Of a DNA stretch of 64,000 nt, positions 1 through 64,000 are shown one piece after another. The DNA is taken from contig JAJDDI010000066.1 of NCBI GenBank assembly GCA_029260375.1, forward strand, positions 1 through 64,000, read 5' to 3'. This stretch comes from Phycisphaerales bacterium. Its GTDB lineage: Bacteria; Planctomycetota; Phycisphaerae; Phycisphaerales; UBA1924. The position numbers and the translations under genes were made by a program. Below the pieces are notes generated by a model. The model searched no databases. It saw only the letters and a program-made list of their open reading frames with translations, and was not told where the DNA came from. Each line of letters starts with the position of its first letter. Position 1 is the stretch's first letter.

Positions 1-1
1 C

Positions 2-847
2 AACATCCAGGGGCACAAGCTCCACACCGTCTGCGAGGAGGCCGCCTGCCCCAACATGGGCGAGTGCTGGGCCCGCGGCGTCGCCACCATCATGATCCTG
101 GGCGACACCTGCACCCGCAACTGCGGCTTCTGCAACGTCAAAACCGGCAAGCCCCCCGTCACGGATCTCGACGAGCCCAAACGCGTCGCCGAATCGCTGC
201 GGGGCGCGGGCCTCAAGCACATCGTGATCACCTCCGTCGATCGCGACGACCTGCCCGACGGCGGCGCCGCGATCTGGGCCGAGACGATCATCCGCGTCCG
301 CGACGCCTGCCCTGAGATGTCCCTCGAGGTCCTCATCGGCGACTTCAAGGGCGACGAGGCCGCCCTGCAGATGGTCATCGACGCCCAGCCGACCATCATC
401 GCCCACAACCTTGAAACAGTAAAACGCTGCCACCCAGCCGTCCGACCCGCCGCCCGCTACGAGCGCACGATGGAGCTGCTGCGGCGCGTCAAGGCCCAGG
501 GCGCCATCGCCAAGACCGGCATCATGGTCGGCATCGGCGAGAAGAAGCACGAGGTCCTCGAGCTCTTCGACGACATGGTCCGGATGACCAGCGACCACGC
601 CGGCCCGCGCGACCCCCGCGATGAGACTCGTGGTGACCCATGCGACGTGCTGACCATCGGCCAGTACCTCCAGCCCACCCGCAACCACCTGCCCCTGGAC
701 CGCTGGGTCCACCCCGACGAGTTCGGCGAGTACGAGCGGGCGGGGCTGGCCGCGGGCATCAAGGTGGTGAAATCTGGTCCGCTGGTCCGATCGAGCTACC
801 TGGCCGACGAACAGGCGGACGCGCTGGCGATGATCCGCCAGGCTTGA
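2..847 (+). CDS. lipA: Lipoyl synthase (5' end outside window)
   Basis: Radical-SAM enzyme that inserts two sulfurs into protein-bound octanoyl groups to make lipoyl cofactor. The reading frame is open from base 2, so the true start lies upstream. The auxiliary-cluster motif CEEAACPNMGECW and the radical-SAM motif CTRNCGFC are both visible, followed by TSVDRDDLPDGG, HNLETV and GQYLQPTRNHLP, all typical of LipA. The RSSY sequence near the C-terminus supplies the conserved serine that ligates the auxiliary cluster in this family. Only a short N-terminal part is missing. The TGA stop lies inside the -35 box of the next promoter. Identification is near certain. Confidence 0.97.
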   Translation, partial: NIQGHKLHTVCEEAACPNMGECWARGVATIMILGDTCTRNCGFCNVKTGKPPVTDLDEPKRVAESLRGAGLKHIVITSVDRDDLPDGGAAIWAETIIRVRDACPEMSLEVLIGDFKGDEAALQMVIDAQPTIIAHNLETVKRCHPAVRPAARYERTMELLRRVKAQGAIAKTGIMVGIGEKKHEVLELFDDMVRMTSDHAGPRDPRDETRGDPCDVLTIGQYLQPTRNHLPLDRWVHPDEFGEYERAGLAAGIKVVKSGPLVRSSYLADEQADALAMIRQA

Positions 848-872
848 CCTGCGGTATACGCGGGGCTATACT
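844..872 (+). promoter_or_regulatory. Sigma-70-type promoter for hicAB
   Basis: TTGACC at 844-849 and TATACT at 867-872 are separated by exactly 17 bases, each matching the consensus at five of six positions. The -35 box overlaps the lipA stop codon. The predicted transcription start near 879 falls in a heptamer tandem repeat and leaves a leader of about 190 nt before hicA. Confidence 0.65.
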
Positions 873-875
873 CTC

Positions 876-909
876 GCACAAAGCACAAAGCACAAAGCAC
901 AAAGCACTA
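876..909 (+). repeat. Heptamer tandem repeat (GCACAAA)n
   Basis: Four perfect GCACAAA units at 876-903 are followed by degenerate copies to about 914. The array lies at the predicted transcription start of the hicAB promoter, so copy-number change there could alter the start region. AT-rich compared with its surroundings. Confidence 0.8.
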
Positions 910-919
910 AAGCAAGAAT

Positions 920-1004
920 CCATCCGCATGGGTCACGTGGCCCGTGGCAACTATTTCGACTTCAGTGTGTGGCGGGGCATCGGGGGACGATGCCATGCGG
1001 ATGG
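920..1004. repeat. Inverted repeat pair and hairpin in the hicAB leader
   Basis: CCATCCGCATGG (920-931) is repeated as its exact reverse complement at 993-1004. Between them GGCATCG and CGATGCC form a 7-bp hairpin with a GGGGA loop (977-995). The motif CTATTTCGA also occurs twice as a direct repeat (about 951-959 and 1030-1038). These are candidate operator or RNA-structure elements for the toxin-antitoxin operon; binding is inferred only from symmetry and position. Confidence 0.5.
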
Positions 1005-1065
1005 TCCGTACGCAACTGGAGAAGTGCAGCTATTTCGATAGATGCACAGCTCTAGGAGCGTGAAA

Positions 1066-1278
1066 ATGGCGAGTGAAGTGCGTTTTGCCGAACTTCGGCG
1101 GATGCTTGAAGCAAATGGATGGAATCACAATCGGACTTCTGGCTCTCACCATATCTTCACCGGCCCTGATCGACGGACGATCAGTATCCCGGTCCACCGA
1201 GGGAAGGTGAAGGATGTCTACCGGAAGCAAGTCGAAAAAGCGATCCGCGAAATCGAGCAAGAAGACGACGACTCGTAA
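1066..1278 (+). CDS. hicA: HicA-type mRNA interferase toxin
   Basis: Small 70-residue protein of the HicA (YcfA-like) family, which adopts a double-stranded-RNA-binding fold and cleaves mRNA through a conserved histidine. The sequence shows the family pattern: FAELRRMLEANGW, then TSGSHHIF with the catalytic histidine, then ISIPVHRGK. An ATG 24 bases upstream (1042) is in frame, but the ATG at 1066 has AGGAG seven bases before it and fits the family N-terminus, so it is preferred. hicB overlaps it by 65 bases in another frame, giving tight coupling of toxin and antitoxin. The region is less GC-rich than its neighbours, consistent with acquisition. Confidence 0.9.
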   Translation: MASEVRFAELRRMLEANGWNHNRTSGSHHIFTGPDRRTISIPVHRGKVKDVYRKQVEKAIREIEQEDDDS

Positions 1279-1675
1279 GTCATCCTCGCGTGCCAAGGCG
1301 GTTGATCGCCCGTTCGACGCCGCGACGCTCCGGAAGGCGAGGAGGATCGCCGCCGGCTATCGACTCGTCATCGAGCCCGAGCCCGATGTTGGATACCTTG
1401 GTCGGACCGCGGAACTGCCCTACGTGATGGCCGATGGCGCCACGGTCGAGGCTTGCGTTCGAGAGACGATGGAAGCAACGATCGGTGCTCTTGCGACGAT
1501 GCTTGAGGAAGGCCAACGCCCACCAACAGCGGCCTCCGAGTCCAGACGCGATCGTCAGGTCAATATCCGTATGACCGCCGACGAGAAAGAGCGACTGGAA
1601 GAAGCGGCGCGTCACGCCGGCTTCCGGAGCATCTCCGATTTCCTCCGCACTGCGGGACTCGATCGCGCGGGCTAA
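1214..1675 (+). CDS. hicB: HicB-type antitoxin
   Basis: Antitoxin partner of the upstream HicA. The central part (YLGRTAELPYVMADGATVEACVRE) is the degenerate RNase-H-like HicB fold that binds toxin, and the C-terminal part (VNIRMTADEKERLEEAARH, then SISDFLR) is a ribbon-helix-helix DNA-binding domain, expected to autorepress the operon. It begins inside hicA, overlapping by 65 bases. The first 30 residues are an unusual Lys/Ser/Thr/Arg-rich extension forced by the overlap. No later ATG is plausible before the conserved core, but a non-ATG start would remove that tail. 153 residues. Confidence 0.88.
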   Translation: MSTGSKSKKRSAKSSKKTTTRKSSSRAKAVDRPFDAATLRKARRIAAGYRLVIEPEPDVGYLGRTAELPYVMADGATVEACVRETMEATIGALATMLEEGQRPPTAASESRRDRQVNIRMTADEKERLEEAARHAGFRSISDFLRTAGLDRAG

Positions 1676-1678
1676 ACC

Positions 1679-2998
1679 TCAATCCACTCGATCGTTGCGG
1701 TCGGGCCCGCGCGTCTTGTAGTTGCCCGAGACCGCCGTGATCCGCCCGTCGCGTGAGCGCTCAAACACCAGCTTGAACTCGGGCACGCCCTGGACGACGA
1801 AGGTGTCGTCGCCGACGCACGTCAGGCGCCGTGGCTTCGTGCTGGTGCTGGTGGAACGCGAATACCACAGGGCGCCGTCGCGGAGCTGGACCTGGCGTTC
1901 GCCGTAATCGCCGGCGATCTCCATCATGTCCGCCTCGCTGATGGGCTGACCTCCCGCCGCGGCGCGCTTGGCGACCAACGCCCACGACGCGGTCTCCGCC
2001 TTGCCCGGGTCGCCCGAGTCCATCATGGCTTCAAGCGCGAGCGAGACCGCGACATCCAGCGCCTCCTCGGCGGGCGCCTCCACGTCGGGCGTGACCCCGG
2101 TCCCTTCCCAGTTGGTTTTGGTGATCGGGTTGATCGCGCGCCCGACGGGGATCATGGCCATGTGCGAGCCGTCGCCGATCGGGAACCCGTCCACGGGGTG
2201 GGCGCCGCCCCCGGTGGTCTCGCCGACGATGGTGGCGCGCCCGCGCGTCTTGAGGTTGTACGTGAACTCCTCGGCGCCGGAGAAGGTGTAGCTGCTCGTG
2301 AGCACCCACACCGGGGTCTCGGGCATCGCGCCTGATTCGAGGATCTCGGGCATCGTCCAGAACTCGGTCGTCTCGTCCGTCGGACGGAAGTACAGGCTGT
2401 TGAGGTGAACCGGCTCGCCCGGGTCGAACAGGTACGAGCAGATCGCCTGGACCGAGCCGGGGTGCCCGCCGCCGTTGCGGCGCATGTCGAAGATGAGCGC
2501 GTCGCTGCCCTGGAGCATCCGCATCGCGGCGTGCAGCGTCGGGCCGGACTCATCGAGCCCCTCGAAGCGTCGCAGATCCAGGTACCCGATGTTGCCCTCG
2601 AGGCGTTCGACGCGCTCGAACCCGTGCGTCCCGCTCGGGGGCGCGCCCCGGCGGACCATCGCGTCCAGCCCCGGCTCGCCCCGCGGCGCCGGGCGCACGC
2701 CGAAGTGCCGGTCCTTGGTCAGTTCCTGCAGGTCCTGCGTCAGCCGCTGGGCGATCTGCATGTCATCCAGATCGTCGTAGTTCCCACTCTCCAGGTTCGC
2801 CTCGAGCATCTCCGCGGCCTGCTCGCCTTTGTCGGGAAACACATAGTTGTCGCGGATGCCCTTGGCCAGGTCCCGCACCATCGCCTCGACCTCGTCGCCG
2901 ACCCCGATGAACGGCGAGCCGATCGCCGAGACCGCGGCGCCGACCGCGACCAGGAGCGTGATCCCAAGGGTCGTCGCGGCTTTTTTCGGATTGCTCAT
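1679..2998 (-). CDS. Secreted S41-family (tail-specific) peptidase
   Basis: Serine peptidase of family S41, 439 residues from the chosen ATG at 2998, which has AGGAG eight bases upstream; the frame extends 31 codons further but that part looks non-coding. Residues 8-30 form a hydrophobic signal or anchor segment. A helical N-terminal region (about 38-95) precedes the protease core with the conserved RNGGG near 174-178 and the nucleophile in TSSYTFSGAEEF (Ser about 240). No PDZ domain is evident, so it resembles the IRBP/tricorn-core subgroup rather than CtpA processing proteases. Probably a periplasmic or surface peptidase; substrate unknown. Its stop is four bases from hicB, and the two genes converge. 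Confidence 0.88.
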   Translation of the reverse strand: MSNPKKAATTLGITLLVAVGAAVSAIGSPFIGVGDEVEAMVRDLAKGIRDNYVFPDKGEQAAEMLEANLESGNYDDLDDMQIAQRLTQDLQELTKDRHFGVRPAPRGEPGLDAMVRRGAPPSGTHGFERVERLEGNIGYLDLRRFEGLDESGPTLHAAMRMLQGSDALIFDMRRNGGGHPGSVQAICSYLFDPGEPVHLNSLYFRPTDETTEFWTMPEILESGAMPETPVWVLTSSYTFSGAEEFTYNLKTRGRATIVGETTGGGAHPVDGFPIGDGSHMAMIPVGRAINPITKTNWEGTGVTPDVEAPAEEALDVAVSLALEAMMDSGDPGKAETASWALVAKRAAAGGQPISEADMMEIAGDYGERQVQLRDGALWYSRSTSTSTKPRRLTCVGDDTFVVQGVPEFKLVFERSRDGRITAVSGNYKTRGPDRNDRVD

Positions 2999-3126
2999 GC
3001 TCTGGTCTCCTTCTCGCTCGGGCGGGACGCCGGGTGTACCGCCCGGGCACACGCGGAGATGCTCGCCCGGGCCCAGCCCGTCACCGATCATCGAGAACCT
3101 CCCCTCCCGCCATACGATCGGGGTGG

Positions 3127-3801
3127 ATGTCGCCCGAGACCGTTGCCAACCTGCTCAAGGAGATCGAGCGCAAGGATCTTTCCACCGCGGCCCACACGTG
3201 GCGGGTGGTCCTCTACGCCCGGGCCCTGTGCGAGGCGTTCGGCGTCGATCACGACACGATCGCGCTGGTCACACAGGGAGCAGCCCTGCACGACGTGGGC
3301 AAGCTCGACGTCCCCGACGAGATCCTCCAGAAGCCCGACCGCCTCACGCCCGACGAGTTCGAGATCATCAAGATCCACCCGGTCACCGGGTACGCGCGGA
3401 TGATCGACCTGGACATCGAAGAGGAACCCATCCTCAACCTCGTGCGCTACCACCACGAGCGATGGGACGGGCTGGGGTACCCGTTCAAACTCAAGGGCGA
3501 GGACATCCCGGTGGGCGCGCGGTTCTTCGCGGTCATCGACAGCTTCGACGCGATGACGTCCATCCGCCCGTACCGTCGCGAGATCGGGGAGGGCGCCGCA
3601 GAGCGGGCGCTGCAAGAGATCGAGGCGGGCTCGGGCAACCGCTACGCGCCCGAGGCGGCCGAGCTATTCGTCAAGCTCTTCCGCACCGGCGGGCTCGACC
3701 ACATCCTGCACTACTTCAACGACGTCTCGCCCGTGCCCGAGTTCCACACGGCGCAGATGGCCCAGCTCGACAAGATCGCCAAGCGTAAGACCGCCGGCTG
3801 A
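3127..3801 (+). CDS. HD-GYP domain phosphohydrolase
   Basis: 224-residue cytoplasmic protein made almost entirely of an HD-GYP domain, the family that hydrolyses cyclic di-GMP. The metal-binding HDVGK lies near residue 55, followed by KIHPVTG, HHERWDGLGYP (the GYP signature) and FDAMTSIRPYR. No receiver or sensor domain is attached, so it may act with a separate partner or be controlled by expression. Start chosen at ATG 3127; the upstream part of the frame overlaps the divergent peptidase gene. It converges with the EVE-domain gene, separated by one base. Confidence 0.93.
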   Translation: MSPETVANLLKEIERKDLSTAAHTWRVVLYARALCEAFGVDHDTIALVTQGAALHDVGKLDVPDEILQKPDRLTPDEFEIIKIHPVTGYARMIDLDIEEEPILNLVRYHHERWDGLGYPFKLKGEDIPVGARFFAVIDSFDAMTSIRPYRREIGEGAAERALQEIEAGSGNRYAPEAAELFVKLFRTGGLDHILHYFNDVSPVPEFHTAQMAQLDKIAKRKTAG

Positions 3802-3802
3802 G

Positions 3803-4228
3803 CTACAGCCCCGCCATCTTGCGCAGCAGCGTGTCGAGCTTCTTGGGAACCGGCATCACACTCAGCCGCCCGAGACGCACCAGGTCAAAGTCCTTGAATC
3901 GTTCGTCCGCCTTGATCGTCGCGAGCGTCACGGGCGTCTTCGCGGCCCTGATCGGCGCGATGTCGAACAGGGGCGCCTTCATCTCCCCCTTGCCGTTGAG
4001 CCCGGGCTCGCTCGGGTCCTCGTAGGCCTCGGTCAGGATCCTGGCCAGCCCGATGATCGCGCGCTCCTTGCCCGTGTGGTAGATGAACGCCTCGTCGCCC
4101 TTCTTGACGACACGCATGTGCATCTGCGCCGTCGGGTTGCGGACGCCGTCCCAGGGCTCGCGCTTGTCGCGCACGAGATCGTTGTACGAGTAGTCGCCCG
4201 GTTCGGTTTTGAGCAGGAAGGTCGTCAT
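3803..4228 (-). CDS. EVE domain-containing protein
   Basis: 141-residue single-domain protein of the EVE family (PUA-like fold related to YTH and ASCH domains), thought to bind modified nucleobases. It opens with FLLKTEPGDYSYNDL and WDGVRNPTAQMHMR, then GDEAFIYHTGKERAIIG, all hallmark EVE segments, and ends with LDTLLRKMAGL. The bound base and cellular role are not established for most members. It follows the aldose epimerase gene on the same strand after a short gap and may be cotranscribed. Confidence 0.93.
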   Translation of the reverse strand: MTTFLLKTEPGDYSYNDLVRDKREPWDGVRNPTAQMHMRVVKKGDEAFIYHTGKERAIIGLARILTEAYEDPSEPGLNGKGEMKAPLFDIAPIRAAKTPVTLATIKADERFKDFDLVRLGRLSVMPVPKKLDTLLRKMAGL

Positions 4229-4254
4229 GACCAGAGAATAGTGGGCTGGGGCGG

Positions 4255-5178
4255 TCAGGTCCGCTCAAGGCGCATCCGCACGCGAGACTCGAGCGTCTGC
4301 CCGGGCTCGAGCACCCGCACACCCGTGCCCGCCTGGCCCCGCTCCATCAGGTTGAACCCGTCGTTGACCATGCTCGTGGGCTCGACGCAGAACCACGACA
4401 GCGCCCCGCCCGCCTCGTCCTGCGGCGTGAACACCACGAGGTGGTCCAGCGACTCGGAGCAGCTCATGGTCAGGCGCACGCCGCTGGCGGGCCATTCGAT
4501 GATCGCCTCGCCGGAGAAGGCGTTGAACACATCGTCGAGCCCCGGGTTGTCCAGGGGCGCCAGCTCGCGCAGGGCGTTGCTCACGCCGTCGCCGGCCGCG
4601 GGCCCGCTCGGGATTTGATTCACGCAGGGGTACCGACCGCCCACGGGCGCGAGCACGCGGACCTCGTCGGCGTCCGCCCAGAGCCGCCGCCGAAAGAACG
4701 GGTGCAGCCCGAGGCCCGCGGGCATCGCCTCCCGATCGAGGTTCGTCACGCTCAGGTCGATCTCCAGCGTCTCGGGCGTGACCTCGTAGCGGGCCTGGGC
4801 GCCGAACGACCAGGGAAAGTTCACGCCCTCGTGCTCGCGCGAGTCGAGCAGCAGCGTCGCGCTGACGGGCGTGCGGTCGGTGAGGCGCCAGGGCCGGGCG
4901 CTGGCGTCGCCGTGGATCGCCGTGCCGTCACCGAAGTTGGGCTGCAGCGCGTGTGTCCGCCCACGGAACCGAAACGAGGCGCCCGCGACCCGGTTGGACC
5001 AGGGCGCCATGAGGAACATCGCCGTCTCCCCGGGCGGGCACGACTCGCCCGAGGCGCGGCGCATGACCGGGCTCCACCGGTCCTGCGGCGACCAGATCGA
5101 CAGGTCCATCAGCGACGCGCCCATGTCCGGGTCGATCACGGCGCGAAGGCTGTCGGTCTCGATGGAGAACGAAGGCAT
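4255..5178 (-). CDS. Aldose 1-epimerase family protein
   Basis: 307-residue galactose-mutarotase-like protein that interconverts sugar anomers or acts on a related sugar. Family marks include MAPWSNRVAGASFRFRG, the substrate histidine in TAIHGDASARPW, and the catalytic histidine in GLGLHPFFRR; a C-terminal acidic segment contains VFTPQDE. No signal peptide, so it is cytoplasmic. The sugar cannot be told from sequence, and it may be one of the subfamilies acting on hexose-6-phosphates. It heads a probable two-gene unit with the EVE-domain gene. Confidence 0.88.
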   Translation of the reverse strand: MPSFSIETDSLRAVIDPDMGASLMDLSIWSPQDRWSPVMRRASGESCPPGETAMFLMAPWSNRVAGASFRFRGRTHALQPNFGDGTAIHGDASARPWRLTDRTPVSATLLLDSREHEGVNFPWSFGAQARYEVTPETLEIDLSVTNLDREAMPAGLGLHPFFRRRLWADADEVRVLAPVGGRYPCVNQIPSGPAAGDGVSNALRELAPLDNPGLDDVFNAFSGEAIIEWPASGVRLTMSCSESLDHLVVFTPQDEAGGALSWFCVEPTSMVNDGFNLMERGQAGTGVRVLEPGQTLESRVRMRLERT

Positions 5179-5270
5179 AGCGCGATCGTACCGCGTAGAT
5201 CGGTGGGCGTACGAGAGCGGGCCCCGTGTGGGGCCCGCCGGTTGGTCGTCTGGATGTCGGTTGCGATCGC

Positions 5271-5690
5271 TCAGTCGTCGCTGGGCAGCGCGGCTTCGAT
5301 GGTCGTGGATTCGGGGGTCTTCTCGGTCTCGCAGGCGTCGCCGCCGCAGGCCTCCTCCGCGCCGATCTCGCCGGCAACCAGCGTCAGCTCGCTCGCCGCG
5401 TGGTCGCAGGTCTGGGATTCGTCGCTTGACTCGCCCGCGTCATCCAGCGCGACGCTCTTGAGCTTCGAGGCGCCGTCACCCAGCGGACAGCACGAGTCGC
5501 CCGACTCGACCGACTCGGACGCGGCGACGCTCAACCCCACCTGGGCGGTCTTGCTCGTGCTGGCGGTCGCTTTCGAGGAACACGAGCCCAGGAAGCAGCC
5601 GCTGGTCGTGTAGTTGTAAACACCCACGGCGCCAGCCCCGGCGATCACCAGACCGATCAGACCTGTGGCAAGACTCTGTTGAACGCTCAT
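5271..5690 (-). CDS. Small membrane-anchored or secreted Cys-containing protein
   Basis: 139 residues; ATG at 5690 with AGGAG eight bases upstream. Residues 5-27 are one hydrophobic segment (a signal or anchor), followed by a low-complexity Ser/Ala/Glu/Asp-rich region with cysteines in CFLGSC, CCPLGD, CDH and CGGDAC. The paired cysteines suggest disulfides or metal binding outside the cytoplasm. I do not recognise the family. The C-terminal half is acidic and probably disordered. It is divergent from the coiled-coil gene at 5978 across a 287-base promoter region in which I see no clear consensus promoter. Confidence 0.6.
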   Translation of the reverse strand: MSVQQSLATGLIGLVIAGAGAVGVYNYTTSGCFLGSCSSKATASTSKTAQVGLSVAASESVESGDSCCPLGDGASKLKSVALDDAGESSDESQTCDHAASELTLVAGEIGAEEACGGDACETEKTPESTTIEAALPSDD

Positions 5691-5977
5691 GGGTGGATCT
5701 CCTGCGTGTGCGGGTCACATGGGTCAGGCTGAAACGCCCGCCCAAACTGGGTGGATTCGGGGGGGCACGAGGTGCGCCCACACAAGGCGCCCATTGGTCA
5801 AAGGCTCGGACAGTCCATCAATATTCCCTGATTGTTGGCCGTGAGTGGGGGCGAGGCCTCTCCGGGTCGGATCTCGGACGCTGGACGTTCAGTGCCCCCC
5901 CGGGCCGGTCGATAGAGCCCCTGATCTTCGCGCGAAGAGACGTGCGCGGCTGCGCAGAATGATCGGGAGCTGTTTGG

Positions 5978-8194
5978 ATGGATCCGACGAAGGGCGATAC
6001 GCAGCCAGGTCCCCCCGCCGAGGCGTCAACCGCGCCTCAAGCGGGAGGGAAGCGTCCCAACGAGGAGGAGATCCTCGACGTCATCTCCGGTGTGCAGTCG
6101 CAGCTCGAGACGCTGCGCAAGGCCCACGCCGAGCGTCAGAAGGCCCTCGCGGCCTTGGCGGCCCAACGCCATGAGCTCGAGAGCCAGCGCGGCGACCTCG
6201 ACAAGAAAAAGGCCGAGATCGACCAGGCCCTCGGTGAGGTCAACCTTGGGACGGAGAAGATCCGCACCCAGGAGGAGCGCCTCCGCCAGCGCGAGCAGGA
6301 TCTGGCCAAGCGCGAGGCGCGGATCGAGGCCGCGGCCGAGCACGTCAGCCAGTACGAGCAGACCGCCCAACGCCGCGTCGAGGAGCTCGAGCTGGAAGCG
6401 GGGCGCACCGCCGCCCTGCGCGAGGAGCTTGAGGAGGTCCGGCGGATCTCCCGCGAGCGTCGCGATCAGATCAACGCCCTCGAAGAGCGACTCACCAGCG
6501 GGCAGAGCAGCGAATCGGAACAGCAGCAGCAGGCGCAGGCCCGCATCGAGGCGCTCCGTGCCGAGGTCGAGGCCGCCAACACCAATCTCGCCAAGCAAGA
6601 GAGCGTCGTCAGCGCCATGCGCGCCGAGATCGAGTCGTTCCGCTCTGGCGTTCAGGGAGAGCAGGCGGCCCGCGACCAGGCGGCCCAGGAGCTTGCAAAG
6701 CTGCGCGACGAGCTCGTGCAGGTGGACAAGCGGGCGCAGATGGCCGAGCAGCGCGCCCAGGCGGCCAGGGGCGCCCTCGGTGACCAGCGGGCCGAGCTCG
6801 AGCGTCAGGTCAAGAAGGCGCAGAGCGAAGCCGCCGGCGCCAGCGACGAGAGCGCCAAGCTCCGGTTCAAAATCAGCGAGTTCGAGCGCGAGCTCGACGA
6901 GGCCAAGCGCGCCCGCGATGACGAGCGCAAGGCCCGCGAGGAGACGGAAGAGAAGCTCAAGAACGCGCCCGCGCCGGGCAAGGGCAAGCGTATCCAGGAG
7001 ATCACCACACTCCGCGAGGAGAACGCGGACCTCCGGGCCAGGCTGCTCTCATCGGGCGGTTCCGCGGGCAGGGAGCAGGTCGAGAAGCTCACCACCGCCC
7101 TGGGCGAGTCCAAGTCTCGCATCGAGACACTCGAGGGTGAGCTGAGCGGGGCGCGCGAGCAGATCGAAGCCGCGGGCGATCAGGTCGAGCTGATCAAGAC
7201 GCTGGAGACCGAGCGGGCGCGCGTCGCGGAGCTCGAGGCCTGCGTCGCGAGCCTGAACGAAAGGCTGCGCAGCGCCCAGCAGACGTCGGGCGAGGGGCTC
7301 GACCCGCAGGCGGCCCTCCGGCGCGAGCGTCTGCGGAAGCAGCGCAAGCTCTCGCGTGAGCAATCGATGAAGGTCCGACGCGCCAGCGAAGCGCTCCGCG
7401 ACCGGTTCTCCCAGTGCGAGCAGATCCTGCAGAAGCGGGCGAAGCTGGCCGAGGCGCACCAGGCCATCGCCGAGAAGGAAGCCAAGCTGGTTCACAAGCA
7501 CGCCAAGTCCGGCGCGTTGTGGCTTGTGCTTGGGATGGCGACGCTGCTGGGCATCCTCGCGGGTGTGAGCTGGCTCATCGCCGGTCGCGTCGCGCCCGGG
7601 ATGTACGCGGCCCGGGCCGTGATCATCGCCGACGGAGGCTCACGCACGCTCACCGCCGACAACCTCGACGCCTGGCAGGCCTACCACGAGGATCTGACGC
7701 GAGACCCACGCCTGATCGAGACCATCGCCGACCGCCTCGAGCGGCGCGGAATGAAGGAACTCTCCGCCCCGGGCGAGCTGACCAGTGTGCTTGAGCGGGG
7801 GCTCGACACCCAGTCGCCCCACGCCGGGCGATTGGAGCTCGAGTTCCGCGGCGTGGGCGCCACCCACACGCAACGCGTGCTGGACACCTACGTCGTCGCG
7901 ATGACCAGCGTCGCCAACGCCAACCGTGTGCGCCGGGCCGACGCCGCCTCGACCCGGATCGAGGTCCAGGCGACGGCGATGCCCGATCCCCTGGACCAGA
8001 CCCGTCTGATCTACGCCGGAGGGATCCTCGGCGGCGGGATGCTGTTCTCGCTGGTTGTGGGCTTCGGGTCGTACCGCAAGCTGGCCAGCGCCAAGGAACG
8101 CTTCGAGCACGACCACCGCGTGGACGTGCTGACCGACGGCGCCGAGTGGGGATCAATCCCCGACCGATCCGGCGAGGCCCCACGACGCGCATGA
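5978..8194 (+). CDS. Coiled-coil membrane protein with a C-terminal Wzz-like (chain-length regulator) module
   Basis: 738 residues; ATG preceded by GGGAG. Residues about 25-500 are a nearly uninterrupted charged Glu/Arg/Gln/Ala-rich coiled coil. Then come a transmembrane helix (about 508-533), a ~150-residue outer domain, a second helix in LIYAGGILGGGMLFSLVV, and a short cytoplasmic tail. The outer domain (AARAVIIADGG, RDPRLIETIADRLERRG, LELEFRG, TQRVLDTYV) and the MPDPLDQTRLIY just before the second helix resemble polysaccharide co-polymerases of the Wzz type. A long cytoplasmic N-terminal coiled coil is not usual for that family. Family assignment is inference; the topology is well supported. 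Alone in its transcription unit. Confidence 0.75.
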   Translation: MDPTKGDTQPGPPAEASTAPQAGGKRPNEEEILDVISGVQSQLETLRKAHAERQKALAALAAQRHELESQRGDLDKKKAEIDQALGEVNLGTEKIRTQEERLRQREQDLAKREARIEAAAEHVSQYEQTAQRRVEELELEAGRTAALREELEEVRRISRERRDQINALEERLTSGQSSESEQQQQAQARIEALRAEVEAANTNLAKQESVVSAMRAEIESFRSGVQGEQAARDQAAQELAKLRDELVQVDKRAQMAEQRAQAARGALGDQRAELERQVKKAQSEAAGASDESAKLRFKISEFERELDEAKRARDDERKAREETEEKLKNAPAPGKGKRIQEITTLREENADLRARLLSSGGSAGREQVEKLTTALGESKSRIETLEGELSGAREQIEAAGDQVELIKTLETERARVAELEACVASLNERLRSAQQTSGEGLDPQAALRRERLRKQRKLSREQSMKVRRASEALRDRFSQCEQILQKRAKLAEAHQAIAEKEAKLVHKHAKSGALWLVLGMATLLGILAGVSWLIAGRVAPGMYAARAVIIADGGSRTLTADNLDAWQAYHEDLTRDPRLIETIADRLERRGMKELSAPGELTSVLERGLDTQSPHAGRLELEFRGVGATHTQRVLDTYVVAMTSVANANRVRRADAASTRIEVQATAMPDPLDQTRLIYAGGILGGGMLFSLVVGFGSYRKLASAKERFEHDHRVDVLTDGAEWGSIPDRSGEAPRRA

Positions 8195-8199
8195 GAGAA

Positions 8200-8224
8200 G
8201 GGGGTCGGCAAACACCCGACCCCC
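8200..8224. terminator. Hairpin between convergent genes
   Basis: GGGGGTCGG and CCGACCCCC form a perfect 9-bp stem with a CAAACAC loop just after the stop at 8194. There is no strong T-run on either side (TTCTCT on the minus strand), so it is a weak or bidirectional terminator candidate. Confidence 0.5.
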
Positions 8225-8266
8225 TGGAGAGAGCAAGCTTGATTGTGGGAGACGCCGACGCGCCGC

Positions 8267-9082
8267 TCAGCCCGCGCTGAGTCCGTCGCTGCGGAGCAGC
8301 AGGCGATCGTCGTGACCGAGCGAGACCTGCATCAGGCCAAGACGGTTCTCGTTGAGCAGATCGACCTGCACGTCGATCCCGTCACGCCGCCCCTGCGACG
8401 TGAACGAGGCGACCTCGCGGACGATGTTGTCGTTCTCGTCGAGCACGACCAGGCGGAACAAGCCCTCGCCCGAATCGGCGCCGATGTTCTTGTGGTAGAA
8501 CCGGGCGACCGAGCGGTCGGGGTTGTAGAAGACCGCCGCGATCGCGGGCGAGCCCGCGTCCACCGGGGTCAGGAACGCGCGCTTGGTCTGGGGGTTAAAG
8601 ATCAGGTCATCGAAGTGCTCCGAGCCCAGCAGCTCCTCGATCTGCCCGAGGCGGACCTTGTTCTCGAGGCTGTTGAAATCGATCTGGTACTGCGTGAGCG
8701 CGACGCCCAGCACAGCAACAGAGACCGCCAGCCCGATCGCCGCGGCCCGCCACACCCAACTCACACGCGGCCCGCGCGAGAGCCTGGGGACCGAACGCCC
8801 GTGCGCGTGACGTGTGCGACGGGCCTCGGAGGCCTGCGCGGCCTCCTGCTCGGCCATCGCCTGGCGCACCGCGCCCAGCACCTGATCGCGAAGCTCCGCC
8901 CGCGGCTCAACGCCCGGCAGCAGATCCGTCAGATCGGCAAGACGCATCTGCTCGAAGCGCATCTGATCGCGGATCGCCGGGGGCGCCTCCTCGAAGGCGC
9001 GCTCGAACGCCACCTGCTCATGTGGTTCGAGCAGGCCCAGTGAATCAAGGACCGTCATCTCAAGCAACTCACGCGTATTCAT
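8267..9082 (-). CDS. Membrane anti-sigma factor
   Basis: 271 residues. The N-terminal ~75 residues (MNTRELLEMTVLDSLGLLEPHEQ...) resemble anti-sigma domains of the RskA/zinc-less type, one transmembrane helix follows at about 108-128, and the remainder is a predicted extracytoplasmic domain with a segment resembling the RskA C-terminal domain (AIAAVFYNPDRS). Its ATG overlaps the sigma factor's TGA (ATGA at 9079-9082), so the two are translationally coupled, as is usual for such pairs. It probably holds the sigma factor inactive until an envelope signal. The signal is unknown. Confidence 0.82.
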   Translation of the reverse strand: MNTRELLEMTVLDSLGLLEPHEQVAFERAFEEAPPAIRDQMRFEQMRLADLTDLLPGVEPRAELRDQVLGAVRQAMAEQEAAQASEARRTRHAHGRSVPRLSRGPRVSWVWRAAAIGLAVSVAVLGVALTQYQIDFNSLENKVRLGQIEELLGSEHFDDLIFNPQTKRAFLTPVDAGSPAIAAVFYNPDRSVARFYHKNIGADSGEGLFRLVVLDENDNIVREVASFTSQGRRDGIDVQVDLLNENRLGLMQVSLGHDDRLLLRSDGLSAG

Positions 9083-9774
9083 GGCGTCGATTCCTCACTG
9101 CTCCGCTCCCGCAGGCGCACGAGGGCCCGGCTGAGCGCTGACTTGATCGTTCCCAGAGGCGTGTCGAGCTCCTCGCCGATCTGGCGGAGCGTCTGCCCCC
9201 CCAGGTACGCGCGGGTAACGACCGTCCGCTGCAACTCAGGCAACGTATCGATCCTGCTCATCAGCGACTCGTAGCTCTCGTCTCGTTCGATGCGGACGCC
9301 CTGCGCTGGCGGCGCCGATCCGGATGACACACCCGAGGCCGTGCTGGGCTCGAACTCATCCAGGCTCGAGGCCTTGATCCTGGCCCGCTTGCGACGCAGC
9401 TTGTCCACCAGATGGCGGCGGGCAATGAGCATCACCCAGGTCACCAACGCCGCGCGTGTCGGGTCGTACCGACCCGCCGTCCGCCACAGGCGAACGAAGA
9501 TCTCCTGCACCGCGTCCTCCGCCTCGGCCCGCGAGGGCAGCGACTGGAACGCCATGCGGTAGACCAACGACCCGAATCGGTCGTAGAGCTCCTCTACCGC
9601 GGCTTCCTGGTTGACGGCGACTCGTTGCATGAGATCCAGATCAATCCTGTCCTGGCGCCTTCTGGCGTCGTCGGCCTTGGGCCGTGACGAGCCCGATGTG
9701 GACCCGCTCGCGGTCGTTGAGCCCCGCCGGCTCCCGGCGTCCGTATCGCCTGGGTTCCGGTATGACTCGGTCAT
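9079..9774 (-). CDS. ECF-family RNA polymerase sigma factor
   Basis: Sigma factor with region 2 (EELYDRFGSLVYRMAFQ, then EAEDAVQEIFVRLWR) and region 4 (LPELQRTVVTRAYLGGQTLRQIGEELDTPLGTIKSALSRAL). It starts at ATG 9774 (231 residues) rather than a GTG 12 bases upstream because GGGTGA precedes that ATG. A Ser/Gly/Arg-rich N-terminal tail of about 40 residues and a Ser-rich linker between the domains are unusual in length. Coupled to the downstream anti-sigma gene. Resembles the SigK-like ECF group, whose partners are RskA-type. Target genes unknown. Confidence 0.93.
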   Translation of the reverse strand: MTESYRNPGDTDAGSRRGSTTASGSTSGSSRPKADDARRRQDRIDLDLMQRVAVNQEAAVEELYDRFGSLVYRMAFQSLPSRAEAEDAVQEIFVRLWRTAGRYDPTRAALVTWVMLIARRHLVDKLRRKRARIKASSLDEFEPSTASGVSSGSAPPAQGVRIERDESYESLMSRIDTLPELQRTVVTRAYLGGQTLRQIGEELDTPLGTIKSALSRALVRLRERSSEESTP

Positions 9775-10099
9775 GATTTCACCCACGGTCTGAAAGCGAG
9801 TCCATCGGACCCGCGGAAGGCCGAGAGCCGGCCTCTTGCAAGGAGATACGTCAACGGATAGATCAGGATGCCCCGCTCCGCCCGAATTTCCTCAAGATTT
9901 TGGTGCCTTACGTAACCCAATCAAGCATTCTCCAGAGAATAAACCGGGCGCCATGTCCCATTCTTACCTGGTCGGGACGGTGTCCGACGGGTGGGTGCGG
10001 GTGGGTGAAGGTCTTGTGTGATCCCCCCCGTCCGGATATCGTATAACGATCGGGAGGATCCCCTGCCCCAGGGTTGGGGTCTACCCAAAGGAGTGCCGT
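9775..10099. other. Intergenic region between divergent sigma and prepilin genes
   Basis: About 325 bases without a convincing gene. It holds a short hairpin (AGGCCG/CGGCCT near 9826-9843), an AT-richer stretch at about 9890-9965, and the palindrome ATCGTATAACGAT at 10038-10050 shortly before the prepilin ribosome-binding site. It must carry promoters in both directions, but no pair of -35/-10 boxes stands out. Confidence 0.5.
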
Positions 10100-10906
10100 G
10101 TGCGAGGATCTGGGGGTCTCAGATCTAGTTCGGGCTGTGCCGCTGGCGTTCGCCAGCGTGGTCGGTCATCCCGGCGCGCGTTCAGTCTCATCGACATGCT
10201 CGTATCACTCGCGATTGTGGCTCTGCTGATGGGCATCCTGTTGCCCTCGCTCGGGCGGATGCGTGAGATCGCCCGTCAGGCCGTGTGCGCCTCGAACAAT
10301 CGCCAGATCGGCTTGGGCGTCCACATGTTCGCCGACGCGAACAGCGAATACCTTCCCACGAGCCAGTTCCTTGATCCGAACAGCCCGTACTCGGGCGGAC
10401 GGTCTCTGGGGGCGCAGCAGCGGAGCATGGTGATGCTCCGGTTCCGGACCATGCCGCACGTCGGAACCGGGCGCGGGCAGCTGAGCCATTGGGACGGGCT
10501 GGGCAAGCTCTTCGCCGAGCGGTTCCTCCCTGCCTCCGCCGTCTTCTACTGTCCGTCGCACCGCGGAGAGCACCCGCTCGAGCGGTACGCCGACGAGTTT
10601 GATCTCGCTGGCGTCCCCGAGATTTTCGCGAACTATCAGTACCGGGGGCAGGGCCCCGATGGTCAACGCCGGCTTCACCAGCTCTCCAGCAACGTGGCGC
10701 TCGTGGCCGACGCCATGGCGGGCGAGGCGTTTTTCAACCACGCTGCGGGCTTCAACGTGCTCAGCGCCGACGGATCGGTCAGCTGGTTCGCTGACGTGGG
10801 CGGTTCGCTCGCGACCCAACTCGCTGAAACGGCCACCGCCGTAAACGACAACTCGGTCCGCGAGGCCTGGGGCCGATTCGACGGCCACGGCCTCGGGGCG
10901 CCCTAA
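10100..10906 (+). CDS. Prepilin-type N-terminal cleavage/methylation domain protein
   Basis: 268 residues, starting at GTG 10100 with AAAGGAG six bases upstream. After an Arg-rich leader, RRAFSLIDMLVSLAIVALLMGILLPSL is a type IV pilin/pseudopilin N-terminus; the mature protein would begin at Phe, with Asp at position +5 where Glu is normal. Downstream CASNNRQIGLGVHMFADANSEYLP and the C-terminal LSADGSVSWF resemble the large planctomycete family of secreted pseudopilin-like proteins related to DUF1559. Likely exported by a type II secretion or pilus machine; specific function unknown. Monocistronic, divergent from the sigma factor. Confidence 0.85.
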   Translation: MRGSGGLRSSSGCAAGVRQRGRSSRRAFSLIDMLVSLAIVALLMGILLPSLGRMREIARQAVCASNNRQIGLGVHMFADANSEYLPTSQFLDPNSPYSGGRSLGAQQRSMVMLRFRTMPHVGTGRGQLSHWDGLGKLFAERFLPASAVFYCPSHRGEHPLERYADEFDLAGVPEIFANYQYRGQGPDGQRRLHQLSSNVALVADAMAGEAFFNHAAGFNVLSADGSVSWFADVGGSLATQLAETATAVNDNSVREAWGRFDGHGLGAP

Positions 10907-10974
10907 GCCCTTTCGAACTCATTGAGCCGGTTCAGCCCCGCGACCGATGCGTCGCCCGGCGGTACAGTGCGCTC

Positions 10975-12057
10975 ATGAGCCCCACGCACAATCCCGGTCG
11001 GCGCGCCCTTCTCTCCATGCCCGCGTTCGCCGCCGCGATGCTGATGGCCCTGGCCACACCCGGCTCGCTCGCCCAGCTCACCCCCGAACGCCTGTACTAC
11101 GGGCGAGACCGGCGCATGCCCGTCGTGGTCGAGACGCCCGAGCAGTTCGCCGGCGAGATCGAGATCGAGCTTCGCACGCGCGGCGTCGCCGAAGCCGTCC
11201 AGACCGCGCCCGCCGCCTCGGGGCGCGTCGATCTCGCCGCCCTCTTCCCCTCGCTCTGGAGATCGGAAACCCCGACCACGCTCTACGCACAGCTCGTGCT
11301 CGACGGCGCGCCCGTGGGCGCGGCGCTCGTGCTCCAGCCCATGCTCACGCCCAACTACGCGATGAACATGTCCGAGCAGAACCCGATGCTCCCGGTCATC
11401 GGGAAGGGGCGGGTCATGTTCGAAGACGAGCGCGTCGCGCTGCGTCACCAGAGCGGGCTGAGCGACGTGAGTGAGCGAGAGATCGTCTACTCGGGCATAC
11501 GGGCCTATGTCGATCGGCACGTCATCCTCGAGACCACCGCGGGCGACATCCGGTTCCGCCTCCGCCCCGACGCGGCCCCCAACACCGCGTTCAACTTTCT
11601 ACATCTGGCCGAGGGCGGGCTTTACACCGACGTCATCTTCCACCGCGTCGTCGCGACCCTGCCCAACGGCGCCCCGTTCGTCATCCAGACCGGAGACCCC
11701 TCGGGCGACGGCTCGGGCGGGCCCGGGTACTTCCTGGACCTCGAGCCCACCACGCTGCGCCATGACTTCGGCGTTATCTCGATGGCCCGATCTGATGACC
11801 CCAACTCCAACGGCTCGCAGATATTCGTCTGCCTCAGCCGCGAGGGAACCGCCCACCTCGACGGGCGCTACACCGCGTTCGGCGAGGCCATCGCGGGCGC
11901 CGACGTCATCGAGCGCATCGGCGCGGTCGAGGTCGGCGAGAACGATCGCCCGGTGGACCCGCCGATGATCATCCGCGCCAGGCTTGTGGACGCGCCACCC
12001 CTGGGTCAGGAGCCCGACCGCGTCTCAAAGCCCGAGCACGCGCCGACCGACCGCTAG
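10975..12057 (+). CDS. Secreted cyclophilin-type peptidyl-prolyl isomerase
   Basis: 360 residues with an N-terminal signal segment (about 14-34, ending near SLAQ). The cyclophilin domain spans about residues 180-345: AYVDRHVILETTAGDIRFRL, APNTAFNFLHLAEGGLYTDVIFHRVV, IQTGDPSGDGSGGPGY and HLDGRYTAFGEAIAG. The catalytic arginine is in FHRVV. The preceding ~145 residues are an unrecognised domain that may be an extracytoplasmic client-binding part. Cyclophilins catalyse proline cis-trans isomerisation during folding. Its stop is three bases from the convergent beta-barrel gene. Confidence 0.9.
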   Translation: MSPTHNPGRRALLSMPAFAAAMLMALATPGSLAQLTPERLYYGRDRRMPVVVETPEQFAGEIEIELRTRGVAEAVQTAPAASGRVDLAALFPSLWRSETPTTLYAQLVLDGAPVGAALVLQPMLTPNYAMNMSEQNPMLPVIGKGRVMFEDERVALRHQSGLSDVSEREIVYSGIRAYVDRHVILETTAGDIRFRLRPDAAPNTAFNFLHLAEGGLYTDVIFHRVVATLPNGAPFVIQTGDPSGDGSGGPGYFLDLEPTTLRHDFGVISMARSDDPNSNGSQIFVCLSREGTAHLDGRYTAFGEAIAGADVIERIGAVEVGENDRPVDPPMIIRARLVDAPPLGQEPDRVSKPEHAPTDR

Positions 12058-12060
12058 CGG

Positions 12061-13017
12061 TCAGAACCGAAAGCTCAGGGCCAGGCCCGCGTAGACCGCC
12101 GGGTCGGTCTCGTCGTCGGCGAACTTCACGCCGGCGCTGTTGAGCGACTCGAACTCGACGTAGACGTCGGCGCCGAGCGTGCCCGAGATCGTGAGGCTGG
12201 GCGATGGCTTCCACTCGGTCCACAGACCCACGGGCAGCCGGCGCTCGCGCACCACGCCCGAGGGCATCGGGCCCATGTCGTCTAGGCGGTACTCGCGACG
12301 CTCGAACATCCCCTCAATCCCGACGCGCAGCGTCTCCGACGCCTTGTACGAGAGCAGCAGCCCGGCGCCCTTGGACTCAAGGCGCCAGCGATCGTCGATG
12401 TCCCAGGTGATCGTGGGCACGGGAAACATCGTGACGTCGTCCTCAAGGCGGGTCGACACGACCAGCACGCCCCCGACGGACAGCGAGTCGTTGATCTTGT
12501 ATGTCGCGCCGATGAGCCCGTTGTAGGTCAGCGTGTCGTCGAAGTTGGCCGAGGACTCGCCCGAGCTCTTCACGCCGCCGCCGATCAGCGCCGACCACCG
12601 GTCGTTGACCCGGGTGGTGAAGCGCCCGCCCACGCTGTAGTCGTGGATGCTTTCGTACGGGTCGACCCCGCCGGGCACGAGCACGCCCATGGGCCCAAAG
12701 TCGTAGAACGAGTGCTCGGTCCCGAAGTTCAGCGCCAGGCGGGAGAGGTCACCCACCAGGAAGCCCGCCTCGGCGGCCGCGCCGATCCGGGCGACCGAGA
12801 CATCGCTCACCCCGCTGTCGAACCCGGACTCGAACCGGTAGCTGGCGCTCGTCCCCAGCGTGATGGTGACCGCCGGGGGTTGCTGGGCGGCGATGCCCTC
12901 GGCGCCCGTGTCGGTCTCGTCCTGCGCCGCGGCGATCGGGCCCAGGCAGGGCAGCAGCGCGAGGGCCAGCAGCGGGTTTCGGCGGTTCGAGACGGGCCAT
13001 CTGGGCGTGGGTCGCAT
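12061..13017 (-). CDS. Putative outer-membrane beta-barrel protein
   Basis: 318 residues with a signal peptide (hydrophobic LLALALLPCLGPIAAAQ). The mature part is rich in alternating hydrophobic/polar segments with aromatic ends (VGGRFTTRVNDRWSALIGGGV, LSVGGVLVVSTRL, LRVGIEGMFERREYRL) and ends in YAGLALSFRF, with the terminal Phe typical of barrel-assembly substrates. It resembles DUF6268-like barrels, but I am not certain of the family. No neighbour suggests a cargo. The start is the only reasonable ATG before the signal peptide. Confidence 0.7.
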   Translation of the reverse strand: MRPTPRWPVSNRRNPLLALALLPCLGPIAAAQDETDTGAEGIAAQQPPAVTITLGTSASYRFESGFDSGVSDVSVARIGAAAEAGFLVGDLSRLALNFGTEHSFYDFGPMGVLVPGGVDPYESIHDYSVGGRFTTRVNDRWSALIGGGVKSSGESSANFDDTLTYNGLIGATYKINDSLSVGGVLVVSTRLEDDVTMFPVPTITWDIDDRWRLESKGAGLLLSYKASETLRVGIEGMFERREYRLDDMGPMPSGVVRERRLPVGLWTEWKPSPSLTISGTLGADVYVEFESLNSAGVKFADDETDPAVYAGLALSFRF

Positions 13018-13096
13018 CGTGCTCTCCGGGTCGCGGGTGAGCCGGGAGCATACCCGCCTAGACTCGGTCGAGCGCCGCGGCTGGTCCCGGCGACTC

Positions 13097-13169
13097 GGGG
13101 CGGTAACTCAACTGGTAGAGTGCCAGCTTTGCAAGCTGGAAGTTCGGGGTTCGAGTCCCCGTCGCTCCA
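13097..13169 (+). tRNA. tRNA-Ala (anticodon TGC)
   Basis: A 73-nt cloverleaf: acceptor GGGGCGG/TCGCTCC, D-stem ACTC/GAGT, anticodon stem CCAGC/GCTGG with loop TTTGCAA (anticodon TGC), T-arm CGGGG-TTCGAGT-CCCCG and discriminator A. The acceptor contains a G3:U70 wobble pair, the universal identity element for alanine tRNA. CCA is not encoded. Confidence 0.97.
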
Positions 13170-13192
13170 TTCCCGAGCCCGAGACACAGCGC

Positions 13193-13227
13193 AAAAAAGC
13201 GAACGACCCGATATCCGGATCGTCCGC
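13193..13227 (-). terminator. Rho-independent terminator of the glycine-zipper stress gene
   Basis: On the minus strand a 12-bp stem (13216-13227 with 13199-13210, two G-T and one T-G pair) and a 5-nt loop is followed by six Ts (13198-13193). It starts 26 bases after the stop of the gene at 13253. Confidence 0.85.
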
Positions 13228-13252
13228 CTTGATCCTGCGATGTCCACTCGTC

Positions 13253-13762
13253 TTACAGCTCGCCGAGCGTGTCCACATCGTTGTTCTTGAAGGCCTCGCG
13301 GACGTCCTTGGCCTGGTCGTCACCGACCTCGACCATCAGGAAGACCGCGCCGTCCTCAAGACCCTTCTCGATCTCCTTGACCTCGTTCTCGGAGATCCCG
13401 AGCCCGATCAGCCCGCCCAAGACCCCGCCGGCCGCGGCGCCAGCGCCGGCGCCCGCCAGGGCCGCGACGATCGGTCCCGCCGCGACGAGCCCCACGCCCG
13501 TCGCGGCCAGCGCGCCAACCGCGGTGAAGCCCGCGACCAGGGCGCCGATCGCCCCGCCCGCGCCCGCGCCGATCGCCGCCCCGTCACCCACCTTGGAGTG
13601 GCTTTCCACGGCGAAGGCGCTCTCCGCCGCCGGCTCCGTCACCACGGCGCTGATGTCCCGCGGGTGCAGCCCCTTGGTGTTGAGCTCATTCACGGCCTTG
13701 GCGGCCTTGGAGGGGTCCTTGAACAGCCCCGTAATCGTGGTCGTCTCGTTCTGGTTCTTCAT
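13253..13762 (-). CDS. General-stress protein with glycine-zipper domain
   Basis: 169 residues. The N-terminal ~50 residues (ITGLFKDPSKAAKAVNELNTKGLHPRDISAVV) resemble the general-stress protein 17M/YflT domain. A Gly/Ala-rich membrane-type segment (about 60-120, repeated GAGAGGAIGALV and AGAGAGAAAGGVLGGLIGLG) follows, and the C-terminus (ENEVKEIEKGLEDGAVFLMVEV) is a second small domain as in DUF1269-like proteins. Proteins of this kind are often induced by heat, osmotic or oxidative stress; the molecular function is unknown. Monocistronic with its own strong terminator. Confidence 0.8.
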   Translation of the reverse strand: MKNQNETTTITGLFKDPSKAAKAVNELNTKGLHPRDISAVVTEPAAESAFAVESHSKVGDGAAIGAGAGGAIGALVAGFTAVGALAATGVGLVAAGPIVAALAGAGAGAAAGGVLGGLIGLGISENEVKEIEKGLEDGAVFLMVEVGDDQAKDVREAFKNNDVDTLGEL

Positions 13763-13886
13763 CGTAAGTCTCCTCGTGCAAGGGGCCTCGGTGGCGGCAT
13801 GATCGATTCACCATGCACGCTATCGAGCCAGTCTCAAGCAACGCTGAAGCAGCGATGAAACCGGGTTCATTCTTGCGCCGACCGGA

Positions 13887-14369
13887 TCACTCCGTCGCGT
13901 CACCCAGACGCATCGAGGCGAGGAGGCGTGAGGCGCCCAGCGGGTCGTCCGCGTCGACCTCGAACGAGAACGCCTCACCGGTGCGCACGCGCACGGGCGA
14001 TGAGGTCGGTCCGCCCGAGAGCGCAGCGCAGAGATACACCAGCTGCGGGTTGTGCCCGACAATGCACAGCGATTCACGCCCCGCGTGCTCGAGAATCAGA
14101 TCCACCGCGAGTGAGACAGGCTCGTCCACGCACAGGCGGGTGTCGCTCACAAACTCCGCGTCGATCGTCTTGTTCACGAGCTCGGCGGTCTCGTACGCCC
14201 GCTTGAAGGTGCTCGTCACGACGAGCGTGGGGGGGCGTTCGCTCTCGAGCAGCCATTGGCCCAGAAACTCGCCCTGGCGCTGCCCCTTGGGCTTGAGCGC
14301 CCGGTCCCGGTCGCGCCCGGTCGCAGACACCGCCTCGGCCTTGCCGTGCCTGATGACATACAGCACCAT
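13887..14369 (-). CDS. sixA: Phosphohistidine phosphatase SixA
   Basis: 160-residue histidine-phosphatase (phosphoglycerate-mutase-like) protein. The catalytic motif is LYVIRHGKAEA at the N-terminus, with the second histidine in CIVGHNPQL. Short length and the RALKPKGQRQ and TSTFKRAYETAEL segments match SixA, which dephosphorylates phosphohistidine proteins. Start at ATG 14369 with GGGGGAG seven bases upstream; the frame stays open far upstream through crcB but that part is antisense or out of frame. It follows crcB with a 23-base gap, probably as one unit. Confidence 0.9.
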   Translation of the reverse strand: MVLYVIRHGKAEAVSATGRDRDRALKPKGQRQGEFLGQWLLESERPPTLVVTSTFKRAYETAELVNKTIDAEFVSDTRLCVDEPVSLAVDLILEHAGRESLCIVGHNPQLVYLCAALSGGPTSSPVRVRTGEAFSFEVDADDPLGASRLLASMRLGDATE

Positions 14370-14392
14370 CGATTCACTCCCCCAGCTCGGCT

Positions 14393-14800
14393 TCAGGCCA
14401 CGGGAGGCGTCGCCCCCAGGCGAACCGCCAGCGTCCAGCCCAGCCACACCGCGCCCAGCCCGAGCCCGACGCTGGACACAGCGTAGACGCTCGCCCGGAC
14501 CGCGTGCCCCTTCTCGATCAGCCCGAACAGCTCGAACCCGAAGGTCGAGAAGGTGGTGAACCCCCCCAGCAGGCCCACGAGGATCGCCAGGCGCCACTCC
14601 TCGCGGACCTCGAGCTGCGTCGTGAGCATCGGGGTCAGCAGACCGATGAGAAAGCAGCCCAGCACGTTGATGAGAACGGTCCAGACGTGCACCGTCTCGG
14701 CCAGCGTGCCCCGGACCAGCTCCTGCGTCCAGTGGTTGATCCCGTACCGCAGCAGCGTGCCCACGCCCCCGGCCGTGAAGAGCAGAAATAGCTTGACCAT
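14393..14800 (-). CDS. crcB: Fluoride channel CrcB/Fluc
   Basis: 135 residues with four transmembrane segments. Family motifs: GGVGTLLRYGIN near the N-terminus, TVLINVLGCFLIG, and GLLGGFTTFSTFGFE, which contains the Phe/Thr/Ser residues of the fluoride pathway. The protein forms an antiparallel dimer that exports F- passively. Only 42 bases separate its ATG from the divergent EamA gene, too short for a fluoride riboswitch, and none is visible. Followed by sixA. Confidence 0.95.
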   Translation of the reverse strand: MVKLFLLFTAGGVGTLLRYGINHWTQELVRGTLAETVHVWTVLINVLGCFLIGLLTPMLTTQLEVREEWRLAILVGLLGGFTTFSTFGFELFGLIEKGHAVRASVYAVSSVGLGLGAVWLGWTLAVRLGATPPVA

Positions 14801-14842
14801 CGCCCGAGTCTACCCGCCCGGAGCAAGGCCTAGCCTCTGCCC

Positions 14843-15859
14843 GTGACCGACGCCAAGCCATCCAGCCCGATGGGTGACACATTCGTGGGCGTGCTGACCG
14901 TCACGCTCACGCTCGTGGGCTGGACCGTCACCCCGCTGTTCATCAAGTTCTTCACCGACCACATCGACCCCTGGACCAGCAACGGCTGGCGATACGGGTT
15001 CGCCGCGCTGCTCTGGAGCCCGCTGCTCGTCTGGGGCGGGCTGCGCAAATCACTCCCGCCCGGGCTCTTCCGCGCGGCCCTGGTCCCGGCGCTGGTCAAC
15101 AGCGCGGCGCAGGTCGCCTTTACCACGGCGCACTACAAAATCGACCCGGGCCTGCTCACCTTCGGGCTGCGCGCCCAGATGATCTTCGTCGCCATCGGCG
15201 CCGCGCTGCTCTTCCCGACCGAGCGCCGCGTGATCCGGTCCTGGCCCTTCATGCTGGGCGTGGGGCTGGTGCTGGTGGGAACCGTGGGCACCATCCTCAT
15301 GGGCGAGCCCGTCGAGGGCGAGCGATCGAACTACATCACGGGTGTCACGCTCGCCATCCTTGCCGGCGCCGGCTTCGCGGGGTACGCCATCGCCGTACGC
15401 CGGTACATGAGCGACATCCCCTCCCTGCTCGCCTTCGCCGCCATCAGCCTCTACACCGCGTTCGCGATGGTCGCGATGATGCTCATCTTCGGCGACAACC
15501 TGGGCGTCACCGCCCTCGATCTCTCCGGGCGCCTCTTCGCCTTCCTGCTCCTGTCGTCGGTCATCGGCATCGCCCTGGGGCACGTGCTCTACTACATCGC
15601 GATCAAACGCCTGGGCGTGGCCGTCTCGACAGGCGTCATCCAGCTCCAGCCCGTGTGCGTCTCCGTGCTCTCGTACATCTGGTTCAAGGAGGTCCTGACC
15701 CTGGGACAGTGGGCCAGCGGATCGCTGGCCATCGTCGGCGCCCTGCTCATGCTCTGGATCCAGCACAAGATCAAAGGCGACACCGCCCGCGACCACGAAT
15801 ACGACACGCTCCCGCCCGATCACGTCGCCGCCGCGACGATGTGCGAGGGCGAATCCTGA
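14843..15859 (+). CDS. EamA/DMT-family transporter
   Basis: 338 residues with about ten hydrophobic helices in two EamA repeats, the drug/metabolite-transporter architecture. GTG start at 14843. Second-repeat marks include SSVIGIALGHVLYYIAIKRLGVAVSTGVIQLQPV and a basic tail with a charged end. Substrate not predictable; family members export amino acids, nucleosides or other metabolites. It is divergent from crcB and followed after 33 bases by the beta-CASP nuclease gene, so cotranscription is possible. Confidence 0.88.
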   Translation: MTDAKPSSPMGDTFVGVLTVTLTLVGWTVTPLFIKFFTDHIDPWTSNGWRYGFAALLWSPLLVWGGLRKSLPPGLFRAALVPALVNSAAQVAFTTAHYKIDPGLLTFGLRAQMIFVAIGAALLFPTERRVIRSWPFMLGVGLVLVGTVGTILMGEPVEGERSNYITGVTLAILAGAGFAGYAIAVRRYMSDIPSLLAFAAISLYTAFAMVAMMLIFGDNLGVTALDLSGRLFAFLLLSSVIGIALGHVLYYIAIKRLGVAVSTGVIQLQPVCVSVLSYIWFKEVLTLGQWASGSLAIVGALLMLWIQHKIKGDTARDHEYDTLPPDHVAAATMCEGES

Positions 15860-15892
15860 CCGACACGTCGCCGCGCCTGTTACGATGCGGTC

Positions 15893-17284
15893 ATGCAAAT
15901 CAAAGTCCTCGGCGCCGCGGGCGAAGTCACAGGCTCCTGCTACCTCGTCGAAACCTCCAAGGCCCGCGTCCTCGTCGAGTTCGGCATCCACCAGGGCGGC
16001 GCCCACACCGAGGCCAAGAACCGGCGCATGCCCCCCATCGACCCGGGCACGCTCGACGCCGCCATCCTCACCCACGCCCACCTGGACCACTCCGGGCGCC
16101 TCCCCCTCCTGCCCAGACACGACTTCGACGCCCCCATCTTCGCGACAAAGGCCACCATAGAGCTCTGCGGGATTCTGCTTCGGGACTCGGCGCACATCCA
16201 GGAATCCTCCGCCGCACGCGCCAACAAGTACCGCGCCAAGCGCGGGCGCGGCCCGGCCACCCCGCTCTACACCACCCCCGACGTCGAACGCGTCCTCCCC
16301 ATGTTCCGCGAGGTTCCCTTCGACGAGTTCGTCGAGGTCGCCCCCGGCGTGCGCGCCAAGTGGGTCGATGCCGGGCACATCCTCGGCGCCGCCAGCGTCA
16401 TGCTCCAGCTCGAGGACAAGGGCGAACGCAAGACCGTCGTCTTCTCGGGCGACATCGGCCCCAAGGGCGCCCCCCTGCTCCGCGACCCCGTCACCTTCGA
16501 CCACGCCGACATCGTCTTCCTCGAATCCACCTACGGCGACCGCGACCACCGCCCCATGGACGACTCCATCGCCGAGCTCGCCCGCATCATGAACCAGGCC
16601 CGCACCCCCAAGGGCAAGGTGCTCATCCCCTCGTTCGCCGTGGGTCGCACGCAGCAGCTGATCTACTTCATCGCCGGCATGCAGCGCGAGGGCGTCGTCG
16701 AGGACCCGAAGGTCTACGTCGATTCCCCGATGGCCACCAGCGCGACGGACCTCTACCGCCGCCACCGCGAGCTCTTCGACGACGACTGCTGGGAACTCAT
16801 CAACGGCGGCACGCCCTGCCTCAGCTTCCCGGGATTGAGATTTACCAAGTCCCCCCAGGACTCCATGGCCCTCAACCCCATGGGCAACGGCGTGACCATC
16901 ATCTCCGCCGCGGGCATGTGCACCGGCGGACGCATCCTCCACCACCTGCGCCACGGCCTGGGGCGTGAAGAGACGCATGTGGTCTTCGTCGGCTACCAGG
17001 GCGACGGCACCCTCGGGCGGAGGCTGGTTGACGGCTCACGCAAGGTCCGCGTCATGGGCGACGACATCCGCGTCAAGGCCAACATCCACACCATCGGCGG
17101 CTTCTCCGCCCACGCCGGACAGACCGAGCTCGTCGAGTGGCTCGCCAGCATGCGCGACTCGGGCCCCCGCGTCTACCTCACCCACGGCGAGGACCGCCAA
17201 CGCCGAGCGCTCACCGAGAAGATCGATGAGGTGCTGATGCTCAAGGCCCAGATGCCGGCGTGGGGGGATGTGGTGGAGGTGTGA
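15893..17284 (+). CDS. MBL-fold/beta-CASP RNA exo-endonuclease family protein
   Basis: 463 residues. The metallo-beta-lactamase core has THAHLDHSGRLPLL (metal ligands), DAGHILGAASVMLQ, and FSGDIGPKGAPLL; the beta-CASP part has STYGDRDHRP, PSFAVGRTQQLIYFI, VYVDSPMA, SAAGMCTGGRILHHL and the terminal IGGFSAHAGQTELVEWL and YLTHGED. This matches the Ysh1/CPSF73-like bacterial subfamily, which cleaves or degrades RNA. A KH domain is absent, as in other stand-alone bacterial members. Monocistronic or with the upstream EamA gene. Confidence 0.93.
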   Translation: MQIKVLGAAGEVTGSCYLVETSKARVLVEFGIHQGGAHTEAKNRRMPPIDPGTLDAAILTHAHLDHSGRLPLLPRHDFDAPIFATKATIELCGILLRDSAHIQESSAARANKYRAKRGRGPATPLYTTPDVERVLPMFREVPFDEFVEVAPGVRAKWVDAGHILGAASVMLQLEDKGERKTVVFSGDIGPKGAPLLRDPVTFDHADIVFLESTYGDRDHRPMDDSIAELARIMNQARTPKGKVLIPSFAVGRTQQLIYFIAGMQREGVVEDPKVYVDSPMATSATDLYRRHRELFDDDCWELINGGTPCLSFPGLRFTKSPQDSMALNPMGNGVTIISAAGMCTGGRILHHLRHGLGREETHVVFVGYQGDGTLGRRLVDGSRKVRVMGDDIRVKANIHTIGGFSAHAGQTELVEWLASMRDSGPRVYLTHGEDRQRRALTEKIDEVLMLKAQMPAWGDVVEV

Positions 17285-17407
17285 GCATTTGGGTTGTCAC
17301 GGGTTGTTCCTTCAGGGCAACCTTTGCAGTGCTAAGTCGCTTTGGCGCGGGACACCACCCAATGTTGTGGCTTGATCGAGCAATCAGCGGAATCATATCA
17401 CGAGGCC

Positions 17408-17436
17408 TTGTCGCTTATACATCATCACACTATTCT
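17408..17436 (+). promoter_or_regulatory. Possible promoter of the FG-GAP gene
   Basis: TTGTCG (17408-17413), 17 bases, then TATTCT (17431-17436), four of six matches in each box. It lies in a 223-base intergenic stretch that is clearly less GC-rich than surrounding DNA. The gene's GGAGG is at 17496-17500. Confidence 0.35.
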
Positions 17437-17507
17437 CGCCGCACCACGCGCGAACGCATACTCGGTTTGTGCAATAGCCGGTTCCTATATCCAGTGGAGG
17501 GTTTGAG

Positions 17508-18860
17508 ATGTACAGAATCGTGACCATCGGACTGTCCGCTGTGCTTGGCGCCTCCGCGCCGGGGCAGGTCCTCAATCAAGATCTGAAGCTCCTCCCCGAC
17601 GACGGCGCCGCAGTTGACCGGTTCGGCAATGCAATCGCCATCGCTGACGGCCTCGTCGCCGCTGGGGCCATTTTTGATAACGACAACGGTGCGGATTCCG
17701 GCTCGGCTTACATCTTCGACGCCTTCACGGGCTGCCAACTCGCGAAGCTCCTCCCCGATGATGGCGCCGCAGGTGACCAGTTCGGCAGTTCCATCGCCAT
17801 TGCCGATGGTCTCGTCGTCATCGGGGCAAATGGGGACGATGACAACGGGTCACTCTCCGGTTCGGCATACCTTTACAATGCTTCAACCAGCGCTCTGATC
17901 GCCAAGCTTTTGCCTGACGATGGCGCCGAAGGTGATAGGTTCGGTCTTTCCGTCGCGATAGCCGACGGGCTCGTTGTTGTAGGGGCTCGCCGTAATGACG
18001 ACAACGGATCGGACTCCGGCTCGGCGTACCTCTTTGACGCCTCCACCGGCAACCAGATCGCCAAGCTCCTCCCCGACGATGGCGCCGCAGGTGACCTCTT
18101 CGGCGAGTCCGTTGCCATCGGTGGTGGTCTTGTCGCCGTCGGGGCTCACCGCAATGACGACAACGGGTCGGACTCCGGTTCGGCTTACCTTTTCGACGCC
18201 TCAACCGGCGACCAGATCATTAAACTCCTGCCAGACGATGGAGCCGCCGGTGATTTATTCGGCTTTTTCGTCGCCATCGCTGATGGCATGGTCGCTGTCG
18301 GGGCTGTCTTCGATGACGACAACGGGGTCGACTCTGGCTCGGCCTACCTCTTCGACGCTTCAACCGGCGTCCAGCTCGCCAAGCTCCTGCCCGACGATGG
18401 CTCCGCAGGTGACGAGTTCGGCGTGGCCGTTTCTGTCGCCGAGGGCCTTGTTGTCGTTGGAGCTCACCGAAATGACGACAACGGGTCCAACTCCGGCTCC
18501 GCGTACTACTTCGACGCTTCAACCGGTGTCCAGATCGCCAAGCTCCTGCCAGACGATGGCGCCGGAGTTGACGAGTTTGGTGAATCCATCGCGATTGCCG
18601 ACGGCCTCGTTGCCGTTGGGGCTCGCCTCAATGACGACAACGGGTCCGACTCCGGCTCCGCGTATATCTTCGATACTAATCCCTGCTCACCGGCCGACCT
18701 GGCCTTCCCGCCAGGTGAACTCGATTTCTCCGACGTAGCAGCCTTCCTCACTGCATTCGGCGCGATGACACCCGAGGCCGACCTCGCTCCGCCCACGGGC
18801 CAGTGGGATTTCTCCGATGTTGTCGCTTTCCTCACCGCGTTTGGCGCCGGGTGCCCGTAG
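17508..18860 (+). CDS. Secreted seven-repeat FG-GAP beta-propeller protein with dockerin-like tail
   Basis: 450 residues; ATG with GGAGG seven bases upstream. A short signal peptide ends about SAPGQ. Residues 28 to about 390 hold seven 53-residue repeats, each starting LLPDDGA.GD.FG, with the calcium-loop-like NDDNGSDSGSAY, an FG-GAP pattern; seven units fit one seven-bladed propeller. The last 55 residues contain two copies of the ADLA(P)...DFSDVAAFLTAFGA type motif, a planctomycete C-terminal module that resembles a doubled EF-hand/dockerin repeat. Likely a cell-surface or extracellular protein; ligand unknown. The DNA is lower in GC than the neighbours. Confidence 0.85.
   Translation: MYRIVTIGLSAVLGASAPGQVLNQDLKLLPDDGAAVDRFGNAIAIADGLVAAGAIFDNDNGADSGSAYIFDAFTGCQLAKLLPDDGAAGDQFGSSIAIADGLVVIGANGDDDNGSLSGSAYLYNASTSALIAKLLPDDGAEGDRFGLSVAIADGLVVVGARRNDDNGSDSGSAYLFDASTGNQIAKLLPDDGAAGDLFGESVAIGGGLVAVGAHRNDDNGSDSGSAYLFDASTGDQIIKLLPDDGAAGDLFGFFVAIADGMVAVGAVFDDDNGVDSGSAYLFDASTGVQLAKLLPDDGSAGDEFGVAVSVAEGLVVVGAHRNDDNGSNSGSAYYFDASTGVQIAKLLPDDGAGVDEFGESIAIADGLVAVGARLNDDNGSDSGSAYIFDTNPCSPADLAFPPGELDFSDVAAFLTAFGAMTPEADLAPPTGQWDFSDVVAFLTAFGAGCP
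17589..18701 (+). repeat. Seven 159-bp tandem coding repeats
   Basis: Seven consecutive 159-bp units (53 codons) within the FG-GAP gene, beginning CTCCTCCCCGACGA or a close variant. Units are similar at DNA level as well as protein level, indicating recent duplication or ongoing homogenisation. Confidence 0.85.
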
Positions 18861-18872
18861 GCCTGCACCCTG

Positions 18873-20273
18873 CTACCCCACCCTCCAACTCTTCCCCTCC
18901 CGCTCCACCCTTCGGTACAGCGTGTCCCGCTCCACCGGCTCGAACCCCGCCTCCCGGATCGCGCGTTGCAGGTCGAGGACGGTCGTCTCCTGGTGGGTGG
19001 ACGAGCCGCCCACCTTGGTGATGTCGTACCAGACGACGGTGCCGTCGATGTCGTCGGCGCCGCACTGGAGCATGTGCTGCGCCATCGCCAGCGTCTGCAT
19101 GATCCAGAACGCCTTGACGTGCGGGAAGTTGTCGAGCATGAGGCGGGCGATGGCGAGCGTGCGCAGGTTCTCCAGGCCGCTCGGGCCGTAGAGGTGTTCC
19201 AGTTCGCTGCCGTCGGGGAAGAACGGGAGCGGGATGATGGTCTGGAAGTAGCCGGAAAGAGACGGAGAGACGGAGTTCCGGAGAGACGAAGCGGGGGAGG
19301 CTCCCGGCGTGGGCAGGGGCACGCCGGGACGCGTCAGGGTGATCACGGGCGCGGTGATTCCCGCGATCGCCGCGATTGACTCCGTCTCTTCGTCTCTGCG
19401 TCTCTTCGTCTCTTCGTCCGCCGTCTCCTCCCCCGTGTAGCCCAGGCGCTCCAGGGCCTGATCCTGCGCGCGGCGCAGGATCTCCATATGAACGAGCCGC
19501 TCGCGGCGCTGGTCGATGTGTCCGTACAGGATCGTCGCGTTCGTGTTGAGCCCGAGTTCGTGCGCGACCAGGTGGACATCCAGCCACTCGTCCGAGCGGA
19601 TCTTGCTCCGGTGCGTCTCGTCATGGACGCGGTCATCGAACACCTCGGCGCCGCCCCCGGGCAGCGAGCCGAGCCCGGCGTCCTTGAGTTCCTGAAGCAC
19701 CCAGCGGATGCCCGCCTGGCGGTCGGATTTTTTATACTTCTTGGCAATCTTCGCCAAGTGCACGATCTCCACGGCCGTGAACGCCTTGATGTTCAGCTGC
19801 GACCCAGCGTCCCTGGCGATGTCGCGGATCGTGCGCATCATCTCCGGGTAGTAGTCCCAGGGCAGGTACGGCTGCAGCCCGCCGACGATGTGCATCTCCG
19901 TCGCGCCGTTCTCGATCGCCTTGCGCGCCTCCGCGGCCACCGACTCCATGTCGTGCGTGTACGCGCCCTCGTCGCCCTTCTTGCGGAAGAACTCGCAGAA
20001 CTTGCAGCTCAGCGCACAGACGTTGGAGTAGTTCAGGTGACGGTTGATGTTAAAATAGGCCACATCGCCGTGGAGCTTGCGCCGCACCGCGTCGGCGATC
20101 TCGCACACGCCCCAGACGTCGGGCGTCTCGTACAGCGTCATCCCGTCGTCGAGCGAGAGGCGCTGCCCGCTCAGGGCCTTGTCGCGGATCGCGTCCAGAC
20201 GCGGGTCCGTGCCAAGGGATCGGGCGGTCGGCGTGGGCAGAGCGGTGGGTGGGGCGGTGGGGGAGGCGGTCAT
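18873..20273 (-). CDS. mqnE: Aminofutalosine synthase MqnE, with internal insertion
   Basis: Radical-SAM enzyme of the futalosine route to menaquinone, converting 3-enolpyruvyl-benzoate and SAM to aminofutalosine. ATG at 20273 is preceded by CGGAG; about 466 residues. The cluster motif CALSCKFCEF and the downstream HIVGGLQPYLPWDYYPEM, IKAFTAVEI, LPGGGAEVFDDRV, TNATILYGH, FQTIIPLPFFP, GTVVWYDITKVGGSSTH are typical. Between RRAQDQ and FQTIIPLPF, where the family has a short loop, there are about 60 extra residues rich in DEETKRRR and Pro/Ser. They come from a repeat insertion (about 19250-19438). Core residues appear intact, so activity is plausible. Confidence 0.93.
   Translation of the reverse strand: MTASPTAPPTALPTPTARSLGTDPRLDAIRDKALSGQRLSLDDGMTLYETPDVWGVCEIADAVRRKLHGDVAYFNINRHLNYSNVCALSCKFCEFFRKKGDEGAYTHDMESVAAEARKAIENGATEMHIVGGLQPYLPWDYYPEMMRTIRDIARDAGSQLNIKAFTAVEIVHLAKIAKKYKKSDRQAGIRWVLQELKDAGLGSLPGGGAEVFDDRVHDETHRSKIRSDEWLDVHLVAHELGLNTNATILYGHIDQRRERLVHMEILRRAQDQALERLGYTGEETADEETKRRRDEETESIAAIAGITAPVITLTRPGVPLPTPGASPASSLRNSVSPSLSGYFQTIIPLPFFPDGSELEHLYGPSGLENLRTLAIARLMLDNFPHVKAFWIMQTLAMAQHMLQCGADDIDGTVVWYDITKVGGSSTHQETTVLDLQRAIREAGFEPVERDTLYRRVEREGKSWRVG
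19250..19438. repeat. GAGACG-repeat insertion with inverted ends inside mqnE
   Basis: Repeats of GAGACG(A/G)A run in one orientation at about 19256-19290 and in the opposite orientation at about 19378-19423, giving an imperfect inverted repeat around a ~85-bp GC-rich centre. The whole segment is in frame with mqnE and encodes an extra loop absent from the family. Confidence 0.6.
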
Positions 20274-20383
20274 GGCGGCTCCGGAGAGAGGTCCAGTCGC
20301 GGACGAACTTTCAGAGATTATTGAAAGTATTGGGGCGTCGCCAGTAGAGGGCAAGCGCCCGGGGGTATCCTCCGCCCCGCGTC

Positions 20384-24111
<3,728 letters not shown>

Positions 24112-24142
24112 GGCCCGGGCGATCGACAAGGAAGTGAACCGG

Positions 24143-24179
24143 GACGGGCGCTGCGTGAGCAGCGTCCGTCTTTCTATTT
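24143..24179 (+). terminator. dnaK terminator
   Basis: Perfect 12-pair stem (24143-24154 with 24159-24170, one G-T pair) closed by a GTGA tetraloop and followed by TTTCTATTT. It lies 32 bases after the dnaK stop; the T-rich part overlaps the stop codon of the convergent rdgB. Confidence 0.85.
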
Positions 24180-25397
24180 GGCGCTGACCCTGAGACGCTG
24201 GATCTCGATCGCCATGGCGCGTGCCGCCTCGCCGCGGTGCGAGCGGGCGTTCTTCTCTTCAGCGGTCAGCTCGGCGCCCGTGCGGTCAAACCCGGGCGCG
24301 ACGAGCACGAGCGGGTCGTAGCCGAACCCGTTCTCGCCGCGCGGGACGTCGCCCGGGAGCCCGATGCGTCCCTCGAAGGCGCCGCGGACGGTGGCGAGGA
24401 CGTTGATCCTGGAGGGGGGGGCTTCCAGCCCCCCCGCGTCCCCAACGCCAGTCTCGGGCTCCCAGAGAAACGGATACTCCCGCGCCCGCTCCACAAGCCC
24501 CGCCTTCATCGCGTTCGCCTCGATGTAGCGCAGCGTCTCCTCGCCCTCTTCGGGCGTCCGGACAAGCCGATCGAAGTACTCCCGAGGCCAGAGCGATCCT
24601 CGTGTGCCGCGTTCTGTGTTGATCCGCGTCGATGCGAACGACTTGATGCTGTGCATGATCTGGGCGACGCCAGCGAACGAGCCGTCGGCGCTCTCGACCG
24701 TCCTGAAGAGCATGTGCAGATGGTCGGGCATGACGCACGCCGCGTGGAGGATGTACTTGCTCCCGTGCCAGTGCCTGCAGGCGTTGAGAACGATGGTCCG
24801 CTCAGAATCGCTGAGAGTCTCTCCCTTGCGAAGGCTGGCGGTGACGAAGTAGGTGGCGCCGCCCTTGTCCCAGTGGGGGAGTTTGCCGCCGAGGTGTTTG
24901 GTGAAGGCGCCGGTGTATCGAGGAGTGGAGGCTTGCGATTGGGGGGGCTGGAAGCCCCCCCCTCCAGGCGCCTGGGAAGGCGCCGCCAGCACCATCGTGC
25001 AGACGAACCGCGCTGAGCGCTTCTCGGGCGGAACACCACCCAGGTCCGCCAGCAGCTTGGCGTTGTTTGCCGCGTCGCGTTGCTCGCGCGAGATCCCCGT
25101 CTCCTGGCCGTCGGTGGCGTAGTGGGAGCTGATCACGCCCGGCGCTCCGCCCAGGGCGTCAACTTCCAGCCCCGAGTCGTCGGCCAGGCAGACCCGCCCG
25201 GTCTGGCGGGCGTACGACGTCGCCTTGAGCGTCGCGTTCTCGATGAACGAGTCCTTGCCCTCGATCGGCTCCTCGAACTCGCCCGGCAGGTCGCTCAGGC
25301 CGATGACCTGCACGCCGATCGGGTCGAGCACGGCGCGGATCTCGTCGATCTTGTGCGGGTTGCCGGTGGCGATCACGATGGGCTGGCTGAAGGGCAC
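24174..25397 (-). CDS. rdgB: XTP/dITP diphosphatase RdgB interrupted in frame by a transposase domain
   Basis: RdgB hydrolyses non-canonical purine triphosphates (ITP, XTP) to prevent their incorporation. GTG start at 25397 with GGAG six bases upstream. Residues 1-143 show IVIATGNPHKIDEI, EDSF-like GKDSFIENATLKA, CLADDSGLEVDAL and SARFVCTMVLA; residues 331-407 show VLATVRGAFEGRI, RGENGFGYDPLVLV, AELTAEEKNARSHRG. Between them 187 residues (144-330) are foreign: a REP-associated tyrosine transposase domain with flanking palindrome-coded ends. Without it the protein is 220 residues, normal for RdgB. All conserved RdgB residues remain and the frame is open throughout. Whether the 407-residue protein works is unknown. 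Confidence 0.93.
   Translation of the reverse strand: MPFSQPIVIATGNPHKIDEIRAVLDPIGVQVIGLSDLPGEFEEPIEGKDSFIENATLKATSYARQTGRVCLADDSGLEVDALGGAPGVISSHYATDGQETGISREQRDAANNAKLLADLGGVPPEKRSARFVCTMVLAAPSQAPGGGGFQPPQSQASTPRYTGAFTKHLGGKLPHWDKGGATYFVTASLRKGETLSDSERTIVLNACRHWHGSKYILHAACVMPDHLHMLFRTVESADGSFAGVAQIMHSIKSFASTRINTERGTRGSLWPREYFDRLVRTPEEGEETLRYIEANAMKAGLVERAREYPFLWEPETGVGDAGGLEAPPSRINVLATVRGAFEGRIGLPGDVPRGENGFGYDPLVLVAPGFDRTGAELTAEEKNARSHRGEAARAMAIEIQRLRVSAK
24408..24435. repeat. Left terminal inverted repeat of the RAYT element
   Basis: 28 bp: CCTGGA, eight Gs, CTTCCAG, seven Cs. It is itself a palindrome able to form a G/C stem around CTTCCAG. Exact reverse complement of 24941-24968. Read in the rdgB frame it encodes GGLEAPPSR-like residues with no stop. 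Confidence 0.9.
24941..24968. repeat. Right terminal inverted repeat of the RAYT element
   Basis: 28 bp: seven Gs, CTGGAAG, eight Cs, TCCAGG, exact reverse complement of the left repeat at 24408-24435. In the rdgB frame it encodes PGGGGFQPP. Confidence 0.9.
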
Positions 25398-25435
25398 GCG
25401 TTGCTCCGGTGGGTCGGGGCCCTATTCTTGGGGCC

Positions 25436-26608
25436 ATGACCCCCAGCGTCGAGAGATCACAAGTGGCCCGCGAGGCCGGGGACGCGCTCGAGACGCTGCG
25501 CGAGCGAGGGCGCCTGCCCCGGGCGCTCGTCGGCTTCGACGGCTTCATCGACGAGATCATCCACGTCGTGGACAAACGGCGCTCGATGGAGCCGGGCGAC
25601 TTTGAGCGCATCGGGACCATCCCGGAGTTCGCCGCCCGCGTCGCGTCGGCCGCGGGCAAGAGCGCCAACATCGAGCTGTGCGTCAAGGAGGCCCGCTACG
25701 GCGGCAACGGCCCGCTCATGGGCGGCGCCCTCGGGCGCCTGGGCGCGCCAGTCACGTTCATCGGCGCCGTGGGGCTGGGCGATGATCCCACGACGCTCGA
25801 CCCGATCTACGAGCCCTTCGCCCAGCGCTGCGAGAGGGTGATCCCGATCGCCCCGCCCGCGCACACCGATGCGCTCGAGTTCACCGACGGCAAGATCATG
25901 CTCGGCAAGACCCACAACGTGCAGCACGTCACGTGGGGCCGCATCCGCGAGGTCGTCGGGCTCGACGCCCTGCGCGAGATGTGCGAGAACTCCGACCTCA
26001 TCGGCGTGACCAACTGGGTGATGCTCGGGGGCGTCGAGGGCATCTGGGAGGGCCTGCGCGACGAGGTGTTCCCGTCGATAAGCGACCGTCCACGCCGGTT
26101 CATGGTGGACCTGTCCGACCCGGCCAAGCGCACCGACGCGGACATCATCCGCGCGATGGGCATCCTGCGGACGATCAACGCCAGGACGCCCGTGACGCTG
26201 GGGCTGAACCTGGCCGAGTCGCAGCGGATCGCCAGCGTCATGGGCCTGCGGGTCTACGACGACACGAGCAACTATTCGCTGGGCGCGATGGTTCGGCGCG
26301 CGGCCGAGGCGCTGCGCCAGTCCCTGGCGCTGGACACCGTCGTCGTCCACCCGCGCGAGGGCGCGGGCGGGGCCAATGCCCAGGATTCGGCGTGGTACGC
26401 GGGCCCGTTCACGCAGAACCCCAAGCTCTCGACGGGCGCGGGCGACCACTTCAACGGCGGGTTCGGCTTCGCCCAGGCCGGCGGGCTCGACCTGGCCCAC
26501 TGCTTGGCGACGGGCTGTGCCGTCTCGGGCGCGTACGTGCGCGACGCGCTGAGCCCGGATCTTGACCGCCTTGTCGGCTTCCTCCGCGACCTGCCCGCCC
26601 CCGACTGA
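25436..26608 (+). CDS. PfkB-family carbohydrate kinase
   Basis: 390 residues from ATG 25436. Ribokinase-fold marks are GFDGFIDEI and GGNGPLMGGALGRLGAPVTFIGAVGLGDD near the N-terminus and the catalytic/ATP signature LSTGAGDHFNGGFGFAQAGG near the C-terminus, with the base Asp in GAGDH. It phosphorylates a sugar or nucleoside; the substrate cannot be assigned. It is divergent from rdgB and followed 13 bases after its stop by the TPR-sulfotransferase gene, so the two form a unit. Confidence 0.88.
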   Translation: MTPSVERSQVAREAGDALETLRERGRLPRALVGFDGFIDEIIHVVDKRRSMEPGDFERIGTIPEFAARVASAAGKSANIELCVKEARYGGNGPLMGGALGRLGAPVTFIGAVGLGDDPTTLDPIYEPFAQRCERVIPIAPPAHTDALEFTDGKIMLGKTHNVQHVTWGRIREVVGLDALREMCENSDLIGVTNWVMLGGVEGIWEGLRDEVFPSISDRPRRFMVDLSDPAKRTDADIIRAMGILRTINARTPVTLGLNLAESQRIASVMGLRVYDDTSNYSLGAMVRRAAEALRQSLALDTVVVHPREGAGGANAQDSAWYAGPFTQNPKLSTGAGDHFNGGFGFAQAGGLDLAHCLATGCAVSGAYVRDALSPDLDRLVGFLRDLPAPD

Positions 26609-26621
26609 GCCGGAGACCGAC

Positions 26622-28106
26622 GTGGCGCCGAACCCGGACATGCTGCTGCGCCAGGGCCAGGCGTGCGTGAACGCGGGCGACCACGCGGGCGCGATCGATA
26701 TCTACACGCGGTTCCTGAGGTCTGCGCCCAGCCACCCGTCGCGGCTCGGGATCTCGATCCGTGTGGGCCAGCTCATGATGCTGGCCGGGCGCCACACCAA
26801 GAGCGTGGCGCACCTGAAGAAAGTCGTTGACCGGAACACGCGCGACACGGACGCGATCTACGCCCTGGCCCAGGCCCAGGCCTTCGCCTCGATGCTCGCC
26901 GACGCGACGGCGACGGTCGAGCGCCTGCTGGCGATCGACCCGGACCACGCCGAGGGGATCGCGCGGCGCGCGACACTGCTCAACTACATCGGTCGCGCCG
27001 AGGAGGGCGGGGCGGTGCTGGACGAGGCGGCGGCGCGGGGCATCCGCCACTGGTCGATCGAGCTCGCCCTGGCGGGTCTCGCGCCCGGGCTAGGGCGGAT
27101 GGAGGAGTCGGTCGATCGCATGCGGGCGATGGTGGACGCGGGGGGGCTCGACAAGCAAGAGCACGCCGAGCTGCTTTTCAACACCGGTTACCTGCTCGAC
27201 AAGCTCGGGCGGTACGACGAGGCGTGGGAGAGCGTGACCCGGGGCAACGCGCTCGAGCCCGGCGCCTGGGACGCGGGCGCCTTCACGGCCTACATCGACG
27301 GACTGATTCAGACGCAGACGCCCGGGGCGCTGCGGGCGCTGCCCGAGCCCATGGACCGCGCCTCGGACGTGGTCCTGATCCTGGGCTCACCCCGCTCGGG
27401 CACGACGCTGCTCGAGCAGATCATCGCGTCCCACCCGCAGGCCGCGACCGCCGGCGAACTCTCGGCACTGCACGACGCTCTGCTCGGTCTCACCGGCGCC
27501 CCGGGCGGCGCCGTCGAGGATCCCCGGCGCGTGCGCCCCGCCGACATGATCAAGGCCTCGGGCGCGTACCTGAGCGAGCTGCGCGCCCGCGCGGGCAAGG
27601 CGACGCGCCGCATCGACAAGAGCCCGCCCAACTGGCAGCTGCTGGGCACGGGCTCGCGCGTGCTCCCCGAGGCGCGGGCGATCTTCTCCGAGCGCGACCC
27701 GCGCGACACCGCGATCTCGTGCGTCTTCCGTCACTTCCTCACGGGCAACCACTTCACCAAGCGTCTGGACTGGCTGGGCGTGTACCTGGCGGGCAAGCAG
27801 CGCCTTGTGCGCCACTGGGAGCGAGTGCTCCCCGAGGCGGCGCCGGGTCTTCGCTTTACGCGCGCCGTGTACGAGAACGTCGTCGCCTCGCCCGAGCCAG
27901 AGGCCAGGCGCCTCGTGGAGTTCGCGGGCTTGGAGTGGGACGACGCCTGCCTCCGCTTCGGTCAGACCAAGAAGATCGTCACAACACTCAACGCCGACCA
28001 GACTGGCAAGGGCGTCTACACCGGCTCGGCCCAGCGCTGGCGGCGATACGAGAAGCACCTGGAGCCCCTGCTTGGGGCGATGGGCGATGAGGCGCCCACC
28101 GACTGA
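26622..28106 (+). CDS. TPR-sulfotransferase fusion protein
   Basis: 494 residues from GTG 26622, chosen because GGAG lies six bases upstream; an ATG 60 bases earlier overlaps the kinase gene. Residues 5-215 are tetratricopeptide repeats (LLRQGQACVNAGDHAGAIDIYTRFLR, and similar). The C-terminal half is a sulfotransferase with the PAPS loop LILGSPRSGTTLLEQII, the KSPPNW motif and the 3'-phosphate-binding FSERDPRDTAISCVF. TPR-sulfotransferase fusions are common in planctomycetes and proteobacteria; acceptors are usually unknown, with protein-tyrosine sulfation known for some. Cytoplasmic by sequence. Confidence 0.85.
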   Translation: MAPNPDMLLRQGQACVNAGDHAGAIDIYTRFLRSAPSHPSRLGISIRVGQLMMLAGRHTKSVAHLKKVVDRNTRDTDAIYALAQAQAFASMLADATATVERLLAIDPDHAEGIARRATLLNYIGRAEEGGAVLDEAAARGIRHWSIELALAGLAPGLGRMEESVDRMRAMVDAGGLDKQEHAELLFNTGYLLDKLGRYDEAWESVTRGNALEPGAWDAGAFTAYIDGLIQTQTPGALRALPEPMDRASDVVLILGSPRSGTTLLEQIIASHPQAATAGELSALHDALLGLTGAPGGAVEDPRRVRPADMIKASGAYLSELRARAGKATRRIDKSPPNWQLLGTGSRVLPEARAIFSERDPRDTAISCVFRHFLTGNHFTKRLDWLGVYLAGKQRLVRHWERVLPEAAPGLRFTRAVYENVVASPEPEARRLVEFAGLEWDDACLRFGQTKKIVTTLNADQTGKGVYTGSAQRWRRYEKHLEPLLGAMGDEAPTD

Positions 28107-28205
28107 GCGGGGTCCCGATCTCTGCGCCGCGATCCGTGAAGTCAAGCCAGTTCCGGCGGGCTGGCGGCCCTTTCCGGGGGGGTCGCCGCCCCCTACAGTT
28201 GGCCC

Positions 28206-29741
28206 ATGCACGAGATCCTTTCCCGCCTCGGCCTTGATCGTGACCCCCGCGTCGTCCCCGCCAGCGAGGGCGGAGACGGGCGCGTCGTCAGCGTCAACCC
28301 GGCCACGGGCGAGGGCATCGCGGGCGTCAAGCTCGACACCGCCGACTCGTACGAGAAGACCGTCGCCCGCTCCGTCGAGGCGTTCAAACGCTGGCGAACG
28401 ATCCCCGCCCCCAAGCGCGGCGAGGTCATCCGCCAGATCGGCAACGCCTACCGCGACTGTCTCGAGGACCTGGGCTCGCTCGTCTCGCTGGAGATGGGCA
28501 AGATCAAGGCCGAGGGCATCGGCGAGGTGCAGGAGACGATCGACATCGCGGACTTCGCCGTCGGCCAGTCCCGCCAGCTCACGGGCATCACCATGCCCTC
28601 CGAACGCCCGATGCACGCGATGCGCGAGCAGTGGCTCCCGATGGGCCCGGTGGGCGTGATCACCGCGTTCAACTTCCCCAACGCGGTGTGGGGCTGGAAC
28701 GCGATGCTCGGCGCGGTCTGCGGCGACACCATGATCTGGAAGCCCAGCCTCATCGCGCCGCTCACCGCGATCGCGACCAACAACATCGCGCGCGATGTCG
28801 CGGCCAAGCTCGGGCACGAGGGCGTCTTCGAGCTCGTCATCGGGACCGACGCGGAGATCGGCGAGCGGATGATCGCCGACCGCAGGCTGCCGCTGATCAG
28901 CGCGACCGGCTCGTGCCGCATGGGTCGGCACGTGGGCCAGGTCGTCGCGGGGCGTCTTGGCAAGTGCCTGCTGGAACTGGGCGGGAACAACGCGGTCATC
29001 GTCGAGCCCGACGCGGACCTGGACATGGCCGTCAAGAGCACAGTGTTCGGTTCGGTGGGAACGTGCGGGCAGCGCTGCACCTCCTCTCGCCGCCTTTTCC
29101 TGCACGAATCGATCGCCGACGGGTTCTGCGACAAGCTGGTGAGCGCGTACCAGACCATCCGCATCGGCGACCCGCTCGACGACAACACGCTCGTCGGACC
29201 GATTATCTCCGACGATTCCGCGGCCCGGTTCGAGAGCGCGATCGCCCAGGCGAAGAGCCAGGGCGGCGAGGTGCTCGTCGGAGGCGGGCGTGTGGACGCT
29301 GGCGCCCTCCCACAGAAACTTCGGAAGGGCTCGTACGTCCAGCCTACGATCATCCGTGCGCCAGGGAGCAACGAGCTGCCCGTCGCGCAGGAGGAGACGT
29401 TCGCACCGATCCTCTACGTGTTCACATACCGTGAACTCGATGAGGCGATCGCGATGCAGAACTCGGTGGACCAGGGGCTCAGCTCGGCGATCTTCGCCGG
29501 CTCCGTCCGATCCGCCGGGCGATTCTTGGATCCCTCGGGCGCCGGCTCGGACTGCGGTCTGGCGTACGTGAATCTGGGAACGAGCGGCGCCGAGATCGGC
29601 GGCGCGTTCGGGGGCGAGAAGGACACCGGGGGCGGACGAGAGTCCGGCTCGGACGCTTGGAAGGCGTACATGCGACGCCAAACGTGCACCACCAACTTTG
29701 GAGATGAGTTTGCTCTGGCACAGGGGATCCGCTTTGAGTGA
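28206..29741 (+). CDS. Aldehyde dehydrogenase, ALDH7 (alpha-aminoadipic semialdehyde) type
   Basis: 511 residues. NAD-binding and catalytic elements: GVITAFNFPNAVWGWN, WKPS, SATGSCRMGRHV, LELGGNNAVIV and the nucleophile in GQRCTSSRRLFLH. The subfamily-specific C-terminal signature NLGTSGAEIGGAFGGEKDTGGGRESGSDAWKAY identifies ALDH7A1/AmaB-like enzymes, which oxidise alpha-aminoadipic semialdehyde to aminoadipate in lysine breakdown, though other aldehydes are possible. Its stop overlaps the start region of rpiA. Confidence 0.93.
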   Translation: MHEILSRLGLDRDPRVVPASEGGDGRVVSVNPATGEGIAGVKLDTADSYEKTVARSVEAFKRWRTIPAPKRGEVIRQIGNAYRDCLEDLGSLVSLEMGKIKAEGIGEVQETIDIADFAVGQSRQLTGITMPSERPMHAMREQWLPMGPVGVITAFNFPNAVWGWNAMLGAVCGDTMIWKPSLIAPLTAIATNNIARDVAAKLGHEGVFELVIGTDAEIGERMIADRRLPLISATGSCRMGRHVGQVVAGRLGKCLLELGGNNAVIVEPDADLDMAVKSTVFGSVGTCGQRCTSSRRLFLHESIADGFCDKLVSAYQTIRIGDPLDDNTLVGPIISDDSAARFESAIAQAKSQGGEVLVGGGRVDAGALPQKLRKGSYVQPTIIRAPGSNELPVAQEETFAPILYVFTYRELDEAIAMQNSVDQGLSSAIFAGSVRSAGRFLDPSGAGSDCGLAYVNLGTSGAEIGGAFGGEKDTGGGRESGSDAWKAYMRRQTCTTNFGDEFALAQGIRFE

Positions 29742-30438
29742 CCAAAGAGTCGCCGACGCGCTCGCCGAGGCTGCGGTCTCGAGTGTGGTGTCCGGCATGA
29801 CCGTCGGTCTGGGTGCAGGCGCCACCGCGGCACGGGGCGTGAGAGCGCTCGCCGAGCGCGTGCGTGAGAACAAGCTCGAGATCAAGTGCGTCGCCGCGTC
29901 CGAGGCGACGGAGGTGATCGCCCGCGAGCTCGGGCTTGAGATCCTCGAGTTCGCACTCGTCGAGGAGCTGGATCTGCTCATCGACGGCGCCGACGAGGTG
30001 GATCGCAACCTCAACGTCATGAAGGGCAGCCGCGGCGCGATGACACGCGAACGCATGCTCGCCTGGACCTGCCGGCACACGATCTTCATGGTCGGTGAGC
30101 ACAAGGTCTCCGATCAGATCGGCGCCAAGTGCTCGCTCGCCGTCGCCGTCATGGCCTTCGGCCTCGCCTCCATCCGCGCCGCCCTGCGAGATCTGGGCCT
30201 CAACGGCGTCTGCCGACGCGAGATGAACGGTGACCTCTTCGTCACCGACAACGGCAACCTCATCCTCGACCTCTCGCTCCGCGGCGACGAGAACCTCCAG
30301 CAACTCGGCGCCGCCCTCAATGACATCCCGGGCGTCGTCGATCACGGGCTCTTCCTCTCCGAGGCCGACGAGATCCTCATCGAGACCGAGCGCGGCGCCG
30401 TCGAACGACTCGCCCGAGAAGACGAGCCTGCCAACTAG
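29734..30438 (+). CDS. rpiA: Ribose-5-phosphate isomerase A
   Basis: Interconverts ribose-5-phosphate and ribulose-5-phosphate in the pentose-phosphate pathway. TTG at 29734, overlapping the ALDH stop (TTGAGTGA) and preceded by AGGGGA six bases upstream, aligns best with the family N-terminus (SDQRVADALAEAAVSSVVSGMTVGLGAGATAARG); an ATG at 29698 is an alternative. Catalytic residues appear in place: DGADE, Lys of MKGSRGA and Glu of TRER at the expected 9-residue spacing, though the usual KGGGGA loop is KGSRGA. The stop codon lies in an inverted-repeat element shared with the convergent cupin gene. About 234 residues. Confidence 0.88.
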   Translation: MSDQRVADALAEAAVSSVVSGMTVGLGAGATAARGVRALAERVRENKLEIKCVAASEATEVIARELGLEILEFALVEELDLLIDGADEVDRNLNVMKGSRGAMTRERMLAWTCRHTIFMVGEHKVSDQIGAKCSLAVAVMAFGLASIRAALRDLGLNGVCRREMNGDLFVTDNGNLILDLSLRGDENLQQLGAALNDIPGVVDHGLFLSEADEILIETERGAVERLAREDEPAN

Positions 30439-30676
30439 CCCGGACCGTGAGTGACGGGCCTCTGTCTCTTCCGTCCTCTACCCAGCCTTCGATCGCAAAC
30501 GCGGTCGGCGCTGGACCATCCCACCGTGGACGATGGTGAATGGGCAAGAGGCAGTTGGGGCGGAGAGCCCCGGTGGTTGGTTCCGTCATCCCATTGCCCA
30601 TTGCCCAATAGGGCGGACGCAGGCTTGGCAGAAACTGAAGAATGCGGAGGCCCGTCACTGACGTTCCGGGCTAGTT
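30433..30676. repeat. Inverted-repeat element between convergent genes
   Basis: A 30-bp arm at 30433-30462 matches the reverse complement of 30647-30676 at 28 of 30 positions. Both arms begin AACTAGCCCGGA, so the TAG stops of rpiA (plus strand) and of the cupin gene (minus strand) are the same element sequence read from each side. The ~184-bp interior has further pairing (GAATGGGCAA with TTGCCCATTG). It holds no gene. It may be a MITE-like insertion or a bidirectional terminator. Confidence 0.75.
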
Positions 30677-31039
30677 CTTCCCGACCGCGTCCACGCCCGT
30701 CCCCTCGCTCACCGGGCTGAACAGGTCCAGGATCAGGCACCGCTCGATCGCATGGCACGCGTGCGGCACATTGGCCGGCAGCGCCAGCACCTGCCCACCC
30801 TCAAGCATGACCTCCTCCGTCGCCTCGCCACCCACGGGCCCGACGTGGAACCGGGCCCGCCCCGAGAGCATGACGACCATCTGCTCGTTCTCGTGATGGT
30901 GCTGGGGGACCGTGAACCCCCGGTGGAGCGTCACGCGCGAGATCATCATCCGCTCGCCCACGATCCGCTCCCGGTCGATCAGGTCTATGGGGTGGTCGGT
31001 CTCAAGCTCGGACCAAGTAAGTACTCGTGCGGTTGTCAT
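30671..31039 (-). CDS. Cupin-domain protein
   Basis: 122-residue single-cupin protein. Start at ATG 31039 with GGAGG six bases upstream; the same frame remains open much further but is antisense to threonine aldolase. The first cupin motif QHHHENEQMVVMLSGRARFHVG carries the metal-binding histidines, and the second PANVPHACHAIE completes the site. Substrate unknown; small cupins of this type are sugar-isomerase-like, dioxygenase-like or regulatory. It converges on rpiA, sharing the inverted-repeat element at its stop, and is divergent from threonine aldolase. Confidence 0.85.
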   Translation of the reverse strand: MTTARVLTWSELETDHPIDLIDRERIVGERMMISRVTLHRGFTVPQHHHENEQMVVMLSGRARFHVGPVGGEATEEVMLEGGQVLALPANVPHACHAIERCLILDLFSPVSEGTGVDAVGKN

Positions 31040-31114
31040 GGCGGGCCTCCAGAGCAATTCTACTCTCGGCGGGCGTGAGCGATGCGGTACCCTGCCCCCC
31101 GGAGACCAACGCCC

Positions 31115-32158
31115 ATGCCCGAAGCGATCGATCTCAGGTCCGACACCGTCACCCGCCCGACCTCGGCCATGTGGGAGGCGATGCGCGCCGCGCCCCTGGG
31201 CGATGATGTTCTGGGCGACGAGCCGACGGTCAACCGCCTCCAAGAACGCGTCGCGGCGGAGCTGGGAAAGGACAGCGCCTGCTTCTTCCCCAGCGGGACG
31301 ATGGCAAACCAGGCCGCAATCCGCGCCAGCACCCAGCCCGGCGACGAGGTCATCTGCCACCCAACCGCCCACATCTACCACTACGAATCGGGCGCCCCCG
31401 CAGCGCTCTCGGGCGTGACGCTCCGCTTCGCCGATGGCGAGCGCGGCATGTACGCCCCCGACGCCCTCTCCGCCTGCGTCCGCCCCGAAAACCACCACTT
31501 CGCTCCCGCGAGGCTGGCCGTCATCGAGAACACCTCCAACGGCGGCGGCGGCAGCGTCTGGCCGATCGACCTCGTACGCGATGTGACGGACCGGGCCCGA
31601 GGCCACGCCCTCCGGACCCACCTCGACGGCGCCCGCCTCTGGAACGCCTCGGTCGCCTCGGGCGCCGCGCCACGCGACTACGCCAAGCACTTCGACACCG
31701 TCTCGGTCTGCTTCTCCAAGGGCCTGGGCGCCCCGGTCGGCTCGGCCGTCGCGGGCGACGCGCAGACAATGAAGCGGGTCTACCGATTCCGCAAGATGTT
31801 CGGCGGCGCCATGCGCCAGTCGGGCATGCTCGCCGCCGCGTGCCTGCACGCGCTCGACCACCATATCGACCGCCTCGCCGAGGACCACGCCCACGCCAAA
31901 CGCCTGGCCCGGGCGCTGGCTGAGCTGGAGCCGCTCAGCATCGACGCCGAGTCCGTCGAGACCAACATCGCCTACGTGACGGTCGATCCAGAGTGGGGAC
32001 CCGCGAGCACGCTTGTCAAGAGCCTCGAGTCCCGCGGCGTGCGCGCCTTCGCCAGCGCCCCGGACCAGATCCGCATGGTAACGCACCTCGACGTGACCCG
32101 CCCGATGATCGACCGCGCGATCGAGATTATCGTCGAGTGCCTGAGTGTCAGCGCCTGA
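31115..32158 (+). CDS. Low-specificity L-threonine aldolase
   Basis: 347-residue fold-type-I PLP enzyme cleaving threonine or allo-threonine to glycine and acetaldehyde. Start at ATG 31115, where MPEAIDLRSDTVTRPT matches the family. Other marks: GDDVLGDEPTVNRLQERVAAELGK, FFPSGTMANQ, ENTSNGGGG, HLDGARLWNA, and the PLP lysine in SVCFSKGLGAPVGSAVAG. Stop near the start of the TPR gene 11 bases downstream, so the two may be cotranscribed. Confidence 0.93.
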   Translation: MPEAIDLRSDTVTRPTSAMWEAMRAAPLGDDVLGDEPTVNRLQERVAAELGKDSACFFPSGTMANQAAIRASTQPGDEVICHPTAHIYHYESGAPAALSGVTLRFADGERGMYAPDALSACVRPENHHFAPARLAVIENTSNGGGGSVWPIDLVRDVTDRARGHALRTHLDGARLWNASVASGAAPRDYAKHFDTVSVCFSKGLGAPVGSAVAGDAQTMKRVYRFRKMFGGAMRQSGMLAAACLHALDHHIDRLAEDHAHAKRLARALAELEPLSIDAESVETNIAYVTVDPEWGPASTLVKSLESRGVRAFASAPDQIRMVTHLDVTRPMIDRAIEIIVECLSVSA

Positions 32159-32169
32159 GGGAGCCCGCG

Positions 32170-33114
32170 ATGAAACCAGTATTGATTGTCCTCGCTCTGT
32201 GCGCCGCTGTCACTGATGGAATCGCGCAGCCCGAAGCGACCGCGCCAGACGCCGACCGCCCCGTTGAAGCCACCAGCCTGTTCGGCGAGCCGCTGCTCCG
32301 CCCGGAACTGTCCGACGCGTTCCGCGAGAAACAGGAGGCACTGCTCGCCGAGGCCCGCAAGGAGCTTGAGGCCAACCCCGAAGACGAGTTGGCCTGGATC
32401 TGGGTCGGGCGTCGGCTGGCGTATCTGGGACGCTATCAGGACGCCATCGTGCACTACACCCAAGCCCTTGAGCGCTTTCCCGACAGCTACAAGCTGAGGC
32501 GCCACCGGGGTCACCGGTACATGACGATCCGCCAGTTCGACAAGGCGATGAAGGATTTGAACGAGGCCGTCCGGCTCTCGAACTCTGAGTTCGACGAGTT
32601 TGAGCCTGATGGTCTGCCAAACGTCAAGGGTGTGCCGCGATCGACGACCAAATCAAACATCTGGTACCACCTCGCACTCTGCTGGTCATTCACAGGCAGT
32701 GACGACACTGCGAGCCGGATTATGTACACGGGCCGGAAGGTCGCACAGGAACGAGCGCACAACGACGACATGAGGTGCGCGATGGCGTACTGGCTGGCCC
32801 TATGGAATCTCGACGACGAGCGGAGCCTGAAGTTGGTGCTGGAGCCGATCAGCGCGGACATGGATGTCATTGAAAACCACGACTACCACCGCCTGCTGCT
32901 GCTGTTCAAGGGGGAGCTGACCGAGGCCGACCTGCTCGAAGACCTCGACGAGGGCGTCGCCACGCCAACCATCCTCTACGGCGTCTCCCAGCACCGAAAG
33001 CTCAACGGCGACGACACGGGCTGCCGCGAGCTGCTCGAACGCATCATCGAGGACGGGAACTGGGCCGCGTTCGGCTCCATCGCGGCCGAGGCGGATCTGG
33101 CTCGCATGGATTGA
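32170..33114 (+). CDS. Secreted TPR-repeat protein
   Basis: 314 residues with an N-terminal signal segment (VLIVLALCAAVTDGIAQ). The mature protein holds tetratricopeptide-like helices at about 60-150 (AWIWVGRRLAYLGRYQDAIVHYTQALERFPDSYKLRRHRGHRY, MTIRQFDKAMKDLNEAV) and a further helical C-terminal region. No catalytic motif is visible. ATG with GGGAG nearby. Probably an extracytoplasmic scaffold. It converges with icd. Confidence 0.8.
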   Translation: MKPVLIVLALCAAVTDGIAQPEATAPDADRPVEATSLFGEPLLRPELSDAFREKQEALLAEARKELEANPEDELAWIWVGRRLAYLGRYQDAIVHYTQALERFPDSYKLRRHRGHRYMTIRQFDKAMKDLNEAVRLSNSEFDEFEPDGLPNVKGVPRSTTKSNIWYHLALCWSFTGSDDTASRIMYTGRKVAQERAHNDDMRCAMAYWLALWNLDDERSLKLVLEPISADMDVIENHDYHRLLLLFKGELTEADLLEDLDEGVATPTILYGVSQHRKLNGDDTGCRELLERIIEDGNWAAFGSIAAEADLARMD

Positions 33115-33201
33115 TCGGTGCCACGGATTACCCCAAATGGGAAGCCGTGCTCTTGGTGAGCCCAGCACGGCCGCCGCTGCGCGGTCAGCCGTGGCGCCGC
33201 C

Positions 33202-34689
33202 TTACTGCCCCTGCGCCAGCGAGAACCCCCGCTCCCCGTCGTAGTTCTTCAGCGGCTGGAAGTCCGCCACCTCGAACTTCTCCGCGATCCGGCGCAGGAT
33301 GTGGATCGTCGGACCCTGCCCGATCTGCCCGATCAGGTGCTTGTCCTCCAGCTCGAACCGCACACGGAAGTAGTCCACGACCTCGGTGTACACCGAACCC
33401 GAGGGCCAGACCTGCGTGCCGCGGCTGGAGATCATCGTCAGCTTGAACGGCGTCCCGACCGCCAGGCGTTCGAGCTTCTGCGCCAGCTCCAGCGGTGGCG
33501 TCGTCGTCGCGATGTAGATGTCGCACCCGACCACGTCGCAGCGCTGCTGCGTGAAGGTCTGCATGAGGCGGTTGACGCTGGGGCGGACGGGCGGGCTGTA
33601 GGTCAATGTATCGTGCGTGGGCACGGGCTTGGCCTCCTGCTCGCTGGGCTGCTGCCCGAGGTGGTCGATGATCGCCCGGGCGAAGTCGCTGGTGCCCACG
33701 GGCTCGGTCTCGGGGCTGCCGAAGTCGCCCGTGTGCACGCCGTGCTCCAGGGTCGCCAGCAGCGCGTTCTCGATGACGCCCGCCCGCTTGAGCAGGCCCA
33801 GGTGGCGCAGCAGCATCAGCCCCGAGAGCAGCAGGCTCGTCGGGTTGCCGACGCCCTTGCCCGCGATGTCCGGCGCCGTGCCGTGGACCGCCTCGAAGAT
33901 CGAGATCTGATCGCCGATGTTGGCGCTGGGCGCAAAGCCCAGCCCGCCGACCAGCCCCGCGGCCAAGTCAGAAACGATGTCGCCCTGCAGGTTGGGCAGC
34001 ACGATCATCTCGTACGTCTGCGGCTTGAGCACCAGGTTCATGCACAGCGCGTCGATGATCACGTCCGCCTTCTCGATCTCCGGGTAGTCGTCGCCGACCG
34101 TGCGGAAGCGCTCGAGGAACAGGCCGTCGGTCATCTTCATGATGTTGGCCTTGTGCCCGCAATACACTTTCTTCAGCCCCAGGCGTTTGGCGGCCTGGAA
34201 CGCGAACTCGTGCACCTGGTCGCAGCCCGGCGCCGTGATCAGGCGCTTGCACTCGACCACGTCGCTTGTCAGGCGCGCCTCAACGCCGCCATAGGTGTCC
34301 TCGACGTTCTCGCGAACGATGTACATGTCCACGGGCACGCCAGCGCGGCTAAAGACCGTGTCCACGCCCGGCAGGCTCTGGAAGTGGCGCAGGTTCGCGA
34401 AGGCGCCGAAGGTCTTGCGCAGCGTGACGTTGATCGACTTGCCGCCCCCGCCGATGGGCGTGCCCATGGGCCCCTTGTAGAGCACGCCGCAGCGTTCGAT
34501 GGTCTCCACGGCCTCATCGGTGATGCCGCGGCTCTCGCCGCCCGCGAAGACCGACCGGCCCATCTGGACCTCCTCGAAGTCCACGTAGTCCGAGACCCCC
34601 GCCTCCCTGAAGACCTCTAGGCAGGCGTTCATGATCTCGGGCCCGATCCCGTCTCCGGGGGCGAGGGCGATGGTGGCGCGGTCGGACAT
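33202..34689 (-). CDS. icd: Isocitrate dehydrogenase (Thermus-type, extended C-terminus)
   Basis: 495 residues, matching the ~496-residue Thermus thermophilus enzyme rather than the shorter E. coli type. The N-terminal and core parts have APGDGIGPEIMNA, RKTFGAFANLR, VRENVEDTYGGVEAR, the PNLQGDIVSDLAAGLVGGLGFAPSANIGD segment and AVHGTAPDIAGKGVGNPTSLLLSG. About 140 residues beyond the core form the extra C-terminal domain of this subtype. It oxidatively decarboxylates isocitrate in the TCA cycle; cofactor not certain from sequence. Last gene of a tolC-like/tsaC/icd run on the minus strand, with ribosome-binding AGGAG upstream. Confidence 0.92.
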   Translation of the reverse strand: MSDRATIALAPGDGIGPEIMNACLEVFREAGVSDYVDFEEVQMGRSVFAGGESRGITDEAVETIERCGVLYKGPMGTPIGGGGKSINVTLRKTFGAFANLRHFQSLPGVDTVFSRAGVPVDMYIVRENVEDTYGGVEARLTSDVVECKRLITAPGCDQVHEFAFQAAKRLGLKKVYCGHKANIMKMTDGLFLERFRTVGDDYPEIEKADVIIDALCMNLVLKPQTYEMIVLPNLQGDIVSDLAAGLVGGLGFAPSANIGDQISIFEAVHGTAPDIAGKGVGNPTSLLLSGLMLLRHLGLLKRAGVIENALLATLEHGVHTGDFGSPETEPVGTSDFARAIIDHLGQQPSEQEAKPVPTHDTLTYSPPVRPSVNRLMQTFTQQRCDVVGCDIYIATTTPPLELAQKLERLAVGTPFKLTMISSRGTQVWPSGSVYTEVVDYFRVRFELEDKHLIGQIGQGPTIHILRRIAEKFEVADFQPLKNYDGERGFSLAQGQ

Positions 34690-34748
34690 GGTGCGAGGTC
34701 TCCTGGGCAGGACACTAGGCCCGGGCGAGATGGTTCTCGGGCGCGGGC

Positions 34749-35735
34749 TCAGCCTGCATCGGCCGCCCGGGTCAGGCGCTCAAGCACCGCCGCCCAGATC
34801 GCCCGCTCATCCGCGGTTTCAGCCGATCTCGGGGGACTCTCCACCGCGATCAAGGCCGGGTTCTGCCCGTCCGCTTCCCGCAGCGCCGCGTACAGCCCCG
34901 CGCCGAATCCCCGAGCGTCCGAGGGCAGGCGCAGCATCTGCGCGTCCGGACCGATCTCGAACGCACCCCGGGCGATGACCACCGCCGGCCCCGGGCGCCG
35001 GGTCCGCAGGCTCCCGAGCCCGTCCTGACCCGTGAACAGCCGGGTGGTGGCCCGGGGGGCGTAGTGGGGGCCGAGCAGCCCCGGCGACCGGATGTCCGAG
35101 CCTTCCCCGGGCACGTACCCGAGCACGGGCGACCCGAGGACCGCCGCGACCTGCTCGGGACCGATCACGCCCGGACGCAGCACCCGCGCCGGGCTCTGCG
35201 TCAGGTCGAGGACCGTCGATTCGATCCCGGCGACGCAGGCGCCCCCGTCCAGCACGTAGACCTGGTCCTCGCTGAACGAATCGCGGACATGCTCGGCGCA
35301 CGTGGGCGACACCCCGCCCGACGGGTTGGCGCTGGGCCCGACGATCCCCTCGCCCAGCTGCTCGATCAGCGCCAGCGCCAGCGGGTGGTCCGGGCAGCGC
35401 AGCGCGACCGTCTCCCCCCCGCCCGTGACGATGCTCGGCACGCGTTCGCTGCGGGGCAGCACCAGCGTCAGCGGCCCAGGCCAGAACGCGTCGGCCAATC
35501 GCTGCGCGGCGTCGGGCCAGTTCGCAGAGTATGCCCGGGCCATCTCCGCGCCGTCCACGTGCACGATCAGCGGGTTTCGCGCCGGGCGCCCCTTGAGCGC
35601 GAACACCGACGCGACCGCGTTCTCGTCCGTCGCGACCGCGCCCAGGCCGTAGACCGTTTCAGTCGGGAAGGCGACGAGCCCGCCGGAGCGCAGGCGTTTC
35701 ACGCAGGCGTCGATCCGGTTGGCGGGAGAGCTCAC
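34749..35735 (-). CDS. tsaC: L-threonylcarbamoyladenylate synthase (Sua5-type)
   Basis: 328 residues: an N-terminal YrdC domain (about 10-200: GGLVAFPTETVYGLGAVA, KGRPARNPLIVHV, FWPGPLTLVL, GPSANPSGGVSPT) plus a linker and C-terminal Sua5 domain, with SPGLLGPHYAPRAT at the junction. It makes threonylcarbamoyl-AMP for the t6A modification of tRNA at position 37. GTG start at 35735 follows GAGG and lies seven bases after the stop of the TolC-like gene, so the two are translated from one transcript. Cytoplasmic. Confidence 0.93.
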   Translation of the reverse strand: MSSPANRIDACVKRLRSGGLVAFPTETVYGLGAVATDENAVASVFALKGRPARNPLIVHVDGAEMARAYSANWPDAAQRLADAFWPGPLTLVLPRSERVPSIVTGGGETVALRCPDHPLALALIEQLGEGIVGPSANPSGGVSPTCAEHVRDSFSEDQVYVLDGGACVAGIESTVLDLTQSPARVLRPGVIGPEQVAAVLGSPVLGYVPGEGSDIRSPGLLGPHYAPRATTRLFTGQDGLGSLRTRRPGPAVVIARGAFEIGPDAQMLRLPSDARGFGAGLYAALREADGQNPALIAVESPPRSAETADERAIWAAVLERLTRAADAG

Positions 35736-35742
35736 CGGGTCC

Positions 35743-37620
35743 TCACTCGCCCTCGGGCATGCGGTAGTCCAGCGCCCGGTTGCCGTCGAGGACCTGGTTC
35801 GCGTCGGGCACGATCAGGTCGATGCGGGACCGCTCCAGCGCCGTCCCCGTCGCGGCGTACAGGCGGGCGATCGAGCTGTTGTAGTCCACCAGCGACAGGA
35901 TCTCGTTGATCTCCGCCGCGGCCAGCGCCTCCTGCTGGTTCAGCTCCAGGTTCAGCCGCTCGACCGAGTACCCCGAGTTGGTCAGCTCCTTCTCGACCTG
36001 CAGCGTCCGCAGCGCTTCGCCCTGGGCGATGCGCGTCAGCTTGGCCTGCTCGATGAGGCGGTAGTCGCGAACGACGCTGTCGAGCGCGTTCTTCACGTCC
36101 AGCACCACGCCCTGCACGGCCCGCCGGTACGACGTGATCGCCCGCAGACGCTCGAGCCGAGCGCGCCGCGAGCCCGCGGCGCCCGCCCGGTTGCCGATGG
36201 GCTGCTCGAAGAGCACGCCCAGGAGGAACTCGTCGAGGAACTCTCCGTCGCCCAGGTTGCCGTAGGCATTGCCCATGTCGCTGTCGAAGCCGATGAGCGC
36301 GATCTGGCCCGTCAGATCGAGGCGTGGGCGGGCCGCGTTCTGCGCCACCACCTGGCGGACCGACGCGTCGTCGATCGCCAGGATCGCCTGCTGGATCTCG
36401 GGCCTCGCGTCGATCGCGGTCGTCACGGCGTCGAGTAGGCTGAACTCGATCGGTTCGTCCACCGCCCGGTCCACCGGCACGAGCATGATCTCGCTGCCCA
36501 CGGGCAGGTCCGGGTCGTTGATGAGCGCCTTGAGCCGGTCGCTGGCCCGGCGCAGGCTCGTCTGCGCGACGAGCAGGTCGCCCTTGCGCCGCTCGACCCG
36601 GGCTGCGGCGTCGGCGACCTGCGCCTGGCGCGCGTCCTGGATGCGCCGGATGCGGATGTCGTCGCGGACCTCCACACCCCGGTCCAGCAGGCGGGCCTGG
36701 ATCGCCAGGCGGTGGTACGTGAGAACCAGATCCCAGTACGCGGTCTCGACCTCGGTTACCGTGCCGATAAGCTGGGCGTGCAGGGCCGCGATGTCGGTGC
36801 GTTCCGCGTTCTGCGCGATGCGCACCTGCGCCAGCGCCGTGCCCGAACCCGCGCCCCGCAGCAGCGGCTGCGTCAACCCGACGACCACGTCCACGCTCTG
36901 CGCCGGGTTGGGCGAGGGCGTGCTGCCGAAGAACGAGCCGCGCACGTCGGAGTACAGCAGATCCTGACGGACCTCAAGCTGGCCCCCGGTGACCAGGTTT
37001 CTTCTCAGCCCGGTCGAGGAGCTGACGCTCTGGCTGGAGTTTATGTTCGCTCCGCCAAAGATCGCCTGCCCCGCCTGCGGGCGGTCCGTGTCCTGCCACT
37101 GGTTGTTGGAGAACAGCAGCCAGTCGAACGCCGCCTGCGCGCTGACCACGTCCGCCTCGCGGATCGCCGGCCCGAGACGCGCGATCTGCACGTCCAGGTT
37201 CCGCTCCGCCGCCGACCGCACGCAGCGCTCCAGGCTCACGCCCACCACCCGCTGCGGCTGCCCGTACAGGTCCTCGCTCAGCAGCGATTCGATCGGGTCC
37301 GCCCCGTCGCCCGCGCCCGTCGCCAGATCATTCAGGTACGCCCGGGGCGAGTACTCACGCTCGATCTGCTCCAGGTGCTCGGGGCGGATCTCCAGCTCGC
37401 TCAGCCCCGACTCTCGGGTGGTGCTGCGGCGCTGCGGGGCGCCTTGGGCCTCGGCGATCTCGCGCCGGGCCGAGTCGATCACCGATCGACGCAGTTCCTG
37501 CTCGGAGCGGTGGGCAATGGGCGAGGCGCAGCCCCCGATGAGGGCGCTGACAACCCCGGCGCCGGCAAGCGTGTGCGTGCGCCAGGCGGGGGCGAGACGG
37601 GCTGATTTGGTGTGTGTCAT
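35743..37620 (-). CDS. TolC-family outer-membrane efflux lipoprotein
   Basis: 625 residues from ATG 37620. Signal peptide with a lipobox GGCASP near residue 31, indicating lipid attachment. Two outer-membrane efflux-protein (TolC) halves are recognisable in the alternating helical and strand segments: ERCVRSAAERNLDVQIARLGP, VGLTQPLLRGAGSGTALAQVRIAQNA, WDLVLTYHRLAIQARLLDRG, and LGVLFEQPIGNRAGAAGSRRARLERLRA, NQQEALAAAEINEILSLVDYNSSIARLYAATGTAL. It would form the channel of a tripartite exporter; no partner pump is adjacent. It heads the tsaC-icd run. Confidence 0.88.
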   Translation of the reverse strand: MTHTKSARLAPAWRTHTLAGAGVVSALIGGCASPIAHRSEQELRRSVIDSARREIAEAQGAPQRRSTTRESGLSELEIRPEHLEQIEREYSPRAYLNDLATGAGDGADPIESLLSEDLYGQPQRVVGVSLERCVRSAAERNLDVQIARLGPAIREADVVSAQAAFDWLLFSNNQWQDTDRPQAGQAIFGGANINSSQSVSSSTGLRRNLVTGGQLEVRQDLLYSDVRGSFFGSTPSPNPAQSVDVVVGLTQPLLRGAGSGTALAQVRIAQNAERTDIAALHAQLIGTVTEVETAYWDLVLTYHRLAIQARLLDRGVEVRDDIRIRRIQDARQAQVADAAARVERRKGDLLVAQTSLRRASDRLKALINDPDLPVGSEIMLVPVDRAVDEPIEFSLLDAVTTAIDARPEIQQAILAIDDASVRQVVAQNAARPRLDLTGQIALIGFDSDMGNAYGNLGDGEFLDEFLLGVLFEQPIGNRAGAAGSRRARLERLRAITSYRRAVQGVVLDVKNALDSVVRDYRLIEQAKLTRIAQGEALRTLQVEKELTNSGYSVERLNLELNQQEALAAAEINEILSLVDYNSSIARLYAATGTALERSRIDLIVPDANQVLDGNRALDYRMPEGE

Positions 37621-37854
37621 GGGCGAGGGAAGGTAGATCAGATGGGCCTGAGGGTCAACGGATCGGGGCCCGATGCCCTTGTGCACAGCCCCGGTCGCCG
37701 CAGCGCCCCGCCGGTTCGGTGGGTACACTCCAAAGAGCGTGGCCGCACCCGCTGGCGACGCCCCCGGGCCGGGGAAGGATCCCCGCCCGGCGCGATGGTA
37801 CAGGCTCGGCGAGCGAGCCGGTCGCGAAGCCCAACGACTCACGGAGGAAGACCA

Positions 37855-39495
37855 GTGCGTCGCGCCCCCACACGATCACCGAAGCAAGCTCTCCCCTCCA
37901 TCCGGACACTCCTGGCCGGAGCTCTGCTGGGCGCCATGCCCCTGGCGGCCCTCCCGCTGACGGCACAGGCCCAGTCCCAGGCCCAGATCAAGGACTCGAC
38001 GCCCCGCTGGGTCGTCATCACCAAGGACGACGCCCCGGTCCGCTGCGACGATTTCGAACGCTTCTACAAGGTCGCCAGCCTGGACGCGGGCAGCGTCCTC
38101 CGCGCCGACGGCCAGTCCACCCAGTGGGCCCGGGTCGTCTACCCCATCGGCGTGCCCGCGCTGGTCCCCGCGGCCGACGCGAGGGTGATCGACGACAAGA
38201 CCATCGAGCTGACCACCCCCAGCCGACTCCGGGCGCCCAGCGCCATCCTGGGCATCGCCGGGAGCTGGCGGTCGCTGTACTCCGAGGCCGTCCCCCAGGG
38301 CACGCGCCTCGAGGTGATCGAGAAGGAGATCGGCGCCAACAACGAGATCGCGGCGTACCGCGTCAAGGCGCCCCACCCGCCCGTCGCCCCCGAGCCCCCC
38401 TACGCGTACGTCAAGCTGGAGTTTGTCCGTGACGCGACGCCCGCCGAAGCGCAGGCCCACATCAAGGCTCTGAGCGCCATCCCGGGCGCCTCGCCCGTGC
38501 CCGTGAATACGGCCCGGATCATCCCCGACGCCGTCGAGGTGGTTGACGATCGCGCGACGCCGACGATCGAGCCCGTCGTCCCGGCGCCCAAGACCGAGAT
38601 CGCGACACCGTCCCAAGCCCGGCCCGCGCCCACGACGCCGAGAGGGACCGAGGACGTCGTCGAGCTGACCGACGCCCAGTTCGCGGGCGACGAGGGCGAC
38701 CGGATCACACGCATCGATCAGCCCGGCGCGACCAACGTTCCGGACTCGACCAACTCGCTGCTTGAGCCCATGGTTCTGCCGGGCCAAGAGGACCTGGCCG
38801 CGCCCAGCGTAAGATCGAACACGCCCGACCGGAACGCCAGCGATCAGGCGGTCACGCCCATCCAGAACGGCGCACCGATCGCGCAGTCCGCGCCGGCGCC
38901 GACCCCCGAGCTGGCGCCCGATCCGTCTTCGATCGAGGACCTGGAACTCGCCCTGACCTCCGCCCGCCGCCTCCCCAAGGAGGCGCTCGACGAGGCGCTC
39001 GACGAGCTTCACGCCGAGTTCCAGCGGACGCTCAGCGCCCAAGAGGCCAAGGGCCAGGACGAGAAGGTGCTCGAGGCCCTCCGCCGCCGCGTCGCCTGGC
39101 TGGACCTGCGGATCCAAACCCGCGACCAGCGTCGCGCCCTCGACGAGGCCCTCCGCTCGGCCTCGAGCCGTGAGCAGGCCATCGCCTCGGGCGTACAGAC
39201 CTGGCAGTCCGGGCGTGCGTACTCGATGGTGGGGCGCCTGGCCTCCAGCGCCGTCTACAACGGCGACCGCCTCCCCCTGATGTACCGCGTTCAGAGCATC
39301 GACCCGCTCACCGGCCCCCGCACCATCGGCTATGTCCGTCCCAACCAGGGCGATCGCCTCGACAGCCGCCTGGGCCAGATCGTGGGCATCATCGGCGCTA
39401 CGACCGACGACGACGCCCTGAGCCTCCGCATCATCCGCCCAGAGCGGGTGGACGTGCTCGACACCAGCGCCTTCGCCAACGTTCCCACGGACTGA
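37855..39495 (+). CDS. Secreted protein of unknown function with SH3-like N-terminal region
   Basis: 546 residues from GTG 37855, chosen because GGAGG lies seven bases upstream and a signal peptide (LLAGALLGAMPLAALPLTAQAQ) follows. Residues about 45-200 (WVVITKDDAPVRCDDFERFYKVASLDAGSVLRADG, then RSLYSEAVPQGTRLEVIE) read like two SH3-like beta folds. The middle is long, Pro/Ala/Thr-rich and disordered; a helical segment (LRRRVAWLDLRIQTRDQRRALDEALRS) and a C-terminal beta region follow. Not a family I can name. Divergent from the TolC-like gene over a 234-base region in which no consensus promoter was identified. Confidence 0.75.
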   Translation: MRRAPTRSPKQALPSIRTLLAGALLGAMPLAALPLTAQAQSQAQIKDSTPRWVVITKDDAPVRCDDFERFYKVASLDAGSVLRADGQSTQWARVVYPIGVPALVPAADARVIDDKTIELTTPSRLRAPSAILGIAGSWRSLYSEAVPQGTRLEVIEKEIGANNEIAAYRVKAPHPPVAPEPPYAYVKLEFVRDATPAEAQAHIKALSAIPGASPVPVNTARIIPDAVEVVDDRATPTIEPVVPAPKTEIATPSQARPAPTTPRGTEDVVELTDAQFAGDEGDRITRIDQPGATNVPDSTNSLLEPMVLPGQEDLAAPSVRSNTPDRNASDQAVTPIQNGAPIAQSAPAPTPELAPDPSSIEDLELALTSARRLPKEALDEALDELHAEFQRTLSAQEAKGQDEKVLEALRRRVAWLDLRIQTRDQRRALDEALRSASSREQAIASGVQTWQSGRAYSMVGRLASSAVYNGDRLPLMYRVQSIDPLTGPRTIGYVRPNQGDRLDSRLGQIVGIIGATTDDDALSLRIIRPERVDVLDTSAFANVPTD

Positions 39496-39532
39496 CGCCC
39501 CCTTGCCCGGCGCCCTCTAGGCTTTGCGCAGC

Positions 39533-40858
39533 ATGACGCCGGGAGAAAACGCGAGTTCCGGGATCCACTTCAGCGCCGGCGCCTCGCCCGCGGGCAGCGC
39601 CGACCGCGCCGCCGCCGACGCCTGCGAACGCCTGATCGCCGACTCTGTGCGCCGCGGCGGCCCGGCTTGGGCGCCGGACCTGGCCATCGTCTTCGCGACC
39701 GCATCGCACGCCCCCATGCTCGCGGCCGTCGCCTCCCGGCTGCGCCGCGATCTGGGCCCCACCCGGATCATCGGCGTGAGCGCCGGCGCTGTCCTTGGCG
39801 GTCGCGACGCCTACGAGCGGCGCACGGGCCTGTCCGTGCTCGCCGGCTGGCTCCCGGGCGCGGACATCCGGGCCATCACCCGCGGCACCCTCGCGACCCC
39901 CTCGCCGGGACTCGACGATGCGCTGCGAAGCGCCATGGGAGACATCTCAACGCTCCGCGCGAGCCTCATCCTGGGCGACGCCCCGTCCACCCCGACGGGC
40001 GAGCTGCTCCCCGCGTTCTCCCGCGTGCACAACGAGTCGAGCTGGGGCGAGGCGCCCCCGGTGCTGGGGGCGCTGGCCGCGGGTGGGAGCTCGCCGGGCG
40101 CCGGCGCTGTGCTGCTCGACGACGAGGTCGTCGCCCAGGGCAGCGTCGCCCTCTCGATCCACAGCGAGCATCTCCGCGTGGACACGCTCGTGAGCCAGGG
40201 GTGCACCCCCTTCGCCGAGCCGATGGTCATCACGCGCGCGCGCAAGAACCTGATCCTCCAGCTTGGCGGGCGCCCCGCGCTGGACGCGATCCGCGACGCC
40301 GCGGCGGACCTCGACGAAGACCGCCGACGCCTGCTCCCGGGCGGGCTGTTCATCGGACGCGTCATCGACGAGTACAAAGACCGCTTCGGGCGGGGCGACT
40401 TTCTCATCCGCTCGGTCACGGGCGTGGACGAGGACCTGAGCGCCGTCGCGGTGGCGGACCTGGTGCGCGCCGGGCAGACCATCCAGCTCCAGCTGCGCGA
40501 CCGGCGCACCGCCAGCGAGGACCTGCAGATGCTCCTCAGCGCCCAGCGCATGCACGAACGCCCCGCGGGCGCGCTGCTGCTGACCTGCGCCGGTCGCGGG
40601 CGCGAGTTCTTCGGCGACGAATCCCACGACGTGCTCGCGGTCCAGCGGGGCTTTCGCGACGAGCTGCCCGGCGAGCTCAAGGCCAAGGCGGGTCAGCAGA
40701 TCGACCCGGACGAGCCGCTGCTCCCGCTCGCGGGCGTGTTTGCCAATGCGCAGATCGCCCCCGCCGCGGGCAGCGCCGCCCTGCACACCCACGCCGCGGT
40801 GCTGGCGATGTTCCGTCAGTCCGAGGCGCAACCAAGCGACGAAGGCGCCAAGAGCTAG
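39533..40858 (+). CDS. FIST-domain protein
   Basis: 441 residues. The N-terminal half (IVFATASHAPMLAAVASRLRR, RIIGVSAGAVLGGRDAYERRTGLSVLAGWLPGADIRA) is FIST_N and the C-terminal half (VDEDLSAVAVADLVRAGQTIQLQLRDR, GALLLTCAGRGREFFG) is FIST_C. FIST proteins are thought to bind small ligands such as amino acids in signalling, sometimes in receptor fusions; here the protein is free-standing and cytoplasmic. Start at ATG 39533. Its TAG shares a base with a REP-like palindrome immediately downstream. Confidence 0.85.
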   Translation: MTPGENASSGIHFSAGASPAGSADRAAADACERLIADSVRRGGPAWAPDLAIVFATASHAPMLAAVASRLRRDLGPTRIIGVSAGAVLGGRDAYERRTGLSVLAGWLPGADIRAITRGTLATPSPGLDDALRSAMGDISTLRASLILGDAPSTPTGELLPAFSRVHNESSWGEAPPVLGALAAGGSSPGAGAVLLDDEVVAQGSVALSIHSEHLRVDTLVSQGCTPFAEPMVITRARKNLILQLGGRPALDAIRDAAADLDEDRRRLLPGGLFIGRVIDEYKDRFGRGDFLIRSVTGVDEDLSAVAVADLVRAGQTIQLQLRDRRTASEDLQMLLSAQRMHERPAGALLLTCAGRGREFFGDESHDVLAVQRGFRDELPGELKAKAGQQIDPDEPLLPLAGVFANAQIAPAAGSAALHTHAAVLAMFRQSEAQPSDEGAKS

Positions 40859-40931
40859 CCCCGCACGTGAGTGCGGGGTTCACCCATCGACATCACATCA
40901 ACAAAGAAACCCCGCACTCACGTGCGGGGCT
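40857..40931. repeat. Paired REP-like palindromes after the FIST gene
   Basis: CCCCGCAC-GTGA-GTGCGGGG (40859-40878) and its inverted counterpart CCCCGCAC-TCAC-GTGCGGGG (40910-40929) form two hairpins in opposite orientation with a 31-bp spacer. They lie between the convergent FIST and fahA genes and could act as a bidirectional terminator. The same pair occurs at 48978-49059. Confidence 0.85.
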
Positions 40932-40961
40932 GGTTGTGCGCGGATTGATTGTGTTCGGGCG

Positions 40962-42359
40962 TTACTCCGCCGCGGGCTGGATCACCCCGCGGCACTCGCC
41001 GAAGCCGATCCGACGGAACCCCTCACGCTCGCAGAACCCCTTGATGATGATCTCGTCGCCGTCGCCCAGGAACTTGCGCTCCTCGCCGGTCGGGAGCGTG
41101 ATGGGCGTGCGCTCCGAACCGGGCACGACCTTGGGCGGGGTGGCGAACGGGTCGCCGTCCCACGTCAGTTCCAGCAGGCACCCGCGCGCGTCGCGCGTCG
41201 GACCCGAGACCGTGCCCGAGGCGAGCAGGTCGCCCGGGTTCATCTGGCAGCCGTTGGACGCGTGGTGCGTGAGCATCTGCCCGATCGTCCAGTACATGTC
41301 CCTGAACGAGCCACGGCTCAGGCGGATCGGGTCCATGCCCTTGGACCGCATCTCCGACGAGCAGAGATACACCTCCAGCGTGATGTCCACGCCGCCGCTC
41401 TTGACGTTGTCGTCGCTGGTCAGGTAGTTCAGCGGCTTGGGGTCGTCGATCGGGCGCTCCATCGCCGGGCAGCGGAAGGGCGCCAGCGCCTCCATCGTCA
41501 CGATGTACGGGCTCACCGTCGTCGCGAAGTTCTTCGCCAGGAACGGCCCCAGCGGCACGTACTCCCACTTCTGGATGTCCCGCGCCGACCAGTCGTTGAC
41601 CAGGCACATCCCCAAAATATGCTCCTCCGCGTCGCTGATGTCGATCGACTCGCCCCTCACGTTGCCCCGCCCAACGACGAAGCCGACCTCCAGCTCGTAG
41701 TCCAGCAGCTTGCACGGGCCGAACGCCGGCGGCCCGTCGGCGATCGTCGCCCCGGGCAGGAGCTGGCCCCTGGGTCTGCGGACCGGCGTGCCCGACGGAA
41801 CGATGGTCGATGCCCTGCCGTGGTAGGCGATGGGGATGTGCTTGTAGTTGGGCAGCAGCGGGTTGTCGGGTCGGAACATGGAGCCGACGTTGGTGGCGTG
41901 GTAGAGCGAGGCGTAGAAGTCGGTGTAGTCAATTGGCGTCGCGGGTGGGTCAAACACACAATCGGTGACGTCGTACAGAGAATCTCGTATCGCTGCCCGA
42001 GACTTGGAATCCGCAGTTGCTGATAGAAGTGCTTGGATCCTAGGACGCACTTTGCGTGCAACAGTTCCAGACCAGTTCTCAAGGAAAGAACGTACATCGT
42101 CTGGATCTGAACCGAAGAAGCTCTCGCCGCCGGTGACAGGTGTGTCGCCGAGCAGCGGGACGTCCGTGCCGAGCTCAAACAGATCGAGTACCTGATCGCC
42201 GATTCTTACACCGACCCGCTGCGGCGTACCCATCTCGTGCGGCGGTGCGAACCTGCAGAATGGCAGATTCTGAATCGGAAAGTCCGTCGCCGGGTCGTTG
42301 GCGGACTCGACCCAGGACTCGAGCTTGGGGTCGTGGGTGTCGTCGATGGCGTAGGGCAT
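40962..42359 (-). CDS. fahA: Fumarylacetoacetase
   Basis: 465 residues. Hydrolyses fumarylacetoacetate to fumarate and acetoacetate in the last step of tyrosine/homogentisate breakdown. The N-terminal domain and the catalytic domain (PIDYTDFYASLYHATNVGSMFRP, LLDYELEVGFVVG, MCLVNDWSARDIQKWEYVPLGPFLAKNF, GDLLASGTVSGPT) are complete. The central stretch encoded at about 41941-42130 is markedly lower in GC than the rest of the gene, though the protein alignment is continuous. Followed upstream by the DUF559 cassette. Confidence 0.94.
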   Translation of the reverse strand: MPYAIDDTHDPKLESWVESANDPATDFPIQNLPFCRFAPPHEMGTPQRVGVRIGDQVLDLFELGTDVPLLGDTPVTGGESFFGSDPDDVRSFLENWSGTVARKVRPRIQALLSATADSKSRAAIRDSLYDVTDCVFDPPATPIDYTDFYASLYHATNVGSMFRPDNPLLPNYKHIPIAYHGRASTIVPSGTPVRRPRGQLLPGATIADGPPAFGPCKLLDYELEVGFVVGRGNVRGESIDISDAEEHILGMCLVNDWSARDIQKWEYVPLGPFLAKNFATTVSPYIVTMEALAPFRCPAMERPIDDPKPLNYLTSDDNVKSGGVDITLEVYLCSSEMRSKGMDPIRLSRGSFRDMYWTIGQMLTHHASNGCQMNPGDLLASGTVSGPTRDARGCLLELTWDGDPFATPPKVVPGSERTPITLPTGEERKFLGDGDEIIIKGFCEREGFRRIGFGECRGVIQPAAE

Positions 42360-42374
42360 GGTCGGTCCTTGATT

Positions 42375-42432
42375 CGGACCCCCTCCGACCTCGCGTTCGC
42401 TCGGCCACCTCCCCCGCCGGGGCGGGGGAGGA
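42375..42432. repeat. DUF559-cassette repeat, copy A
   Basis: 58-bp repeat with CGGACCCCCTCCG at its left end and the palindrome ending GGCGGGGGAGG at its right. Direct copy of 42906-42964 except for a few bases in the inner hairpin. Forms a large inverted repeat with 42454-42507. Confidence 0.85.
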
Positions 42433-42440
42433 TCAGGGGG

Positions 42441-42905
42441 TCAGGTCTTCTTGATCCTCCCCCGCCCCGGCGGGGGAGGTGTCGCCGAAGGCGACGGAGG
42501 GGGTCCGTCGATGCGGTCCCGCGCCGCCCGGTGGATGGTACGGAGCACATCATCCATATTCTGCAAGACGTCCACGGCCGGAATCCGCAGCACCCGCAGT
42601 CCTCTGTCGATCATCCATGTATCTCGCGTTGCATCGCGGTCCCGCCGCACTCCCGCGTGCGAGGCCCCATCGATCTCGATGACGAGCCGCGCATCGTGAC
42701 AGTAGAAGTCCGCGATGTACGCCCCGAGCGGGTGCTGGCGCCGGAACCGCAGATCAGCCAGCCGTTTGCCTCGGAGGTGGTTCCACAGCATGACCTCGGG
42801 CGGGGTCATCACGGCGCGAAGGGCCTTCGCCTTGGCACGGGCGGATTGGTGGGCGCGGGTTGCCTTGCGGAACGCGCGTGAATCCGGTTCGCTCCGTTCG
42901 TTCAT
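42441..42905 (-). CDS. DUF559 (Vsr-like) endonuclease-domain protein
   Basis: 154 residues. DUF559 pattern: LRAVMTPPEVMLWNHLRGKRLADLRFRRQHPLGAYIADFYCHDARLVIEIDGASHAGVRRDRDATRD, a PD-(D/E)XK-type fold with the active-site core ADFYC...VIEIDG. Such proteins are predicted nucleases; few are characterised. The ATG is four bases from GGAGGGGG that lies in the right-hand repeat, so the repeat supplies the ribosome-binding site. The final ~20 residues are translated from the inverted repeat, and the stop lies in the spacer between repeats A and inverted A. It appears to be a unit with the repeats rather than with the neighbouring genes. Confidence 0.85.
   Translation of the reverse strand: MNERSEPDSRAFRKATRAHQSARAKAKALRAVMTPPEVMLWNHLRGKRLADLRFRRQHPLGAYIADFYCHDARLVIEIDGASHAGVRRDRDATRDTWMIDRGLRVLRIPAVDVLQNMDDVLRTIHRAARDRIDGPPPSPSATPPPPGRGRIKKT
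42454..42507. repeat. DUF559-cassette repeat, inverted copy
   Basis: Inverted copy of the same repeat with a different inner hairpin (TCGCC-TTC-GGCGA). It is translated as the proline-rich C-terminus of the DUF559 protein (SPSATPPPPGRGR). Confidence 0.85.
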
Positions 42906-42964
42906 CGGACCCCCTCCGACCTCGCTTGCGCTCGGCCACCTCCCCCGCCGGGGCGGGGGAGGAT
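42906..42964. repeat. DUF559-cassette repeat, copy B
   Basis: Direct copy of 42375-42432, immediately upstream of the DUF559 start codon on the minus strand and ending five bases before the MFS gene's stop codon. Confidence 0.85.
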
Positions 42965-42968
42965 GACT

Positions 42969-44306
42969 CTACCCGTCCGGCCCGATCGGGTCCGGCTCGT
43001 CCGGGTCGGGATCGCTCAGATCCCGCGCCACCGGCGGCGTCGGCGGCCTCAGGAACAACGACGCAACCCCCAGCGGCACGCCCGTGAGCGCGAACACGAT
43101 CAGGATCGGCGTGAAGTCCTCCCCCGCGAGCAGGTACGCGCCCCCCGTCAGCCACGGGCCCACGCCCGTCGCCGCGACCGAGGCCAGCGTGATCGTCCCC
43201 CGGATCGACCCGTGGTGCGTGCGCCCGAAGTACCGCGCGATCGCCGGGTTCCCCACGGCCACCGACACGCCCATCGACACGCCGAACAACCCCATCCCGA
43301 GCGCCATCGTCCCCACGATCCACCCCTCGGGCACGCGCCCCGACACCGCCACCAGATACACCACGCACGACACGAGCATGATCGCCGGCCCGAACGGCAG
43401 CAGCTTCCGCGGCGGGACCCGATCGACGAGCCACCCCAGCAGCAGCATCGAGAACCCGAACGCGATGGGCCACGGCTGGATCGCGATCGCGGTCTGGGCT
43501 TCGCTCCCCTCCAGCCCGGCGCTGCGCAGCATCACCTGCATATGAAACAACAACGCCGTCCCGATCAGCCCGTTGGCGCACATGATCGGGACCAGGATCC
43601 AGTACGCCCGCGTCCGCATCGCCTGCCCGCGCGTGAACGCAGGGTCGTCCCTCGGGGGCTTGCCCCCGTGCAGGACGTCATGGGTCGCGTGCTCGGCCCT
43701 GTCGCCGTCGAGGTGCTGCCCGATGTCCTCGGGCTTGTTGCGGAAGATCAGCAGCACGAAGGGCAGGGTCAGCAGCAGGATCATCCCCGCCAGCGCGAAC
43801 GCGGCGGGCTTCCACCCGTGGTGCTCGATGAGCCACGCCGTGGGCGCGGGCATGAGCGCCGAGCCGCCCGCGAAGCCGACGATCGCCAGCATGGAGTGCG
43901 CGGTCCCCAGGCGGCGTTCGAACCACATCGAGATCGTGTGCCCCGCCAGCATCCCCAGCGAGCCCTGCCCCAGCAGACGCATGAAGAAGAAGCACAGCAC
44001 CAGCCCATACATGCCGCGCACCTGCGTGAGCAGCGCCACGGCGCCGGCGCAGCCGAGCGCGACGAGCAGCACCACACGGCGCAGCCCGTGCTTGTCGGCC
44101 ATCCGCCCGATCCAGGGCAGGGGGAACGCCGCGAGGATGGTCCCCAACGTGTACGCACGGCTCAGCTGCTCGACATCGAGATCCAGCGACGTCCGCAGTG
44201 AGTCGTTGAAGAGCGAGACGACGACCGTCTGCGTGGGCATAGTGGCCATCGCCATCGCGATCGCGACGCCGAGCATGACCCAGCCGTAGAAGAATGGTCG
44301 TTTCAT
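42969..44306 (-). CDS. MFS transporter
   Basis: 445 residues, twelve predicted transmembrane helices. It starts FFYGWVMLGVAIAMAMATMPTQTVVVSLF and has the loop-2 motif GRMADKHGLRR between helices 2 and 3, typical of the major facilitator superfamily; the pattern resembles the oxalate/formate-antiporter-like subgroup. The C-terminus is long, acidic and cytoplasmic (DLSDPDPDEPDP). Substrate unknown. It lies between the DUF559 cassette and an unrecognised conserved gene near fahA and could move a metabolite of that pathway, which is only suggestion. Confidence 0.88.
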   Translation of the reverse strand: MKRPFFYGWVMLGVAIAMAMATMPTQTVVVSLFNDSLRTSLDLDVEQLSRAYTLGTILAAFPLPWIGRMADKHGLRRVVLLVALGCAGAVALLTQVRGMYGLVLCFFFMRLLGQGSLGMLAGHTISMWFERRLGTAHSMLAIVGFAGGSALMPAPTAWLIEHHGWKPAAFALAGMILLLTLPFVLLIFRNKPEDIGQHLDGDRAEHATHDVLHGGKPPRDDPAFTRGQAMRTRAYWILVPIMCANGLIGTALLFHMQVMLRSAGLEGSEAQTAIAIQPWPIAFGFSMLLLGWLVDRVPPRKLLPFGPAIMLVSCVVYLVAVSGRVPEGWIVGTMALGMGLFGVSMGVSVAVGNPAIARYFGRTHHGSIRGTITLASVAATGVGPWLTGGAYLLAGEDFTPILIVFALTGVPLGVASLFLRPPTPPVARDLSDPDPDEPDPIGPDG

Positions 44307-44337
44307 GAGGGGCGCCGGAGAGCGTAGCCCGCGCCGA

Positions 44338-45285
44338 TCAGACCAGCGAGAGCGCCCTGAGATCCGCGACCGGCTCCTCGAACGAGCACGACCCGTAGCT
44401 CAGCGCGAACGTCTCCCGCACGCGGCTCAGGTCGATCAGCCCGACGCCCTTGTCCTTCCAGCGCGCGTCCTCGTCCGTGAACGTGAAGCTCCCCGCGTCG
44501 GTGTCCTCGAGGATCTCGGCCGCCTGGTCCTCGTTGATCCGGTGGATCCGGATCATCGCCGCGGCCATGAACACGTTCAGGAACCCGTGCATCACGCCCC
44601 GCGCCGGGTTCTCCTCGTAGGTCAGGTTCTGCTCGCCCCGCACCGGGTGGTGCAGCCCCGCGGTCGCCTTGAACGGGACGCCGCCCTGGGCGCAGGCGAT
44701 GATGAACCGCGCGATCGCGCCCGAGTCGGGGATGAGATCGGGTGTCACCCCGCCGCAGCGGATCTTGGCCGAGCACCCGGCGCCCGACATCGCTGCGATA
44801 TAGCCCCGCGGGTCGCCCGCCATGATCAGCTTCTGGGGGACCTCAAAGGCCGGGTAGATGTCCTCGGGGATCTCATCGAGCGCGTCGTCGATGTCGCCCG
44901 GCTCGCCCACCCGCATTTCTATCGCGTCCACCTGCGCCAGACCCTGCGCCTCGGTGCTGTGATGCTCGTTGAACGCGTCGATCTCGCTCAGGCAGTCGCC
45001 CAGGTCAGCGTCGATGATCGCGCTGATGCGCCACGCGGGAATATCGTCGGCCATCTCGCGGTACCCGCTGGTCGCGAACGTCCCGGGCATCAGCATCGCC
45101 CCGTGCGAGCTGAGCTCTTTCAGCCGAGACACCGGGCAGATGAACCGTCCAAGCATCTCCGCCTCGGGCATGCGCAGGTACCGGGCGTAGTTCTCGACCG
45201 ACGGCGCCATGTCGAGCGTGGTCGGCGGGAACAGCCCGGCGTAGTCAACGAGTGAAGCCGTGAGCGTGCGCAGGGTACGGGTCAT
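44338..45285 (-). CDS. Conserved protein of unknown function near fahA
   Basis: 315 residues, no signal peptide or membrane segment. I do not recognise the family. Features that look like an enzyme: repeated alpha/beta units (YAGLFPPTTLDMAPSVENYARYL, VDAIEMRVG, YPAFEVPQKLIM), AKIRCGG, and FKATAGLHHPVRGEQNLTYEENPARGVMHGFLNVFMAA. The pattern suggests a TIM-barrel-like metabolic enzyme, which is inference. It sits one gene from fahA and an MFS transporter and may take part in an aromatic or amino-acid catabolic route. ATG with GGAG upstream. Confidence 0.6.
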   Translation of the reverse strand: MTRTLRTLTASLVDYAGLFPPTTLDMAPSVENYARYLRMPEAEMLGRFICPVSRLKELSSHGAMLMPGTFATSGYREMADDIPAWRISAIIDADLGDCLSEIDAFNEHHSTEAQGLAQVDAIEMRVGEPGDIDDALDEIPEDIYPAFEVPQKLIMAGDPRGYIAAMSGAGCSAKIRCGGVTPDLIPDSGAIARFIIACAQGGVPFKATAGLHHPVRGEQNLTYEENPARGVMHGFLNVFMAAAMIRIHRINEDQAAEILEDTDAGSFTFTDEDARWKDKGVGLIDLSRVRETFALSYGSCSFEEPVADLRALSLV

Positions 45286-45310
45286 GGTCGCGGGTCTCCT
45301 CCGTCGAGGG

Positions 45311-46918
45311 CTACTTGGCCAGCCTGGCGATCAGGCGCCACGCGTCCTCGTGCCTGAGCGTATGCCCCGCCTCGTGGTTGAACCGCTCGACGAGCGTGTC
45401 GAACTCGGGCGTGTATGGCAGGCGGTCCCGGGCCCCCATGCTCCCCACCGCCCCGACCACGAGCGACGTCAGCAGCGCCTCGTCCTCGGGCGAGATCCTG
45501 GGCAGCGACACAGGCGTCCGCCCCAGCCTGGGCAGGGCAGATCGCTTGCGAAGGTTGTGCAGCCGGTGGAACGCGTCCTTTCGGCTTGGCGTTTGCTCGC
45601 CGAGAGACCTCTGCACCTCCGCGTACAGCCCCTCGAACGCGTCCGAGTACGGCAGCGCATCGAGCGTGCGCCCGGCCCGCTGGTACGCGTCGATCAGAAC
45701 CTGGTCCGACTCGACCGTTCCCGGACCTGTCTCGAACAGCCGTTTCTGACGCCCCCGCGTCCCCGCCTCGGGTGGGCTGTCGCCCGTGAGCATCAGCGGT
45801 TCCCAGGGCTCCATCGCGTCCTCGGGCGCTCGCTCCGGGTCCACAAAGTCCGCCATGCACCGCTCAAACAGCGACGCCCGCCGCGCCAACGCCAGGTCCC
45901 CCTGCAGGTGACCCTCGGGGATGACAAACCGCCACTTCTGCCCCGGGCTGGTCGCCAGGGCGTTGAACACCGCCGCCGCCGCGGGCGCGGGCGCCACCTC
46001 GTCGCGCATCGCCAGCTTGCACAGCGTGGGCGTGCGCATCCGCGCGGCATGCACCACGCTGTCGGTCAGGTGCAGGTGGTTCAGGATCGACGCCTGCAGC
46101 TCGGGCCGCTCCGTGAGCAGCGTGAGGATCTCGCCGCCCAGGCCGCCGGGCGTGGGATTGGCCAGGCGCCAGCCCCAGTCGCCCAGCGTGGGCGTGCCCA
46201 GGATCAGCCGCTCGATGACCCGCTCCTGGCGGAGCTTGCCGCTGAGCTGCGCCGTGGCGATGGTCGCCAGCGCGCCGCCGAGCGACTCGCCGTGCAGGAA
46301 CAGGGGCAGCTTGTCGCGGATCGAGCGCGGGTTGTCCTCGTCGTCGCCCGCGAGCAAGTTGCGCATCGCCCGGCACGCGTTGGCCACGTCCGCGACCGCG
46401 CCCGAGAGCACCCAGGGCATCGAGCCGTCGAGCAGGCCCGGCTGCTGGTCCAGCCCGCGCGTGATCCAGCCCACGCCCGACCCGCCCGAGCTCAGATCGC
46501 CCGTGTCCAGCTGCGACCCGGCGAACCCGCGCACACGGATGAGCAGAACGCTCACCCCGGACCCCGCGATCGCACGCCAGCGTTGGGCGGTCTGCTCGAG
46601 CGACTTGTGCACGCTCGCCCCGTGCACGCTGACGAGCCCCGCCCGCACGGGCGCGCCGTCGGGCGGCTCGATCAGGCGGGCGCCGACGCGGACGCCGTCG
46701 AGGCTGGTGTAGCGGTGGGTCGCGGTCGTGTCACTCGGGTCGGCGTCGCCGGCGCCGATCTGGCTCAGCGATGCGCGCTGCCCAACCAGGCGCCGGTACC
46801 ACGCGCCCCAGAACACGGAATGATCCGGCGCGGGGGTCGTCGAGCCAACGCGGGCGAGCGCACGGACCCCCTCGAGCAGGCGCTGGTCCCAGGCGTTGTC
46901 TTGCGGCTCGACGCTCAC
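45311..46918 (-). CDS. Alpha/beta-hydrolase/esterase-like protein
   Basis: 535 residues, GTG start at 46918. The N-terminal two thirds form an alpha/beta hydrolase: GLVSVHGASVHKSLEQTAQ, the nucleophile elbow HGESLGGALATIATAQ (Ser), AMRDEVAPAPAA (Asp) and EGHLQGD (His). The C-terminal ~180 residues are an unrecognised helical extension. No signal peptide. Likely an esterase or peptidase-like hydrolase; substrate unknown. Gap of 25 bases to the unknown-function gene downstream, so likely in one unit. Confidence 0.75.
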   Translation of the reverse strand: MSVEPQDNAWDQRLLEGVRALARVGSTTPAPDHSVFWGAWYRRLVGQRASLSQIGAGDADPSDTTATHRYTSLDGVRVGARLIEPPDGAPVRAGLVSVHGASVHKSLEQTAQRWRAIAGSGVSVLLIRVRGFAGSQLDTGDLSSGGSGVGWITRGLDQQPGLLDGSMPWVLSGAVADVANACRAMRNLLAGDDEDNPRSIRDKLPLFLHGESLGGALATIATAQLSGKLRQERVIERLILGTPTLGDWGWRLANPTPGGLGGEILTLLTERPELQASILNHLHLTDSVVHAARMRTPTLCKLAMRDEVAPAPAAAAVFNALATSPGQKWRFVIPEGHLQGDLALARRASLFERCMADFVDPERAPEDAMEPWEPLMLTGDSPPEAGTRGRQKRLFETGPGTVESDQVLIDAYQRAGRTLDALPYSDAFEGLYAEVQRSLGEQTPSRKDAFHRLHNLRKRSALPRLGRTPVSLPRISPEDEALLTSLVVGAVGSMGARDRLPYTPEFDTLVERFNHEAGHTLRHEDAWRLIARLAK

Positions 46919-46937
46919 GCTGCGGTTGCTCCCGCGA

Positions 46938-48176
46938 TCAGTTCCCGGGGGCCTCTTGGCTGGCGCGCTTCATCGCCGCGTCGAACATCGCCCGGCGCAG
47001 CGCCGCCTCGTCGTAGCTCGCGATCCAGAGCTGGCTAGACGCCACAAACTCGTCCGGATTGGCGTCGGGCAGCGCCCGCTGGCTGGTCCACATCACCGCG
47101 TCCCCGTCGGGCGAGAACACCGGCAGCCCGTCGAACCCGCCGGCGCGGGTCACACGCACGCGCGTGCGCTCCGACGCCGGCTTGTCGAGTGCCCCGCTCG
47201 TGCCCGCCTCGATCGCGTACACCTCGTAGTTGAAGTGCCCGACCTCGCTGGTGGCGTACAGGGCAATGTCGCCGGCCATGTTCAGGAACGGGCACCAGTT
47301 CACGTGCTCGTTGTCGCTGATGGCGATCTCGCGCTCCAGCCCCAGCACCGCGCCCGACTGGTCGAAGGCCAGCTCGCCGATGTACAGCTGCAGGTGCTTG
47401 TCCAGGCGCCGGTCGGATCGGTAGACGATGCGCTGGCCGTCGCTGGAGAAGAAGGGCCCGCCGTCGTACCCGGGCTCGGTCACCAGCGCCGTGTGCGTGT
47501 CGTTGACGTTGTCGTAGATCCACAGATCCCCGTTGGGCTCGGCGTTCTCCGACGACGCCTCCAGACGCGTGTACAGCACGAACCGACCGTCGGGAGACCA
47601 CGACGCCTCCGCGTCGTACCCGTCGCGCTCCCACAGCGGCGTCGCGTCCCCCAACTCACCGCTGCCCAGGTCCTCGGGCAGGACCATCGTCACGATCTCC
47701 ATCTCGTTGGGGAACTGCCAGGAGTACTTGCTCGTCCCGCGCTGGTAGCCGGGCGCGTTGTCGTCGATGAGCGGCGTGATCGTCGAGCCGAAGAGGATGC
47801 GTCCGGGCTGCGTCGGGTGGAACCAGCCGCAGGTGTTGGACGACCCGGGCCGGCTGACCATCGTGATGTTGGCCAGCCCCGTGAAATCGCCGCTGTCATC
47901 GCGCCGCAGGTCGGCGACGTACATCGCGTAGTGGGGGCTGGGCGCCTCGCCCTCGGGCGGTTGCTCGATCGCCTGGAAGATGATCCGCGACGCGTCGGGG
48001 CTGAAGTACGCCTCGCCCGCCTTGAGGAAGCGCTCGGGGCTGGTCAGGCGGACGTGCCCGCTGAGCACGGGCGCCTCGGGCGCGGCCCAATCGGTGGGGC
48101 TGTTGCCCGCCTGGCCCAGGGCCGCGGGCGTCAGCAGGCAGGCCATGGCTACGCTCGGAATGAGTCGAATCTGCAC
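46938..48176 (-). CDS. Secreted TolB-like beta-propeller (PD40) protein
   Basis: 412 residues from GTG 48176, chosen because GGAGG lies six bases upstream and a signal peptide (LIPSVAMACLLTPAALGQ) follows. Repeats of the PD40/TolB kind recur: AYFSPDASRIIFQAIE, ASWSPDGRFVLYTRLEA, PFFSSDGQRIVYRSDRR, PVFSPDGDAVMWTSQR, a six-bladed propeller arrangement. Extracytoplasmic, likely protein- or ligand-binding; substrate unknown. It precedes the esterase-like gene on the same strand with a 19-base gap, so the two are likely cotranscribed. Confidence 0.85.
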   Translation of the reverse strand: MQIRLIPSVAMACLLTPAALGQAGNSPTDWAAPEAPVLSGHVRLTSPERFLKAGEAYFSPDASRIIFQAIEQPPEGEAPSPHYAMYVADLRRDDSGDFTGLANITMVSRPGSSNTCGWFHPTQPGRILFGSTITPLIDDNAPGYQRGTSKYSWQFPNEMEIVTMVLPEDLGSGELGDATPLWERDGYDAEASWSPDGRFVLYTRLEASSENAEPNGDLWIYDNVNDTHTALVTEPGYDGGPFFSSDGQRIVYRSDRRLDKHLQLYIGELAFDQSGAVLGLEREIAISDNEHVNWCPFLNMAGDIALYATSEVGHFNYEVYAIEAGTSGALDKPASERTRVRVTRAGGFDGLPVFSPDGDAVMWTSQRALPDANPDEFVASSQLWIASYDEAALRRAMFDAAMKRASQEAPGN

Positions 48177-48273
48177 GTCCGTCCTCCAGATCAGGCGCCG
48201 ACAGCTCCGCGGGCGCCAACGCCCAAGCGTAGCGCGCCGCCCCGATCCACGCCCCCCAACACCCCCGGTCCCG

Positions 48274-48948
48274 ATGCCCAACCCCGCCCACGACAACCCC
48301 TTGGATCACGCCCACGTCCGCTTTGAGTGCCAGCGGTTCGTCATCGTGGACAAGCCCCCGGGGGTCCGCTCCGTCCGGGGCAACGGCCCCGACGGGCACG
48401 TCTGCCTCGAGTCCTGGGTGCGCGAGCGGTTCCCCCTGGGCGACGGCCCCCTGACCGTCCACCGCCTGGACATGCCCACCAGCGGGCTCATGGTCTACGC
48501 GCTCGATCGCAAGGCCCAGGCCGAGCTCTCCGTCCAGTTCATGAAGCGCCGCGTGAGCAAGGCGTACACCGCGATCGTCGAGGGCCATCTCGAACCCGAG
48601 ACCGGCGAGGTGGACCTGCCCCTGCGCGTGGACTGGCCCAACCGCCCGCGCCAGATCATGGATCACGAGCAGGGCAAGCACGCAAGAACCCTCTGGCGCC
48701 GCCTGACGCGCGAGACGCACGCCGGCCGCCCCTGCACGCGGTTGGAGATGATCCCCATCACCGGTCGCAGCCACCAGCTCCGCGTCCACGCCGCCCACGA
48801 GCAGGGCCTTCACGCCCCGATCCTGGGCGACAACCTCTACGGCGACGAGACCAGCGCCCCCCGCCTGCTGCTGCACGCGTCAATGCTCGAGATCAACGAT
48901 CTGGATTCTGGCGAGCGCTTGCGGTTCGAATCGCCCGCGCCGTTCTAG
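48274..48948 (+). CDS. RluA-family pseudouridine synthase
   Basis: 224 residues. RluA-type catalytic motif HRLDMPTSGLMVYA with the essential Asp, preceded by FVIVDKPPGVRSV and followed by SKAYTAIVEGHLEPETG, ITGRSHQLRVHAAH and LGDNLYGD. It isomerises specific uridines in rRNA or tRNA; length and lack of an S4 domain fit RluA (23S U746 and tRNA U32), but the target is not certain. Start at ATG 48274. Convergent with the GAF gene across a REP-like element. Confidence 0.9.
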   Translation: MPNPAHDNPLDHAHVRFECQRFVIVDKPPGVRSVRGNGPDGHVCLESWVRERFPLGDGPLTVHRLDMPTSGLMVYALDRKAQAELSVQFMKRRVSKAYTAIVEGHLEPETGEVDLPLRVDWPNRPRQIMDHEQGKHARTLWRRLTRETHAGRPCTRLEMIPITGRSHQLRVHAAHEQGLHAPILGDNLYGDETSAPRLLLHASMLEINDLDSGERLRFESPAPF

Positions 48949-48977
48949 CCCGCGTACAACGGTCCGTCGCCCTACAA

Positions 48978-49059
48978 GCCCCGCACGTGAGTGCGGGGTT
49001 TCTGGATGTTGCGAGTTGCACGGGTGATGGCGCAGAAACCCCACACTCACGTGCGGGGC
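48978..49059. repeat. Paired REP-like palindromes with possible TACAA target duplication
   Basis: Inverted pair of the same GTGA-loop palindrome found at 40857-40931 (right copy with one base changed), about 40-bp spacer. The 82-bp unit is flanked by TACAA on both sides (48973-48977 and 49060-49064), consistent with a 5-bp target-site duplication. It lies between the convergent RluA and GAF genes. Confidence 0.8.
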
Positions 49060-49077
49060 TACAAGGCGTCGTCGGCC

Positions 49078-49581
49078 CTAGAAGTGCTTGACGCGCCGCT
49101 CCGCGTGCCCGTGCCAGCTCAGGCCGCAGCTGATCATGAGCTTGTACAGCTCCTTGGCGTCGCTGTCGTTGAAGCTGTTGCGCTCGTGCGAGTCCAGATC
49201 GAGCACGCCCCAGCAGCTCCCGTCCTGATCAAACAGCGGGATGACGACCTCGGACAAGTCTCTCGGATCGCACCTGATCACCCGGTCGCCCAGGTTCGAC
49301 AGGTCCGCCGCGACGATCGGGGCCTTGTCCTGCCAGCTCCGCCCGCAGATGCCGTTCAGCGCAATCGGCGAGCACGCCGGGCTGTTGCGGCAGGGTCCGA
49401 GGATCATCTCCTCGTCGCCCTGCTCGGCGGTGTAGAACCCGCACCACGACACGTCCTTGTCGTGCAGGTGGCGCCACAGCGTGTCCGCGACGACTTCCAT
49501 GCGGTTGACACGCGTGCCCGCGACGCCGCGCAGCGATCGCGCGATCGCGTCGTAATCACGAACGGGTCGGTTCAGGCCCAT
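49078..49581 (-). CDS. GAF-domain protein, possible free methionine-(R)-sulfoxide reductase
   Basis: 167 residues, one GAF domain. The cysteines in SPACSPIALNGICG and VIRCDPRD, followed by SEVVIPLFDQDGSCWGVLDLDS, resemble the three-cysteine pattern of fRMsr (YebR) enzymes, which reduce free methionine-R-sulfoxide. The spacing of the first two cysteines is one residue shorter than in the E. coli enzyme, so function is tentative. It is the last gene of the DUF1573-to-rpsR run, 13 bases after rpsR. Confidence 0.7.
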   Translation of the reverse strand: MGLNRPVRDYDAIARSLRGVAGTRVNRMEVVADTLWRHLHDKDVSWCGFYTAEQGDEEMILGPCRNSPACSPIALNGICGRSWQDKAPIVAADLSNLGDRVIRCDPRDLSEVVIPLFDQDGSCWGVLDLDSHERNSFNDSDAKELYKLMISCGLSWHGHAERRVKHF

Positions 49582-49594
49582 CTCGAAGGCTGGC

Positions 49595-49837
49595 TCAGAG
49601 GGTCGCGGAGGTGTAGGGCAGCATGCCCATGTGGCGCGCCCGCTTGATGGCCTGGGCGACCATGCGCTGCTGACGCGCGTTGGTGCCCAGACGCTTGCGC
49701 CCGTAGATCTTGCCGTTGGGGGTCATCGCGCGCCGGAGCAGCTCGACATCCTTCCAATCGACGTACTCGATGTCGTTGGCGGATATCTTGGTCATCTTGA
49801 CCGTGCCGCCGGGGTTGAATCGGTTGAATCGGCTCAT
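49595..49837 (-). CDS. rpsR: 30S ribosomal protein bS18
   Basis: 80 residues. Sequence matches bS18 (EYVDWKDVELLRRAMTPNGKIYGRKRLGTNARQQRMVAQAIKRARHMGMLPYT) in the small-subunit head region. ATG at 49837 preceded by GGAG about ten bases upstream. Unlike most genomes, rpsF, ssb and rplI are not adjacent; it sits between a MauE-like membrane gene and a GAF gene. Confidence 0.97.
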   Translation of the reverse strand: MSRFNRFNPGGTVKMTKISANDIEYVDWKDVELLRRAMTPNGKIYGRKRLGTNARQQRMVAQAIKRARHMGMLPYTSATL

Positions 49838-49950
49838 GGGTCGGGTCTCCGTCTCGGGCTGGGCGGCCCGCCTGGCCTTACGCAAGGTCCACGCGGGCGA
49901 CGGATGGGTTCGGACCGGAAGGGTAGGCCCCCTCCCCGGGCGATTCCGGG

Positions 49951-50514
49951 TCAGTCGTCCTCGGACCCGGGCGCCGGCGTCTGGGCGGTCCCGGACCGGC
50001 CGCACCGCTCCCGGGGCCAATCCAGGGCAAGGATCCCCCCGCCGAAGATCATCAGGATCAGGGCGGGGACGAGCATGACGACATCCCGCCAGATGTGGCA
50101 CATACCGATGACCGAGGGTCGGTCCGCGGGACCCAGGCTGCCGCAGGGCCAGTCGAACTTCCCGAAGCAACCGCACTCGACGTCGAGCCCCCGGTACAGG
50201 ACCGAGGCGATCGCCGCGATGAAGACCACGAGCTGGACCGAGAGCAGCCCCGCGGCCGACCGCGTGAACAGCCCCAGGATCAGCAGCACGCCGCAGATCA
50301 TCTCCGCCCACGGCAGGGCGAAGGTCAGCAGCTTGATGATGTGCTCGCCCGACTCGACGCCGATGATGTCGAACGCCTTGATCGAGAACGCGAACTCCTG
50401 CGGGCCCGAGAGCTTTACCCACGCGGCGAACACGAACATCCCCCCCAACGCGAGGCGGAGCACGAGCAGCAGGATGGACGCGATGACGCGCAAAGGGCTG
50501 ACGTGCTCGCTCAA
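49951..50514 (-). CDS. MauE/DoxX-family membrane protein
   Basis: 187 residues, four transmembrane helices (IASILLLVLRLALGGMFVFAAWVKL and others). TTG start at 50514 is used because GGAGG lies seven bases upstream and the start overlaps the rhodanese gene's TGA (TTGA). After the third helix is GLDVECGCFGKFDWPCGSLGP, the CGCFG cysteine motif of MauE-like proteins linked to thiol/disulfide exchange. Expected role: membrane redox partner of the neighbouring extracytoplasmic proteins; the electron donor is unknown. Confidence 0.8.
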   Translation of the reverse strand: MSEHVSPLRVIASILLLVLRLALGGMFVFAAWVKLSGPQEFAFSIKAFDIIGVESGEHIIKLLTFALPWAEMICGVLLILGLFTRSAAGLLSVQLVVFIAAIASVLYRGLDVECGCFGKFDWPCGSLGPADRPSVIGMCHIWRDVVMLVPALILMIFGGGILALDWPRERCGRSGTAQTPAPGSEDD

Positions 50515-51086
50515 GGCTCGACCTCCGGCGGGGCGCCGACCTGAGTGTTCAGGCCGCCCGCTTCCCACGCAGGATAGCCGTCCACGAAGATGAGCAGGTT
50601 CGTGAACCCGGCCTGCTCGAGCACGATCGCCAGGTTGTGCGAGGCGTCGCAGTCGCCCCCGCCGCAGTAGATGACGATCGGCTGGTCCAGCCCGCCGGCC
50701 TCGTCCTCAACGTCGAAGATCAGGGCGCCGTTGCCCATCACGCGATCCACGGGCAGCCAGATCGCCTCGGGGATATGTCCCTGCTCGTACTGGTGCAGCG
50801 GGCGCGCGTCGAGGAAGACCCTGAACTCATCATGGAGGGCTTTGGCGCGAGCGAGGTCGATCTCGCCGTCGGCAAGCGTTCGCGCCGGGCTCTGCTCCGG
50901 GCCGCCGGTCACGACGCCGATCGGGGTCTCGCCGCCGTCGGGGTTGGCGTCGACGTCCTGCTGGCTCGGCGCTGCGGACCGTTTGAGTTTCACCGGCTTC
51001 ATCATGCTGTGGGCCGCGCCAACCATCGTCGCCACGCCCACGATCGCCAGCATCCCCGCCAGCGTCGATCCGCACTTACTTGGCAT
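50511..51086 (-). CDS. Membrane-anchored rhodanese-like protein
   Basis: 191 residues. An N-terminal hydrophobic segment (about 8-28) is a signal or anchor; the remainder is a rhodanese fold with FLDARPLHQYEQGHIPEAIWLP and the catalytic-type loop VIYCGGGDCDASHNLA, with cysteines that could carry persulfide. Rhodaneses transfer sulfane sulfur or act in thiol redox. It overlaps the stop of the second DUF1573 gene by 11 bases and the start of the MauE-like gene by four, showing tight coupling. Confidence 0.85.
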   Translation of the reverse strand: MPSKCGSTLAGMLAIVGVATMVGAAHSMMKPVKLKRSAAPSQQDVDANPDGGETPIGVVTGGPEQSPARTLADGEIDLARAKALHDEFRVFLDARPLHQYEQGHIPEAIWLPVDRVMGNGALIFDVEDEAGGLDQPIVIYCGGGDCDASHNLAIVLEQAGFTNLLIFVDGYPAWEAGGLNTQVGAPPEVEP

Positions 51087-52170
51087 CGATCACCACCCCC
51101 CGCAGGTCGATCCGCACCGTCTCCTCGCCCTTGATGTCGGTCGTCACGAGCAGCTCCTGCATGAGTCGGCTCTCGGAGACCGAGGGCGTCGCCACGACCG
51201 TGAGCAGCCACCCGGCCTCGGGCTTCTCCGGGTTGATCGGTTCGAACGCGATGTCGCCCGAGAAGTTGCCCTGCCCGAACTCGGCGCCGAGGACCTTGAA
51301 CGCCTCCCCGCTCCGGCTGTTGAGCCTGATCTTGCGCGTCTCGGTCTTCCCGACGACCGCGCCGCGGAACCCCAGATTGCGGGGAGTCGGGTAGATGTCA
51401 CCAAGGATCCGTGCGATCATCTGCGTCCGCACGATCGGGCGGCGAGGGTCGTTGGTCGTGATCTCGAGCTGGGCGTTGTACTCGCCGATCTCGTAGGTCG
51501 GGTGGAAGGTGACCTCGATGGTGGAACGCCGGACCTTCTCGCCAAAGCGCGTCGTTATCGACTCCGTGCCCAGCACCTTGGCGCTGAACTGCTCGCCGGC
51601 CCGAGGGATCGCGCCGGTGACCTCGAAGTCGTCGGTGCGCCCGGTCACGCTCAGGGTCCGAGTGATCGTCTTGCTCCGGTCCGTGGAGCCGACGGTCACC
51701 ACCTGGGGCACGACCTCGACGATCGGCGTGACGGCCGCGGCGATCACCAGCTCCGACGCCCCGTTCGCGTCGTTGGTCAGGATCGTCACGCGCCGTTCGA
51801 ACGAGCCCGACTTGCCCTCGGGGTTGAGCGTGACGTTCACCGTGCCCGACTCGCCCGGCTCGTACCGCTTCTTGTCCATCTCGGGCACGGTGCACCCGCA
51901 GTCGGCCCGGATGTTCAGGATCTCCAGCGGCTCCGACCCGGTGTTGGTGAACTTGAACTCGGTGTGGTGCGACTCGTCGTCCATCATCGCGCCAAAGTCG
52001 TGGTACTTGCGGGCAAAGTCCATGCGCGCCAGCGACCGCGTGGCCGGCTTGGCACGGGTGATGACCACCTCGTCCGAGACGGGCGGGGCCGGCGGGGGCA
52101 GGGCCGACGCCGAGCAGGCGCAGGCGCAGGCGACGATCAGCAGAGTCCGTGTCGTGATCCGATCGAGCAT
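51076..52170 (-). CDS. DUF1573 protein (second copy)
   Basis: 364 residues with a signal peptide (LLIVACACACSASA). Three ASPM/SPD-2/Hydin-like Ig-fold modules follow. The first has the DUF1573 signature HDFGAMMDDESHHTEFKFTNTGSEPLEIL followed by ADCGCTVPEM; the others have similar strand patterns. Exported; the CGCT cysteines may form a disulfide or bind a ligand. It is 16 bases from the upstream DUF1573 gene and overlaps the rhodanese gene. Confidence 0.85.
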   Translation of the reverse strand: MLDRITTRTLLIVACACACSASALPPPAPPVSDEVVITRAKPATRSLARMDFARKYHDFGAMMDDESHHTEFKFTNTGSEPLEILNIRADCGCTVPEMDKKRYEPGESGTVNVTLNPEGKSGSFERRVTILTNDANGASELVIAAAVTPIVEVVPQVVTVGSTDRSKTITRTLSVTGRTDDFEVTGAIPRAGEQFSAKVLGTESITTRFGEKVRRSTIEVTFHPTYEIGEYNAQLEITTNDPRRPIVRTQMIARILGDIYPTPRNLGFRGAVVGKTETRKIRLNSRSGEAFKVLGAEFGQGNFSGDIAFEPINPEKPEAGWLLTVVATPSVSESRLMQELLVTTDIKGEETVRIDLRGVVIDAK

Positions 52171-52186
52171 GGGAGGTCCTTCCGGG

Positions 52187-53281
52187 CTACTGACGCGTGA
52201 CGATGACCCCGCTCACCGGCAGCAGGATCTCTTCCTCGCCCTCAACGTCCGTGATGATCACGATGTCCTGGCGCAGTCGCGGGTGCACCCGCGCCGCGGT
52301 CGCGTCCAGCCGGATCGTGTACGTGTCGGGCTTGTCCGGGTTGACGGGCTTGATATCAAAGCCGATCTGCAGCGGGCCGTTGGCGAACCTGATGTCCTTG
52401 ATCTTGAACGGCTTGCCAGACCGGCTCGCGACGGTGAACTCACGCGTCATCCTCTCGCCCAGCTCGGGGCGACCGATGGAGATCCGCGGCGGCGTCACCG
52501 CCACGTCGCCCACCACGTTCGCGATCACCTGCGCCTGCACGATCGCCCGCCGGGCGTCGTTGGTGCGGATCGTGATCCGATCGTCCAGCCGCCCCACGTG
52601 GGCCCCGCCCTTGAGCGTGACCTCGATCGTCGAGGCGCGAAGCGTCTCGCCCGTCGGCTTGCCGTTGGCGCCCAGCTCCTCGATCGGCTCGGTCCCCACA
52701 ACGCGGACCGAGAACGCCTCCAGATCGCCCGGCGTGGCGCGGGTGACCTCGAAGTCCGGCGTGCGACCCGTGACCGTCAGAAACTTGGTGACCGTGTTCC
52801 CCTTGGGAACCGAGCCCATCGCCAGCACGCCCGGGTCGATCGCGACCAGCTGCGACACCGAGCCGACCACCGTCAGCATGATCTCGCGCCCGCTCAAGTC
52901 GTTCGAGTAGACGGTCAGCTGGCGACGCTGGTCGCCCTTCTTACCCTTGGGGTTGAACGTGACATCGATCGTGCCAGACTCGCCCGGCTCGTACTCGGTC
53001 TTGGCCAGCTCACCGGCTGTGCACCCGCACGAGGACTGGACCTTCTCGATCACCAGCTTCTCCTCACCCGTGTTGGTGAACTCGAACTTGAACTCCTGCG
53101 GCTCATGATCGAAAATCGATCCCACGTCGTGGGTCGTCGCCTTGAACTCCATGCGGGCCAGCGAGGGCTCAGACTGCGTCCTCGACGCGGCACGATTGGC
53201 CGGGATGGGCGGCGGCAGCGCCGAGGCGCTGCCGGCCAATGCCAGAACCGTTCCCAATGCCGCGAGCGATAGCTTGCTCAT
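52187..53281 (-). CDS. DUF1573 protein (first copy)
   Basis: 364 residues from ATG 53281 (or 53287, two codons upstream; AGGAG fits 53281 better). Signal peptide ALGTVLALAGSASA. Paralogue of the next gene: the DUF1573 signature THDVGSIFDHEPQEFKFEFTNTGEEKLVI followed by SSCGCTAGELAKTEYEPGESGTI, then two further Ig-like modules. The two copies share layout with modest identity, indicating an old tandem duplication. First gene of the DUF1573/DUF1573/rhodanese/MauE run. Confidence 0.85.
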   Translation of the reverse strand: MSKLSLAALGTVLALAGSASALPPPIPANRAASRTQSEPSLARMEFKATTHDVGSIFDHEPQEFKFEFTNTGEEKLVIEKVQSSCGCTAGELAKTEYEPGESGTIDVTFNPKGKKGDQRRQLTVYSNDLSGREIMLTVVGSVSQLVAIDPGVLAMGSVPKGNTVTKFLTVTGRTPDFEVTRATPGDLEAFSVRVVGTEPIEELGANGKPTGETLRASTIEVTLKGGAHVGRLDDRITIRTNDARRAIVQAQVIANVVGDVAVTPPRISIGRPELGERMTREFTVASRSGKPFKIKDIRFANGPLQIGFDIKPVNPDKPDTYTIRLDATAARVHPRLRQDIVIITDVEGEEEILLPVSGVIVTRQ

Positions 53282-53586
53282 CTTCATCCGCTCCTTGTCG
53301 CCCTGGCGGGCTCTAGGCTGTGAAACTCGGGGTCGCCGCGAGACCTCGCCGCAACGCCCGCCTTGATCAGGCGGCAATCCTCACCATCTACCGATACCGC
53401 CGTCCGGGGCCTTCGGTTCAACCATATTCCGCGTCCGACGCCGGTGTGACCGATCGAGGGAACTGAATCCCCTGTCCATGCGCCCGGCGCGGCACAACCC
53501 TCGCCTCCTCACCATCTCCACACGACAAGAGTGACCGGACCCGGTCGAACAAAGTACGAACCCTCCCGGCCTCTGTGTGCAAGCCG
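53282..53586. other. Intergenic region upstream of the DUF1573 operon
   Basis: About 305 bases between dus and the first DUF1573 gene. No gene is supported, and no clear promoter or repeat was identified. It must contain the promoter of the operon reading leftward. Confidence 0.4.
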
Positions 53587-54717
53587 CTACACCCGGACCG
53601 GTCTGCCCGCCCGCCACGCCTCGACCGCCCCGATCACCTCGCCCGGCGTCCGGGCCGCCCGCACGCTGTCCTTGAGCGCCCGGCAGTGGCTCTGGTTGAT
53701 CCCCTTGCCCAGCCAGGAGATCTTCTGGCGGATCACGTGCATCGCGTGCGCCTCGTGCCGGTACTCGCGCAATCGCGCAAAGAACGCCAGCACGAGGTCC
53801 AGCTTCTCGTCCTCGCTCGGCTCCAGGTCGAGCGGGTCGCGCCCCTCACTCGCCGCGAGCTGCGCTTCCCAGCCTTCTCGGAAGACCCACGGGACCGCGA
53901 ACGACCCGCGCCCGATCATCACCCCCGCGCAGCCCGTCTCGTTCATCATCTCAACAACGTCGGTCGCGCTGCGGATGTCCCCGTTGCCGATCACGGGCAC
54001 GCCACCGCTGGCCGCATCCCCCGTCGCCTCGCCCACCGACTCGACCACGCGCTGGATCCCCTCGCGCCGACACTGCCCACGGAACAACTGCTCAGTCGTC
54101 CGCCCGTGCACCGTGATCCCGCACACGCCAACCTCGGTCAGTGACACCGCCAGCGCCCCCGCGGCGTTCCTTTCCGCGTCCTCCTCCGTCCACCCCAGCC
54201 GCATCTTCGCCGTCAGCGGCGTCGAATCGGGCAGCGCTGAACGCACCGCCTCGGCGATCCGCCTGGCCAGATCGGGCGAGCACATCAGCTTGGACCCGCC
54301 GTCCTTCTTGCAGACCTTGTCCACCGGGCAGCCCATGTTGATGTCCACCACCGTCGCCCCGTGGTCGGCGCACCACCGCGCCCCCTCGGCCAGCACCCCC
54401 GGGTCCCCGCCGTAGAGCTGCATCCCGATGGGCTGGTCGAACTCGCTGGTCCGTGCCAGGTCCGCGGTCGCCTCGGAACCGCAGATCAGGCCCTGGGGGC
54501 TGAGCAGATCCGTGCAGGCCAGCCCCACGCCGCCCATGGACCGGCACGTCTCGCGCCAGGCCAGCTCGCACCACCCCGCGATCGGGGCGAGCATGAGGTT
54601 GGTCTCGAGCGTGACCGGGCCGAGCTGGAGCGGGCGGGCGAGCACGGGCAACTCTAGTGCCCGCCCGTCCACGACTTGCGGCGCCGCGCGAGAGATCAGG
54701 ACCCCGGTCCCCAACAA
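53587..54717 (-). CDS. dus: tRNA-dihydrouridine synthase (Dus family)
   Basis: 376 residues; TTG start at 54717 is the furthest possible and uncertain. FMN-binding TIM barrel with NLMLAPIAGWCELAWR, GLACTDLLSPQGL, QLYGGDP, INMGCPVDKVCKKDGGSKLM (catalytic cysteine in GCP), LTAKMRLGW, ITVHGRTTEQLF and VPVIGNGDIRSATD. It reduces specific uridines to dihydrouridine in tRNA. The sequence is nearest DusB-like enzymes, but the exact target is not certain. Divergent from the ABC permease. Confidence 0.92.
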   Translation of the reverse strand: MLGTGVLISRAAPQVVDGRALELPVLARPLQLGPVTLETNLMLAPIAGWCELAWRETCRSMGGVGLACTDLLSPQGLICGSEATADLARTSEFDQPIGMQLYGGDPGVLAEGARWCADHGATVVDINMGCPVDKVCKKDGGSKLMCSPDLARRIAEAVRSALPDSTPLTAKMRLGWTEEDAERNAAGALAVSLTEVGVCGITVHGRTTEQLFRGQCRREGIQRVVESVGEATGDAASGGVPVIGNGDIRSATDVVEMMNETGCAGVMIGRGSFAVPWVFREGWEAQLAASEGRDPLDLEPSEDEKLDLVLAFFARLREYRHEAHAMHVIRQKISWLGKGINQSHCRALKDSVRAARTPGEVIGAVEAWRAGRPVRV

Positions 54718-54789
54718 TCACCCGCCGACGCGCCGCCCGCCGGTTCGCCCTACGCTGCCCGCGACGGACCGCCCAGCGACGAGAGACCC

Positions 54790-56358
54790 GTGTACCAAAC
54801 GCTCCTGACTCGCAAGTACCTGACCAGCAAGATCATGCCCCTGCTGGCGATGGTCGCGGTCATGCTCTCGGTCGCCACCGTCCTGATCACCTGGTCGGTC
54901 ATGGGCGGCTTCCTCCGCTCGCTGCTCGACTCGGGCCGCGTGCTCGTGGGCGACGTCGCCATCACCTGGCCCGCCACCGGCTTTGCCCACTACGACGATC
55001 TGATCGAGATGCTCGAGGACGACGAGCTGCTCGAGTCCGGCGCCCCCGTCATCGAGTCCTTCGCGATGATCCAGCTCCCCGACGACCGGGCCGAGGCGGT
55101 CTACGTCAAGGGCGTCGAGCCCGAGAGCTTCGACCGCGTGACCGGGTTCGTGAATCACCTCTGGTGGAAGCCGCTGGACAAACCCACCCGGCGCGACACC
55201 GAGGGCCGGGACTGGCGCCTCAAGCCCGACAACCGCGAGGGCCTGGCGCAGATCTTCGAAAACGGCAAGAAGATGACCCGCCAGGTCCCCCCCGTGGACG
55301 GGGTCCCGCAGGCCGACGAGCCCGCCGCCCTGCTCGGCATCGAGCTGACCGATTACAACTACCGCAACGAGTTCGGCGTCTACGACCCGCTCAGCCCCGC
55401 CAAGGCCAGGCCCGACGGCTCCATCGACTACCAGTCCATCTTCATGCCCCGCTCCGGTCGCGTGACACTCACGCTCATGCCCCCGGCCAAGGGCGGGCGC
55501 GTCATCGAGCCCGTGACGCGATCCATCGCCGTCGCCAACGAGTTCCAGTCCGGCATCTACGAGGCGGACAACCAGACCATGCTCGTCCCGCTCGACTGGC
55601 TGCAGGACCTGCTGGACATGGAAGAGGGCGGCAAGGTCGCCGAGGGCTCCAACCCGTGGGACCTTGAGTTCGACCCGGAGACGGGCGAGGTGCTCCCCGC
55701 GCCCATCGTCACGACCGAGGCCGCGCCCGCGCGCGTAACAACCGTTCTTGTGCGCGCCCACGACGGGCACACGCCCGACGAGATCAAGGCCGCGTGCGAG
55801 CGCGTCTACGCGGCCTTCTACGACCGCCACAAGGGCCAGGTCCCCGCGCCCGAGTCCATCCAGATCCAGACCTGGGAGGACCTCAACGCCACCCTCGTCG
55901 GCGCCGTGAAAAAGGAAACCGGCCTCGTCCTCTTCATCTTCGGCATCGTCTGCTTCACCACCGTCTTCCTCGTCCTCGCCATCTTCTGGGCCATGATCAA
56001 CGAAAAAACCCGCGATATCGGTGTCCTCCGCGCCCTGGGCGCCGGCACCAACGGCGTCGCGGGCATCTGGCTCTCCTACGGCGCCGCCCTCGGGCTCGTC
56101 GGCTCCGCCCTGGGCGTCGTCGCCGCGTCGCTCATCGTCTGGAACATCAACCCCATCCACGAGTGGCTGGGGCGCCAGTTCAACCTCGTGATCTGGGACC
56201 CCCGCGTGTACTACTTCGTCGAGATCCCGTCGGACATCGTCGCCTTCGACGCGATCGTGGTCTTCTCGATGGGCATCCTCACGTGCGTCCTTGGCGCCGC
56301 CATCCCCGCCTTCCGCTCGGCCCGCATGGACCCGGTGAAGTCGCTGAGGTTTGAATGA
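54790..56358 (+). CDS. ABC transporter permease of the FtsX/LolE family
   Basis: 522 residues from GTG 54790. N-terminal transmembrane helix (IMPLLAMVAVMLSVATVLITWSV), a long extracytoplasmic domain (about 45-360), then three C-terminal helices (VLFIFGIVCFTTVFLVLAIFWAM, GIWLSYGAALGLVGSALGVVAASL, AFDAIVVFSMGILTCVLGAAIPA) and the terminal ARMDPVKSLRFE, an FtsX/LolCE/MacB architecture. It would move lipoprotein or peptide through the envelope with the ATPase encoded next. Its stop overlaps the ATPase start. Confidence 0.9.
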   Translation: MYQTLLTRKYLTSKIMPLLAMVAVMLSVATVLITWSVMGGFLRSLLDSGRVLVGDVAITWPATGFAHYDDLIEMLEDDELLESGAPVIESFAMIQLPDDRAEAVYVKGVEPESFDRVTGFVNHLWWKPLDKPTRRDTEGRDWRLKPDNREGLAQIFENGKKMTRQVPPVDGVPQADEPAALLGIELTDYNYRNEFGVYDPLSPAKARPDGSIDYQSIFMPRSGRVTLTLMPPAKGGRVIEPVTRSIAVANEFQSGIYEADNQTMLVPLDWLQDLLDMEEGGKVAEGSNPWDLEFDPETGEVLPAPIVTTEAAPARVTTVLVRAHDGHTPDEIKAACERVYAAFYDRHKGQVPAPESIQIQTWEDLNATLVGAVKKETGLVLFIFGIVCFTTVFLVLAIFWAMINEKTRDIGVLRALGAGTNGVAGIWLSYGAALGLVGSALGVVAASLIVWNINPIHEWLGRQFNLVIWDPRVYYFVEIPSDIVAFDAIVVFSMGILTCVLGAAIPAFRSARMDPVKSLRFE

Positions 56359-57119
56359 TGACCTCTGTCGCCACGCAACCCGACCACGCGACGCCTCCGA
56401 AGGGGCACGGGCCGATCCTCTCCGTCCGCGACCTGCACAAGACCTACAGGCTCGGGCGCGTCAAAGTCCCCGTCCTGCACGGCGTGGCTCTCAACGTCAG
56501 GCGTAACGAGTCCGTCGCCATCCTCGGCGCCTCGGGCTCGGGCAAGTCCACCCTGCTCCACCTCGCCGGCGGACTCGACCGCCCGGACCGCCCCAAGAAG
56601 GGCGACCCGCGGGCCCAGATCATCTTCGACGGGCGCGATATCGCCCGCTCCGGACGCTCCGAGCTGGACCGCTTCCGCGCCCGCGATGTCGGCTTCGTCT
56701 TCCAGTTCTACCACCTGCTCCCCGAGCTGACCGTCCTCCAGAACGTCACCGTCGGCGCCATGATCCGGCGCGGGCTGACCTACTCGGCCCATTCGGGCGA
56801 GGCCCGGGCCCACGCCCGCGAGCTGCTCGACGCCTTCGGGCTGGGTCACCGCCTCAAACACCGCCCCAACGAGCTCTCCGGAGGCGAGCGCCAGCGGGTC
56901 GCCATCGCCCGGGCGCTGATCAACCGACCCCGCCTCCTGCTGGCCGACGAGCCCACCGGAAACCTCGATGCCGAGACCGGAGCCCAGATCCTGGACGTGA
57001 TTACGGATCTTCGCGAGAAGTTTGGGCTGACTATGCTGATGGTGACGCACGACGTGAGTGTCGCCCAGAGGGCGGATCGCGTCGTCAGGCTGGGGGATGG
57101 GCTCATCCAGGAGGGCTGA
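56355..57119 (+). CDS. ABC transporter ATP-binding protein (LolD-like)
   Basis: 254 residues. Walker A GASGSGKST, Q-loop VFQFYHLLPELTVLQNV, signature LSGGERQRVAIARALI, Walker B LLLADEPTGNLDAETG, H-loop VTHDVSVAQ. ATG at 56355 overlaps the permease stop by four bases, giving translational coupling. LolD-type ATPases pair with LolC/E-like permeases; in this pair there is only one permease gene, so it may form a homodimer. The cargo is unknown. Confidence 0.93.
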   Translation: MMTSVATQPDHATPPKGHGPILSVRDLHKTYRLGRVKVPVLHGVALNVRRNESVAILGASGSGKSTLLHLAGGLDRPDRPKKGDPRAQIIFDGRDIARSGRSELDRFRARDVGFVFQFYHLLPELTVLQNVTVGAMIRRGLTYSAHSGEARAHARELLDAFGLGHRLKHRPNELSGGERQRVAIARALINRPRLLLADEPTGNLDAETGAQILDVITDLREKFGLTMLMVTHDVSVAQRADRVVRLGDGLIQEG

Positions 57120-57203
57120 CCCGCCCCGTTCAAACACCGATCTACGCCCAACGCCGGGGCCGATGGGTGTACGATTGCTGACAGGGGATCGCCCCGGATT
57201 CTG

Positions 57204-58043
57204 ATGACGACCACCCGAGCACACAGCACCGAGGCCCACTCAAGCGCTCCCGCGTCCGAGGTCATCCTGCGCGGCGCCGCGGAAGAGCCCATCGTCGCGT
57301 CCGTCCGCAAGTCGGGCGTCGGTCGTGAGGTCGTCTTTCTGCACGGGCTCGTCGGCCTCAACGAGCACTGGGAGGGCGTCGTCAACCGCGTCGAGCACAA
57401 GCTCGCCTGCACCACGCTCGAACTCCCCCTGCTCGAACTCTCCGGCGCCACCTGCTCCATCCGCGGCGTCACCGACCTGACCATCCAGTTCCTCGAGCGG
57501 ACCATCGGCAAGCCCGTCACGCTCGTTGGCAACTCCTTCGGCGGGCACGTCGCGCTCCGCATCGCACGCAAGCGACCCGACCTGGTCGAGAGCCTCGTCC
57601 TCGCCGGCTCAAGCGGGCTCTTCGAGAAGACTTTCGTCCGCGGCGCCCCGGTCCGACCCAGCCGCGAGTGGCTCACCGAGAAAATCGGCGAGCTGTTCTA
57701 CGACAAATCCAACATGACCCAGTCCGACCTGGACCGGGCCCACACGGCGCTCAACGTCAAGTCCGGCGCCCGCGCCATGGTCCGCCTGAGCAAGACCGCC
57801 CGGCGCGACCACATGGGCGACGAGATCTCCGAGATCAAGGGCCCCGTCATGCTCATCTGGGGCAAGCAGGACGTCGTCACCCCGCCGTCGGCCGCCCAGG
57901 GCTTTATGGACCTGCTCCCCGACGCCCGCATCACCTGGATCGACCAGTGCGGGCACGCCCCGATGATCGAGGCGCCCACCGAGTTTGCCGAGGCGATGCT
58001 CGCCTTCGACGCCGAGCTCACCGCTCTCGCCCGCGGCGCATGA
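57204..58043 (+). CDS. Alpha/beta hydrolase coupled to GH3 gene
   Basis: 279 residues. Alpha/beta-hydrolase fold with EVVFLHGLVGLNEHWEG, the nucleophile elbow LVGNSFGGHVALRIA, VMLIWGKQDVVTPP (Asp) and IDQCGHAPMIEAP (His). It belongs to the MhpC-like group and could be an esterase, thioesterase or amidase. Its stop overlaps the GH3 gene's start as ATGA, so the two proteins are made together and probably act on the same compound. Cytoplasmic. Confidence 0.87.
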   Translation: MTTTRAHSTEAHSSAPASEVILRGAAEEPIVASVRKSGVGREVVFLHGLVGLNEHWEGVVNRVEHKLACTTLELPLLELSGATCSIRGVTDLTIQFLERTIGKPVTLVGNSFGGHVALRIARKRPDLVESLVLAGSSGLFEKTFVRGAPVRPSREWLTEKIGELFYDKSNMTQSDLDRAHTALNVKSGARAMVRLSKTARRDHMGDEISEIKGPVMLIWGKQDVVTPPSAAQGFMDLLPDARITWIDQCGHAPMIEAPTEFAEAMLAFDAELTALARGA

Positions 58044-59698
58044 ACCCCGCCTCGCCCACGCCCAAGGCCCCGCTGACCCTGACAAGCCTCGTCGGGCTCG
58101 GTCTCCGCGCCCGCGTCGCCGCGCGAACCCGTCTGCTCAAGAACGAGGCGTACTGGCGCACGAACACCGCCGCCCTCCAGCACCGGACCCTGGGCGACAT
58201 GCTCGCCCGCGCCTCGGGCACACGCTTCGGACGCGCTCACGACTTCGCCCGCGTCAGCCGGATCAGCGATCCCGCCCAGCGCCTGAGCGCCTACCGCGCC
58301 AGCGTCCCCGTCAGCGACTGGTACGCCTTCCAGGACGACATCCGCGACATGCGTCAGGGGGGCCAGCCCGACATCCTCTGGCCCGGGCGCGTGGATCTCT
58401 TCGCCCAAACCTCGGGCACCACCGCCGGCGACAAGTTCATCCCCGTCACCCAGGCGATGCTCCGCTCCAACTTCCTCGCGAGTCTGGACATCTTCGCCCA
58501 CCTGAACGCGCGCGGGCTCTCCATCCCCCGCATCACGGGCGGACGCTGCCTCTTCCTGGGCGGCTCGACCGACCTGGACACCAACGAGCACGGCATCAAG
58601 ACCGGCGACCTCTCCGCCCTCGTCTCGCCGCTCATCCGCTGGCCCATCAGCACGATCTACTCCCCCGGGCCCGAGATCGCGCTCATGAGCGACTGGCCCG
58701 CCAAGATCGAGGCGATGGCCGACCTTGCCGTCAACCAGGACATCCGCTTCATCTCCGGCATGCCAAGCTGGTCGCTGCTGCTCATGGAACGCGTGATCCA
58801 GAAAGCCCGCGAGCTGGGGCGCGACGCCACATGCGTGCGCGACGTCTGGCCCAACCTGCTCGTATTCGTCCACGGCGGCGTCAAGTACGACCCCTTCCGG
58901 CCCCGCGTCAGCCAGGTCTACTCGGGCGACAAACACGCCGACATCCCGCACCGCCTGGAGCTGTACCCCGCCAGCGAGGGCTTCCTCGCGATCCAGGACC
59001 GCGCAGGCGAGCCGGGCATGCGGCTGCTCAGCGACGGGGGCAACTTTTTCGAGTTCGTGCCCCTCGAACAGATCGACAACGACAACCCCGAGGCCTTCTC
59101 CGCCGATCAGGTCGAGAAGGGCCAGCGCTACGTCGTCGTGATGACCACCTGCGCCGGGCTCTGGCGATACGTGCTGGGCGATGTGGTCGAGTTCGACTCC
59201 ATCCCCGCGGGCCTGGACGGACGCGGCGGCGACGGCCCGGCCCGCCTGCGCATCGTCGGCAGGCACAAGCACTTCATCAACGCCTTCGGCGAGAACATCA
59301 TCGTCGAGCACATCGAGCACGCCGTCGCCCGGGCCGCCAACGCCACGGGCCTGACGGTGGGGGAGTTCACCGCCGCGCCCATCTACCCCGAGCACGCCCG
59401 GCGCGCGGGCCTGCAGCTCGCCCTCGAACTCGAGACCAAGCCCACGGGCGATCTCGACGCCTTCGCCCGCGCCTTCGACGACGCCATCAAGGCGATCAAC
59501 GTGGACTACACGACCAAGCGCTCTGACGACCTGGGCATGGCCCCGCCGACGGTCACGCCCGTGCCCATGGGCTCCTTCCACCGCTGGCTCGAATCCAAGG
59601 GCAAGCTCGGCGGGCAGCACAAGTGCCCCCGCTGCGCCAACGGGCGCGAGATCATCGAGGGCGTCCTCGCCCACGCGAACCCTTCCAGCGACCGATAA
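58040..59698 (+). CDS. GH3-family acyl-adenylating/amidating enzyme
   Basis: 552 residues from ATG 58040. GH3 marks are the ATP-binding QTSGTTAGDKFIPVT, the motif-II YPASEGFLA and the motif-III YVVVMTTCAGLWRYVLGDVVEF; the C-terminal domain has HFINAFGENIIVEHIE. Plant GH3 enzymes conjugate amino acids to hormones through an acyl-adenylate. Bacterial members are common in planctomycetes and related groups, with mostly unknown acyl substrates. Overlaps the hydrolase by four bases. A natural model is one enzyme making and the other cleaving an acyl-amide or ester; this is inference. Confidence 0.9.
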   Translation: MNPASPTPKAPLTLTSLVGLGLRARVAARTRLLKNEAYWRTNTAALQHRTLGDMLARASGTRFGRAHDFARVSRISDPAQRLSAYRASVPVSDWYAFQDDIRDMRQGGQPDILWPGRVDLFAQTSGTTAGDKFIPVTQAMLRSNFLASLDIFAHLNARGLSIPRITGGRCLFLGGSTDLDTNEHGIKTGDLSALVSPLIRWPISTIYSPGPEIALMSDWPAKIEAMADLAVNQDIRFISGMPSWSLLLMERVIQKARELGRDATCVRDVWPNLLVFVHGGVKYDPFRPRVSQVYSGDKHADIPHRLELYPASEGFLAIQDRAGEPGMRLLSDGGNFFEFVPLEQIDNDNPEAFSADQVEKGQRYVVVMTTCAGLWRYVLGDVVEFDSIPAGLDGRGGDGPARLRIVGRHKHFINAFGENIIVEHIEHAVARAANATGLTVGEFTAAPIYPEHARRAGLQLALELETKPTGDLDAFARAFDDAIKAINVDYTTKRSDDLGMAPPTVTPVPMGSFHRWLESKGKLGGQHKCPRCANGREIIEGVLAHANPSSDR

Positions 59699-59720
59699 TC
59701 CCGAGAAAGTTCCGGCCCCC

Positions 59721-59749
59721 TTGCCCCAAGGAGTATGTTTGTGTACACT
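59721..59749 (+). promoter_or_regulatory. Possible promoter of the DUF2339 gene
   Basis: TTGCCC (59721-59726), 17 bases, TACACT (59744-59749), four of six matches in each box, 34 bases before the gene's ATG. Downstream are CTAACTAGTGAG and the palindrome CTAG-like elements, and then AAGGGGGG as ribosome-binding site. Confidence 0.4.
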
Positions 59750-59782
59750 AACTAGTGAGCACTAGCTTTAAGGGGGGATGGC

Positions 59783-62700
59783 ATGACAACGCCCAGCCGG
59801 TTGGAACTCCGCTTGCGCCACATCGAGGCACGCCTCCGAGCGATCGAGTCGGTGATCCAGCCCGACAAGGACGCCCCTCAAGCCACGCCGCCCGCTCACG
59901 AGCCGACACCCGTCGTAGCGCCCGCGCCCCAGGCTCCACCACCGCCCCAGCGCCCGGTCGTGACGGCGCCACCATCCTCGCCAACTCCACCGCCCCCGCC
60001 AGTGGTTCGCCCGGCCCAGCCTGTAGCGCCGCCGATCGTCCCGGTTACGCCTCCCGTGGCTCCGGCGCCAACGCCCGAGCGTGTTGCGCCCGCAGAGCCG
60101 CCCCGCCCGGCCTGGAGCTGGGAGCAGCTCATCGGCGGCAAGCTCTTCGCCGCGCTGGGCGCCCTCGTCGTTGTGACGGGCCTGGCGCTCTTCCTCAAGC
60201 TCGCGTACGACCTGGGCTGGCTGGGGCAGATCAGCGGCGCCGACAAGTGCCTCATCGGCGCCGGATTCGGCGTCGCGCTGCTGGGCGCGGGCGAGCTTGC
60301 GCGGCGCAAGTGGAACGCCTACGCCTCCGCCGGGCTCACCGCCGCGGGCATCGGCGCGATGTACGCCTCGGCCTACAGCGCCTTCCGGTTCTACGAGCTG
60401 CTCTCGCCCCCGGTCGCGTTCGCCCTGCTCGTCGCGATCTCGCTGCTGGGCATCGTCGTCGCCGTGCGCGCCCGCCTCGTGTCGGTGGCCTTCCTCTCCA
60501 TCCTCTCGGCCTACCTGACCCCGATCCTCATGGCCAGCGCCGACTCGCCCGCGTACATCCTGCCGACCTACCTGGTCGCGCTCACCGCCCAGGGCCTGGT
60601 GCTCAGCGCTATGCACCCGCGCTTCCGAATCCTGCGTTCGCTGGTGTGGTGGGGCACTGCGGTCATGGGCGGGCTCTGGGTCCTGGCCCGCGCGGGCGAC
60701 GCCCCGGTCATCGCCGTCGTCTTCTGCGCCCTGACCTGGCTCGCCTTCCACGCCGAGCTGCTCTGGAGCGCCCGCCATGGCGGCATGGGCGGCGCCCGTC
60801 GCCAGCGCCACGCCCACGACGTTGCCCGCCCGCTCGTCGTCAGCCTGGGCACGACCTCCTGGGGCGTCCTGCTCGCGGCCTTCGCGCTGCACCGCGCCGG
60901 CTCAACCGAGCTCTGGATGGCGCCCGGCGGGGCGATGGTCATCGCGATCATCTCGTCGATGATCCTCTCGGGCCACCTGCGCGTCCTGCGCGATGTTCCC
61001 GACAACGACGAGGAGCGCCTCGGCGCCGCCCTGCTCGCACAGGCGGGCGCGCTGCTCATCGCGACCATCGCGATGGGCGTGACCACCGAGTGGCTCCAGG
61101 TCGCCTGCTGGCTCGTCTTCGGCGTCGCCTCCGTCTTCGCCGGGCGCTGGATCGGCTCGCGCTCGCTCGACGTCTACGGCCTGATCGTCCTGACCCTCGG
61201 GCTCGGGCGCCTGCTGCTGCTGGATTCGTGGGTCGGCCCGATGCGCGCCGGCGGGCACGAGGTCTGGGGCCTCGTCCTGACCGAGTGGAGCCTGATGATG
61301 GCCATCGCCGGCGCCTGCTGGCTCGCGGCGGGGCGATTGCTCCTCATCCGGTCGGGCGCCCACGCAAGGCTGATGCGCGGGCTCGCGATCACCTCCGCCG
61401 CGATCGGCTGGGGCGCGATCGTCGCGAGTCTCGCTCACGAAGGCGCAGACGCGGCATCGCTGGCGGTTGCCTGGGGGCTGCTGACCATCCCCATGCTGGG
61501 CGCGCACAAGATCGACCGTCGCCTGGCGATGGACATCATGGCACTGGCGCCGCTGCTGCTGGGCGTCATCGCCTGGCTCAACGCCTTCGTCCTGGCGGGG
61601 TGGGAGGCGACGGCGACCGACATCCCGGTCCACCCGGGGCTGCTCGTGGCGATGCTGCTCATCGCCATCGGAGCCGTGCTGGCCTGGTGGTACGCGCGGG
61701 CGCACCCCAAGGGAACCGCCGGGGCGTCCACACTGGGCGTGAGCGTGTTCGTGTTGTTCGTCGCGGCGACGAGCCTGGAGCTGGTCCGTCACGTCGGGAT
61801 CCGGCTCGACGTGCGGGCGGCCGAGCCCGATGCGCTCGCGCTCTGGTGGACGCTGTGTGCCATCGCCGCCGCGGCGTGGGGGCTGGCGCGACAGAAGCAG
61901 CACCTCCAGATCGGCGCCCTGGCCATGCTGGTCATCGCAGGCCTGACCTGGTTCCTGGGCTACCCGGCCGAGTCGTGGGCAGAGACCAACCGGGGCCTGC
62001 TCGCACACCCGGGCCTCGTCTCTGGCCTGGCGCTGGGCGGGATGCTCGCGGTCTTCGCGGCGTGGTCACGCCGAAAGCCCGGGGTCGATCAGGTCGTGGT
62101 CTGGACGCCCGTGCTCATGGGCATGGTTCTCTTCCTGAGTTCCACGAGCTTCGAGCTGGTCCGCCACGTTGGGCTGCGCCTCGAGGCGCCCGCGGCCAAG
62201 CCCGACGCCTTGGCGGTCTGGTGGGGGGCGTGCGCGCTGCTCGGTGGGATCTGGGGTGTCGTTCGCGGGCGAAGCTCGGTGCTGCTCGTCTCGCTGGCGC
62301 TGGCGATGATCGCGGGCGCGACCTGGTACCTGGGGTTCCCGTTTGATTCGTGGGACGCAACGAACCGGGGGCTCCTGCTCCACCCCGGGGTGGTGTCGAG
62401 CCTGGTCGCAACGGGGGGTCTCGCGACACTCACGATCGCGGGCCGGCGCCGGCTGACTGCCGGATTTGGCTGGTCATGGGTTCCCGCGGCCCTGGCGGTC
62501 CTGCTCGTGTTCACCTCGTCGAGCCTGGAAGTCTCGCGCCACGTCGTCGCGTGGACCGACGACCCCACGGCCCGGGCGGGCGCCGTCTCGATCTGGTGGG
62601 GCCTGTTCGCCATCGCCCTGCTGGTCTGGGGGTTCCTCGCACGCTCGCCCGCGGTGCGATGGTCGGGCCTGGCCATGCTCGGGATCGCCACGGGCAAGGC

Positions 62701-62998
62701 GCTCATCTACGACCTCGCGGGGGTGGACCAGGCGTGGCGCGTCGCCAGCTTCCTGGCCCTGGGCCTGCTGCTGCTGGGGGTGGGCGCGGGGTACATGCGC
62801 CGGATCGGGCGTGATCGCGAGGCAGCTCCCGAACCGGGCGATCCAGAGCCCCCCGCCAGAGGGCAGGGCCAGACCTCTCGCCCTACAGTAGTGGCCCATG
62901 GAAGGTCTGATCTCCTCGCAGCTGTTCGTCTCGCTTCTTGTGATGGCGATCGTCGTGCACGTCATCCTCATCGGCGTCGCGTACTCGATCTATCTTGA
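59783..62998 (+). CDS. DUF2339 polytopic membrane protein
   Basis: 1071 residues. A short N-terminal coiled coil (LELRLRHIEARLRAIESVIQ), a ~65-residue Pro/Ala/Thr-rich segment, then roughly 25-30 hydrophobic helices, as in DUF2339 proteins, starting at WEQLIGGKLFAALGALVVVTGLALFLKLAYD. The last recognisable helix ends in VGAGYMRRIGRDREAAP; the final ~60 residues are charged and disordered and overlap the start of nuoH by 101 bases. Function of the family is unknown. ATG at 59783 after AAGGGGGG. No other gene sits in the unit unless nuoH is read through from it. Confidence 0.85.
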   Translation: MTTPSRLELRLRHIEARLRAIESVIQPDKDAPQATPPAHEPTPVVAPAPQAPPPPQRPVVTAPPSSPTPPPPPVVRPAQPVAPPIVPVTPPVAPAPTPERVAPAEPPRPAWSWEQLIGGKLFAALGALVVVTGLALFLKLAYDLGWLGQISGADKCLIGAGFGVALLGAGELARRKWNAYASAGLTAAGIGAMYASAYSAFRFYELLSPPVAFALLVAISLLGIVVAVRARLVSVAFLSILSAYLTPILMASADSPAYILPTYLVALTAQGLVLSAMHPRFRILRSLVWWGTAVMGGLWVLARAGDAPVIAVVFCALTWLAFHAELLWSARHGGMGGARRQRHAHDVARPLVVSLGTTSWGVLLAAFALHRAGSTELWMAPGGAMVIAIISSMILSGHLRVLRDVPDNDEERLGAALLAQAGALLIATIAMGVTTEWLQVACWLVFGVASVFAGRWIGSRSLDVYGLIVLTLGLGRLLLLDSWVGPMRAGGHEVWGLVLTEWSLMMAIAGACWLAAGRLLLIRSGAHARLMRGLAITSAAIGWGAIVASLAHEGADAASLAVAWGLLTIPMLGAHKIDRRLAMDIMALAPLLLGVIAWLNAFVLAGWEATATDIPVHPGLLVAMLLIAIGAVLAWWYARAHPKGTAGASTLGVSVFVLFVAATSLELVRHVGIRLDVRAAEPDALALWWTLCAIAAAAWGLARQKQHLQIGALAMLVIAGLTWFLGYPAESWAETNRGLLAHPGLVSGLALGGMLAVFAAWSRRKPGVDQVVVWTPVLMGMVLFLSSTSFELVRHVGLRLEAPAAKPDALAVWWGACALLGGIWGVVRGRSSVLLVSLALAMIAGATWYLGFPFDSWDATNRGLLLHPGVVSSLVATGGLATLTIAGRRRLTAGFGWSWVPAALAVLLVFTSSSLEVSRHVVAWTDDPTARAGAVSIWWGLFAIALLVWGFLARSPAVRWSGLAMLGIATGKALIYDLAGVDQAWRVASFLALGLLLLGVGAGYMRRIGRDREAAPEPGDPEPPARGQGQTSRPTVVAHGRSDLLAAVRLASCDGDRRARHPHRRRVLDLS

Positions 62999-64000
62999 GC
63001 GGAAGATCAGCGCCTACATCCAGGACCGCGTCGGGCCCAACCGCGTCGGGTTTGGCTTCGGCCAGGCCTGGCTCCACAGCCTGTTCATGCTGCCGGGCAT
63101 CAAGCTGCTGCGCCTCGACCGCGCCCTGGGCCTGGGCCAGCCGCTGGCCGACGGGCTCAAGTTCTTCCTCAAGGAGGACTACCGCCCGACCAATGTGGAC
63201 AAAGTCCTCTTCACGCTCGCGCCCGTCATCGTCATCGTCCCGGCGCTCATCGGTTTCATGATCATCCCCTGGGGCGGCATGTGGGACATGCCCCTGGTGG
63301 ACCTGCCCCTGATCGGCGAGATCGGCGGCGAGATGGTCCACGTCGCCGGCGCCAACATCAACATCGGCGTCATCTACCTCCTCGCGGTCGGCTCGCTGGG
63401 TGTCTACGGCATCACGCTGGGCGGCTGGGCCTCCAATAACAAGTACTCCTTCCTGGGCGGGCTCCGATGCACCGCCCAGATGATCTCCTACGAGATCCCC
63501 ATGGGCATGAGCCTGCTGGCCGTCGTGCTCGTCTTCGGCTCGTTCATGCCCGAGCGGATGATCGCCGACCAGAGCGAGAACGGCTGGATGGTCTTCCGGA
63601 TGCCCCTGGCGGCGGTGCTCTTCTTCACTTGCGCCCTGGCCGAGGCCAACCGCGCCCCGTTCGACAACGCCGAGGCGGAGCAGGAGCTCGTCGGCGGGTA
63701 CCACACCGAGTACTCGTCGATGCGGTTCGCGCTGTTCTTCCTGGCCGAGTACAGCCACATGATCACCAGCAGCGCGTTCTTCGCCCTGCTCTTCCTGGGC
63801 GGCTGGAGCCTCAACCCGCTGGGCGTGGGGCCGCACATGGAGCCCGTCGCCGGCTCGTTCCTGCTCGTGCTGGCCAAGTTCGGGATCTACTTTGGCAAGG
63901 TCATGCTGCTGGTCTGCTTCATGATGGTTATCCGCTGGACACTCCCCCGGATGCGCTACGACCAGATCATGATGCTCGGCTGGCACGCGCTGATCCCGAT
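62898..64000 (+). CDS. nuoH: NADH-quinone oxidoreductase subunit H (3' end outside window)
   Basis: Partial, at least 367 residues, open to the window edge. Start ATG at 62898 (MEGLISSQLFVSLLV). Family marks are YLERKISAYIQDRVGPNRVG, ADGLKFFLKED, the helix containing RCTAQMISYEIPMGMSLL, LAEANRAPFDNAEAEQELVGGYHTEYSS and the final RWTLPRMRYDQIMMLGWH. It is the membrane subunit of respiratory complex I next to the quinone site. It overlaps DUF2339 by 101 bases in another frame. Other complex I genes presumably follow outside the window. Confidence 0.97.
   Translation, partial: MEGLISSQLFVSLLVMAIVVHVILIGVAYSIYLERKISAYIQDRVGPNRVGFGFGQAWLHSLFMLPGIKLLRLDRALGLGQPLADGLKFFLKEDYRPTNVDKVLFTLAPVIVIVPALIGFMIIPWGGMWDMPLVDLPLIGEIGGEMVHVAGANINIGVIYLLAVGSLGVYGITLGGWASNNKYSFLGGLRCTAQMISYEIPMGMSLLAVVLVFGSFMPERMIADQSENGWMVFRMPLAAVLFFTCALAEANRAPFDNAEAEQELVGGYHTEYSSMRFALFFLAEYSHMITSSAFFALLFLGGWSLNPLGVGPHMEPVAGSFLLVLAKFGIYFGKVMLLVCFMMVIRWTLPRMRYDQIMMLGWHALIP

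Follow-up and report, generated by a model that had tools for sequence, protein, structure and literature searches.

REP and REPIN elements are proposed to be moved in trans by RAYTs, and the source of another widespread repeat class, the intrastrand triplex motif (TM), has so far remained open. TMs (TM/TM_ECO, ITxF; earlier PIT elements) are known from >260 bacterial genomes, with CCCTCNCCC..GGGNGAGGGNNNGGGNGAGGG as the E. coli consensus, and the formation of a triplex by single-stranded TM_ECO has been demonstrated in vitro (Holder et al. 2015, PMC4666352). They are among the commonest intergenic repeats of bacteria, and genome instability has been reported to arise from them. Mobility genes are stated to be absent near TMs, and neither endonucleases nor DUF559 are ever mentioned in that work (PMC4666352). 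Among proteins with a DUF559 domain, one from Caulobacter, VsrA (CCNA_02930), has been read by those who studied it as a nuclease of mismatch repair (PMC12907096). No report linking DUF559 to TM repeats was found in the open literature (PMC full text); subscription papers were outside this search, and an earlier report is possible.

A DUF559 cassette and its repeats

The window, the whole stretch of 64,000 nucleotides that was analysed, carries on its minus strand a DUF559 PD-(D/E)XK/Vsr-like nuclease gene of 154 aa (42441..42905, domain at about 42525-42842). In a Pfam search, residues 22-127 matched DUF559 (PF04480) with E 1.2e-31 and 109 bits, compared to a curated cut-off of 20.6, and nothing else was matched apart from a sub-threshold MTES_1575. 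Residues E37, Q57, E77, D79 and H83, which belong to the positions conserved without exception in 20 homologues, are candidates for the active site. An AF2 model of the protein (pLDDT 87) gave 3hrl (N. gonorrhoeae NGO0050) and the homing endonuclease I-Bth0305I (3r3p) as best Foldseek matches; the catalytic domain of the latter was matched with E 8e-5 by sequence profile and E 1.5e-4 by structure, and E. coli Vsr was a distant, weak structural match (E 0.18). The modelled fold matches most closely the catalytic domain of I-Bth0305I. The cassette lies between a fumarylacetoacetate hydrolase family (FAH) gene downstream (40962..42359, minus strand, PF01557 2.7e-37) and an MFS transporter gene upstream (42969..44306, minus strand, PF07690 2.1e-35). 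No HUH/Y1 transposase was detected in the cassette with Pfam, which sets it apart from REP/RAYT systems in its enzyme, and no DDE or other transposase gene was present within 42375-42964, which sets it apart from insertion sequences and MITEs.

Two direct repeat copies of 60 nt, 97% identical, were located at 42374-42433 and 42905-42964, and an inverted copy at 42454-42507, with a 30-nt core that was 100% complementary and a 13-nt end, CGGAGGGGGTCCG. The repeat is composed of a hairpin CCTCCCCC..GGGGGAGG, a variable second hairpin (GTCGCC..GGCGAC, GTCGGC..GCCGAC, GTCCGC..GCGGAC or GTCACGC..GCGTGAC) and a mirror third strand GGAGGGGG. Stem 1 of the aligned copies is CCTCCCCCGCC/GGCGGGGGAGG, and the closing block, GGAGGGGGTC, mirrors GGGGGAGG; therefore, the window repeat has the layout of a TM, and the 7-nt third strand is perfect in each of its three copies. 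By this sequence layout, it is a TM made of a pyrimidine/purine hairpin and a mirror third strand, for which a triplex is predicted. A search of known RNA families gave no match to the hairpin beyond sub-threshold ones to microRNAs.

Copy 1 (42375..42431, minus strand) points its third strand toward the FAH-like gene and stands tail-to-tail with copy 2. On the end side of the nuclease gene, copy 2 (42456..42507, plus strand) overlaps the last codons of the open reading frame with its third strand toward the gene, and on the start side, the third strand of copy 3 (42906..42962, minus strand), which follows stem 1 and the second hairpin, abuts the ATG. The cassette unit is therefore the gene between copies 2 and 3, with both G-rich third strands pointing inward, and copy 1 lies outside it. 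An earlier note on this DNA had described a DUF559 nuclease as the sole gene of the cassette, bounded by two direct copies and one inverted copy of a palindromic repeat. The nuclease, the absence of any other gene in 42375-42964 and the three copies were all corroborated, whereas the simple palindrome had to be replaced by a TM and the first copy turned out to be extra to the unit; the triplex-motif nature of the repeats and the existence of one repeat type per nuclease had been overlooked.

A 24-bp palindrome of the repeat occurs three times in the window, compared to 0.01 expected from dinucleotide shuffles. In the whole genome (3.39 Mb, 99 contigs), 20 copies were found by pattern-based counting, so most copies of the palindrome are solitary. 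Chance placement of the repeats was ruled out by the shuffle expectation, and also by the flank counts of DUF559 and control genes given below.

Association of DUF559 genes with TMs across genomes

All three DUF559 genes of the window's genome have TMs on both sides, the other two (L001 and L003) with a different TM type, CCCTCTCCCC..GGGGAGAGGG..GGGTGAGGGG. The presence of flanking TMs was followed in a locus set made of 150 genomes of the window's class, 55 of them with a DUF559 match (31 of the strong solitary type), and of an 80-locus scan of bacterial genomes. With a strict detector, a TM was found on at least one side of 90/104 DUF559 loci and of 4/132 control ORFs from the same loci (Fisher p 2e-44), and on both sides of 62/104 compared to 0/132 (Fisher p 4e-29). 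With a relaxed detector, the values were 98/106 and 4/122 for at least one side, and 75/106 and 1/122 for both sides. The association spans at least 13 named phyla. Within the window's class, none of 30 Y1_Tnp/RAYT-family genes had TM flanks; among HNH genes, TMs were found on both sides in 0/30 and on one side in 1/30. These two controls rule out that TMs flank any small nuclease or mobile gene.

The repeats near DUF559 genes also share the anatomy seen in the window. Hairpins with asymmetric arms were followed by a mirror third strand better than by a direct repeat, 72 to 14, and the long second loops of the TMs contained a stem of at least 5 bp in 55%, compared to 12% of shuffles. With the strict detector, the third strand was more often directed toward the gene (80 vs 33 on the left, 71 vs 33 on the right), and outward third strands were found in some lineages, namely Gastranaerophilales, Chloroflexota, and plasmids of Deinococcus and Synechocystis.

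Left and right TMs of one DUF559 locus resembled each other with a match score of 0.67, compared to 0.30 after permutation (p <= 1e-4), and with 0.72 compared to 0.41 within the window's class alone. On the DUF559 tree, the TM gap class required 22 changes, compared to 28.9 when shuffled (minimum 23), and the TM stem class 40, compared to 54.1 (minimum 46). The TM type therefore follows the DUF559 clade. In the window's family, L002-like genes carry the CCTCCCC type, and L001, L003, L039 and L153 carry the CCCTCTC type, the node that separates the two having a support of 83 only. As L153 shares the site upstream of FAH with L002 and yet has the other TM type, the repeat follows the nuclease and not the site.

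The number of dispersed TMs was also related to the nuclease: at least 10 CCCTCTCCC-type TMs were present in 18/31 genomes with a strong solitary-type DUF559 gene, compared to 6/119 without one (p 2e-10, 150 genomes). Six genomes without a strong DUF559 gene (G104, G030, G048, G051, G058 and G046) contained 16 to 101 CCCTCTCCC-type copies. In such TM-rich genomes, either the nuclease was lost, or it was missed, or another mobiliser is at work.

Several DUF559 genes had a distinct structure or setting. Single internal stop codons were found in G016:C23 (L028), G041:C104 (L045) and G139:C249, as expected for decaying selfish genes. In G086:C67, G097:C20 and G040:C80, given as examples, a partial DUF559-like domain was part of open frames of ~700-1000 residues, unlike the solitary genes. 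A DUF559 gene of phage Tunturi_2 (L261), annotated as an HNH endonuclease, had no TM nearby, and in N. gonorrhoeae (L256) an NGO0050-like gene was located between CTCTCTCC-type TM-like repeats, at about 590-630 and 1214-1250 of this locus.

Gain and loss of units and solitary TMs

The site upstream of FAH is a recurrent DUF559 site, with the gene present in 8/29 family relatives, in units that differ in TM type and, in one case, in orientation. In three relatives (L142, L148 and L149), the MFS gene adjoins FAH without a DUF559 gene in between. Where this MFS neighbour is conserved, the site was empty in L148, held one hairpin in L149 and TMs only in L142, and was occupied in L145.

TM-DUF559-TM units were also detected inside genes and operons. 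On plasmids of Synechocystis sp. B12 (L257 and L258), one of the genes split by such a unit is of the DUF1156 methylase type and the other of the BREX pglX type, and at the same position of the pglX-type gene, Pseudanabaena has an in-frame TM-short spacer-TM instead, a contrast that parallels that of REPIN and RAYT. On a Deinococcus psychrotolerans plasmid (L260, 598-1062), a unit with two identical TMs separates paaD from paaZ in the paa operon. In the window's genome, thiC, a phosphoglucomutase-type gene and a DUF58 gene contain solitary TMs in frame, which are absent from 28/29 relatives in thiC and from 29/29 in the phosphoglucomutase-type gene; the boundaries of these two insertions are not exact because they sit in length-variable linkers.

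In E. coli, DUF559 is represented by ycjD. Past the 3' end of this gene lies TM_ECO number 9 (1351204-1351239), and the end itself is overlapped by a degenerate TM, which is intact in strain HYM1; no TM was found on the start side. The locus was covered in 3362/5426 genomes. A clean empty site for ycjD was not found, and no relation between TM count and the presence of ycjD was evident in the sampled rows. The place between fabI and sapF (L129/L135 vs L019) is taken by ycjD in some E. coli strains; in others it contains a TetR/RND efflux operon, which was seen in strain 7784 and, with the fabI side checked, in two other strains.

Solitary TMs at pstB-pstA and fepB-entC are cleanly absent from many E. 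coli strains (92 and 186 bp), and gain or loss at both loci affected the element in its entirety. The pstB-pstA copy is flanked on both sides by AACCGTGT, an 8-bp direct repeat that could equally well be a target-site duplication or the product of a deletion between direct repeats; no clear counterpart was seen at fepB-entC. Thus, both DUF559 units and solitary TMs are gained or lost at orthologous sites, including in-frame insertions into genes.

Proposed mechanism and relation to known systems

The earlier note had asked whether DUF559 genes and such repeats co-occur in other genomes and whether occupied and empty sites exist. Both questions were answered positively, the former by the flank counts and the survey of 150 genomes, the latter by the FAH site, the pglX-type gene and the solitary TMs of thiC, the phosphoglucomutase-type gene and E. 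coli. Its idea that such a unit could be the DUF559 equivalent of REP/RAYT or of homing systems is well supported in the sense that the system works like them. The best reading is that of a cognate nuclease-repeat system which operates like REP/RAYT and is unrelated to it. The cassette is probably an instance of a bacterial nuclease-repeat system, in which a single-domain DUF559 gene stands between inverted TMs of its own type and acts by the mechanism proposed here.

In this mechanism, the nuclease would recognise the folded TM as a hairpin or triplex, probably in single-stranded DNA during replication or repair, and would nick or cut at the TM or at a TM-like target. Host repair or replication might then copy the TM into a new site, alone, as a TM-TM pair or with the gene. 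A solitary TM would be a non-autonomous product, mobilised in trans in the way that RAYTs are proposed to move REP/REPIN elements. As the enzyme is a hydrolytic nuclease, a homing-like or repair-coupled route is suggested in place of strand transfer by a transposase. From the association and the mobility we infer that DUF559 is the cause of the movement. Some observations count against this: most TM copies stand alone; some TM-rich genomes, such as G104 with 101 copies, have no detected DUF559 gene; a target-site duplication candidate was found in one case only (E. coli pstB-pstA); it is not obvious how a PD-(D/E)XK hydrolase would join strands; and the role ascribed to Caulobacter VsrA (PMC12907096) is a different one. 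TM-DUF559-TM packaging in >12 phyla points to a minimal mobile element that has gone unnoticed, and makes DUF559 a candidate for the agent that spreads TMs. More tentatively, and with a chance that we put just short of even, this would be a bacteria-wide class of minimal mobile elements, in which a PD-(D/E)XK nuclease has a triplex/hairpin as its cognate end and disperses the TM either singly or together with the nuclease gene; DUF559 would then be the missing mobiliser of the G/C-rich TMs.

The chief rival holds that TMs spread otherwise, by replication slippage or host recombination, and that the DUF559 gene, in this case the selfish partner, invades existing TM pairs by cutting and repair copying without moving them. 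Such homing into TMs would fit the TM-only sites at which relatives hold a unit (L142; L265 vs L258) and the likeness of the fold to I-Bth0305I, but alone it leaves unexplained both the many more TMs of genomes with DUF559 and the fact that TM type follows the nuclease clade, so we regard it as unlikely. If the TMs were instead terminators or autoregulatory sites of the DUF559 gene, with the dispersed copies as a by-product, their position in the window, abutting the start codon and overlapping the gene end, would be accounted for, and very similar repeats in Enterobacter sp. 638 have been proposed as terminators (PMC2869309). This cis-regulatory or structural role is improbable given the solitary TMs in frame inside genes, the gain or loss of the whole element at the E. 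coli loci, and the lack of detected promoter or terminator activity of E. coli TMs (PMC4666352).

It is still less probable that DUF559 encodes a VSP-type mismatch repair or defence enzyme, the gene of which lies in permissive intergenic spots where TMs also gather, without a functional link. In line with this alternative, VsrA has sufficient activity in vivo to set off the SOS response when the cytosine methylase ScmA is missing (PMC12907096); however, the TM flanks are not shared by control ORFs, RAYT-family genes or HNH genes, the two TMs of a locus match one another as well as the clade of the nuclease, and PADLOC gave weak partial matches only, with no specific defence family for the window gene.

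A nuclease gene tied to TMs across phyla makes the origin of these repeats testable. If the preferred reading of a cognate nuclease-repeat system is true, the large orphan DUF559 family would gain a function and, to our knowledge, it would include the first nuclease whose cognate repeat is a DNA triplex motif; if the mechanism were proven, a new class of element would be defined.

Compared to known systems, the window repeat shares with TM_ECO the hairpin and the mirror G-rich third strand, but its sequence is not that of TM_ECO, as it consists of CCTCCCCCGCC with a second hairpin between the stem and the third strand. With Vsr and Caulobacter VsrA, the window protein shares the nuclease superfamily, although it resembles E. 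coli Vsr only weakly in structure and no methylase gene is a neighbour in the window. I-Bth0305I, an EDxHD homing endonuclease, is similar in catalytic-domain fold and sequence profile, and DUF559 has orthologous occupied and empty sites, as homing endonucleases do; in contrast, the DUF559 unit has no intron or intein, is flanked by repeats and occupies many sites per lineage, with no single recognised target known. As in REP/REPIN elements with their RAYT, one small nuclease gene is flanked by its own type of palindromic repeat, of which many solitary copies and inverted pairs occur elsewhere, whereas the enzyme is a PD-(D/E)XK nuclease and not a member of the Y1/HUH family of RAYTs (TnpA_REP), and its repeat carries a mirror third strand.
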